This document shows, one piece after another, positions 1 through 37,994 of a stretch of DNA of 37,994 nucleotides (position 1 is its first letter; every line of letters starts with the position of its first letter). The position numbers were made by a program, and so were the translations under genes. The DNA comes from Clostridia bacterium (lineage in GTDB: Bacteria; Bacillota; Clostridia; Oscillospirales; CAG-272). The stretch is from positions 1-37,994 of the forward strand of contig JAFUPK010000096.1 of assembly GCA_017481265.1 (NCBI GenBank), given 5' to 3'. The notes beneath the pieces are model-generated. The model had not been told where the DNA came from, did not search any database, and saw nothing but the letters and a program-made list of their open reading frames with translations.

Positions 1-124
1 AATTCCCCTTATTCGTCCAAAAAGCGACCCGCACCAAACGAAGTTTGGTGACGCACTTCGCGCAAGCGAACGTGCTGCAGCTCGCGCATCCCCTTTTACT
101 TTTGATTTAGCCTTTGTTTAAGTT
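1..124. other. Intergenic edge with small hairpins, no gene seen
   Basis: No coding frame with a ribosome site is visible. Two compact hairpins are readable: CACCAAAC/GTTTGGTG at 32-50, and GCAC-TTCGC/GCGAA-GTGC at 53-75 with a GCAA loop and one bulged C. They resemble the mini-hairpins in other intergenic regions of this window. The rest of the unit may lie beyond the window edge. Confidence 0.4.
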
Positions 125-156
125 GACAAACCCTGTGCTTTCGCACAGGGTTTGTC
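125..156. repeat. Perfect inverted repeat with GACAAACCC/GGGTTTGTC stem
   Basis: A 14-bp perfect stem (125-138 with 143-156) closes on a TTTC loop. Neither side has a T-run, so on its own it is not a standard terminator. The outer nine bases of each arm are the same as in a second hairpin at 13940-13969, which also lies next to a terminator hairpin beyond the 3' end of a minus-strand gene. Confidence 0.7.
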
Positions 157-165
157 ATCAAGCTG

Positions 166-201
166 AACGATACAGCTTCCGCAGAAGCTGTATCGTTTTT
201 T
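166..201. terminator. Terminator hairpin after the first solute-binding protein gene
   Basis: Arms 166-179 and 184-197 pair perfectly around a CGCA loop. A T-run follows on the plus strand (196-201). On the minus strand the hairpin starts just past the stop codon at 203 but has only a weak T-run. It probably serves convergent transcription from both sides. Confidence 0.7.
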
Positions 202-202
202 A

Positions 203-1693
203 TTACTCATCCTTTGAGATGTAAGAGACAAGCTGCTTTATCTTAATGGATGTTACCTTTGCGGTAGACTTATAACTTGATGCGAGAGATGAGCTGTCAT
301 GCTTGATAGCTCTGTCGATAAGATTGATGTAATCTCCGCGAGTGTTCATGTCACCGCCGGAGAAGATATCAACAAGATCATAAACCTTTGTCGTGGAGAT
401 AATGTCGATCATAGCACGGGACTCACTGTCATATGTGCTTCTGCCCTTGAGCATCTTATCATAGAATGCTGGCTTGAGATGCTTCTGTGAAAGAGCCGCC
501 ATAGCCTCGACGATAACGTCAACCTTTTCAACGTCCTTTATTGTCTTGGGAACATATACTGCAGAGCCCATACCGGACTGAGCATATGTACGGTATTCCT
601 GAGAAGCCTCCCCCTTGGGATAAGGAAGAATACCGAACTCAACCTCTTCCTCACGGAAGGAGGTAACGGCTCCTGTGCTGTCAAGCCAGAAAAGCACCTT
701 ACCGTCTATAAACAGCTCCTCAACCTTCTCAACTCCGTACTTCTCGTTTACATCCTCACCGCCTGACTTTGTCACGCGTCCTGTACATACGAGTGATTCA
801 TCACCGAGAACAACGCACATCTTATCAGCAAAGTTGGAAAGCTCGGGAGCGAGGGCATCAGCAACCATGGGATTTCCGTTTTCATCAAATGAGGTGATGG
901 ACATTCCGTTGGCAAAAAGGAAGTCAAAGCCTACAGAACGGTGGTCTGTAAAGCCATAGCGGTATACGCCGCTTCCGTTAGCATTTGCAGGAACTGACTG
1001 TGAGACTTCAAACATCTTATCAATAGTCCATTGTCCGTTGTTGACAAGCTCATAAAGATCGGGAAGATCAAAGTTATCTGCAACGACCTTGTTAAAGAGC
1101 ACGCAACCTGCGTCGCTGTAGTGCTCAGCAACGATGGTACCTGTAAGCAGATAGAGCTTTCCCTGGATCGAGAAGGTATCCTCAAGACTGGAGATCCACC
1201 ACTCCTGAGAAAGATCGAGAGTTGAGAAGTCGTTGACATTCATTATAGCCTTGTTGACCATAAGAGGCTGACCGACTGTAAGAACTGCACCGTGAGCAAG
1301 ATCATAGGCTCCCATATTGGAAAGGGTGTCCTGAATAACTCTCTGCTGGGTATCATCACCGTGCTCGGTTACCACGTCCTCCCATTTCACTCCGAATATC
1401 TCCTCGATATCACGCTGTCTCTTGTAAACAGCATCACTGAGAAGGTTACCGGTTTCCTCATATTCTGTAGGGAAATTGTCACTTTGTCTGCCAATATAGG
1501 TAAAGTTTTGACCGTCAAAGGATGAATTCTGTGCGATCGTTGCAACATAATCGTCAACAGCCTTTATTTCAGGATCCACATTTACATTTGCAGTGGTTTG
1601 CTTAGGCGAGTCATTTGACTTTTCGCCGCATGAAACAAGAAGCGATGCGACCATGAGAAATGCAAGGATCATTGATAGAATCGTCTTTTTCAT
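203..1693 (-). CDS. Extracellular solute-binding lipoprotein (ABC sugar-type uptake)
   Basis: A 496-residue protein. It opens with a lipoprotein signal: MKKTILS, a hydrophobic stretch, then an LLVSC lipobox placing the acylated Cys near residue 22. The mature part resembles family 1 extracellular solute-binding proteins, which deliver sugars or similar solutes to ABC permeases. The frame could open three codons earlier at a GTG, but the ATG at 1693 has AGAAAGGTGAT at the right distance, so it was chosen. The protein is clearly paralogous to the next upstream gene (shared motifs such as GKLYLLTG/GKLFFLTG, LFNK, GRSTYDSxSR and the C-terminal KIKQL). It has its own promoter and a terminator on each side, so it is probably monocistronic. 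No permease or ATPase gene is adjacent. The ligand cannot be told from the sequence. Confidence 0.88.
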   Translation of the reverse strand: MKKTILSMILAFLMVASLLVSCGEKSNDSPKQTTANVNVDPEIKAVDDYVATIAQNSSFDGQNFTYIGRQSDNFPTEYEETGNLLSDAVYKRQRDIEEIFGVKWEDVVTEHGDDTQQRVIQDTLSNMGAYDLAHGAVLTVGQPLMVNKAIMNVNDFSTLDLSQEWWISSLEDTFSIQGKLYLLTGTIVAEHYSDAGCVLFNKVVADNFDLPDLYELVNNGQWTIDKMFEVSQSVPANANGSGVYRYGFTDHRSVGFDFLFANGMSITSFDENGNPMVADALAPELSNFADKMCVVLGDESLVCTGRVTKSGGEDVNEKYGVEKVEELFIDGKVLFWLDSTGAVTSFREEEVEFGILPYPKGEASQEYRTYAQSGMGSAVYVPKTIKDVEKVDVIVEAMAALSQKHLKPAFYDKMLKGRSTYDSESRAMIDIISTTKVYDLVDIFSGGDMNTRGDYINLIDRAIKHDSSSLASSYKSTAKVTSIKIKQLVSYISKDE

Positions 1694-1727
1694 TTTTATC
1701 ACCTTTCTATTTTTGATCTGGTCTTTT

Positions 1728-1756
1728 ATTATATCATATTATTACAGCATTTGCAA
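1728..1756 (-). promoter_or_regulatory. Sigma-A promoter of the 203-1693 gene
   Basis: On the minus strand TTGCAA (1751-1756) and TATAAT (1728-1733) are separated by 17 bases, about 35 bases ahead of the start codon. Confidence 0.7.
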
Positions 1757-1770
1757 GATGCTTCAGAGTA

Positions 1771-1803
1771 AAAAAAGCAAAGCAGAGCCTAAGCTCTGCT
1801 TTG
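1771..1803 (-). terminator. Terminator after the second solute-binding protein gene
   Basis: AAAGCAGAGC (1779-1788) pairs with GCTCTGCTTT (1793-1802) around a CTAA loop. Read on the minus strand it is followed by a seven-T run. It lies just past the stop codon at 1812 and insulates the following promoter. Confidence 0.85.
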
Positions 1804-1811
1804 TATGAATC

Positions 1812-3260
1812 TTAGTCCTGTGCGATCTTACTCATAAGCTGCTTGATCTTTACCTTTGCAAGACCTGTGCTGGAAGCATACGAGGATGTGTAAGAATCAT
1901 TATAACCTACGCAAGCCTTACCGATAGTCTCGCCGATCTTACCCCACTCGTAGGACAGCTCGAGGTCAACCACCTTGGAATTGTAAAGGATATCAAGAAC
2001 TACTCTTGAGTCGGAGTCATATGTACTTCTTCCCTGAAGAGCCTTATGATAGTATGCAGGCTCAAGATGCTTCTCTGAAAGGGCAGCCATAGCCTCTGTG
2101 ATAACGCCGGTCATCTCGGGATCCTTAAGGTCCTTTGCAAAATAAACAGCTCTGTCACTTGAAAGGCTGATATAGTTTTCCTGTTCTGCATCCTTTTTCG
2201 GAATGGGGAGAATACCGAACTCTACCTCAAAGGTACGCATATCGTTCGCTCTCCATGTCTCGTCGATCCAGAAGAGAACCTCACCGTTGGTGAACACTTC
2301 TCTGTCATAGAAATAATCAGCATGATCGGGATCCTGCTTGTCAAACTTAACGGACTCATCTCCGAAAATAGAGTTGAGCTTGTCAATATAGTCTGTCTTT
2401 GCCTGGCTGAGTGTGGAAGGAACTACGGGAACATCATCATCGTCCTTCTCGCTGAGAGTAAAGCCTGCACCAAAGAAGCAGTAAAGGCCTGCTTCGCCGT
2501 TGACCATATAACGCTTTACATCGCCGTTTGCGGGAATAACGGACGCTACCTCATTCATTTTGTCGATGGTCCAGGTACCGTCTGTTACCATTTCATACAT
2601 ATCGGGAAGCTGGAAGGTCTCTGCAACATCCTTATTGAAGAGGATGCACGCAGCGTCGGAATAGTGGGAAGGATTGATCTTACCTGTAAGGAAGAACAGC
2701 TTTCCGCCGACAGAGAACTTCTCTTCAAGCCCGTTAAGCCACCATGAACGGCTGAAATCGAGCATATCATAATCGTTCACGGGCTGGAGGCAGCCTGCGT
2801 TAAGAAGAGGCGCGCCTGCAGTACCGAGATTTCCCTCGATAAGGTCGTATGACTTGAGTCCGCTCATCTGGTCGGTCTTAACGACATCGGTTGTTTCAGC
2901 TCCTGTGTTTTCATATCCTGCATCCGGGCCGAGTGACTCTCTGAATGTGAGCTCAACACCGAAATTCTCTTCGATGTCAACAACACGTGCATAAAGTGCA
3001 TCGTTTTCCAGGTTACCTGTTACCTCCTTGTCTGCGGGGTAAATGGTAGTTCCGGTTCCAATGATGCTGAAGGTAGCACCATCATAATCGTACTGCGAAG
3101 CGAGAGTCTTTACATAGTTGTCTACCTCAGCATATTCGCCGCCGACAGTTTCACTACCCACATTGCTTGTTTCCTCAGACTTCTGATCGCCACCACAAGC
3201 AACGAGGACGGGAAGAGCCATCAGGAGCACAAGCATAAGGGCAATAATCTTTTTGCTCAT
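1812..3260 (-). CDS. Extracellular solute-binding lipoprotein, paralogue of the neighbouring gene
   Basis: A 482-residue protein starting MSKKIIALML, with a hydrophobic signal and an LVAC lipobox (Cys near residue 22), followed by an acidic Ser/Glu-rich linker and a solute-binding fold. The open frame runs 56 codons further upstream, but that extension has no signal-like character and contains the promoter. The ATG at 3260 has AGAAAGGAATC upstream, so it is the start. It shares the overall layout of the 203-1693 protein, which points to a tandem duplication followed by divergence. The two may bind different ligands of one class. Expected to sit on the outer face of the membrane. Substrate unknown. 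Confidence 0.88.
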   Translation of the reverse strand: MSKKIIALMLVLLMALPVLVACGGDQKSEETSNVGSETVGGEYAEVDNYVKTLASQYDYDGATFSIIGTGTTIYPADKEVTGNLENDALYARVVDIEENFGVELTFRESLGPDAGYENTGAETTDVVKTDQMSGLKSYDLIEGNLGTAGAPLLNAGCLQPVNDYDMLDFSRSWWLNGLEEKFSVGGKLFFLTGKINPSHYSDAACILFNKDVAETFQLPDMYEMVTDGTWTIDKMNEVASVIPANGDVKRYMVNGEAGLYCFFGAGFTLSEKDDDDVPVVPSTLSQAKTDYIDKLNSIFGDESVKFDKQDPDHADYFYDREVFTNGEVLFWIDETWRANDMRTFEVEFGILPIPKKDAEQENYISLSSDRAVYFAKDLKDPEMTGVITEAMAALSEKHLEPAYYHKALQGRSTYDSDSRVVLDILYNSKVVDLELSYEWGKIGETIGKACVGYNDSYTSSYASSTGLAKVKIKQLMSKIAQD

Positions 3261-3327
3261 TTGAATTGATTCCTTTCTTATATTAGAATTACATATCGGT
3301 GGTATATTTCTCCGATTTAACAGAAAT

Positions 3328-3355
3328 ATTATATCATATTTTCGCCAATCTTCAA
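3328..3355 (-). promoter_or_regulatory. Promoter of the 1812-3260 gene
   Basis: TTGAAG (3350-3355) and TATAAT (3328-3333) on the minus strand with a 16-base spacer. It falls inside the open upstream extension of the frame, which supports the later start at 3260. Confidence 0.65.
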
Positions 3356-3430
3356 ATTGACATAGTAAACAAATTTGCAGGATACATTTTGTGCAATATC
3401 TCCAACTGCTTTTATTGTATATCCGCACAC

Positions 3431-4804
3431 TTATCCCAGGTTTGCGCTTCCGCTCTTTGACATGGTGCGCGCTACCTGTGCTCCGTCAAGCTCCTGTACG
3501 GACTTGTTCTGACTTACGGCAAGATACGCCGCCACACCTGCCGCTTCGCCGATCTGGTTGAGGTTTACCATTACACGCAGAGCACCGAAGGCAGAAGGAT
3601 CGGCATTTATCATTCGTCCTGCGGCAATGATGTTCCGATGCTTCTCAGTAACAAGAGTCTTAAAGGGAAGCTGGTAGAATTTCGGCACGGGAAGGTCGGG
3701 GTCTATTCCCATGTCCCTTCTCCAGCTACCGATTGTGATATTACCGTAGGTGTCCTCAGTTACGGATGTGCCGTCAAAGCGCAGAAAGGTAATGCCCTCG
3801 TCGGAGTGATGGGAGTCAACCTCATATGTACCGCGGAGGATGCAGTCATCACACGCCTCTCCGAGAAGAAGGCTGAGATAATTTGCCTGATATGCGGTCC
3901 TGTAGTGGAACGTGTCGCGTACACCGATATAAGAGCAATCGTTTACCACAGAATATTTCTCAGCGGGGTCTCCGTACTTTCTGAGAAGGCGCGTGATCTT
4001 GCGCATCTTGTCGCGTCCCACAATCTCCGCACGCGTCAGGTCATCGGCTTTTCCGCAGTTGACGTCAAAAACATGAGTATTTGCTCGCATTTTGATATTG
4101 ACAAGTCCGGGAAGATCGGTTGCCCAGCCCCAGTCACGCTCGATGTTGAACTCCTCGGCGTGCTTGTTCATGAGATGTGTTATGGGGTCAGAGCCCTTGA
4201 GATCAATGTCACGGCAGGCGTACTCATCATTGCCCTGCATAAGGAACACATAGGACGGCGGCTGCATCCTCGGATTCACATATCTTTCGATGCCAAGATC
4301 GCGGCAGATATCTCCATCGCCTGTGGCGTCTATGAAGAACTTCGCCTTGATAGCTCCGCGTCCGTCCTTGTTTTCCACAAAAACAGCGTCAACTGTGTCT
4401 CCTTGACAGGAAACACCGGCATAGTAGGTATGGAGATAAATTTTGACTCCCGCCTCATTTAGCATCTCATCAAGTGTACACTTAAGCTCCGTCGGATTGA
4501 ATACATGAGCCAATGTCTCATCTATAAAGCAGTCGTTCTTATCAAGGCGCTCCATTGCCTCCTCAGTAAGTCCCGCAATGATCTGCTCCTTATCATCCGT
4601 ATCAAAAAAGGAATGCCACACGGTAACAAGGCCGTTTGCAGCCACGCCGCCAAAGCTGTTCTGACACTCAACGATAACTACCTTTGCGCCGAGACGTGCC
4701 GCACGGATAGCCGCAAAAACTCCCGTACATGAGCCGCCGACAACACAAACATCCGCCTCGTAAATAACAGGCACCTGTCTCGGTGCTTCATTTATAAATA
4801 CCAT
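3431..4804 (-). CDS. FAD-dependent oxidoreductase (PF12831-like), copy 1
   Basis: A 457-residue soluble protein. Residues 17-47 form a Rossmann dinucleotide site (ADVCVVGGSCTGVFAA, ending in VVIVE), a GxGxxG variant reading GGSCTG. Further on are FIDATGDGD, a typical second FAD contact of this family, and near the C-terminus AAGRMINADPSAFGALR. These features match the FAD_oxidored family. Its members are often poorly characterised and sit in sugar-utilisation clusters. The start ATG has AAAGGAAG nearby. It has its own promoter and lies 136 bases after the stop of a close paralogue (4941-6329), with a terminator between them. The substrate is not predictable. Cytoplasmic; no signal peptide. 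Confidence 0.85.
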   Translation of the reverse strand: MVFINEAPRQVPVIYEADVCVVGGSCTGVFAAIRAARLGAKVVIVECQNSFGGVAANGLVTVWHSFFDTDDKEQIIAGLTEEAMERLDKNDCFIDETLAHVFNPTELKCTLDEMLNEAGVKIYLHTYYAGVSCQGDTVDAVFVENKDGRGAIKAKFFIDATGDGDICRDLGIERYVNPRMQPPSYVFLMQGNDEYACRDIDLKGSDPITHLMNKHAEEFNIERDWGWATDLPGLVNIKMRANTHVFDVNCGKADDLTRAEIVGRDKMRKITRLLRKYGDPAEKYSVVNDCSYIGVRDTFHYRTAYQANYLSLLLGEACDDCILRGTYEVDSHHSDEGITFLRFDGTSVTEDTYGNITIGSWRRDMGIDPDLPVPKFYQLPFKTLVTEKHRNIIAAGRMINADPSAFGALRVMVNLNQIGEAAGVAAYLAVSQNKSVQELDGAQVARTMSKSGSANLG

Positions 4805-4851
4805 AATTATCTTCCTTTCCGTCTTTCGGCTGAAAAAGCTTCCGCAGCTCC

Positions 4852-4880
4852 ATTATATCACATACAAGCAACAATGTAAA
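4852..4880 (-). promoter_or_regulatory. Promoter of the first FAD oxidoreductase copy (3431-4804)
   Basis: TTTACA (4875-4880) and TATAAT (4852-4857) on the minus strand, 17-base spacer. The -35 overlaps the T-run of the terminator of the upstream gene. Confidence 0.65.
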
Positions 4881-4918
4881 TAAAAATACCTCTTTTCGCG
4901 CTGAACGAAAAGAGGTAT
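4877..4918 (-). terminator. Terminator between the two FAD oxidoreductase genes
   Basis: Arms ATACCTCTTTTCG (4886-4898) and CGAAAAGAGGTAT (4906-4918) are perfectly complementary. A T-rich tail follows on the minus strand. It separates the transcripts of the two paralogues. Confidence 0.85.
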
Positions 4919-4940
4919 CGGTGTTTGAAGGGTAAGATTA

Positions 4941-6329
4941 TCAGCCGAGGTTTGCGCTTCCACCCTTGGAAAGTGTGCGTGCAACCTCAACGGGGTCAAG
5001 CTCCTGAACAGACTTGTTCCGGTGAATTGCAAGATAAGCCGCAACACCGGAAGCCTCACCGATCTGGTTGAGGTTTACCATTACGCGGAGCGCACCGAAG
5101 GCGGAAGCATCCGCATTGAGCATACGGCCCGCCGCGATAAAGTTGGTATACTTCTCTCCGACAAGGTTTCTGAAGGGAAGCTGATAGAAGGTCGGCATGG
5201 GAACATCGGTGGGATATCCGCGCTCTGCTCTCCAGTTTCCGTGGCGGATATTTCCATAGCTGTCCTCAACGGTGTAGGTACCGTCGAGAAGCATAAAGGA
5301 GATGCCTTCCTTTGAGTCGTGGGAGTCAACATTGTATGTTCCGCGGAGGATACAGTCATCATATGATGTACCGAGAAGGAGCTCCATGCTGTCTGCCTGC
5401 ATCTTGGTCTTATAGTGGTATGTATCGCGGACACCGATATACGAGCAGTCGTTTACAAGAGAGTACTTCTCTGCGGGATCTCCGTACTTTCTGAGAAGGT
5501 CGCGGACAACGCGCATCTTGCGGCGTCCCTCGATCTCAGCCTTTGTAAGATCGTCAGCCTTTCCGCAATGTACGTTGAACACGTGGGTATTTGCACGCAT
5601 CATAAGGTTGTCAAGTCCGGGAATGGGAGTTGCCCAGCCCCAGTCACGCTCTACACCGAATTCCTCTGCATGAAGGTTGAGAAGGTGAGTTACGACGTCA
5701 GAGCCCTGGAGGTTGATACCCTCGCAAGCCTTTTTCTCATCACCCTGCATAAGGAATACATATGAGGGAGGCTGCATCTTCTTGTTTTCGAATCTCTCGA
5801 TACCGAGGTCACGGCAAAGATCTCCGTCACCTGTAGCGTCAATAAAGAACTTTGCCTTGATAGCTCCGCGGCCGTCCTTATTCTCTACGAATACAGCGTC
5901 GATCTTGTCGCCGTCGCAGGAGATTCCGGTATAGTATGTGTGGAGATAAATTTTGACCTTCTCTTGAGTGAGGAGTCTGTCAAGCTCGCACTTCAGCTCA
6001 ATGGGATTGAAGAAGTGGGAATCGCCGCTTACATTCTTTTCATTTCCGATAGAGTGATCCATCTCGTCGAAGCTGTTAAGAACCTCTTCTGTAAGTCCCG
6101 AAATGACCTGCATCTTATGGTCTGTGTCAAGAAGTGTGTGCCATACGCAAACGAGACCGTTTGTTGCAACACCTCCGAAGCTGTTCTGAGCCTCAACGAT
6201 AACCACCTTTGCGCCGAGTCTTGCCGCACGAACTGCAGCAAATACGCCTGTGCAGGATCCACCGATAACGCATACGTCAGCTTCATGACTAACGGGCACC
6301 TGCTTCGGTGCTTCTGTAATAAATGCCAT
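4941..6329 (-). CDS. FAD-dependent oxidoreductase (PF12831-like), copy 2
   Basis: A 462-residue protein. Most positions are identical by eye to the copy at 3431-4804, including GGSCTG in the Rossmann motif, FIDATGDGD, SYIGVRDT, DDCILRGTY and the C-terminal SGSANLG/GGSANLG ending. The open frame extends 11 codons upstream, but the ATG at 6329 has a near-consensus AAGGAGG seven bases ahead. It is the first gene left of the AraC-type regulator, which is divergently transcribed across a 392-base gap, so that regulator is its likely controller. The main internal difference is a short insertion near residues 90-100 (SIGNEKNVSGDS). Reaction and substrate unknown. Confidence 0.87.
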   Translation of the reverse strand: MAFITEAPKQVPVSHEADVCVIGGSCTGVFAAVRAARLGAKVVIVEAQNSFGGVATNGLVCVWHTLLDTDHKMQVISGLTEEVLNSFDEMDHSIGNEKNVSGDSHFFNPIELKCELDRLLTQEKVKIYLHTYYTGISCDGDKIDAVFVENKDGRGAIKAKFFIDATGDGDLCRDLGIERFENKKMQPPSYVFLMQGDEKKACEGINLQGSDVVTHLLNLHAEEFGVERDWGWATPIPGLDNLMMRANTHVFNVHCGKADDLTKAEIEGRRKMRVVRDLLRKYGDPAEKYSLVNDCSYIGVRDTYHYKTKMQADSMELLLGTSYDDCILRGTYNVDSHDSKEGISFMLLDGTYTVEDSYGNIRHGNWRAERGYPTDVPMPTFYQLPFRNLVGEKYTNFIAAGRMLNADASAFGALRVMVNLNQIGEASGVAAYLAIHRNKSVQELDPVEVARTLSKGGSANLG

Positions 6330-6721
6330 ATGATCCTCCTTTGTCAGTCTTTTCTGATACAAATTTAATTATTAACTTTCTACATTATGACAAGCAAGAG
6401 CTGCACTGTCCGCAACGACAAATACCATAATTATTGCACAGCTATCCACCATACTTGTACAAGTTTATTTTACATTCATCTCGACTTTCATTCTTCTACT
6501 TTAGTATTATTAGTATCTACTATTGTATCTTCTTTTTACACCACTGTCTTATTTGCTGCAAAAACAAGAAAAAAAGAGAGAAAAATCAGATTTTTTTCAT
6601 TTAGTATGGTGTGAATCAAAAAAATGTGTTATAATGTATCTGTATTCACTGAATCAGAACAATCACGGTCAGCCGGGTCTCGAACTAAGGCGACCGAACG
6701 CACAGCAAGGCGGATATAAAA
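6330..6721. promoter_or_regulatory. Divergent control region between an FAD oxidoreductase and an AraC-type regulator
   Basis: A 392-base AT-rich gap with no credible gene. Left side: a minus-strand promoter candidate with CGGACA (6407-6412), 17 bases, CATAAT (6384-6389). Right side: a plus-strand extended -10, TGTTATAAT (6628-6636), with no good -35, as expected for an activator-dependent or weak promoter. In between is a perfect 12-base palindrome ACTTGTACAAGT (6453-6464), a possible operator, and a long pyrimidine-rich tract. Which protein binds where is inference. Confidence 0.5.
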
Positions 6722-7711
6722 ATGATTACCACAAGCGAAACTGTCAAGCGAGGGCTTATCGCCTCAGGCTTCGTTCTCAGAACGGGAAGCGATGAGCTTT
6801 TTCGTTACCAAAAGAATTTCTTCATGGAGGTCGACACAAAGAGCAAAAGCTTTGTATATCCCGTACCAAAGCTGGTCGTTGTCACCTCGGGAGAAGCAGA
6901 ATGGCTTATCGGAAGTAATATTTACCACGTAAGTGAGGGTGACATCGTCATACTGAGACCGGGAATATTACGGCGTTTTTCAAAGATACCCTCTGATATG
7001 ATCATGGAGTGTGACGTATTTGAATTTGTTCCTGCTTTTCTTGGAAGCTGTGAATGCTTTGAGCTTTTCAAGCTTGATTCAAGCACTGATAACACTGTAC
7101 TCAAATTTGATGAAAGAAGAAGTCCGCATCTGATAGAATGCTTTAACGAGATAAAAAGAGAGCTTGCCCGTCCCGCACAGTGCTGTGGGGACGTAGTAAA
7201 AGGTCTGCTCGTTTACTGCATAGTATCGCTGATACGCAGCATGGGGCTTGATATCGGCACAGAAAAGGCGGCGCCGTGGATGAGGTCCGCGGATCACCGT
7301 CCTACTCTTCCCTTTGAATATCCCACACGGGAATTTGATTTTGCCAACGTCCCGGTTTCAGCAGGTCATTCCGTCGCCGTGGCAGAGGTCATCGACATAA
7401 TCAACCGTTCTCTTGCTACAGAGATAAGCATTGACGAGCTTGCCTCCTGTGCTCATATGAGCCGCAGCCACTTTTACAAGATATTCCGCAAGTATACGGG
7501 TATGAGCATAAACGACTTCATACTGAAATGCAGAATAGAGAACACGATACGCCTGCTTCTCAATACGGGTTGCAGTGTCATTGAGGCTGCATACGACAGC
7601 GGCTTTACCAGCAGCTCCGGCTTTTACAAGGCATTTAAAAAGGTCACAGGATATTCTCCGAAGGAATACCTCAAGAATGTACGGCTGGGCAAAGCCGAGA
7701 TTCCGGAATAA
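6722..7711 (+). CDS. AraC-family transcriptional regulator
   Basis: A 329-residue protein. Residues 20-110 look like the cupin-type sensor of AraC regulators (VVVTSGEAEWLIGSNIYHVSEGDIVILRPG). Residues 220-322 contain two helix-turn-helix units (ISIDELASCAHMSRSHFYKIF and VIEAAYDSGFTSSSGFYKAFK) and the closing GYSPKEYLKN typical of the family. The sensor usually binds a small sugar-like ligand. The start ATG has AAGGCGG eight bases ahead. It is divergent from the FAD oxidoreductase/binding-protein genes, which are its most likely targets, and is followed by a clear terminator. Effector unknown. Confidence 0.92.
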   Translation: MITTSETVKRGLIASGFVLRTGSDELFRYQKNFFMEVDTKSKSFVYPVPKLVVVTSGEAEWLIGSNIYHVSEGDIVILRPGILRRFSKIPSDMIMECDVFEFVPAFLGSCECFELFKLDSSTDNTVLKFDERRSPHLIECFNEIKRELARPAQCCGDVVKGLLVYCIVSLIRSMGLDIGTEKAAPWMRSADHRPTLPFEYPTREFDFANVPVSAGHSVAVAEVIDIINRSLATEISIDELASCAHMSRSHFYKIFRKYTGMSINDFILKCRIENTIRLLLNTGCSVIEAAYDSGFTSSSGFYKAFKKVTGYSPKEYLKNVRLGKAEIPE

Positions 7712-7713
7712 AA

Positions 7714-7741
7714 AGCATCGGGATATTCCGATGTTTTTTTT
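7714..7741 (+). terminator. Terminator of the AraC-type regulator gene
   Basis: CATCGG (7716-7721) pairs with CCGATG (7728-7733), followed by an eight-T run. Confidence 0.85.
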
Positions 7742-7782
7742 GTAAAAAGGGAATATTTTCACTTGTTTTTGCGACTTTATTA

Positions 7783-7796
7783 TTGAAAGCTTTCAA
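7783..7796. promoter_or_regulatory. 14-base palindrome upstream of the ECF sigma gene
   Basis: TTGAAAGCTTTCAA is a perfect palindrome 26 bases before the start codon of the sigma factor gene and just ahead of its ribosome site. It could be an operator or part of a promoter. No clear -35/-10 pair is visible here, as would be expected if the gene used an alternative sigma factor. Confidence 0.35.
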
Positions 7797-7822
7797 AAAA
7801 TCCGCCAAAAGGAGGGAACGTA

Positions 7823-8377
7823 ATGGATGATCGTGCCTTGATCGGGCTTTATAATGAGCGAAGCGAATGTGCCATCGGCGAAACTGCGAAAAAGTACGGC
7901 GCATATGTCAGACGTATCTGCTACAACATCACAGGTGACGCCGGAGACTCCGAGGAACTCGAGAACGACACATACCTTGTCCTTTGGTCGAAGATACCGC
8001 CCGACGATCCGAAATGCTTCTCAGCATACATAGGACGCATTGCGCGGAATCTGTCCGTCAGCAGATACAGGAGCTCTTCGGCAAAGAAGCGCACATCGGG
8101 AGCTGAAAGCATCGAAAGCGAGCTTGCCGAATGCTTTGCCGACCACGATGCAGATCCGGTCTTTGACCGCGTGTATCTCACCGAGGTGACGGAAAGCTTC
8201 CTCAGAGGACTTTCCAAAGACGACCGCGTTCTCTTCGTTCGCAGATATTGGTACGGCGATGCAGTAAAGGACCTGTCCCGCGAGGTACACCAAAGCCCCT
8301 CACGCGTGGCAAAGCGTCTGTACCGACTTCGGGCTGAGCTGAAAGCTCACCTTGAAGAGAAAGGAGTCAGCTTATGA
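7823..8377 (+). CDS. ECF-type RNA polymerase sigma factor
   Basis: A 184-residue protein with a sigma-70 region 2 at about 20-85 (YGAYVRRICYNITGD...ELENDTYLVLW...FSAYIGRIARNLSVSRYR) and a region 4 at about 125-178 (LSKDDRVLFVRRYWYGDAVKDLSREVH and a helix ending in KRLYRLRAELKAHL). This is the standard layout of ECF sigma factors, which direct polymerase to stress or surface-response promoters. Start ATG with GGAGGGAACG ahead. Its stop codon overlaps the next start (ATGA), so it is translationally coupled to an anti-sigma-like membrane protein, the usual arrangement for signal-controlled ECF factors. The signal is unknown. Confidence 0.93.
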   Translation: MDDRALIGLYNERSECAIGETAKKYGAYVRRICYNITGDAGDSEELENDTYLVLWSKIPPDDPKCFSAYIGRIARNLSVSRYRSSSAKKRTSGAESIESELAECFADHDADPVFDRVYLTEVTESFLRGLSKDDRVLFVRRYWYGDAVKDLSREVHQSPSRVAKRLYRLRAELKAHLEEKGVSL

Positions 8378-9846
8378 AAAATACAAATAACGAAAGCCTC
8401 GGCGGTGCGCTTTTTGACGCCATCGGCGACATAAATGACGATCTTGTGGAGGAAGCGGCTGTCATAACAAGGCGTACTCCCATGATCTACAAAAAGCTTT
8501 GGATCACGGCGGCAGTCGTTCTCACCGCACTTTCCCTGTTCGGAGGAGCATTATACTTCGGCGGACGAAACAGTACGGAGCCGCCCGAAGTACCGAGCAT
8601 CACGGAAAGCGAAATGTCCGAGACTGCTGAAAGCACGGAAAACATAACCGAAGCCACCACGCCAACCTTAAGTGGTATCATCCCCACAGTGACCGAGCCT
8701 CAGGTACCTCAAGCGCCCACCGTAACTCCCACCGAGACAACAGCGGAGGTAACGGAGCCCGAGCCTACCACAGCGGCTGTGACCGAGCCCAAAGAAACGA
8801 CACCTCATACAGAAACGGAGACAGATGCCCCCACAAGTCCTTCGGAATCCACAGTTCCCGCCGATCCCAATGATACCGAAGATACCACAGCGGCTGTGAC
8901 TGACGCACCAAGCAACCCCGGAGATACCATTGCAGGCGTTACCGATCCATCTTCAAAGCCAAACGGACCTCAGAACACCACGCCGGGAGTGATCAATCCG
9001 CCAAGCACTACCCCATCGGCACGTCCTCCCGAAACCACAGTAGCTCCTACCAAGCCGACCGACCCGCCTGAGACAACACCTCCGGCACTTGTGATTCCCG
9101 AAAGCGGTGAAATAATGGAGGGGTCACCTTATCCCGATCCGTTGGGTTTAACTGCCTTTTCAAATGTAAAAGAGCTTTATGAATATCTAAAAAATATGAC
9201 TGATGAAGAGCTAAATAAAATTCTCTCACTGGAACAGAGGTATCTTTGGGATACCGTACAGACTATTCACGTTTCAAAGGATGAGCTTCAGCACGGTATA
9301 TTCGGGTATTTCAGGAATAGCATTCTGTCAAGCGGAGCGGTGGTTGTACCTCATTTAAACGGCTCGCCTATGGAACTTAGAGAAGGTAGAAGCATAGAAC
9401 TCGAAACCGCGGACTCTTACAGAAAAACGCGTATCGTATATCCCACCGAGCCAAAAATTACGTTTTATATTATGAAATACGATACCGAATTGGTCGCTGA
9501 AGCGACTGAGAAAGGAGCCGCGTGGCTTATAAAAGAACTTAATCCGGAACAGAAAAATTTACATAATTACGAAAAGCTTAATGCTGAAAATATAGCTAAC
9601 GGGATTATGGGAGTCAAAAATCAGTTGGTATATGAGAAGGAGTATGTACTTGGCGACCGTACCGTGAAGGCTTTGGTATATGACAATTCCAATTTGTCTG
9701 AAGAAGCTTTGTCATCAGGTGCCAAACCGATTTTGCAGATATTCTTTGCATATGATGATATGCTTATAAAGGCTTTGGGACAGCCGGACGATATTTTGAA
9801 CGTTCTCCCCGCTCTCACCTTTGAAGAAGTAAAAGTAGAAGGCTAA
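8374..9846 (+). CDS. Membrane-anchored anti-sigma-like protein with Thr/Pro-rich linker
   Basis: A 490-residue protein. Residues 1-42 are probably cytoplasmic, 43-63 form a single membrane helix (LWITAAVVLTALSLFGGALYF), and about 68-240 is a Thr/Pro/Glu-rich low-complexity linker with repeats such as TTAAVTEP. Residues 250-490 form a separate extracellular domain that I do not recognise. Position directly after, and overlapping, the ECF sigma gene suggests it holds the sigma factor at the membrane, though no zinc-binding HxxxCxxC motif is seen. The DNA changes from GC-rich in the linker to clearly AT-rich from about 9120 on, so the outer domain may have a different origin. The next gene, a serpin, follows after 39 bases. 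Confidence 0.7.
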   Translation: MKNTNNESLGGALFDAIGDINDDLVEEAAVITRRTPMIYKKLWITAAVVLTALSLFGGALYFGGRNSTEPPEVPSITESEMSETAESTENITEATTPTLSGIIPTVTEPQVPQAPTVTPTETTAEVTEPEPTTAAVTEPKETTPHTETETDAPTSPSESTVPADPNDTEDTTAAVTDAPSNPGDTIAGVTDPSSKPNGPQNTTPGVINPPSTTPSARPPETTVAPTKPTDPPETTPPALVIPESGEIMEGSPYPDPLGLTAFSNVKELYEYLKNMTDEELNKILSLEQRYLWDTVQTIHVSKDELQHGIFGYFRNSILSSGAVVVPHLNGSPMELREGRSIELETADSYRKTRIVYPTEPKITFYIMKYDTELVAEATEKGAAWLIKELNPEQKNLHNYEKLNAENIANGIMGVKNQLVYEKEYVLGDRTVKALVYDNSNLSEEALSSGAKPILQIFFAYDDMLIKALGQPDDILNVLPALTFEEVKVEG

Positions 9847-9885
9847 CCACATCATCCATGGATAGCCTCAGAAAGGAGCCCACTT

Positions 9886-11541
9886 ATGAAAAAGATTCTC
9901 TCTGTTATTTTAGCATCACTTTTTATCATTTCTACAGCGGTTGCCTGCGGAAATAACAAAGCGAAGGAAAGTGAGTCTGTGACATCGCGCACCGAAGCTT
10001 CTGCCGCGCTGTCGTCAAGCGTAAGCTCGGAAACAGATATTCCTCTCGAAAGTAATTCCGATAGCAGTTCCGAAAGCACTACACAAAGCACGACGATAAG
10101 TGAAACTGAAAGCGAGTCAATCTCTGAATTTACCGAAAGTGTGACCGAGAGCGAAAAAGTCATCACTTATCCTTCTCATCTCGTATCGGTACCTGTCAAA
10201 ATCGATAACCCAAAGGTTACCGAAAAGATTACAGAAAAGGTAACAGAAAAGGCTACAGAGAAAGCGACGGAAAAGGTTACAGAAAAGGTAACGGAAAAGG
10301 CTACAGAGAAAGCGACGGAAAAGGTTACGGAAAAAGCGACGGAAAAAGCGACGGAAAAGGTTACGGAGCAGACTGCACCTAAGCCGATAGTCGTCCCCGT
10401 AGTCAAAAATGATGACACATCACAGCTTCACCCCTTCTACACGAAGCTCACGGAAGCCATGTTCAAAGCTGCAAAGAATGATAACATTGTATTCTCTCCC
10501 GTAAACCTTTACACAGCACTTGCGATCCTTGCGGAAGCGGCAAACGGCGACAGCCGAAGCGAGCTTCTTGAGCTTCTCGGACTCGACAGCACCGAGGAAG
10601 CCGCCGCACTCTCAGCTTCCTTAATAAGATCCCTTACCCGCGACGGAGAACGTTCCATAACACTTCTCGGCTCATCACTGTGGCTAAGCGAAAACTATCC
10701 GTATAAAGGCAAATGTGCAGACCGTATAAGGGACAAGCACTTGGCTGAGCTTTTTGAAGGCGACTTTTCAAGCGGCGAATTCATTCATGAATTAAAAAGC
10801 TGGCTCAGTGAGCAGACAAAAGGACTGCTTGATGACAGTATAAAAGAAATAGACATTGACCCTACAACGATATGCACAGTTATCACAACCCTTTACTTCA
10901 AGGACAAATGGGAAAATTCCTTCAGCAATAGTAAGACCGAACAGCGGACATTCCATGCAGCCGCCGGTGACGTTAAGCACGACTTCATGACGGACACCGA
11001 CATGACAGGACGTTATTATACCGGTGACGGATTCGTTGCAGTTTGCCTTTTCTATGAGGAGGCGGGATACCTCACTCTGGTTCTGCCAAGTATGGGTAAA
11101 AGCGTTGAAAGCCTCCTGCAAAACCCTGATGCGGCAAGCCTTATGATGTACGGCAGACTTGACACAAGTGCCGTTTCCTACAGCGCACAGGTGACAGTAG
11201 CTGTGCCGAAGTTTGACATATCTTATGACGCTGAGCTCTCATCCATTCTATCCGAGCTCGGTGCACCAAGCGTATTTACTCCCGGCAAGGCAGACCTGAC
11301 ATCACTTCTCACATCCATGGACGATCCATACGCAGGCATACAGCACAGCGTAAGACTTCGCATAGACGAAGAAGGAAGTGAAGGTGCCGCGTATTCAGCC
11401 ATCACAATGGCTCCGACAAGCTTGCCGCCTTCCGAGAAAAAAATGGAGATCGTCTTTGACCGTCCATTTGCTTTCTCTCTTCTGTCCCCGAACGGTGAGC
11501 CACTATTCACCGGAATCGTAAACGACCCCACGAAAAACTGA
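9886..11541 (+). CDS. Serpin-family protease inhibitor, lipoprotein
   Basis: A 551-residue protein. It has a lipoprotein signal (MKKILSVILASLFI, then AVAC with Cys near 21), a Ser/Glu-rich stretch, a 13-unit TEK[V/A/I] repeat at about 111-162, then a full serpin domain at about 176-550. Readable serpin features are NIVFSPVNLYTALAILAEAA near the start, TTLYFKDKWENSF in the middle, and near the end the reactive-loop hinge EEGSEGAAYSA (from residue 495) and FDRPFAFSLLSPNGEPLFTG. The hinge keeps Gly and small residues, as in inhibitory serpins, apart from a Tyr at about P9. P1 is near Thr511 but cannot be fixed. Serpins trap serine or cysteine proteases; this one would sit outside the cell on a stalk. 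It closes the ECF sigma operon, so its expression is probably signal-controlled. Confidence 0.93.
   Translation: MKKILSVILASLFIISTAVACGNNKAKESESVTSRTEASAALSSSVSSETDIPLESNSDSSSESTTQSTTISETESESISEFTESVTESEKVITYPSHLVSVPVKIDNPKVTEKITEKVTEKATEKATEKVTEKVTEKATEKATEKVTEKATEKATEKVTEQTAPKPIVVPVVKNDDTSQLHPFYTKLTEAMFKAAKNDNIVFSPVNLYTALAILAEAANGDSRSELLELLGLDSTEEAAALSASLIRSLTRDGERSITLLGSSLWLSENYPYKGKCADRIRDKHLAELFEGDFSSGEFIHELKSWLSEQTKGLLDDSIKEIDIDPTTICTVITTLYFKDKWENSFSNSKTEQRTFHAAAGDVKHDFMTDTDMTGRYYTGDGFVAVCLFYEEAGYLTLVLPSMGKSVESLLQNPDAASLMMYGRLDTSAVSYSAQVTVAVPKFDISYDAELSSILSELGAPSVFTPGKADLTSLLTSMDDPYAGIQHSVRLRIDEEGSEGAAYSAITMAPTSLPPSEKKMEIVFDRPFAFSLLSPNGEPLFTGIVNDPTKN
10216..10371 (+). repeat. 12-bp tandem repeat coding for TEK[V/A/I] units in the serpin stalk
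   Basis: Thirteen in-frame 12-bp units encode VTEK, ITEK or ATEK (the last is VTEQ). The units differ by synonymous changes but keep the pattern, so length change by slippage is likely. The encoded stretch is highly charged and probably an extended or helical stalk lifting the serpin from the membrane. Confidence 0.9.
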
Positions 11542-11570
11542 AATAATACGCTCTCTCAAATGTGAGAGGG
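11542..11570 (+). terminator. First half of the serpin operon terminator, interrupted
   Basis: CTCTCTCA and TGAGAGGG form the inner hairpin just after the serpin stop. The expected continuation GCGTTTTTT is missing here, but it is found at 11914-11920 directly after a second copy of AATGTGAGAGGG. Joining 11570 to 11914 restores an ACGC...GCGT stem with a T-run. Confidence 0.65.
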
Positions 11571-11901
11571 TTGCTAAGGACAGTTATCTTTATTAAAAAC
11601 GGAATTTGGCACACAAATTCCCTGCTTGGGACAGTATAAGACAAAACTACCCGAAGAAGAGAAAACAAACCTCCTTTTCGGGTAGTAATTTTTATATAGT
11701 GATATTCTTTGCTGCGCAAAGAGTGATATGATTGCCGACGGCAATCGTGATATTAAAACCTACGGTTTTAGTGATATTTTATTCGCCTTTTAAAACTCTC
11801 TAAGCGAATAACACTCGGCGTTAGCCGAATATCACTGCGTAGCAATATCACTCGCCGCAAGGCGAATAAAACTGCCCAAGTGTCCTTAGGAACACTTGGG
11901 C
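11571..11901. mobile_element. Non-coding hairpin-array element with 12-bp target-site-like duplication
   Basis: A 331-base block with no coding frame, flanked by the direct repeat AATGTGAGAGGG (11559-11570 and 11902-11913). Its left part has a terminator-like hairpin (CTACCCGAA.../TTCGGGTAG, about 11647-11685). The middle holds short hairpins separated by GTGATAT (11699, 11723, 11747, 11771) on one side and by the inverse ATATCAC (11829, 11845) on the other, so the two halves face each other. The right end is the hairpin GCCCAAGTGT/ACACTTGGGC (11874-11901). No transposase. This fits a small non-autonomous element that inserted into the serpin terminator; the family is not one I can name. Confidence 0.6.
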
Positions 11902-11927
11902 AATGTGAGAGGGCGTTTTTTCACATC

Positions 11928-11956
11928 TTGCGCACTTTGCACCTTTGTGGTATAAT
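11928..11956 (+). promoter_or_regulatory. Promoter of the SGNH hydrolase gene
   Basis: TTGCGC (11928-11933) and TATAAT (11951-11956) with a 17-base spacer, about 30 bases ahead of the start codon. Confidence 0.75.
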
Positions 11957-11987
11957 TAATGAAAAACATACTATCGGAGGTAACACC

Positions 11988-13067
11988 ATGCTCAAGAATA
12001 CACTTTATAAATTAACACACGACAAAAATCTACGCATTGCCTACTTTGGCGGCTCCATCACAGAGGGCGCAGGCGCATCCGACCAGACAAAGACCTGCTA
12101 CCGCGCTCTTGTCACCGAATATTTCAAGAATAAATATCCCGATTGTGACATAACCGAGATCTACGCCGCAATCGGTGGTACCGGCACATCCTACGGTATG
12201 TACCGCGTAGTGCCCGACGTTATCGCTCACAGCCCCGACCTTACCTTCGTGGAATTCGCCATCAACGACTACGGCGACAACTATAACAGCATCCGCTGTC
12301 AGACGGAAACTATCATAAGAAAGCTCCTTATTTCAAATCCCAATATGGACATTATCCTCCTTTTCTCCACCTCCGAGGAGGTTATCGAGGCTGTTGAACG
12401 CGGAGATGAATTTGATTCAAGAAGCGCACAGCTTACGGCGGCTCATCACTACAACGTGCCCACCGTCGACCACGGTGCCGCACTGCACGCGGCTATCCGC
12501 AAGTCAGGCAGACCTGTTACGGATTTCATCCCCGACACTCTCCACCCCGGTGACCTCGGCTACCGCGTAATGACGGACTGCATCATCGAAAAGCTTGAAA
12601 CGGCTCTCGCCAAAGAAGTGCCTCAAGCTCTCGTGCCACACGAGATCCCCTCTCCCGATGCACCGAAGGTTTACGACAACGCAAGGCTTGTACCCGTCAC
12701 GTCTCTCGATGCGCTGAATATGTGCGGCTTTGAGCTTACAAAGGCTCCCGAAAACGAGCGCTTCCCCGAATATCTTGCCGCAAGAGACGGCGGTGCATCC
12801 TTCTCCTTTGAGTTTGAGGGCGAAGCTCTCGGCTTTGCGTGGGTCGGCGGATACTGCAGTAACGATCTTTCCGTCAGTATCGACGGAGGTGAGCCGATAA
12901 CGGCTCGTTCATGGGATCACGCTCTTCGCTCCTTCCACCGTATGCAGAACGCCGTATTCGCCAAGGGACTTCCCACAGGATCTCACACGGTAACGGTCAC
13001 CGTCATCGGAGATTCAAGAGAAGACCACAGCGAGCTCTGCGGTATCGCGGGCGTGTTCCTTTGCTGA
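11988..13067 (+). CDS. SGNH/GDSL-family hydrolase (probable carbohydrate esterase)
   Basis: A 359-residue protein with no signal peptide. Block I reads FGGSITEG (Ser23 the likely nucleophile), block II contains AIGGTGTSYG, block III reads EFAINDYG, and block V reads DTLHPGD (Asp and His near 183-186). These are the four SGNH blocks of GDSL esterases, with GGS in place of GDS. Residues 225-359 form a separate beta-rich domain, a layout seen in carbohydrate deacetylases. The open frame starts 36 codons earlier, but the ATG at 11988 has CGGAGG eight bases ahead and the promoter lies inside the extension. The likely role is removing acyl groups from glycans inside the cell. The exact substrate is unknown. 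Confidence 0.88.
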   Translation: MLKNTLYKLTHDKNLRIAYFGGSITEGAGASDQTKTCYRALVTEYFKNKYPDCDITEIYAAIGGTGTSYGMYRVVPDVIAHSPDLTFVEFAINDYGDNYNSIRCQTETIIRKLLISNPNMDIILLFSTSEEVIEAVERGDEFDSRSAQLTAAHHYNVPTVDHGAALHAAIRKSGRPVTDFIPDTLHPGDLGYRVMTDCIIEKLETALAKEVPQALVPHEIPSPDAPKVYDNARLVPVTSLDALNMCGFELTKAPENERFPEYLAARDGGASFSFEFEGEALGFAWVGGYCSNDLSVSIDGGEPITARSWDHALRSFHRMQNAVFAKGLPTGSHTVTVTVIGDSREDHSELCGIAGVFLC

Positions 13068-13085
13068 ATAACATAACTAAAATCA

Positions 13086-13117
13086 GAGCTGTGCCATCAA
13101 ACGGTGCAGCTCTTTTT
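13086..13117 (+). terminator. Terminator of the SGNH hydrolase gene
   Basis: GAGCTGTGCC pairs with GGTGCAGCTC (two G-U pairs) and is followed by a five-T run. Confidence 0.8.
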
Positions 13118-13136
13118 CCACGCAAGTATTCATTGC

Positions 13137-13165
13137 TCGACAAAGCATCTCTTCCCTGTTATAAT
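13137..13165 (+). promoter_or_regulatory. Promoter of the XRE-type regulator gene
   Basis: TCGACA (13137-13142) and TATAAT (13160-13165) with a 17-base spacer. Confidence 0.65.
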
Positions 13166-13213
13166 AGTAGCGGAAGGCAGGCAGAAATTAAAAAGAAAGG
13201 CTTGGTAACATAA

Positions 13214-13882
13214 TTGTTTGACCCTCAAAAATTCGGCAGATATATTGCCGCCAAAAGAAAAGAGCTCGATCTGACCCAGTCCGCACTTGCCGACAGGCTT
13301 GATGTCACACGTCAGGCAGTGTCCCGTTATGAGCTCGGCGACAGCTTCCCCGATGTGTCCGTACTCGTTATCATCGCCGAGGTCTTCAGCGTTACCCTTG
13401 ATGAACTAATACTTGCAGGAGGTGCCACAATGGGAGAAAAACAAATACTGAAAAATGCCGCACAGGGAATCTGTGCAGAAAGCGGAGAGTTTGAGGATGT
13501 AATGAATTTAGCTCCTCTGTTGCGACCGAGCACTCTTTCGGCTCTTGCCGAAAAATATGCAAAGGAAGGCATCGACATAACAAGCGTCGTAACCCTTTCG
13601 GAGTATCTTTCAGACAACAGCATAGCTGAACTTATCGGCAAGGCAAGCTTTGATACCTTTGACGAGGAAGTCCTTGCAAGGTTTCTCCCGATACTTGACA
13701 ACGCCTCCAAAGCGGCAGTATTCGAAAAAATTCTTGAAGGAAAGCTAAGCTACCTTTTCATAGAAAAATTTATTCCTCACGCATCCCATCTCATCTGTCA
13801 AATGGAAGCGGCTGTCATTGATGGTGCTTTACCGGCGGAGGTACTTAGATATATCAACGACTACGTCTCAGCAGGTGCTTGA
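13214..13882 (+). CDS. XRE-family helix-turn-helix regulator
   Basis: A 222-residue protein. Residues 6-62 are a Cro/cI-type helix-turn-helix (RYIAAKRKELDLTQSALADRL, DVTRQAVSRYELGDSFPDVS), followed by an alpha-helical C-terminal region of about 150 residues with no recognised ligand site. The only start that keeps the whole HTH is a TTG at 13214: an in-frame stop lies directly before it and no ATG/GTG is available. The AGAAAGG site is about 13 bases away, so translation may be weak. It has its own promoter and faces the 14017-16911 gene across a two-hairpin region. Target genes unknown. Confidence 0.85.
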   Translation: MFDPQKFGRYIAAKRKELDLTQSALADRLDVTRQAVSRYELGDSFPDVSVLVIIAEVFSVTLDELILAGGATMGEKQILKNAAQGICAESGEFEDVMNLAPLLRPSTLSALAEKYAKEGIDITSVVTLSEYLSDNSIAELIGKASFDTFDEEVLARFLPILDNASKAAVFEKILEGKLSYLFIEKFIPHASHLICQMEAAVIDGALPAEVLRYINDYVSAGA

Positions 13883-13930
13883 TAAAAGTTCTAATATATT
13901 GGTAACCAAATATAAAAATAAGTAATATTA

Positions 13931-13978
13931 CAGACAACTGACAAACCCGCCTTTTTAGGCGGGTTTGTCAGTTGTCTG
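13931..13978. repeat. Perfect 21-bp inverted repeat in a convergent intergenic region
   Basis: Arms 13931-13951 and 13958-13978 are fully complementary around TTTTTA. The inner arm contains GACAAACCC/GGGTTTGTC, as in the hairpin at 125-156. It is a very stable hairpin directly next to the terminator at 13979-14010. Confidence 0.85.
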
Positions 13979-14010
13979 ATATCCTCAGCTTTTCGCTGAG
14001 GATATTTTTG
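13979..14010. terminator. Terminator between convergent genes
   Basis: ATATCCTCAGC (13979-13989) pairs with GCTGAGGATAT (13995-14005) around TTTTC. A short T-run follows on the plus strand. It ends transcription of the XRE gene and probably also of the 14017-16911 gene from the other side. Confidence 0.8.
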
Positions 14011-14016
14011 TATGTA

Positions 14017-16911
14017 TCAAAGCTCGTATTCGTTTACTGTTACTTCGCCGTTTACGATATCCGCTGTGAGAAGTGTGCGCTCCTTTACAGCAAGAGCTAC
14101 TTCCTTGTCGCCTGTGTGGAGAGTTACGTTCTTCACGTTGCCCTTCTCAGTCCAGTCTGTGTTGAGAAGCATGATCTGTGTCGTCTCACCGTCTACCCAG
14201 CGTGTCCAGAATACCTCACCGCTTTCGTCGGTAACGTAGATCTCGGGGAGAGTCTTTTCTGCAAGTCTTGCTACCCATGCCGCAGAGAAGCTCATAAACT
14301 GCTCGTGACCGGGGTATGCCCAGAATGTGAAGGTGTATACCTCACCCTCGCCGTACTTATACTTCACGAGAAGAGGCTTGCCTGTGTAGGAATCCCAAGC
14401 AACGATCTCAGCACCGCAAAGCTCAACGTCAGCAAGAATAGGCTTGCCGTCCTCGCAGGGACAGTCGCTGGGCATAGCGGAAAGCTCGGGAACATTTATG
14501 CTGTTTCTGTCAGCACAGTTCCACTGACCGCAGTAAACGGTCTCGCCGCGGGACACCTTGATGCCGCAAAGCTCGGAAAGATCTCCACCGTTCATGAGAG
14601 CGAGATCCTCCATATCGCGGAGGAAGTCGCGCTTTTCGTGAGTGCTGAACTGAGGAAGTCCCGTAAGGAGAGTGCCTCCCTTTGCCACATAGCTCTTAAG
14701 CTTGTCGTAATCCTCGGGAATCATAGTATTCCAGCCGAGGTTGAGAAGGAGCTTGTAGTTATCGTAGTAGTCTGCGCTTGCCTCAACGGGAATGCTGTCA
14801 AAGTCACCGTAGGGAGTTCCGGCGAAGAAGAAGCGTCTCTTGTCGTGCTTCTGGAGGAAAGGATGTGTGGATGTACCGGGCATCAGCACGTCAAGCACCT
14901 GATGGCACTTCTCGGGCTGGCAGTGACCCCATTCGGGAGCGTTACTGCCGTACTTGCCCCATACGGAATAGTGGGGATCCTGCTCGGTATCGCAGATGAA
15001 TCCGTTAAAGGGAGCCGCGTAACGTCCCTCGATAAAGCCGATGTTACGTACATTCTTACCCTTTCTCGGATGAGTCTTTGCGAACTTGAAGAAGCTTCTG
15101 GTCATGTCTCTCTTACCCTTGGTAAGAAGGTCATCCCAAGCGATCCTCTCTTCTGTGAAGATATTGAAGAGGGAGTCCTCCTCGTAGATTGTCTCGGCAC
15201 CCATTGCCCAAGGCTGCATAATACAGAGGAAGTACTGACCGATGTGACTCTCCTTGTAAGGCTCATAGCAGTGCATAATGGCAATATGTACGCCCCATGT
15301 ACCGTCGCCGAGGGAATCCGCCGCACCTCTCGCCTGCGAGAGAAGAGGCATTGTAGGTCCTACCATGGTCTCGGCACGAACGAAGTCTGCACCTGCAAGG
15401 TAGGAATATCTGATACCGCCCGATGCGTCGCCGAATGCGGCTGTATCGCAAACGGTGTGCGCCTTGTCGATCTCGATCTTGAGGTGAGCAAGGAACTTAT
15501 CCTTTGCTTCCTTCATGCTCTCGGAGCAGTCCTCGGGTGTGGGATCATATGCATAGACCGTACCGGGGTACTCGTGCTGTCCGCAGTCGTGGAACATATC
15601 GCCGGCACCCTCTGCGAGAGCTCCGCTGAGGTAGTTGTTGCAGGCTGCGGCGTACATTCCGTGCTCCTTGCAGTACTCGCCCCACTTACGGAGAAGCTCG
15701 TCGGGAACGTCGCCGTTGAAGCTGCGGAACATAATGTAGTTTCCGAGACGTGTCCCCTGAGTATAGTCGAGAAGCCAATCCATAAATCCCGTGTCGTCGT
15801 GGGGAACTGTGGTGCAGTCGTAGCCCACCTTAACGGGAACTGTTTCCTCGGAAATATCGTAGACCTCGATGGTCTTCTCATCTGTCGCCGTCTTGATCTT
15901 GGTGCAACGGGGGCATCCGGGAGTAAATGCAAACTCATTCCAGCCCTTCTTACAGTCAACGGTGATCTCCTCTCCGAAAACATCCACCTTAATTTCGGTT
16001 TCGGAGGTAGAATATACCTTACCCTTGAGAGTCTCGCCCACGAGAGCCCACCCCGGAAGCAGAAGCTGACCGTGGTTCATCTCAGCCTGCTTTGCGGTGA
16101 TACGGCTGATGGCGAAGCATACCTCGTTGTGGAGATTCTTAAGTTCAAACTCGTGCTCACCTGCGGGAACATTTACAGTGATCCATGCATCCTCAAGGAG
16201 CTGGAGGTTGTAGTCGTGACGTCTGTAGTAACGTGACCACTCTGCCACCTTCTCGCCGTCGCAGTAGAGTTCGAAGGGGATCATAGCATCCACCTGAGAC
16301 TCTGCTACAGGATCGAACTCGGGAGCACCCATACCGACAGTGTGGATAACTGTATCGGAAACGTCCTTTGTCTTTTCGGGAACTGTATACTTGAACTTGA
16401 CCGTCTCACCGGGGCGGAGCCATGCGAGATCGCATCTTGCCCAAGGGTGAACATCAAGGCCGAGATCCTCTGCATTCCAGATAGTCTGACCGGGAAGGCT
16501 CTCGGGTCTGAACCAGATGTAGCCCGTTCTTGTAACGAGAACAGAGCATCCGAGGTACTTTGGTCCTACGGGGAAGTCAAGCTTTCCCTTTTCAATGATA
16601 TCCTTTGCGGTAAAATCAAAGCTTCCGGACATAGTATTAAGATGGAACACCGCGCCTTCGTCAACGTCAGCTACGATGCGGATTCCTGAAAGTCCTCTCT
16701 TTGTCGTACTCTTCCACGCCGGAGAGTCAAGCTTCGTTTCCTTTGCGCTGTGACCGATTCCGTACCAGGAGTAGGGATATGTAAGCTGATAGATCTCATC
16801 TATCTTCCCGCCGTCTACGGTAAGATCGCCGTCCCAAATGAATGTGGGATGATAAAGTCTTCTGGAGTAAAGGTACTGGTAACCCCAGTCAATGCGAAAA
16901 TCAAGTTTCAT
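14017..16911 (-). CDS. Large glycoside-hydrolase-like protein, family not recognised
   Basis: A 964-residue protein without signal peptide. Residues 1-350 look beta-rich, like a carbohydrate-binding or jelly-roll front part. About 360-660 read like a TIM barrel (GFMDWLLDYTQGTRLGNYIM; an AFGDASGG segment with acidic residues). About 665-800 resemble the flavodoxin-like domain of GH42-type beta-galactosidases (YYDNYKLLLNLGWNTMIP, LKSYVAKGGTLLTG), and 800-964 are beta-rich. This layout is that of an intracellular glycoside hydrolase, but I cannot place it in a numbered family or fix the catalytic residues. Start ATG at 16911 has AAAGGAGAC ahead and a good promoter. It was probably next to the Gfo/Idh/MocA gene before the restriction island inserted between them. 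Confidence 0.65.
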   Translation of the reverse strand: MKLDFRIDWGYQYLYSRRLYHPTFIWDGDLTVDGGKIDEIYQLTYPYSWYGIGHSAKETKLDSPAWKSTTKRGLSGIRIVADVDEGAVFHLNTMSGSFDFTAKDIIEKGKLDFPVGPKYLGCSVLVTRTGYIWFRPESLPGQTIWNAEDLGLDVHPWARCDLAWLRPGETVKFKYTVPEKTKDVSDTVIHTVGMGAPEFDPVAESQVDAMIPFELYCDGEKVAEWSRYYRRHDYNLQLLEDAWITVNVPAGEHEFELKNLHNEVCFAISRITAKQAEMNHGQLLLPGWALVGETLKGKVYSTSETEIKVDVFGEEITVDCKKGWNEFAFTPGCPRCTKIKTATDEKTIEVYDISEETVPVKVGYDCTTVPHDDTGFMDWLLDYTQGTRLGNYIMFRSFNGDVPDELLRKWGEYCKEHGMYAAACNNYLSGALAEGAGDMFHDCGQHEYPGTVYAYDPTPEDCSESMKEAKDKFLAHLKIEIDKAHTVCDTAAFGDASGGIRYSYLAGADFVRAETMVGPTMPLLSQARGAADSLGDGTWGVHIAIMHCYEPYKESHIGQYFLCIMQPWAMGAETIYEEDSLFNIFTEERIAWDDLLTKGKRDMTRSFFKFAKTHPRKGKNVRNIGFIEGRYAAPFNGFICDTEQDPHYSVWGKYGSNAPEWGHCQPEKCHQVLDVLMPGTSTHPFLQKHDKRRFFFAGTPYGDFDSIPVEASADYYDNYKLLLNLGWNTMIPEDYDKLKSYVAKGGTLLTGLPQFSTHEKRDFLRDMEDLALMNGGDLSELCGIKVSRGETVYCGQWNCADRNSINVPELSAMPSDCPCEDGKPILADVELCGAEIVAWDSYTGKPLLVKYKYGEGEVYTFTFWAYPGHEQFMSFSAAWVARLAEKTLPEIYVTDESGEVFWTRWVDGETTQIMLLNTDWTEKGNVKNVTLHTGDKEVALAVKERTLLTADIVNGEVTVNEYEL

Positions 16912-16969
16912 TTTGGATAGTCTCCTTTATGTGAACAGATAAATTTTCGGAATATACTTATACATATTA

Positions 16970-16998
16970 ATTATACCATAATCTCACGCTGTTTTCAA
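16970..16998 (-). promoter_or_regulatory. Promoter of the 14017-16911 gene
   Basis: TTGAAA (16993-16998) and TATAAT (16970-16975) on the minus strand with a 17-base spacer. Confidence 0.75.
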
Positions 16999-17043
16999 TG
17001 AGTAATTGAAAAGGGTAAAAAAGATTATTATATTCCATGAAAT

Positions 17044-17084
17044 AAAAAGAGGATGCATAAGAGCCGTACTCTATAGGACAGTAA
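17044..17084. repeat. Left 41-bp inverted repeat of the restriction island
   Basis: Matches the reverse complement of 19954-19994 at 36 of 41 positions. Outer 20 and inner 9 bases are identical. Confidence 0.85.
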
Positions 17085-17087
17085 TTT

Positions 17088-17120
17088 AAAAAGCAGAAAC
17101 GATTTTCGTTTCTGCTTTTT
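17088..17120 (-). terminator. Terminator inside the left end of the restriction island
   Basis: AAAAAGCAGAAACG pairs with CGTTTCTGCTTTTT around ATTTT. T-runs on both strands make it bidirectional. Confidence 0.85.
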
Positions 17121-17153
17121 GTTATATAAGGTATTAGGATATCCTAAAAAATT

Positions 17154-17176
17154 GGAAAATGTGCCGTACATTTTCC
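17154..17176 (-). terminator. Short hairpin directly after the restriction-methylation gene
   Basis: GGAAAATGT pairs with ACATTTTCC around GCCGT, eight bases beyond the stop codon. On the minus strand the tail is A/T-rich but not a clean T-run. It may work together with the stronger hairpin at 17088-17120. Confidence 0.5.
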
Positions 17177-17183
17177 CGGCTTG

Positions 17184-19673
17184 TTACGGTGTGAGACAAT
17201 TTTGATATTCAAGATATTTTTTGTACTTCTCAAACATAACGACTTTGATGTACTGCTCCATATACTCATAGTCAGGATTTCCCTCGTCAGTTGTAGGGAG
17301 CATAATCTTCATTGCTTTTAATCTATCTTGACTTATTGAATAGCCATGACTGAAACACTCTCTTTGCTTTGACAAAGCTTGTGACAGATAAAGCATAACA
17401 AAACTGCTAATGGTCGCTTTTGGATAAAGTGCATATACATGAGAATCAAGCAAAAATTCGTACGGTTGATAATAAGCTAAACCAACGCCACCGTCGCCGT
17501 CGTTATTCAATGTTATGCAATTACCTTTATATGTACCCTTTTTGTCGTTGGTTGATGCGTAAAATCCTTTCAGGCCGTTATTGACATTCTTTGCTGAAAT
17601 AAGCATATCGTTCCCGTCTGCAAGAGAATTCATATTATTTTGATTTCCTCGTTTGTAATCAAACAAATCAAGAACTTTGAAAGATTTATATATCTTGTTT
17701 GCAAGCAGACTTGACGATGTTGTAAGTTCAGTGTTGACAAAATCTCTGTATTTTTGTATAAACTTGTACTCGCCGTCCTCCTCAAACAGATATTCTCTTC
17801 CTTGCATAACCATAGAAAACTCAAATGTCAAATAGTCACCTATTGTCTTTTCAAAGTCTGCTTCGGTTGGGATTTCGTCATTGAAATAGTAAAAACTATG
17901 TAACCATTCATCTGTCTCTTCTACAGTTGTGTATACACAAAATTTACTTTCTGCTACCATTTCTTCACGCCATACAGACAACAGGTGTGCTTTCTTGTCT
18001 TTGGCTGACTCTGTTTCGACTAAGCCAATATGCGGCGACACCTTATAACCGTCATTTTCAAAGTTGATAAACTTGCAGATTTTATCTTTTTCGTGAGGTA
18101 TTCCGGCCGTAAATACTGCAATGCACGGAACGGTACCTACTCCGTAAAAAGTATCTTTGCTCAAAGAAATAACACCCTCAAGAGTGTGATGTTTCAAAAT
18201 GTTTTCCTTAACCGCTTGCTCATCTTTACTCTTTCCAGTCATAGCAGACTGAGGAACAATAACAGCACATCTTGCCCCAACAGTTAATGAGTTTAGCAAA
18301 TGCTCTGTGAATGCTATCTCGTACAAATCGGGATTTGCCTTGCTTCCTTGTGAGTATGGTGGGTTCATAAAGCCAACGGTGGCACCCTTTAACTGTAATT
18401 GATTAGGGTTCATCTTCAAAAAGTCGGTGTCTATAAGATTGCTCTTGCCGTCGCCTCTTAAAATCATATTTGTAGTTGCTATCGTAAACATATAGGGTTG
18501 AAGTTCAACGCCATGCAGTTGCTTTTGTCTGATATTTCGCTTTTCGTGGTCAGTTTTTGCTTGTTTTAACATTTTGTGCATGGCAGCAATTAAGAACCCT
18601 GCTGTACCACAACAAGGGTCAAAAACAGTATCCGTCGATTTAATATCTACCAAATCACAGAAAAGTTCTGTTATGTGTTTTGGTGTCAAAACAATGCCAA
18701 GTGTCTGTCCATCGCCGCCTGAATAACTCATAAACTCGCCGTAAAATCTTCCAAGATAATCTTCGGTGCTCTTGCTATAACGAATGGAACGATACATTTT
18801 ATCATATAAAAACTCAGTAAAATGCTTTAACGGTGTTTTTTGTAGTTTGGGCTCAATTTCATTAAGCTTTGCAGTATCTTTTATTAAAGAGAACTGAGAC
18901 AAAAGTTTTTGCTTTTTTACTTCAGGCGCCACATTAGCTCTTTGCAAGTTATCGGATATCGCTCTATAAATTTTATCGCCATCGGTTTTTATATTATCAC
19001 CCGTCAATTCATCAATGGCAAAATTTTTGAACTCAATCTCCCTAAGAGCAAGCAATATGCCAGAAACAATAAGTGGCTTATCCGTATCTTTAAGATTACC
19101 GTAGTTTCTCAAATCTTCGTGCAAAGTTGCTGCGTCTTTTAAAATTTCGGCAGTTTCTTTTTCAGTATCTGTATCTTCCTGTAAAATCTCACGAACAAAA
19201 TACTCGTCTATGTTTTCTTTATTAAACGATATAAAAGACTCTACTTCTGGAAGTTCTCTGTAAAAATCCGTTTCATCTATATACACTGGAGAAATTTTGT
19301 GTTTTTTCTCATCACCCGAAACACCAAGCGCTATGATTTTTTTGTAGCTTGTATGCTCTGCAAGGTGTTTACCGTAAAACAATGCGCCATTAACAGCATA
19401 GTCGGTAACAGCTCCTACTTCCTGACTAATAACTCCACCATTGTCAAGTTTGATATGCTTTGATAAGTCTGCTTTGTCCTCGATAACTAAAAGATAATCT
19501 TTGACAACACCCACATATTCGGGAAAGCCTACTCTTCCTGTGCCTTTTTTGGATGCAGTCTTTAGTGCATAATCAATTTCAAGTATTGTGCTCCCTTGTG
19601 CATCAAGGCTAATATCGGCTTGCTTCAAAAGTTCCCATACCCATAAATCTGTTTTAACTTCTTTTTTAGCCAT
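17184..19673 (-). CDS. Single-chain restriction-modification enzyme (nuclease, N6-adenine methylase, recognition domain)
   Basis: An 829-residue protein. Residues 48-70 (FPEYVG...LLVIEDKAD) fit a PD-(D/E)xK nuclease, with Glu65 and Lys67 as likely catalytic residues. About 290-560 is the methylase: motif I DPCCGTAG (352-359) and motif IV NPPY (437-440), the N6-adenine type used by type I and type IIG enzymes. About 640-829 resembles a type I specificity/BcgI-like recognition domain (LISAKNVNNGLKG, LYLSQALSKQRECFSHGYSISQDRLKAMKIMLP). Cutting, methylation and target choice thus lie on one chain, as in type IIG/BcgI-like systems. It overlaps the preceding small gene by eight bases. Recognition sequence unknown. 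Confidence 0.87.
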   Translation of the reverse strand: MAKKEVKTDLWVWELLKQADISLDAQGSTILEIDYALKTASKKGTGRVGFPEYVGVVKDYLLVIEDKADLSKHIKLDNGGVISQEVGAVTDYAVNGALFYGKHLAEHTSYKKIIALGVSGDEKKHKISPVYIDETDFYRELPEVESFISFNKENIDEYFVREILQEDTDTEKETAEILKDAATLHEDLRNYGNLKDTDKPLIVSGILLALREIEFKNFAIDELTGDNIKTDGDKIYRAISDNLQRANVAPEVKKQKLLSQFSLIKDTAKLNEIEPKLQKTPLKHFTEFLYDKMYRSIRYSKSTEDYLGRFYGEFMSYSGGDGQTLGIVLTPKHITELFCDLVDIKSTDTVFDPCCGTAGFLIAAMHKMLKQAKTDHEKRNIRQKQLHGVELQPYMFTIATTNMILRGDGKSNLIDTDFLKMNPNQLQLKGATVGFMNPPYSQGSKANPDLYEIAFTEHLLNSLTVGARCAVIVPQSAMTGKSKDEQAVKENILKHHTLEGVISLSKDTFYGVGTVPCIAVFTAGIPHEKDKICKFINFENDGYKVSPHIGLVETESAKDKKAHLLSVWREEMVAESKFCVYTTVEETDEWLHSFYYFNDEIPTEADFEKTIGDYLTFEFSMVMQGREYLFEEDGEYKFIQKYRDFVNTELTTSSSLLANKIYKSFKVLDLFDYKRGNQNNMNSLADGNDMLISAKNVNNGLKGFYASTNDKKGTYKGNCITLNNDGDGGVGLAYYQPYEFLLDSHVYALYPKATISSFVMLYLSQALSKQRECFSHGYSISQDRLKAMKIMLPTTDEGNPDYEYMEQYIKVVMFEKYKKYLEYQNCLTP

Positions 19674-19857
19674 CTATTTTTACACCCTTTTCTTCTAAAT
19701 ATTTCTTTGCCGCCTCATTAAATAAGTCAGCCATACTATGCATGTTTTCATCGAACACTATGGTTGATTTTAATTGGTTGAATATTTTGGGGTTCATTCT
19801 AAACTGAACCTGTTTTGTTCGATACATTTTATTTTCAGCCTCATTAGACAATTTCAA
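19666..19857 (-). CDS. Small ribbon-helix-helix-like protein, probable regulator of the restriction gene
   Basis: A 63-residue protein. The start is a TTG at 19857 with GGAGG seven bases ahead; the open frame runs further upstream, but that part contains promoter and operators. The segment KQVQFRMNPKIFNQLKS looks like the beta-strand and first helix of a ribbon-helix-helix DNA-binding protein, followed by a second helix (SMADLFNEAAKKYLEEKG). Its last eight bases overlap the restriction-methylation gene, so the two are translationally coupled. Two identical palindromes (ATGATATCAT) sit in its promoter and leader, which suggests it represses itself and times nuclease expression, like controller proteins of other systems. 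An antitoxin-like origin is an alternative. Confidence 0.7.
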   Translation of the reverse strand: MKLSNEAENKMYRTKQVQFRMNPKIFNQLKSTIVFDENMHSMADLFNEAAKKYLEEKGVKIDG

Positions 19858-19870
19858 AACGACACCTCCA

Positions 19871-19904
19871 ATGATATCATCATATCTTGATATAATGATA
19901 TCAT
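19871..19904 (-). promoter_or_regulatory. Twin palindromic operators of the restriction operon
   Basis: ATGATATCAT occurs at 19871-19880 and 19895-19904, spaced 24 bases centre to centre. The distal copy contains the -10 hexamer; the proximal copy lies between the start of transcription and the ribosome site. Binding by the 63-residue protein is inference. Confidence 0.65.
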
Positions 19905-19923
19905 TTTGGGCATAAAAAGTCAA
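19895..19923 (-). promoter_or_regulatory. Promoter of the restriction operon
   Basis: TTGACT (19918-19923) and TATCAT (19895-19900) on the minus strand with a 17-base spacer. The -10 is embedded in a palindromic operator. Confidence 0.7.
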
Positions 19924-19955
19924 GAAAAAAGAGAGCGAAAAATATTCGCTCTCTT
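19924..19955 (-). terminator. Terminator at the right end of the restriction island
   Basis: AAGAGAGCGAA (19929-19939) pairs with TTCGCTCTCTT (19945-19955) and a T-run follows on the minus strand. It stops transcription from the Gfo/Idh/MocA gene just before the island promoter, although it lies inside the island. Confidence 0.8.
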
Positions 19956-19994
19956 ACTGTCCTTAACTGTACGACTCTTATGCATCCTCTTTTT
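19954..19994. repeat. Right 41-bp inverted repeat of the restriction island
   Basis: Reverse complement of the left repeat at 17044-17084 with five mismatches. Ends 10 bases from the stop codon of the neighbouring gene. Confidence 0.85.
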
Positions 19995-20004
19995 GTTCAA
20001 GTCA

Positions 20005-21282
20005 TTATTCGTTTTCGAATGTACCGTCTTGCATTTCTTTTACAAACTTCTCTCTTACTCTGTCATAGACCTCAGCGGGGATATCTACCTCACCTCTCGA
20101 ATATGCGGGGACGAGCATATCACCTGCAGCCTTGGGATCTGTACACAGAGTATCGTTTCTGTAAAGATCGCGCACTGCAGGATCTCTGAGATCGGGAATC
20201 TCAAGAGGGATTCCGCCCTGAAGGAGCGAACGGTATGCAAAAAGTCCGGGAAGCGTCATATCCACAGCCTCATAAACGTCGATATAATCCGCGTTGTCGT
20301 CGCCGAGGATCTTATCAATAAAGCCCTGTATGCAGTAGAAGTCAGCTCCGCCGTGATCGTTGAAGTCTGCAGACGAGAAATCACCTTTGGGAGGCTCACG
20401 CTTCGGCTCATAGTTTGCCTTTGTGATCTCCTCATCCTCGTGACCGTTTTCCTCAAGCTCTATGTAGATTCTTCCCACACCGCCGTTTTTAAGGATGGAA
20501 CGAGAGCACTCCATCTTGCCGGCAGAGCCGTACATTGCATACCAAAGTGTGCTTCTGCGAAGGTTTCCGTTAAGAGCCTTGACTATCGCTCCGTTATTCA
20601 TTGTTACCATAGAGATGCCGAAGCACGCTGTCTTTGCACCGACGCTGCTCCTGCGCTCGTTAAGATAGCTTTCAAATCCGGTAACGGATACGGGGCGAAG
20701 ACCTGTTGCGTGAATGATGGGACCTATGGAATGAGTGCAGTAGAATGTTGAGTAAGCGTAATTTCTCCAGTGGTTCGGGTCACCGAAGGTAAGGCGATGC
20801 CATGCTCCCGAGGAATCGTGAGCGTACTCACATTCAGCAAGCTCAAGCTCTCCGATCTTGCCTTCGCTGTAGAGACGCTTCATTTCCATAGGAGCCGGCA
20901 TAAAGCAGTACTGCTCCGCAAAGCCGTAGACCTTGCCGCTCTTTTCAACCGCTTCAATAAGCTCAACAGCTTCCTTCATATTCTGGAAGGCTGTAACCTC
21001 GCTGTAGACGTGGAATCCACGTTCAAAGCACTTTATCGCAAAGGGTGCGTGCTCATTACCGTAGTTTGCAAGAACCACGATATCCATATCGTGACCCAAG
21101 AACTCATCAAAATCAGTATACATGGCAACGGACTTATTCTCCATTTTATCTGCCATTCTTTTAAGACCGTCTTCCCACTTGTCGCAGATCGCAACGACCT
21201 CTACATTTTTTGCACGCTCGCTGTAGAAGATCATACTCTGTCCGCGCTTGACACCGAGAACTCCGATTTTAAGCTTCTTCAT
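20005..21282 (-). CDS. Gfo/Idh/MocA-family oxidoreductase
   Basis: A 425-residue protein. It begins with a Rossmann fold (KIGVLGVKRGQSM, then VEVVAICDKWED), contains LANYGNEHAPFAIKCFERGFHVYSEV and a later AEQYCFMPAP strand, and continues with the alpha/beta dimerisation domain typical of the family (HWRNYAYSTFYCTHSIGPI with a conserved His). These enzymes oxidise or reduce sugars and related alcohols with NAD(P). The usual EKP motif is replaced by SEVTA at 94-98, so the Lys normally used in catalysis is absent. The ATG at 21282 has AGAAAGG rather far away (about 14 bases). It has its own promoter and a long structured leader. Confidence 0.85.
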   Translation of the reverse strand: MKKLKIGVLGVKRGQSMIFYSERAKNVEVVAICDKWEDGLKRMADKMENKSVAMYTDFDEFLGHDMDIVVLANYGNEHAPFAIKCFERGFHVYSEVTAFQNMKEAVELIEAVEKSGKVYGFAEQYCFMPAPMEMKRLYSEGKIGELELAECEYAHDSSGAWHRLTFGDPNHWRNYAYSTFYCTHSIGPIIHATGLRPVSVTGFESYLNERRSSVGAKTACFGISMVTMNNGAIVKALNGNLRRSTLWYAMYGSAGKMECSRSILKNGGVGRIYIELEENGHEDEEITKANYEPKREPPKGDFSSADFNDHGGADFYCIQGFIDKILGDDNADYIDVYEAVDMTLPGLFAYRSLLQGGIPLEIPDLRDPAVRDLYRNDTLCTDPKAAGDMLVPAYSRGEVDIPAEVYDRVREKFVKEMQDGTFENE

Positions 21283-21474
21283 TTTTTATGACCATGCCTT
21301 TCTTTGATTTGTGCGCTTTTCAGCATTAAGGCTGAAAAAACGGCGACCGACTTTTTTTGTCGCGGGGCACAAAAAGGTTTGAAAAAGTAGATGTGCGCCT
21401 TCGGCACACTTTAATATCAAGCTGACGCCTTGGTTTTGCATTAACCAAAGTTAAAATTTGTGAGCTTGAAAGTC
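21283..21474 (-). promoter_or_regulatory. Structured 5' leader of the Gfo/Idh/MocA gene
   Basis: About 190 bases between the promoter and the start codon hold four hairpins in RNA order: TTGGTT/AACCAA (21430-21448), GTGTGCC/GGCGCAC (21393-21409), GCGAC/GTCGC (21343-21363), which is followed on the minus strand by CG and six T, and TTCAGC/GCTGAA (21319-21336). The third looks like an intrinsic terminator. It could be an attenuator, or remains of a repeat element. I do not match it to a known riboswitch. Confidence 0.4.
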
Positions 21475-21480
21475 AATTGC

Positions 21481-21509
21481 ATTATAACACAGATACTCAG
21501 TAAAAGCAA
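21481..21509 (-). promoter_or_regulatory. Promoter of the Gfo/Idh/MocA gene
   Basis: TTGCTT (21504-21509) and TATAAT (21481-21486) on the minus strand with a 17-base spacer. Confidence 0.75.
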
Positions 21510-21527
21510 TAATTATTGAAAATTCCC

Positions 21528-21563
21528 TCAAAAAAATCAAGCTCACTTTTCGGTGAGCTTGAT
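21528..21563 (-). terminator. Terminator of the typA-serS transcript
   Basis: ATCAAGCTCAC pairs with GTGAGCTTGAT, with a run of seven T on the minus strand just beyond the serS stop. Confidence 0.9.
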
Positions 21564-21579
21564 CTCTTCTGTTTTAAAA

Positions 21580-22875
21580 TTACTTTTCAAACTTGGGGAT
21601 AAGCTTTTCCTTGCCGCCCATATAGGGTCTGAGGGATACGGGAATGTTTACGGACATATCCGCATTGAGGTTGTTCTCAAGGAACGCAATAAGCATTCTC
21701 GGAGGAGCAACAACGGTGTTGTTAAGTGTGTGAGGCAGATAGTTCTTCTTGTCGGCACCCTTTACGCGCATTTTGAGGCGTCTTGCCTGTGCATCTCCCA
21801 GGTTGGAGCAGGAGCATACCTCAAAGTACTTCTTCTGTCTGGGGCTCCATGCCTCGATATCGCAGGACTTGACCTTCAGGTCTGCAAGGTCACCCGAGCA
21901 GCACTCAAGCTGACGTACGGGAATATCGAGAGAACGGAACAGTTCAACGGACATTCTCCACATCTTTTCATACCAGTCCATAGAATCCTCGGGACGGCAG
22001 ACGACGATCATCTCCTGCTTCTCGAACTGGTGGATACGGTATACACCTCTCTCCTCGATTCCGTGAGCGCCCTTCTCCTTACGGAAGCAGGGAGAATAGG
22101 ATGTGAGAGTCTGGGGAAGCTTCTCTTCGGGAATGATCTGGTCAATGAACTTACCGATCATGGAGTGCTCGCTCGTACCGATGAGGTAAAGGTCTTCTCC
22201 CTCGATCTTATACATCATAGCATCCATCTCACCCTGAGACATAACGCCCTCAACTACATTGCGGCGGATCATGAAGGGAGGAATACAATATGTGAAGCCT
22301 TTATCGATCATAAAGTCGCGGGCATAAGCGATGATACTCTCGTGGAGACGCGCAATGTCACCCATGAGGTAGTAGAATCCGTTACCGGCAACTCTTCCTG
22401 CGGAGTCAAGGTCGATTCCGTCGAAGTATTCCATGATCTCGGTGTGATAAGGAACGTCAAATTCCGCCTCCTTGGCCTCACCGAAGCGCTGAAGCTCTAC
22501 GTTCTCGCTGTCGTCCTTACCGATAGGTACGGAAGGATCAATAATGTTGGGGATGACCATAAGGATCTTTCTGATCTTCTCGGAAAGCTCAGTCTCCTTT
22601 GCCTCAGCCGCAGCAAGACGGGCAGACTGCTCGCTTACCTGGCGTTTAGCCTCCTCAGCCTCGTCGCGCTTGCCCTGTGCCATAAGTCCGCCGATCATCT
22701 TGGAGATCTTGTTGCGGTTTGCACGCATCTCGTCGGGTTGCTTCATATTTGCGCGGTTCTCTTCGTCAAGAGCAAGAAGCTCGTCAACGAGCGGAAGCTT
22801 CTCTTCCTGGAACTTGTTTCTGAGGTTCTGTTTAACTACCTCGGGATTTTCTCTGATAAATTTGATATCAAGCAT
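21580..22875 (-). CDS. serS: Seryl-tRNA synthetase
   Basis: A 431-residue class II aminoacyl-tRNA synthetase that charges tRNA-Ser with serine. Residues 1-105 form the antiparallel coiled-coil arm (MLDIKFIRENPEVVKQNL, then a long Lys/Glu/Ala-rich helix pair). The catalytic core follows: GTSEHSMIGK for ATP/serine, motif 2 as FRKEKGAHGIEERGVYRIHQFEK, and motif 3 as PPRMLIAFLENN. The TSEHS and FRKEKGAHG forms differ from the Escherichia/Bacillus types (TAEVP, FRSEAGSAGRD), but I know them as usual in many Clostridia. Length is normal. The ATG has GGGAAGGG ahead and follows typA after 30 bases, so both are read from one transcript. Confidence 0.96.
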   Translation of the reverse strand: MLDIKFIRENPEVVKQNLRNKFQEEKLPLVDELLALDEENRANMKQPDEMRANRNKISKMIGGLMAQGKRDEAEEAKRQVSEQSARLAAAEAKETELSEKIRKILMVIPNIIDPSVPIGKDDSENVELQRFGEAKEAEFDVPYHTEIMEYFDGIDLDSAGRVAGNGFYYLMGDIARLHESIIAYARDFMIDKGFTYCIPPFMIRRNVVEGVMSQGEMDAMMYKIEGEDLYLIGTSEHSMIGKFIDQIIPEEKLPQTLTSYSPCFRKEKGAHGIEERGVYRIHQFEKQEMIVVCRPEDSMDWYEKMWRMSVELFRSLDIPVRQLECCSGDLADLKVKSCDIEAWSPRQKKYFEVCSCSNLGDAQARRLKMRVKGADKKNYLPHTLNNTVVAPPRMLIAFLENNLNADMSVNIPVSLRPYMGGKEKLIPKFEK

Positions 22876-22905
22876 TTTTTAACCCTTCCCTGTTATTTAT
22901 ATCTT

Positions 22906-24744
22906 TCAGTTTCCTTTTTTATTTCGTGCAGCAGCCTTGAGACGAAGCTCTGTATTGAGGATCTTCTTTCTCAGGCGTATGGTCTTGGGTGTGACCTCGA
23001 TGAGCTCGTCATCGGAGATAAATTCGATAGCCTGCTCCAGCGAGAATATCTTCGGGGGAACGAGGCGAAGTGCTTCGTCTGCACCCGATGAGCGGATAGA
23101 GGTAAGGTGCTTTTTCTTGCACACGTTGAGGGTAATATCCTCCTGCTTCGGGCACTCGCCGACGATCATTCCCTCGTAAACGGGGGTCTGTACGCCAATG
23201 AACATTACGCCGCGGTCCTGGCTGTTGAAAAGGCCGTAGGATGTGGACTCACCGTCCTCACTTGCGATAAGAGAGCCTGTGAAGCGGGTAGTAACGTCTC
23301 CCTTGTAGGGCTCGTATCCGGCAAAGAGAGAGTTAAGTATTCCCTCGCCGCGTGTATCTGTAAGAAATTCGCTTCTGTAACCGAAGAGACAGCGCGCGGG
23401 AATAGTGTATTCGATACGCATACGGTTGCCGTTTGCCGCAAGATTCATTTCAAGAAGCTCGCCGCGTCTTGCGCTGAGCTTTTCGACAACAGAGCCGACA
23501 AATTCGCCGGGCACGTCAACGGAGACACGCTCCATAGGCTCGCACTTCACTCCGTCGATCTCGCGGTACAGCACGCGGGGCGTTGAACAGCAGATCTCGT
23601 AGCCCTCACGGCGCATAGTCTCGATAAGGATGGAAAGATGCATCTCGCCGCGTCCCGCTACGTTGAAGGAGTCGGTGGTCTCGCCGTCCGAAACTCGGAG
23701 GGACACGTCCTTCAGGGTCTCCTTGTAAAGACGCTCGCGGATCTGACGGGAGGTTACGAACTTACCTTCTCTTCCTGCAAAGGGGCTGTCGTTTACGGAG
23801 AAGGTCATCTCCATTGTGGGCTCACTGACCTTGACGAACTCAAGAGGGGTGGGGTCAAGGGGAGAGGTGATCGTATCTCCGATGGTGATGTCAGCGGCTC
23901 CAGAGAAGCACACGATGTCGCCGACGCGTGCAGACTGAACTTCCTTTTTTGAAAGTCCGTCGAACTCAAAGAGAGTAACGAGCTTCGTCTTTTTGGGAGG
24001 TGCGTCGGGGGTGTGGTAGTTGACGATCATCGCTTCCTCGCCAACCTTGGCAGATCCGCGTTCGATACGTCCGATGCCTATGCGTCCCACGTAATCGTTG
24101 TAGTCGATAGAGGAAACGAGAAGCTGTAAGGGCTCGTCCTCAGCACCCTCGGGTGCAGGCATATATTCGATGATAGTCTTAAACAGCGGATCAAGGTCCT
24201 CACCCTTTTCGTAGGGGGAAAGGGATGCGGTTCCGGCACGGCCCGAGCAGAAGATCATGGGAGAGTCAAGCTGCTCGTCGGTGGCGTTGAGGTCTAAAAG
24301 AAGCTCAAGGACCTCTTCCTCAACCTCTTCAAGACGTGCGTCGGGCTTGTCAATCTTGTTGATAACTACTATGATCTTGTGACCGAGCTCCATAGCGCGT
24401 CCGAGAACAAATCTCGTCTGGGGCATGGGACCCTCAGCCGCGTCAACGAGAAGGAGAACTCCGTTGACCATCTTGAGGATTCGTTCCACCTCACCGCCGA
24501 AGTCGGCGTGTCCGGGGGTGTCTACTATGTTGATCTTGACTCCGTCGCGCATAACGGAGGTGTTCTTTGCAAGGATGGTGATACCGCGCTCACGCTCAAG
24601 GTCGCCGGAGTCCATGACTCGCTCGCTGACCACCTGATTTTCGTGATACTCGCCGCACTGCTTCAGCATCTCGTCAACCAGGGTAGTCTTACCGTGGTCA
24701 ACGTGGGCGATGATAGCTATATTTCTGAGGTCTTCTCTGACCAT
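22906..24744 (-). CDS. typA: Ribosome-associated GTPase TypA/BipA
   Basis: A 612-residue translational GTPase of the EF-G group. G1 reads AHVDHGKTT (13-21), G3 DTPGHADF, G4 NKIDKPDA; the effector segment ERERGITI is present. After the G domain come the beta-barrel domain ([23 protein letters not shown]), the EF-G-like domains and the TypA-specific C-terminal domain ([28 protein letters not shown]). TypA binds 70S ribosomes and helps assembly and stress adaptation. Full length with no missing G motif. The start ATG has AGAAGAGG ahead. It is the first gene of the typA-serS unit; a -10 (TATAAT at 24796-24801) with a poor -35 lies upstream. Confidence 0.96.
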
Positions 24745-24911
24745 TGTTATGTTCGCCTCTTCTCTTTTATGGCTTTCAAAATTTATACAGATATCATTAT
24801 ATCACAATTTTCGCGTATTGAAAAGGTTTTTTTGAACTTTGATGCGAAAAAGCTTCAAAAGCCTCCGGAACACTGCTTTTTCGTACTTTCACTCAAAAAC
24901 CTCCCAAAAGC

Positions 24912-24938
24912 AAAACCTCCTCGGTGTGAGGAGGTTTT
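24912..24938 (-). terminator. Terminator after the small membrane protein gene
   Basis: AAAACCTCCTC pairs with GAGGAGGTTTT around GGTGT, with T-rich sequence following on the minus strand. Confidence 0.85.
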
Positions 24939-24950
24939 GAGATATGGATG

Positions 24951-25469
24951 TTACCAATCGATTTTCGTGTCAACGCCCTTCATAGACGGACGCCAGCCGC
25001 TAAACATAACGTAAACGTAGCCGTCTTTGACATCAGTGTAATGCAGTGAAGTATAAGCCTTTTCAGTGTTTTCGCGTGAATGTTCCATAGACATTTCCGT
25101 GAAGCTTTCTACATCATCCTCATTCACACCACCGTTTCCGCCCGACCAAACCTCTGCACCAAGGATCGAATCTATAAATTCGCCTGCCTCCTTACCGTTT
25201 GCAGGAAGTTTGAAGAACAGAGTGATTGAGGGATCGTTGGTGCCTTTAAAAAACTTTCCCTTAATAAATTCGGCATCGCTTGGTACGGTAATGTGGTATT
25301 CGTCACGAAGCATAGTACATAGAGGTTCGTCGAAGCCGTTTTCGATCGTGTAATCAAGCCCTGCCGATATCCAAAAATACGCCGCGGAAACCGCCAAATA
25401 CAGAAAGCATATGATAGCAACCACCGATAAGACTATCGCGATTTTTTTGAAAATCTTTTTCTCAAACAC
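24951..25469 (-). CDS. Small membrane-anchored protein of unknown function
   Basis: A 172-residue protein. Residues 10-35 form one hydrophobic helix (IAIVLSVVAIICFLYLAVSAAYFWI), after a basic N-terminus (MFEKKIFKK). The rest, about 36-172, is a soluble domain probably outside the membrane, with no family I recognise. The start is GTG with AAGGAGAAC six bases ahead. The gene lies after a 22-codon reading frame and a terminator-like hairpin, which together look like a leader-peptide attenuator, so its expression may be conditional. It is followed by its own terminator. Confidence 0.7.
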   Translation of the reverse strand: MFEKKIFKKIAIVLSVVAIICFLYLAVSAAYFWISAGLDYTIENGFDEPLCTMLRDEYHITVPSDAEFIKGKFFKGTNDPSITLFFKLPANGKEAGEFIDSILGAEVWSGGNGGVNEDDVESFTEMSMEHSRENTEKAYTSLHYTDVKDGYVYVMFSGWRPSMKGVDTKIDW

Positions 25470-25513
25470 AAGAGTTCTCCTTGTTTATTAAAAATACCAC
25501 ATCTTCGTTTTAA

Positions 25514-25560
25514 CAAAAAACGCGCATAAACGGTGAAGATGCGTACCCGTTCATGCGCGT
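25514..25560 (-). terminator. Possible attenuator hairpin ahead of the small membrane protein gene
   Basis: Arms 25520-25533 and 25547-25560 pair (one G-T) and a six-T run follows on the minus strand, between the leader frame and the 24951-25469 gene. In the RNA, CAUCUUC from the hairpin loop can also pair with GAAGAUG just downstream (extended by GUUU with AAAC), which would break the terminator. That is the logic of an attenuator. Confidence 0.6.
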
Positions 25561-25572
25561 GCTTGCCGATTT

Positions 25573-25641
25573 TTATATTATTTGTGAAAATCGTTCGCAC
25601 AGGCACAGCACGGCACGGCACGGTACAGCTCTCTTTGCCAT
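25573..25641 (-). CDS. 22-codon leader-type peptide, Cys- and Arg-containing
   Basis: A very short frame with a strong ribosome site (AGGAGG, 6-7 bases before ATG) and a strong promoter. The peptide begins MAKRAVPCRAV and has three Cys codons, all TGC (positions 8, 13 and 15), and four Arg codons. A terminator hairpin follows about 12 bases after the stop and then the small membrane protein gene. It has no signal peptide or maturation site. The best reading is a leader peptide whose translation controls the downstream terminator. The GTGCC-like 5-base tandem repeats inside it could also make it an accidental frame. Confidence 0.45.
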   Translation of the reverse strand: MAKRAVPCRAVLCLCERFSQII

Positions 25642-25679
25642 GTCAGCCACCTCCTGTAAATAATTCTCTTTCTGATTAC

Positions 25680-25708
25680 AGTATATCATAATATATATAT
25701 GCTGTCAA
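25680..25708 (-). promoter_or_regulatory. Strong promoter of the leader-peptide transcript
   Basis: TTGACA (25703-25708) and TATACT (25680-25685) on the minus strand with a 17-base spacer; the -35 is the full consensus. The remaining intergenic stretch up to 25836 holds the divergent nucleoside hydrolase promoter and nothing else obvious. Confidence 0.75.
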
Positions 25709-25759
25709 TGCTATGCGGTAACGTTTAATATCAAAAAAAGAAAAAGCTAAAAAACTGCC

Positions 25760-25788
25760 TTGACAAAGAACTAATGTAATGCTATAAA
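25760..25788 (+). promoter_or_regulatory. Promoter of the first nucleoside hydrolase gene
   Basis: TTGACA (25760-25765) and TATAAA (25783-25788) with a 17-base spacer. Confidence 0.75.
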
Positions 25789-25836
25789 TATAATAAACAA
25801 AAGCATCACAGATCAAGGAAGGACATAAACACGATC

Positions 25837-26748
25837 ATGACACCCGAACAGATACTTGCCGACATAAAAAACGACCGCAGAAAGAAGGTCATCCTCGACT
25901 GCGACACAGCCAACGAAATGGACGATCAGTACGCCGTAGCCTACGTTCTCGGAAGACCTGACCGCTTTGAGCTTCTTGCCATGACAGCGGAGCATCACTC
26001 ATCCCGCGGAAATCCCCGTTCTATCGGAATGGAGGAAAGCTACGATGAGTTTTTCCGCGTAATGAAGGTATGTCACAAGGAAGGTGCCTGCCCTGTATAC
26101 AGAGGTGCGCCATCAAGTATGTGCGAGGATGCGCTCTGCCGTCCCGTCATGAGCGAGGCATCTGACGCCATCGTAAGACTTGCACACGAGGCAGGGGAGA
26201 TCCTTTACATCATTGCCACAGGTCCCGTCACCAATATTGCGGCGGCTATATCAGCAGACCCCTCCATCATCGACAAAATATGCGTGATCTGGCTTGGCGG
26301 AAACTGCTATGAGTGGGACTCAGCCTCCGAGTGTAACGTTTGGGGAGACTGCCCGGCGGCACAGGTCATGATGAACAGCGGTGTCATGGTGGTACAGCTT
26401 CCCGCCTTCGGTGCTGAGGATCACGGCACGGTACAGCTCCGCATAACGAGAGATGATTTTATGGAAAACCTTGCGGGGAACAGCGACGCCTCGGTGTTCT
26501 TCCGCGAAACGCTTCCCTGCGGGCTAAAGAGACGAACGGACTGGGAGGATCACGTGATCTGGGACATTGCAGGACCCTGCGTACTGACTCTTCCCGAAGC
26601 CTATGAGTTCAGTATCGTTCCCGCCCCCATATTCACCGACAATATCGAATACCGCTTCGACGACAGCCGACACAAGATAATTTATATGGAACGCCTTGAC
26701 CCCAAAACTATCCTTGCGGATATGTACAGAGTCATAAGAAGTCTTTAA
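25837..26748 (+). CDS. Nucleoside hydrolase (IunH/PF01156 type)
   Basis: A 303-residue cytoplasmic enzyme. The N-terminal calcium/ribose site reads LDCDTANEMDDQYA (Asp21, 23, 29, 30). A second family block is ATGPVTNIAAAI with the Thr-Asn pair, then WLGGN, and a later DIAGPCVL segment. The family cleaves the N-glycosidic bond of ribonucleosides, giving base and ribose for salvage or carbon use. The spacing of the first motif is two residues longer than the classical DTDPGIDD form, as in a subgroup reading DTANEIDD. A paralogue lies at 33775-34713. The ribosome site AAGGAAGG is 14 bases from the ATG, longer than usual. Exact nucleoside unknown. Confidence 0.88.
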   Translation: MTPEQILADIKNDRRKKVILDCDTANEMDDQYAVAYVLGRPDRFELLAMTAEHHSSRGNPRSIGMEESYDEFFRVMKVCHKEGACPVYRGAPSSMCEDALCRPVMSEASDAIVRLAHEAGEILYIIATGPVTNIAAAISADPSIIDKICVIWLGGNCYEWDSASECNVWGDCPAAQVMMNSGVMVVQLPAFGAEDHGTVQLRITRDDFMENLAGNSDASVFFRETLPCGLKRRTDWEDHVIWDIAGPCVLTLPEAYEFSIVPAPIFTDNIEYRFDDSRHKIIYMERLDPKTILADMYRVIRSL

Positions 26749-26750
26749 AC

Positions 26751-26796
26751 GAGATCTCCCTTAGCTGATGCTTTCGCATCGGTTCAGGGAGATCTT
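26751..26796. terminator. Bidirectional terminator between convergent genes
   Basis: AGATCTCCCT pairs with AGGGAGATCT and the inner GATGC with GCATC around TTTC. T-runs are weak on both sides, but the hairpin lies exactly between the two gene ends. Confidence 0.6.
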
Positions 26797-26845
26797 AGCG
26801 TTAAAGGGATGAAAAGCTATCACGTAATGGAGATTTTTATTGAGC

Positions 26846-29800
26846 TTACGGATTCGGAATGACTAAAAGAGTCACTATCTCAAAGGCACCGAAGGTGATC
26901 TCTGCTATGCCGTTTTCTACCGCTAGCTCCTCCTTTATTTCCTCAAGCATATTAGTTCTGTACACACGTACGGAGCTGTCAAAGCCGAGGCTGCAGAGGG
27001 TCTTGTTGCGCTCACACTCGTAAAGCCTTATAACATATGCCCCCGGCACATCCTCAGCGCATTTTACGCTTTCGCAGATGATATTGGGCTCGCTGATGTG
27101 CACAGGGCAGAGCAGATCACTGCACAGCTCACCGCGCACCGCCACAGGCTCGCAGTTCAGCTCATACGCAGGCATTACCACATTTTCTGCAGAAAACGCG
27201 CCGATATGCGGAAGCAGAGAATATCTCATTGTATGGACACCGCTGTCGCCGCCGACGTCGGGGCGGTCACCGCCGCGATGCAAGGTCAGCATCATCTCGG
27301 AATCGCGAACGGATATGCCGTATTTGCAATCATTGAGCAGAGCCACACCGTAACGGGACTCGGAGATATCCGTCCACTTGTGGTTACAGATCTCAAACTT
27401 CGCAGATTCCAGCGAATCATTTCTCGAGGTGGGACGCTCCACATGACCGAACTGTATCTCGTTTTTGCACACGGTCGTACGGATATCTGCATCAAATGCC
27501 GCCTTGAGGATGGCGTGATGCTCGTTCCAGTCTGCTCTGACTTCAAAATCTATCCTCGGGTCATTTCTATAGAACACAGTGTCCACAGTAACGTGCGAGC
27601 TTCTGCCTACAGCATATTCTGAGCGGATCCTCAGCTCCACCTCTCCGTTTGCGACCACCCTTGCAGGTGTACTTGCCGTGAGACGTGAAAGCTTAAGAAA
27701 TACGTCGTAGTCAAGCTCCCAGTTATCATACTGGAGGGATACATCCTCACCGAACATAAGACCTCCAAAAGGTCTTGAGGCATCGCGAAGCACCTGTCTG
27801 CGTGCGCGCTTATCCCAAAGATAAGAGATATATCCGTCACAGTCAAGCTTTGCCGTGTAGATGGGTGTTTCGATGATACCGTCATCAAAGCTGAAGGGAG
27901 ATTCTTCATGGACACGCGCTCCGGCGGTAAGGCTTACAGAGCCAAAAGCACTAATGGGAACATCAACTGCTGTTTTAACTTCTCCGCACAGGTCTGTGTA
28001 GGTCTGGCAGGGAGCATCAGCTACAGACAGCTCGCCGTCGAGGATCGAAGCAGAGCTGCGATCAAAGGACAGCGTATTGAAAAGAGTGAGTTTTGTATCG
28101 TCAATGCTCTTTGAAGCTGCATACTCCTGTGTCTTTTCCTTGACGCTTGCAATAAGATTTGTCATCTGCTCTGTGGCAAGCTTGTGTACACATCCGATGG
28201 AGCTTCCGGGAAGAATATCGTGGAACTGATTTTTTAGCATGACCTTGTAAAATTCGTCTGTGCTTTCACAGCGAGGTGAGCGTGTTGCCACATTCATATA
28301 TTCAAGATCACGCAGTGCAAATTCAGCTCTGCGGTTATTTTTCTTGATGTTGTGCATCTGCGTCAGTGTTCCGCGGTGGAACTCAAGGTACAGCTCACCG
28401 TCATACACGGGAAGCTTGTCACGCCTTTCCTCAAGTTCATGCATAAACTCAGACACGGTCATCTCACGTATTTCGGGAAGTCCGGGGATATCGCGAATAC
28501 GGTCTATATACTCAAACATACCGTAGGAGGGGCCGCCGCCTCCGTCTCCGTAGCCGTAAGCATAAAGGCGCATATCGTTTGCTTCCTTGTCCTTTATATA
28601 GCTTACAGCACCCACTATACTGAGAGGATCGGGAATTCCGCCGATCTGGTTAAGGTGGGTAAGCACCTCGCTTCCGTCTATTCCGCGCCATATGAAGGAA
28701 TCGTGAGGGAAAGGGTTCAGGTCGTTCCAATCCATTTTTGTGGTGTAAAAATACTTTACGTCACATCCGAGCATTATCTGCGGTATGGCGGCATTGTAGC
28801 CGAAGGTATCGGGAAGCCAAAAGCAATCCGAGGTGTACCCGAAATGCTTACGGGTGAAGCGCTGACCGTACAGGAATTGACGGATCATGGATTCACCGCC
28901 GGTGATATTGCAGTCACATTCTACCCAAACACCTCCGTTGGGCTCATAGCGTCCCTCAGCGACTCTTTCCTTTATTCTTTCAAATATGGAAGGGTAATAC
29001 TCCCTCATCCAGTCAAGGTGGAGCGATGAGGACTGCACAAATTTGTAATCGGGCTTTGCATCCATAAAGCCGAGCACCTCGGAGTACGTACGCGCCGCCT
29101 TCCTTACGGTCTCTGACACAGGCCAAAGCCATGCAGTATCAAGGTGCGAATGACCGACAATGCCCACTCTTCCTCTGGACAGATCGGCACTTCCCTTTTC
29201 AAGAGCAGGTGCAAGAGCCTCTGTTATACGCTCAGCGGAGCGAAGCATCTCGTCATAGGTCGCATTTATCGGATCGAGTATCACATGGGGAAATGCGGAG
29301 ATAAGCGCATCATGGGCCTTCATACGAAGGAAGTTCGTCTCGGGAAGATTCACAAACTGAAGAACGGTCTGCAGGTCGAATACGCACTTATTGAACACCT
29401 CGTTTACGGTGCACAGATACATATCTGACAGAGTATGTATGAAGTTATTACCCGTTGATGTCATGCCGTAATTGTCATATATGGCAGAGCCGAGACACTC
29501 ATGACCTGCATAGCACTCAAAATCAGCCGTAAAGCGTTCTCCGGGGACAGCACATCTTGAAAGGTACATGACGCAGTGCATACCGCCAATGAAATAGTCC
29601 TTTCCGTTGATGATACCTGATGGGATTCCGTTTTTAAAGCATAATGTCTCACAAGCTCCCGTTATGGGGCGGATGCAGAGAGTTTTTCCCTTTGCACTTT
29701 CGGGAGTCACTACCTCCGCATGGAGCCAGATATTGTTCCACTCGCCTCCCCATTTGTGTCCCGGCTCTACAGGTCGGTAAAGCTCTGCCGAGGGCGGAGT

Positions 29801-29935
29801 ACGGAGATGTTCTGATGTCTCATATGCCAAAATATCGGTTATGGGAGCAAGTCTCTCAAAAATAAAGTTGCTGTAGTATTTCACTACTGCCGCGATCTTG
29901 TCGTATGTATGCTTACTATATGTCTTATTATTCAT
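26846..29935 (-). CDS. Alpha-mannosidase, glycoside hydrolase family 38
   Basis: A 1029-residue enzyme. The catalytic domain starts near 257 with GIVGHSHLDTAWLWP (zinc ligands His262 and Asp266 in HxHLD), the nucleophile is Asp376 in FWLPDTFGYNA, and VECDCNITGGESMIRQFLYG lies between them. About 480-570 is the three-helix domain and 620-1029 the beta-sandwich C-terminal part. GH38 enzymes remove alpha-linked mannose with retention. No signal peptide, so it acts inside the cell on imported oligosaccharides. Length is normal for the bacterial members. The ATG has AAAGGAAC ahead and follows the DUF1294 gene by 39 bases; it is the last gene of an apparent four-gene operon starting at 31930. Confidence 0.94.
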   Translation of the reverse strand: MNNKTYSKHTYDKIAAVVKYYSNFIFERLAPITDILAYETSEHLRTPPSAELYRPVEPGHKWGGEWNNIWLHAEVVTPESAKGKTLCIRPITGACETLCFKNGIPSGIINGKDYFIGGMHCVMYLSRCAVPGERFTADFECYAGHECLGSAIYDNYGMTSTGNNFIHTLSDMYLCTVNEVFNKCVFDLQTVLQFVNLPETNFLRMKAHDALISAFPHVILDPINATYDEMLRSAERITEALAPALEKGSADLSRGRVGIVGHSHLDTAWLWPVSETVRKAARTYSEVLGFMDAKPDYKFVQSSSLHLDWMREYYPSIFERIKERVAEGRYEPNGGVWVECDCNITGGESMIRQFLYGQRFTRKHFGYTSDCFWLPDTFGYNAAIPQIMLGCDVKYFYTTKMDWNDLNPFPHDSFIWRGIDGSEVLTHLNQIGGIPDPLSIVGAVSYIKDKEANDMRLYAYGYGDGGGGPSYGMFEYIDRIRDIPGLPEIREMTVSEFMHELEERRDKLPVYDGELYLEFHRGTLTQMHNIKKNNRRAEFALRDLEYMNVATRSPRCESTDEFYKVMLKNQFHDILPGSSIGCVHKLATEQMTNLIASVKEKTQEYAASKSIDDTKLTLFNTLSFDRSSASILDGELSVADAPCQTYTDLCGEVKTAVDVPISAFGSVSLTAGARVHEESPFSFDDGIIETPIYTAKLDCDGYISYLWDKRARRQVLRDASRPFGGLMFGEDVSLQYDNWELDYDVFLKLSRLTASTPARVVANGEVELRIRSEYAVGRSSHVTVDTVFYRNDPRIDFEVRADWNEHHAILKAAFDADIRTTVCKNEIQFGHVERPTSRNDSLESAKFEICNHKWTDISESRYGVALLNDCKYGISVRDSEMMLTLHRGGDRPDVGGDSGVHTMRYSLLPHIGAFSAENVVMPAYELNCEPVAVRGELCSDLLCPVHISEPNIICESVKCAEDVPGAYVIRLYECERNKTLCSLGFDSSVRVYRTNMLEEIKEELAVENGIAEITFGAFEIVTLLVIPNP

Positions 29936-29974
29936 GGGATCTGTTCCTTTCGATGAAGATTACATACTCGTGAC

Positions 29975-30250
29975 TCACATAAGTAACCTTGCTGTCGCGA
30001 TAACTGCGGCAAGCTGAAGCACTATTATAACGGGAATACCGATCATGAACTTCGCATGGCGTGTCTTATGGCGGATAAGCTGCATGGTCATATACATAGC
30101 CACAGAGCCGCCTATAAGAGAAAAAATAATCAGTGTCCGTTCCGGCACACGTCTTTTTGACCTTTTCGCGGCACGCTTATCATGTACCGTAATTAAAGCC
30201 GAAATAAGAGATATAACGGCAAGATATATAAGTGTAGCTTTCAGTATCAT
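29975..30250 (-). CDS. DUF1294-family small membrane protein
   Basis: A 91-residue protein with about three hydrophobic segments (3-22, 46-62, 72-88) and the family signature in between: [18 protein letters not shown], then [24 protein letters not shown]. The start ATG at 30250 overlaps the stop of the NUDIX-RNase HI gene (ATGA) with GGGGAAG ahead; the open frame extends 13 codons upstream without support. DUF1294 proteins are widespread, of unknown function, and sometimes fused to cold-shock domains. Translational coupling to the RNase HI gene suggests shared expression only. Confidence 0.85.
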
Positions 30251-31203
30251 AAGTACTTCCCCGATTCTCTCTGCGCCATAGTGTCGCATCTCTCGTTATA
30301 CGGATGTCCCGCGTGTCCCTTCACCCAAACGAAGGTGACCTTGTGGGTCTCGCAAAGTGTCAGGAGCTTGTCCCACAGATCGGGATTAAGGGCAGGCGAG
30401 CCATCACTCTTTCTCCAGCCCTTCTTCTTCCACGAAGCCGCCCAGCCCTTTGAGATACCGTCGCAAACGTACTTTGAGTCACTGGTCAATGTGACCTCAC
30501 AAGGATTCTTCAGCTTTGAGAGAGCCTCGATAACGCTTGTAAGCTCCATTCGGTTGTTGGTGGTATCGGCTTCACCTCCCGAAAGCTCAAGCTCTCGTCC
30601 GCCGTAAACGAGGACAGCGCCCCAGCCTCCCGGTCCGGGATTTTTCCTGCATGAGCCGTCGGTATATATGTCAACGTGAGTAAGCTTCCCTTTCGGCGCT
30701 GTCTTTTCCGATTCCGCCTTCTTTTTATAAGGAAGCTTTAAAGCCTTTCCGTCAAGGACAGCCTCCGTAAGTGCACCTCCGTCAGCATAAACGAGCTTTA
30801 ATGAGAAAAACGGCTGTTCCTTTTTGTCTATGAGATCAAGGAAAATATGATCCCCCTCCCACAGATCAAGACCTGAAAGCTTATCCTTCGGCACCCACTC
30901 AAGAACGCCCTCATCGCAGTCTATAAGCGTTCCCGAAAAGCTCTCGCAGGTAAAAAGGTGCATATACTCACACTCATCCCCATATACGAAGGTGACGATG
31001 CCGCGGTAGCTTAAGCTGTTCGGCGTAAGTCCCGTTTCCTCTCCGATCTCGCGGGTGATGCATTCTTCCGGTGACTCACCGAACTCAAATCTGCCGCCGA
31101 TACCGATCCACTTGTCACGGTTTATGTCGTTCTCCTTCTTCACGCGGTGGAGCATGAGGTAGGATGAATCCTTTTCAATATAACAAAGAGTTGAATTTAT
31201 CAT
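30247..31203 (-). CDS. NUDIX hydrolase-ribonuclease HI fusion
   Basis: A 318-residue protein. Residues 1-145 are a NUDIX hydrolase with a complete box (37-59: [12 protein letters not shown]...REIGEETGL), close in style to 8-oxo-dGTP/ADP-ribose-type pyrophosphatases ([20 protein letters not shown]). A Lys-rich linker (about 150-172) follows. Residues 173-318 are RNase HI with all four acidic residues: [35 protein letters not shown] and NERCDTMAQ. So one chain could clean the nucleotide pool and remove RNA from RNA-DNA hybrids. The ATG at 31203 lies seven bases after the thioesterase stop, with a GGAG site inside that gene. The frame is intact through the junction, so this is a true fusion. Confidence 0.9.
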
Positions 31204-31210
31204 CGTAAAG

Positions 31211-31930
31211 CTATATCTCCTCAAGGTATATCTCAGCTTCCACATTTACCTTACCGTCCTCGCGTACCGTACGGATATAGTACACGTCGTCAAGCACGCC
31301 GGAATATATCTTTATGCTTTCTCCGAGAGGCGCTTCGGAAACGAAGCTGATGCTCATTTTTGAGGCACGGCGTCCCTTCATCGGTCCGATATAGCTGCAC
31401 AGAATATCGGGATAGTGGGTATTGTTCATATGTCCGTTGAGGTCGCAGTCCGCATATTCCACCAGTCTCTCACCTACGAGGGTAAGCTGAGCCTCGGAGG
31501 GAATGCGGAAGCGCGACGGCATATCGAGCTCAAGAAGGGGTTCCTCGCCATAGCCCAGCTCCACATCGGTCACTCTGCAAAACCGTCTCTCGTTCACATT
31601 GAGAAGCGCCCAGGCAGACACCGCCTCGGCAACGATGGAGCCTTCCTTCGTAAGGCGGTAGCATCGATTAAATGTAGCTCCCTTTGAAGGGGAAGCCCAT
31701 GTCTCACCATCAAAGTGCTCATGTGCGCATATGGTCGAGTAAAGGCTGATGGTGATACGGCTGAGCACGAAGGAAAGTCCCTTTTCAAAAAGCTCCTCAT
31801 AGGATGGCTTCATCGACATCATCTGACTGTTTGAGCTGTCCTGCATATAACGGAGAACAGCCGACACAGAGGCGATGTTGTTTATATCCGTCTCGGCAGC
31901 GCCGAGCTTATAGTGTTCGATCCATTTCAT
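31211..31930 (-). CDS. Acyl-ACP thioesterase
   Basis: A 239-residue protein made of two hotdog domains, as in PF01643 acyl-ACP thioesterases. The second domain carries [19 protein letters not shown], with the Asn/His residues used in catalysis; the first contains [29 protein letters not shown]. It releases fatty acids from acyl carrier protein and so sets acyl chain supply. The ATG at 31930 has GAGGATATACCA ahead; an ATG six codons earlier lacks a ribosome site. It is the first gene of the operon continuing with NUDIX-RNase HI, DUF1294 and GH38, and has a good promoter. Confidence 0.9.
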
Positions 31931-31978
31931 TGGTATATCCTCTTCCATTCAAGAAACGGCAAATCTGCCGTATGTATA

Positions 31979-32007
31979 ATTATATATTAGTAAGAAAGAA
32001 AAATCAA
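31979..32007 (-). promoter_or_regulatory. Promoter of the thioesterase operon
   Basis: TTGATT (32002-32007) and TATAAT (31979-31984) on the minus strand with a 17-base spacer. An ACGGCA/TGCCGT hairpin lies in the leader. Confidence 0.7.
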
Positions 32008-32030
32008 GGACGAAATTGTGGTTTTCGGTG

Positions 32031-32062
32031 AAAAAGAAGCTGACGCTCATCAGCTTCTTTTT
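32031..32062 (-). terminator. Terminator of the beta-CASP gene
   Basis: AAAAAGAAGCTGA pairs with TCAGCTTCTTTTT around CGCTCA; T-run on the minus strand (and on the plus strand). Confidence 0.88.
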
Positions 32063-32065
32063 GGC

Positions 32066-33646
32066 TTATTTCTCATATTTATCGCATAGTGTATTAAGCT
32101 CTCGCACAAGCTCGGCAGCCAGATGAGACTTTTCCTTCGTAAGCTTCTCAATAAGAGCTGCTACCCGCTTACCTGCGGCGGCAAGTGCGGTGAATGCGTT
32201 CTTCCGCTGTTTTACCGCTCTCACGGGTGCTTCACGGTGGACGTAATCGTTCGAAGCAAGGTCAAAAACATCTCCGCTGTAGGGGCATGAGGTCTCAAAA
32301 CCCAGTTTTTCACGTATCGTTTTCCCAAAAATCTCACAAACATCTTCGTCACCGTGGTTTACAAACACACGCGACGGCTTGCCCGTGTGCGAAAGCCATC
32401 CGAGAAGCATATCACGGTCTGCGTGTCCGCTGATACCGTTAAGATTTTCAAGAGATGCACGGACTGTAATGCCCTCTCCAAACAGCTTAACCTTTTCAGC
32501 ACCGTCAAGAAGCTGCCTGCCGAGAGTATTACCCGACTGATAGCCCACGAAAAGCACTGTGGACTCACTTCTCCAGAGATTGTGCTTCAGGTGATGACGT
32601 ATCCGTCCGCCCTCGCACATACCCGATGTCGCAATTATTACTTTGGGTACAGTATCAAAATTTATTGCCTTTGATTCTGCTGTACTAAGGCTCAGTCTCA
32701 AACCGTCGAAGGCGATGGGATTCGTGCCTTTTTCTATATAAGCAAGTGTCTCCGCATCATAGTAGTCAGTCATACCGCAGGAGTAGATAGTGGTAGCCTC
32801 TGCGGCAAGAGGACTGTCTACGTACACGGGAAATCCGTCGTGACCCGTGACAAGCCCCTTAGCCTTTATCTCTCCTACAAGATAAAGAAGCTCCTGTGTC
32901 CTTCCTACTGCAAACGCAGGGATAACCACATTACCGCCGCGGTCAAGGGTGGTCTGAATGATACGTGTAAGCTGACCGAGATAATCGGGACGTTCTCCGT
33001 GAACACGGTCACCGTAAGTGGACTCTATAACGACGTAATCAGCCGTCGGCGGCACAGCGGGATCACGGATAAGAGGACGTGCCACGTTGCCGATGTCTCC
33101 GGAAAAGAGGATACTCTTAGTTTCGCCTTCTTCGGTGAACTCAAAAAGAACAGAAGCCGAACCGAGAAGATGCCCCGCGTCGAAAAATGTAATATTAACA
33201 CCCTCTGCAAGCTGTATACGCTTTGCATACGGGTACCCCTCGAACAGTTCAAGGGTACGCCTTGCATCCTCCATTGTATAAACAGGCAAAACGGGAGCTT
33301 CTCCCAAGCGTGCAGCTTTTCTCGTTTTCCATTCTGCCTCGCTCTCTTGAATATGAGCAGAATCAAGAAGCATAATGGAGCAGAGCTTTTTTGTTGCCTC
33401 ACTTGAGATGATCCTTCCGCAGAATCCGTCTGCCACAAGAGCCGGAATCATGCCCGAGTGATCTATGTGAGCATGAGTAAGTATGACCGCCGACAGCTCC
33501 TTCGGTGAAACGGGAAGCGGAAGGTTTTCAAATGTGTCCCTCCCCTGCTCTGTACCGCAGTCCACAAGGAGCTTAATACCGCAGGTTTCAATTAACGTGC
33601 AGGAGCCTGTGACCTCGTGCGCCGCACCAATAAACGTGATCTTCAC
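32066..33646 (-). CDS. Metallo-beta-lactamase-fold beta-CASP protein (putative ribonuclease)
   Basis: A 526-residue protein. The metal site reads THAHIDHSG (His58, His60, Asp62, His63), with DAGHLLGSA and SGDIG supplying further ligands. The beta-CASP part begins near ESTYGDR and ends with ISGHAD (the last His ligand). A C-terminal extension of about 70 residues is helical and Lys-rich (VKQRKNAFTALAAAGKRVAALIEK). Such proteins are RNA-processing nucleases or the related RNA specificity factor family. The start is GTG at 33646 with GAGG nine bases ahead. It is monocistronic, with its own promoter and terminator. The true substrate is not known. Confidence 0.88.
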   Translation of the reverse strand: MKITFIGAAHEVTGSCTLIETCGIKLLVDCGTEQGRDTFENLPLPVSPKELSAVILTHAHIDHSGMIPALVADGFCGRIISSEATKKLCSIMLLDSAHIQESEAEWKTRKAARLGEAPVLPVYTMEDARRTLELFEGYPYAKRIQLAEGVNITFFDAGHLLGSASVLFEFTEEGETKSILFSGDIGNVARPLIRDPAVPPTADYVVIESTYGDRVHGERPDYLGQLTRIIQTTLDRGGNVVIPAFAVGRTQELLYLVGEIKAKGLVTGHDGFPVYVDSPLAAEATTIYSCGMTDYYDAETLAYIEKGTNPIAFDGLRLSLSTAESKAINFDTVPKVIIATSGMCEGGRIRHHLKHNLWRSESTVLFVGYQSGNTLGRQLLDGAEKVKLFGEGITVRASLENLNGISGHADRDMLLGWLSHTGKPSRVFVNHGDEDVCEIFGKTIREKLGFETSCPYSGDVFDLASNDYVHREAPVRAVKQRKNAFTALAAAGKRVAALIEKLTKEKSHLAAELVRELNTLCDKYEK

Positions 33647-33681
33647 TTTCGTTTTCCTCGTACAAAAAGATTTATACCTTG

Positions 33682-33710
33682 ATTATACTCCCCAAAAGCA
33701 CATAAATCAA
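33682..33710 (-). promoter_or_regulatory. Promoter of the beta-CASP gene
   Basis: TTGATT (33705-33710) and TATAAT (33682-33687) on the minus strand, 17-base spacer. Confidence 0.72.
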
Positions 33711-33742
33711 GAATAATTCTGTAACATATTTTCGTTTAATAC

Positions 33743-33768
33743 AAAATGACACCCGAAGGTGTCATTTT
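33743..33768 (-). terminator. Terminator of the GH4-nucleoside hydrolase unit
   Basis: AAAATGACACC pairs with GGTGTCATTTT around CGAA, just past the stop at 33775. The tail on the minus strand is moderately T-rich. Confidence 0.75.
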
Positions 33769-33774
33769 GATTTT

Positions 33775-34713
33775 TTATTCTCTTTCAGCGATAACACGGT
33801 TCAGCGCTTCGATGGAATCGTCGATCACGCGGCGGTTGTCGGGACGCACAGCGCAAAGGATCGTTCTGCGTGTAGAGTCGATCGCATAAAACTCGCTATC
33901 AGCTATAGCAGGTGCCGGCATCTCATAAATGTCAACAGCATCGGGAACAGTAAGCACCGCAACAGCCATGTAGTCGCACATTACCTTATGCCACGTGGGC
34001 TCTGCAAAGCGTTCCTCTGTGAATATCTTGAGGGGAAGTCCGCGCTTAAGATGCTCTGCAGCCTTGCCGTTGCCCTCAAGACGCGCAAGGTCGCTGTGAT
34101 CCATATCAAGGACAACGGATCCGTCGGGTGAGCAGGGAAGCCAGATGAGGGGGATGGGCAGATTCATGAGATACTGAGCCGCCGCATAGTCGGAATAAAG
34201 ATTCCATTCATGGAATCCCCCACCCCCCTTGTAGATGCAGTCTCCGCCAAGCCAAAGCACTACAAGCTTATCCATAATGGAAGGATCCATGAGGCAGGCT
34301 GACACAACGTTAGTGCAGGGACCTGTTACAAGAACATAGATAGGCTCATCGTACTTGTGGGCACACTCTATAACAAAGCGTGCCGCAGGGCTGTCTGTCG
34401 GAGCAAGACCTTCGTTATTCGTGATCTGGCTTCTTGCGCCCTCAAAAAGAGGATACTTTTCATAGTCAAGATCAAGCGCCTCATACGTAACCTTAACATC
34501 GCGGATAGCACGAAGCATTACCTCTTCGGTGTCCTCTGCGATCACATCCTCGTACTGAGCAGACGCACAAACGCCGAGAACTTCAAGCTTCGGACATCCG
34601 AGGGCGTACGCAAGGGTATACTGGTCGTCGATCTCTCCGTTGTAATCTCCGTCAAGAATTACTTTTTTCACTCTGTCGCTTTTTATATCTTTGAGTATCT
34701 CTTTTGTTGTCAT
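33775..34713 (-). CDS. Nucleoside hydrolase paralogue
   Basis: A 312-residue protein clearly related to the one at 25837-26748 (MTTKEILKDIKSDRVKKVILDGD against MTPEQILADIK...). The metal site reads LDGDYNGEIDDQY, keeping Asp21, 23, 29 and 30, and the second block is VTGPCTNVVSACL followed by VLWLGGD. It should hydrolyse nucleosides or related N-ribosides. It follows the GH4 gene by 24 bases with GAAAGG ahead, so it is co-transcribed. The link to a glycosidase may mean that it acts on a less common riboside. Specificity cannot be read. Confidence 0.85.
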   Translation of the reverse strand: MTTKEILKDIKSDRVKKVILDGDYNGEIDDQYTLAYALGCPKLEVLGVCASAQYEDVIAEDTEEVMLRAIRDVKVTYEALDLDYEKYPLFEGARSQITNNEGLAPTDSPAARFVIECAHKYDEPIYVLVTGPCTNVVSACLMDPSIMDKLVVLWLGGDCIYKGGGGFHEWNLYSDYAAAQYLMNLPIPLIWLPCSPDGSVVLDMDHSDLARLEGNGKAAEHLKRGLPLKIFTEERFAEPTWHKVMCDYMAVAVLTVPDAVDIYEMPAPAIADSEFYAIDSTRRTILCAVRPDNRRVIDDSIEALNRVIAERE

Positions 34714-34737
34714 ATCGCTGTAACCTTTCGTTATTTA

Positions 34738-36057
34738 TCAGAAAATGGGGTATCCTGCGCTTGTATGAGCCTCGATAAGATCGTCAACCATAGCTACGAT
34801 CTCGTCTGTGGAGAGTACTGCACCCGTATGAGGATCCATCATGCAAGCCTGAATGAGAGTTTCACGGCTTCCCGTTACAGCCGCCTCGATGGTGAGGAGC
34901 TGAGGATATATGTTAGAGCTGTTCATAGCCGCAAGCTGAAGCGGAAGGGGGCCTGCATATGTAGGAGTGATTCCGTTCTTGCGGACTACGCAGGGAACCT
35001 CAACGCAGGCGTCTGCGGGAAGATTGGGAATAAGTCCGTTGTTTATTACGTTACCGCCGATGATGTAAGGCTTGTCTGTTGCCATAGCCTCCATGATATA
35101 GGAAGCATACTCGTGGCTGCGTGTGTGGGAGACCTTGCCGCCTGCCATTATCTCGTCACGCTGCTGCTTCCAGCCCTCGATCTGGTCGCGGCAACGCTTG
35201 GGGTACTCGTCGTAGTTGGTGTTGAACTTCTTCATAAGGTCATCGCGACCGGGCTTCAGATAGAATGCGTTGTACTCGGAGTTGTGGATACTGCTTTCTG
35301 TGCAGTAGTATCCGAGCTTGTCGATGTAGTCGAAGCGTACCATGTCACGGTGGTAGTCGTTAAGGAGGGATTCCTTTGAACGGCGGCGGATCTCGGGGTA
35401 GAGATCGTTGCCGTCGCGGTCACGGATCTCAAGAAGCCACGCCATGTGGTTGATTCCCGCTATGCGCTCATATCTGCCCTCGATCTTGTCCTCCATACCG
35501 AGATGCTCAAGAAGCTCACGGGAGCAGGTCTGCACGCTGTGGCAGAGACCGATAGTTTTAATATTTGTGTATCTCTGCATGAAACCCGCAAGGATAGCCA
35601 TGGGGTTGGTATAGTTAAGGAACCACGCATTGGGGCATACCTCCTCCATGTCACGTGCAAAGTCCTTCAACACATGGATGGTTCTCATACCGCGGAAGAT
35701 ACCGCCGACACCGAGAGTGTCGCCGATGGTCTGGAAAAGGCCGTACTTTTTCGGAACTTCAAAATCAATGATGGTGCAAGGGTCGTAAAGTCCTACCTGA
35801 ATAGCGTTTACAACAAAGTCGGCACCGCGGAGCGCATCCTTTCTCTCTTCAACACCGAGGTACTTTTTGATAGTCGCTCTTCCCTCATTGATGTTACGGT
35901 TCATCGCGTCAATAAGAATATATGACTCCTCAAGTCTTTCGGCATCAATATCGTAGAGAGCTACCTCCATATCGTGGAAGGGTTCAGCAAGCATAGTATC
36001 TCCGATGACGTTCTTGGCGAATACGGTACTTCCCGCACCCATAAATGTAAGCTTCAT
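34738..36057 (-). CDS. Glycoside hydrolase family 4 enzyme, alpha-galactosidase MelA-like
   Basis: A 439-residue NAD- and metal-dependent glycosidase. The NAD site is MKLTFMGAGSTVFAKNVIGD; metal and substrate residues are in NYTNPMAILAGFM, GLCHSVQ (Cys172, His173) and AGINHMAW (His204). The sequence is closest in style to MelA-type alpha-galactosidases, which act by an oxidation-elimination route, though GH4 members also cleave other alpha-glycosides or glucuronides. The open frame extends 86 codons upstream, but that part crosses the promoter; the ATG at 36057 has AGGAGAC ahead. It shares a transcript with the downstream nucleoside hydrolase and is divergent from the isomerase at 36248. Confidence 0.9.
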   Translation of the reverse strand: MKLTFMGAGSTVFAKNVIGDTMLAEPFHDMEVALYDIDAERLEESYILIDAMNRNINEGRATIKKYLGVEERKDALRGADFVVNAIQVGLYDPCTIIDFEVPKKYGLFQTIGDTLGVGGIFRGMRTIHVLKDFARDMEEVCPNAWFLNYTNPMAILAGFMQRYTNIKTIGLCHSVQTCSRELLEHLGMEDKIEGRYERIAGINHMAWLLEIRDRDGNDLYPEIRRRSKESLLNDYHRDMVRFDYIDKLGYYCTESSIHNSEYNAFYLKPGRDDLMKKFNTNYDEYPKRCRDQIEGWKQQRDEIMAGGKVSHTRSHEYASYIMEAMATDKPYIIGGNVINNGLIPNLPADACVEVPCVVRKNGITPTYAGPLPLQLAAMNSSNIYPQLLTIEAAVTGSRETLIQACMMDPHTGAVLSTDEIVAMVDDLIEAHTSAGYPIF

Positions 36058-36097
36058 AATTTTGTCTCCTGTCTGTAAAAGAATATTTACAGTAAAT

Positions 36098-36126
36098 ATT
36101 ATAAATGATACATCGGTAAATTGCAA
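36098..36126 (-). promoter_or_regulatory. Promoter of the GH4-nucleoside hydrolase unit
   Basis: TTGCAA (36121-36126) and TATAAT (36098-36103) on the minus strand with a 17-base spacer. Confidence 0.75.
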
Positions 36127-36180
36127 TGCTTTTTGAAAAAACAACCGTTGTACCTTCGAAAAGAACGCCAAATGATTCTC

Positions 36181-36209
36181 TTGACAGAGTGGAGCACACA
36201 CTGTATAAT
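36181..36209 (+). promoter_or_regulatory. Consensus promoter of the TIM-barrel isomerase gene
   Basis: TTGACA (36181-36186) and TATAAT (36204-36209), both perfect hexamers, 17-base spacer. Confidence 0.85.
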
Positions 36210-36247
36210 TTAGGAAAGGATCGAAGCGAATAAAGGATGGCACGCAT

Positions 36248-37096
36248 ATGAAGAAAACAAAAACAGCTCTCGGGCTCGTTGGGGGACTCGGAATTTCAAA
36301 CGAAGAACAGCTCACACTTATAGCAAAAAACGGTTTTGACGGCTATTTTCTTTCCCACGGCGATATTTCAGAGCTTAAGCGTCTGAAAGCTCACGGAGAC
36401 ACCCTCGGACTTGAACTCGGAAGCATCCACGCACCTTTTTTGCGCGTCGACAGGCTGTGGCACTCGCCCGAAAGCGCGGCAGATGCCGAAAATGAGCTTA
36501 TCTCCTGCGTGCACACCTGCGCAGAGCTTGAAGTTCCCATAATGGTGTCCCACGTTTTCATCGGATTTGATCGCCACGAGCCTAATCTTTCGGGAATTTC
36601 AGCTTTTGAGCGGATCGCACGTGAGGCTGCAAAATGCGGTGTGCAGATAGCCTTCGAGAACACCGAAGGAGAAGAATATCTTGAGGCTGTAATAGCTCAT
36701 TTAAGGCGCGCGCCGAACGTGGGCTTCTGCTATGACACGGGACACGCCATCTGCTACAATCCGAACACGGATATGCTGTCACGCTACGGCGACAGACTTA
36801 TCTACACCCACATAAACGATAACCTCGGAGTATCGGACGCGGCCGGAAATATTACTTGGCTCGATGACCTTCACCTGCTGCCCTTTGACGGCGTGTTGGA
36901 TGTGGAGAAATGCATGAGTGGCATTGTAAAAACGGGATTTGAAGGAACGCTGTCATTTGAGCTGTCGGTAAAAAGTAAGCCGGGGCGCAGCGAAAACGAC
37001 CGCTATGCCGAAATGGGCGCAGAAAAGTACATCGCGGAAGCTTTCCTGCGTGCAGACCGCGTACGTGAGATATTCGACCGAGAAAAACAAAAATAA
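36248..37096 (+). CDS. Sugar phosphate isomerase/epimerase family protein (xylose isomerase-like TIM barrel)
   Basis: A 282-residue protein of the AP endonuclease 2/xylose isomerase-like TIM-barrel family. Metal-site candidates follow the barrel order: SIHAPFL (His), VSHVF (His), IAFENTEG (Glu), GFCYDTGHA (Asp, His), YTHINDN (His) and LSFELS (Glu). Family members isomerise or epimerise sugars and inositols, or act as divalent-metal lyases. Cytoplasmic, full length. Start ATG with AAAGGATGG ahead and a perfect promoter upstream. It is divergent from the GH4 gene, which suggests a linked sugar pathway. No clear terminator follows; the tRNA promoter comes within 14 bases. Confidence 0.85.
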   Translation: MKKTKTALGLVGGLGISNEEQLTLIAKNGFDGYFLSHGDISELKRLKAHGDTLGLELGSIHAPFLRVDRLWHSPESAADAENELISCVHTCAELEVPIMVSHVFIGFDRHEPNLSGISAFERIAREAAKCGVQIAFENTEGEEYLEAVIAHLRRAPNVGFCYDTGHAICYNPNTDMLSRYGDRLIYTHINDNLGVSDAAGNITWLDDLHLLPFDGVLDVEKCMSGIVKTGFEGTLSFELSVKSKPGRSENDRYAEMGAEKYIAEAFLRADRVREIFDREKQK

Positions 37097-37109
37097 TTAG
37101 AAATAGGAC

Positions 37110-37138
37110 TTGAAATTTGTCCGCAGCTATGCTATAAT
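37110..37138 (+). promoter_or_regulatory. Promoter of the repeat/tRNA-Leu transcript
   Basis: TTGAAA (37110-37115) and TATAAT (37133-37138) with a 17-base spacer. The RNA would start near 37145 and pass through three tandem repeats before the tRNA, a leader of about 410 bases. Confidence 0.75.
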
Positions 37139-37205
37139 ATCAAAGTCGAATGTAAAGGCAAGAGCCACTTATTCACTATTCACTCTTACTTTTTACTTCA
37201 AATAT

Positions 37206-37555
37206 GCGGATGTGGCGGAAGAGCCGCTTGCGGCGACCTCATAGCGAGCAAAGTGCGAGCTATGTGTGCATACGCGCTGGTTTTGGTTTTTCTTTAAGCT
37301 TCGCAAAACCTAATTTGATATGCTGATGTGGCGGAAGAGCCGTCTTGCGGCGACCTCATAGCGAGCAAAGTGCGAGCTATGTGTGCAGACGCGCTGGTTT
37401 TGGTTTTTCTTTAAGCTTCGCAAAACCTAATTTGATATGCGGATGTGGCGGAAGAGCCGCTTGCGGCGACCTCATAGCGAGCAAAGTGCGAGCTATGTGT
37501 GCATACGCGCTGGTTTTGGTTTTTCTTTAAGCTTCGCAAAACAAAATTTCTATAT
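37206..37555 (+). repeat. Three 117-bp tandem repeats carrying tRNA-Leu 5'-half sequence
   Basis: Units 37206-37321 (116 bases), 37322-37438 (117) and 37439-37555 (117) are nearly identical and run without gap into the tRNA at 37556. Each begins with the first 14-15 bases of that tRNA (GCGGATGTGGCGGAA; unit 2 has GCT) and later has the D-arm piece ACGCGCTGG. Between these, about 50 bases with small hairpins (GCCGC/GCGGC, CATAGC/GCTATG) replace the seven-base D-loop part. The second half of the tRNA is missing and is replaced by a GGTTTT...AAAACC tail. They are not functional tRNAs and not CRISPR. No protein is credible here. Confidence 0.9.
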
Positions 37556-37639
37556 GCGGATGTGGCGGAATTGGCAGACGCGCTGGATTCAGGTTCCAGT
37601 GAAAGCAATTTCATATGGGTTCAAGTCCCTTCATCCGCA
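37556..37639 (+). tRNA. tRNA-Leu (CAG anticodon)
   Basis: An 84-base tRNA. The acceptor arms GCGGATG and CATCCGC are complementary, and the discriminator is A. The D arm has the GG pair in TTGGCAGA. The anticodon stem CTGGA/TCCAG encloses TTCAGGT with anticodon CAG, reading CUG. The long variable arm TGAAA-GCAA-TTTCA marks class II Leu/Ser/Tyr, and TTCAAGT is the T loop. The T stem has one T-T mismatch (ATGGG/CCCTT). CCA is not encoded. Its 5' end is copied in three tandem repeats directly upstream, on the same transcript. Confidence 0.95.
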
Positions 37640-37645
37640 GAAAAC

Positions 37646-37679
37646 AGAAAGCGAGCCTTTGATCAAAGGCTCGCTTTCT
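37646..37679 (+). terminator. Terminator of the tRNA-Leu transcript
   Basis: A perfect 34-base palindrome with 17-base arms starts six bases past the tRNA end. The following T-run is weak; its symmetry allows function on both strands. Confidence 0.75.
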
Positions 37680-37751
37680 ATGTTAAGTTATCACTTGGTA
37701 CACATCCGATGCTTGGAAGCTTTCACTCCATGCTACGGTTTTCAAAGCAGA

Positions 37752-37776
37752 TAAAGCTCCGTCGAAACGGAGTTTT
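37752..37776 (-). terminator. Terminator of the ABC ATPase gene at the window edge
   Basis: CTCCG pairs with CGGAG around TTTCGA (read on the minus strand), about 20 bases past the stop at 37793, with T residues following. The stem is flanked by AAA/TTT. Confidence 0.6.
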
Positions 37777-37792
37777 ACCTGCGGTAATGAAT

Positions 37793-37994
37793 TTATCTTT
37801 TAACACCGCCGAGGGCGTGTATGTACGCGTCCTCAAGAGTGGGTGTTACAGAGGTGGAGTCAAGGAGGCTTCCGTCGGAAACATATCTCACGCGGGCACG
37901 TCCCTCCACGTAAGCTACGGAGGTGACGATGGCGTCCCGTCGAAGCATCTCTTCATCCGCAGGAGTTCCCTCGTGCTCCCAAAGCCTGCCTTCT
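37793..37994 (-). CDS. ABC transporter ATP-binding protein, C-terminal end (partial)
   Basis: Only the last 66 or so codons are in the window; the start lies beyond 37994. The readable end contains LRRDAIVTSVAYVEGRARVRYVSDGSLLDS and finishes TPTLEDAYIHALGGVKR. The PTLEDAYI ending matches the C-terminus of ABC-2-type exporter ATPases (usually PSLEDVFL). The Walker motifs are outside the window, so this rests on the tail only. The partner permease should lie upstream or nearby, outside the window. Confidence 0.65.
   Translation of the reverse strand, partial: EGRLWEHEGTPADEEMLRRDAIVTSVAYVEGRARVRYVSDGSLLDSTSVTPTLEDAYIHALGGVKR

Follow-up and report, generated by a model that had tools for sequence, protein, structure and literature searches.

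The locus examined here raises the question of why an intact tRNA-Leu(CAG) gene is preceded, in phase, by three incomplete copies of its own 5' part. It lies close to the end of the window, that is, the whole analysed stretch of 37,994 nucleotides, contig JAFUPK010000096.1 of a Clostridia bacterium of the order Oscillospirales. The best reading, to which we assign a probability of about one half, is that palindromic DNA was inserted together with a duplication of one end of the tRNA gene, followed by tandem amplification. The array and the tRNA gene comprise the following features:

37206..37321, forward strand, 116 bp: unit 1, with tRNA nucleotides 1-15 (37206-37220), a hairpin insert (37221-37271), the D-arm 3' piece ACGCGCTGG (37272-37280) and an unrelated spacer to 37321
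37322..37438, forward strand, 117 bp: unit 2, with tRNA nucleotides 1-15, one mismatched (37322-37336), a hairpin insert (37337-37384), GCAGACGCGCTGG (37385-37397) and a spacer to 37438
37439..37555, forward strand, 117 bp: unit 3, with tRNA nucleotides 1-15 (37439-37453), a hairpin insert (37454-37504) and ACGCGCTGG (37505-37513), then a spacer
37556..37639, forward strand: intact tRNA-Leu(CAG), acceptor stem GCGGATG/CATCCGC (ARAGORN, 37555-37640; Rfam, RF00005)

The starts of the three units and of the tRNA (37206, 37322, 37439 and 37556) are spaced by 116, 117 and 117 bp, which places the units in phase with the tRNA, and Tandem Repeats Finder reports a period of 117 with 96% matches. The units are 94-97% alike in pairwise comparison and differ by substitutions and small indels; the spacer end of unit 3 is unlike those of units 1 and 2. 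ARAGORN calls a single tRNA gene in the window, the tRNA-Leu(CAG) at 37555-37640, and the Rfam tRNA match at 37556-37639 scores 52.9 bits. In every unit, the tRNA sequence is broken off within the D loop, where a hairpin insert of 48-51 nt is located. The tRNA sequence then resumes, for 9 bases in units 1 and 3 and for 13 in unit 2, with the 3' strand of the D-arm and the start of the anticodon stem, and 41-42 bases with no relation to the tRNA close the unit before the next start. The first 15 nucleotides of the tRNA are reproduced exactly in units 1 and 3, and with one mismatch (GCTG), followed by 12 matching bases, in unit 2. Unit 1 shares a word of up to 15 bases with the tRNA; in 300 mononucleotide shuffles, the longest shared word averaged 6.3 bases and never exceeded 10. 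A preliminary description had proposed this anatomy, namely, units of 116-117 bp in phase with the tRNA that open with its first bases, a D loop replaced by about 50 bases of hairpins, and a piece of unit 2 exactly matching the tRNA that spoke for a tRNA origin; the measurements agree with all these points, and the tRNA origin is further backed by relatives.

The same description had asked whether the unit occurs away from tRNA genes. Within the own assembly, a draft that is 82.5% complete and consists of 171 contigs, it is confined to the array: the 23-nt unit hairpin was found three times with up to 3 mismatches allowed, each time inside the array, and no unit copies were detected outside it, so that we rejected the possibility that the unit is a dispersed repeat. 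A scan of genome contigs for GATGTGGCGGAAGAGCCG yielded 32 stretches, none in a tRNA-Leu context as judged from the flanks, and one unrelated stretch was found in viral contigs; ARAGORN, applied to 6 of the 32 and to the viral one, detected no tRNA.

The gene upstream of the array encodes a TIM-barrel protein and was matched in 9 of the 12 genomes of the genus, the own one included. In two congeners, this gene is followed by units of the same architecture: a single unit and then tRNA-Leu(CAG) in G009, and, in G003, at least two units spaced by 135 bp, the second of which is cut by the contig end. The tRNA-Leu(CAG) of G003 was not found; the contig stops inside the array. The array sizes are thus 1 (G009), at least 2 (G003) and 3 (the window). 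Searches of the congeners with the unit DNA (E up to 10) returned mostly noise, with weak matches to G003 and G009 that pointed to these related arrays. Identity between the window units and their counterparts in G003 and G009 is only 40-53%, so that homology rests on the order of the parts, the shared GCGAG...GAGC hairpin and the neighbourhood; the D-arm piece is common to all three as well. The copies match the local tRNA: the acceptor sequence is GCGGGTA in both the unit and the tRNA of G009, and also in the units of G003, and GCGGATG in the window. Elsewhere in the genus, G002 carries a different one-sided tRNA copy, and no tRNA was present in the stretches read from G001 and G007. As a separate observation, a stretch of 273 bases comprising tRNA-Leu and downstream DNA is 94% identical between G009 and G024 (L082:1103-1375, L104/L178), which belong to two genera, while the leaders differ; a transfer is possible.

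Several sequence features suggest how the array and the tRNA might be expressed:

37110..37138, forward strand: sigma-70-type promoter TTGAAA-17-TATAAT, 11 of 12 consensus matches
37145..37205, forward strand: predicted leader before the array, its start point placed from the promoter
37646..37679, forward strand: 34-bp inverted repeat behind the tRNA, perfect by its 100% match to itself on the opposite strand, and a hairpin in the fold

The promoter announced in the preliminary description is thus in place and near-consensus, and a similar one precedes the arrays of G003 and G009, as judged by eye. A single transcript for the array and the tRNA would fit this lone upstream promoter. The inverted repeat may be a terminator, with short T stretches in its 3' arm and no long T run; it is absent from the output of a terminator scan of 37000-37800. 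That scan detected 4 terminator-like sites, three of them within units, against a shuffle average of 1.2; in each unit, a short hairpin followed by a T-rich stretch attains a terminator-like score.

These features bear on the first alternative, namely, that the array is a functional leader RNA, the tRNA-mimicking units of which act on the expression or maturation of tRNA-Leu as folding competitors, RNase P decoys or weak attenuators. The excess of terminator-like sites in the units is compatible with such a role, and so is the apparently better conservation, judged by eye between G003 and G009, of the core (acceptor mimic, hairpin and D-arm 3' strand) compared to the spacer. The whole transcript folds somewhat better than shuffled sequences (z -2.17, with 4 of 100 shuffles equally good), but the fold of a single unit is at the level of shuffles (z -0.61). 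In an equilibrium model that includes neither RNase P nor folding during transcription, the probability of the tRNA acceptor stem drops from 0.999 without units to 0.714 with three, although not monotonically with the number of units (0.999, 0.845, 0.953 and 0.714 for 0, 1, 2 and 3 units). In the modelled 536-base transcript, the 3' acceptor strand pairs with the tRNA's own 5' strand at 0.71, with unit 1 at 0.28, with unit 2 at 0.0 and with unit 3 at 0.0007. The earlier notion that up to four acceptor strands vie for the single 3' strand thus survives only weakly; overall, the units are predicted to compete modestly for the acceptor stem. Also at odds with a leader function, the copy number varies among congeners, and in six of them (G004, G005, G006, G008, G010 and G011) a tRNA-Leu(CAG) without a partial copy was called, which does not imply that the locus is the same. 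On balance, we consider a functional leader doubtful, even if it is the strongest of the competing explanations.

An Rfam 15 scan of the window at the gathering score recovered only the tRNA and a Gut-1 RNA, leaving the array without a family, and in 21 loci of relatives and the own genome, the tRNA alone exceeded this score. The Gut-1 RNA (RF01706) lies at 11803-11874 on the reverse strand and scores 52.9 bits (gathering score, 50). Also elsewhere in the window, an open reading frame at 9886-11541 with a serpin domain contains a 24-bp/48-bp tandem repeat (10212-10367), and N6 DNA methylase and type I specificity domains share one frame at 17184-19673 on the reverse strand.

A different conserved RNA occupies the tRNA-Leu leader of several relatives (loci L192-L210, e.g. 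L205:1450-1726 and L193:1462-1572). It consists of a GNGG/CCNC-type stem followed by CCTCGG-loop-CCGTGTAAAA, and the loop pairs with the stretch directly after the CCGTGTAAAA hairpin, forming a pseudoknot. The exact motif pattern has 19 matches, sometimes in tandem, in 17 of the 394 genomes of the order, which represent many genera. ARAGORN places a tRNA-Leu 12-270 bases downstream of 16 of these matches; two others are followed by tRNA-Leu 5' sequence according to the pattern, and one (G232) by neither. In a phylum-wide sample, six genomes of the order among them, the motif was detected in 0 of 398, and two viral contigs contain it, one (L212) before tRNA-Leu(CAG) and the other without a tRNA. 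Across 26 motif copies, not all of them independent because some come from the same genome, the best loop pairing averages 5.6 bases compared with 4.3 for shuffled partners (0 of 500 shuffles as high); for the 14 leaders near a tRNA, in which the stem occurs as four different paired types, the values are 6.8 and 4.9 (0 of 2000). A second pseudoknot considered for the motif was discarded, 229 of 2000 permutations being at least as good. In an Rfam scan of the motif-bearing L094, L095 and L106, only the tRNA scored above the gathering score, and a relaxed motif scan of the window gave three matches, none in the array.

Beyond the genus, a wider pattern emerges in the order, of which the array is one case: an intact tRNA is accompanied by a partial copy, either of its 5' part on the upstream side or of its 3' part on the downstream side, and a gene-less, palindrome-rich insert of 80-190 bp mostly lies between the two. 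The breaks fall in or near tRNA loops. We read loci of 46 relatives, in 44 of which ARAGORN called a tRNA-Leu. With the own genome counted, 5' partial copies occur in 10 of 47 (G000, G002, G003, G009, G024, G048, G049, G051, G054 and G058), a rate biased upward because some loci were picked for listed partial matches; in G048, the copies are 833-936 bases upstream and do not adjoin the tRNA. Downstream 3' copies are present in G003, G035 and G030 and at the own tRNA-Leu(TAG), and G015 has an extra full tRNA copy with 79 bp inserted in the D loop after nt 22. A stricter pattern search, independent of the choice of loci, required a 5' copy to lie 109-169 bp ahead of tRNA-Leu. Of 394 order genomes, 18 showed the pattern: 7 with partial copies (G000, G024, G051, G058, G341, G346 and G385), 10 with ordinary pairs of complete tRNA genes, most of them judged by reading the sequence, and 1 unrelated (G095). 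A constant period of about 165 bp, suggested by spacings of 162-168 bp at several loci, is not claimed here because it is partly explained by related inserts and is absent at seven loci (the window, G003, G009, G015, G048, G054 and G341).

In the own genome, we inspected 30 loci out of 32 tRNA matches; they comprise 30 distinct tRNA genes, among which the 5' type is found at Leu(CAG) alone. Copies of the 3' end, 13-19 bases long, lie behind 5 of the 30 genes (Leu(TAG), Ser(GCT), Glu(CTC), Met(CAT) and a Cys-like one); near Val, there is an internal 19-base match, and several of the 3'-type loci appear, by eye, to have an inverted T-arm copy past the terminator. Some individual loci are worth recording. 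In G003, contig C45 (L091:964-1750), 3'-end repeats spaced by 166-168 bp follow tRNA-Leu(TAG), a 3' mirror of the window array. Behind the own tRNA-Met(CAT) (L157, minus strand, approximately 1560-2240), about 650 bp of hairpin-rich repeats, three of which have an AAGGAG...CGACTAT core, extend to a second copy of the 3' end of tRNA-Met. In L197 (1590-1690) and L195, hairpins spaced by about 48 bp that run from tRNA nt 1-9, or a near match, to its complement precede tRNA-Leu, and the difference between the two hairpin units of L197 is a compensated pair.

The most direct evidence of insertion is an empty site within the genus. G002, G004 and G008 have in common the end of the upstream coding region (a gene we take to be nrdR), the promoter and the leader, and at this same locus G002 differs from G004 and G008 by a gain of 162 bp, made up of tRNA nt 1-22 and 140 new bases ahead of the intact tRNA. 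The break occurs at the identical nt 22 in five genomes (G002, G024, G058, G346 and G385). The nt-22 inserts of the latter four, which represent four genera in two families, are 69-81% alike, compared with 18-48% for their flanks and 11-41% for shuffled inserts; the G002 insert is 37-51% similar to the other four. The genes beside these four inserts differ: a NifU-like one in G058, which at 21.7 bits stays below the cut-off of 22; one for a competence protein in G024; PAP2 and PF03601 in G346; and an ECF transporter component in G385. In the viral contig L191, an insert that shares their core separates the intact tRNA-Pro from a copy of its 5' end (nt 1-19). Same-core inserts at tRNA-Leu and tRNA-Pro, each behind a copy of its own tRNA, indicate that the copied end matches the target.

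The core, AAGGAG...CGACTAT within a stem, has nine distinct copies in cellular loci, eight of which have a called tRNA within 500 bp; the remaining one is at a greater distance downstream of tRNA-Met. The sample is biased because the loci searched are tRNA-centred. Among 13 viral stretches with the core pattern, L191 alone is near a called tRNA; nine have no called tRNA nearby and look like coding or ribosome-binding sequence, an appraisal that covers all but L217, L220 and L221. The exact core pattern has 0 matches in the own genome, where variant forms are found beside tRNA-Met and tRNA-Ser, and a relaxed scan for it found none in the array. To inspection without alignment, the window-type insert has no visible resemblance to the nt-22 insert.

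Could the units instead be the decayed remains of ancestral tandem tRNA-Leu genes, the upstream ones having degraded without any insert? The complete tandem pairs in 10 of the 18 matched genomes are a conceivable starting point; the units, however, retain 5' parts only and no 3' half, the empty-site pair differs by one 162-bp gain, and the recurrent break at nt 22 is also at variance with plain decay, which we regard as unlikely. About equally unlikely are remnants of att type, left by a site-specific recombinase acting on small elements that carried the tRNA 5' end and accreted in tandem. Such an origin would account for the position of the breaks, within or close to tRNA loops, which are the crossover sites of many integrases, for the restored intact tRNA and the tandem arrays, and for the duplicated stretch of G002, which begins at nt 1 with just one more upstream base. 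Nevertheless, the inserts leave no room for a gene, and Pfam revealed no recombinase, transposase or integrase domain among 25 window proteins from the longer frames (three of these have no Pfam hit, and the contig ends 355 bases past the tRNA). Furthermore, the upstream DNA identical at both copies is short at some loci (4 bases in the window and G009, 1 in G002 and G024, 3 in G346, 0 in G049 and G341) and longer at others (10 in G385, 12 in G051, 14 in G058 and 15 in L191). With identical runs spanning 0-15 bases, duplication of upstream DNA is not general, and because the duplicated stretch follows the local tRNA, tRNA-Pro included, and reaches upstream variably, it is not one fixed att sequence. 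An assembly artefact at a repetitive locus, for which the draft state of the assembly and the G003 contig ending within an array might speak, is highly improbable given that the flanks are unique, that the same architecture occurs in two other genomes, and that the units differ from one another, which argues against simple assembly duplication.

Taken together, these observations suggest that short hairpin-forming pieces of DNA repeatedly land in tRNA genes, leaving a copy of one end. The course of events that we infer for insertion with one-end duplication is as follows. A short, gene-less, palindrome-rich piece of DNA would enter a tRNA-Leu gene, with the 5' part of the tRNA duplicated alongside, resulting in a damaged 5' fragment and an insert ahead of an intact tRNA; the damaged copy would be tolerated, given the intact tRNA and continued read-through from the promoter. 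The D loop of this non-functional copy would receive a second hairpin insert, and recombination among the direct repeats, slipped or unequal, would then yield the 3 copies seen here, the at least 2 of G003 and the 1 of G009. The array would persist as a transcribed leader, which RNase P should cleave off. The preliminary description had invoked an element that targets D loops and amplifies: the D-loop inserts at nt 22, the empty site and the array sizes of 1, at least 2 and 3 are in line with this, but neither an enzyme nor any movement was seen. Also weighing against our reading are the unlikeness of the window-type and nt-22 inserts, the low similarity of the G002 insert to the other four, the low identity of the window units with those of G003 and G009, and the upstream duplication that only some loci show. 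More speculatively, the order might harbor an undescribed class of tiny, gene-less mobile DNA, moved by an enzyme acting in trans, that enters tRNA loops, copies the outer end of whichever tRNA is hit and builds tandem arrays before or behind it, with some leaders, such as the pseudoknot leader, having become regulatory RNAs and the window representing the 5'-leader form; we would not expect this broader scheme to hold in full.

The lineage repeatedly tolerates breaks in both halves of tRNAs provided that one intact copy is kept, with the leftovers probably sharing a transcript with an essential tRNA. The natural series of 0, 1, 2 or more, and 3 units offers a test of the effect of the leader on tRNA maturation, and the loci provide a route to whatever inserts these pieces.

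How does the array compare with known systems? In a literature search of titles and abstract openings, which does not prove absence, no description of 5'-end tRNA arrays in bacteria was found. Rickettsia palindromic elements, REP and MITE types are short, gene-less, hairpin-forming inserts, the same general make-up as that of the inserts described here; they do not, to our knowledge, duplicate the end of a tRNA. IS and MITEs are recognized by the presence of the same element at several unrelated genome sites, and the window unit is found solely in the array; as for target duplication, it is the tRNA end that is duplicated, with 0-15 extra identical upstream bases depending on the locus (4 here). 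The usual view is that mobile DNA exploits the 3' ends of tRNA genes. Integrative elements targeting tRNAs, which usually take that end and bear genes, keep one intact tRNA with a partial copy on the far side and can accrete in tandem; their attL/attR remnants share with the window array the target and the kept tRNA, but here the 5' end is involved and the inserts have no genes. The closest known relative is the 3'-end repeats of the E. coli K-12 tyrT/tyrV locus (rttR, encoding rtT RNA, and tpr), where each repeat carries one end of the adjacent tRNA, as the tandem units of the window do. In our E. coli control, tyrV is followed by three repeats of the terminal 19 nt of tRNA-Tyr at intervals of 178 bp, and tyrT by one. 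The repeated part in E. coli is the 3' end, located downstream of the tRNA, a form found in G003 and at the own tRNA-Leu(TAG) rather than in the array, in which the 5' end is repeated upstream, with an interrupted D loop and a period of 117 bp. The window array is thus the 5' mirror of the tyrT repeats.
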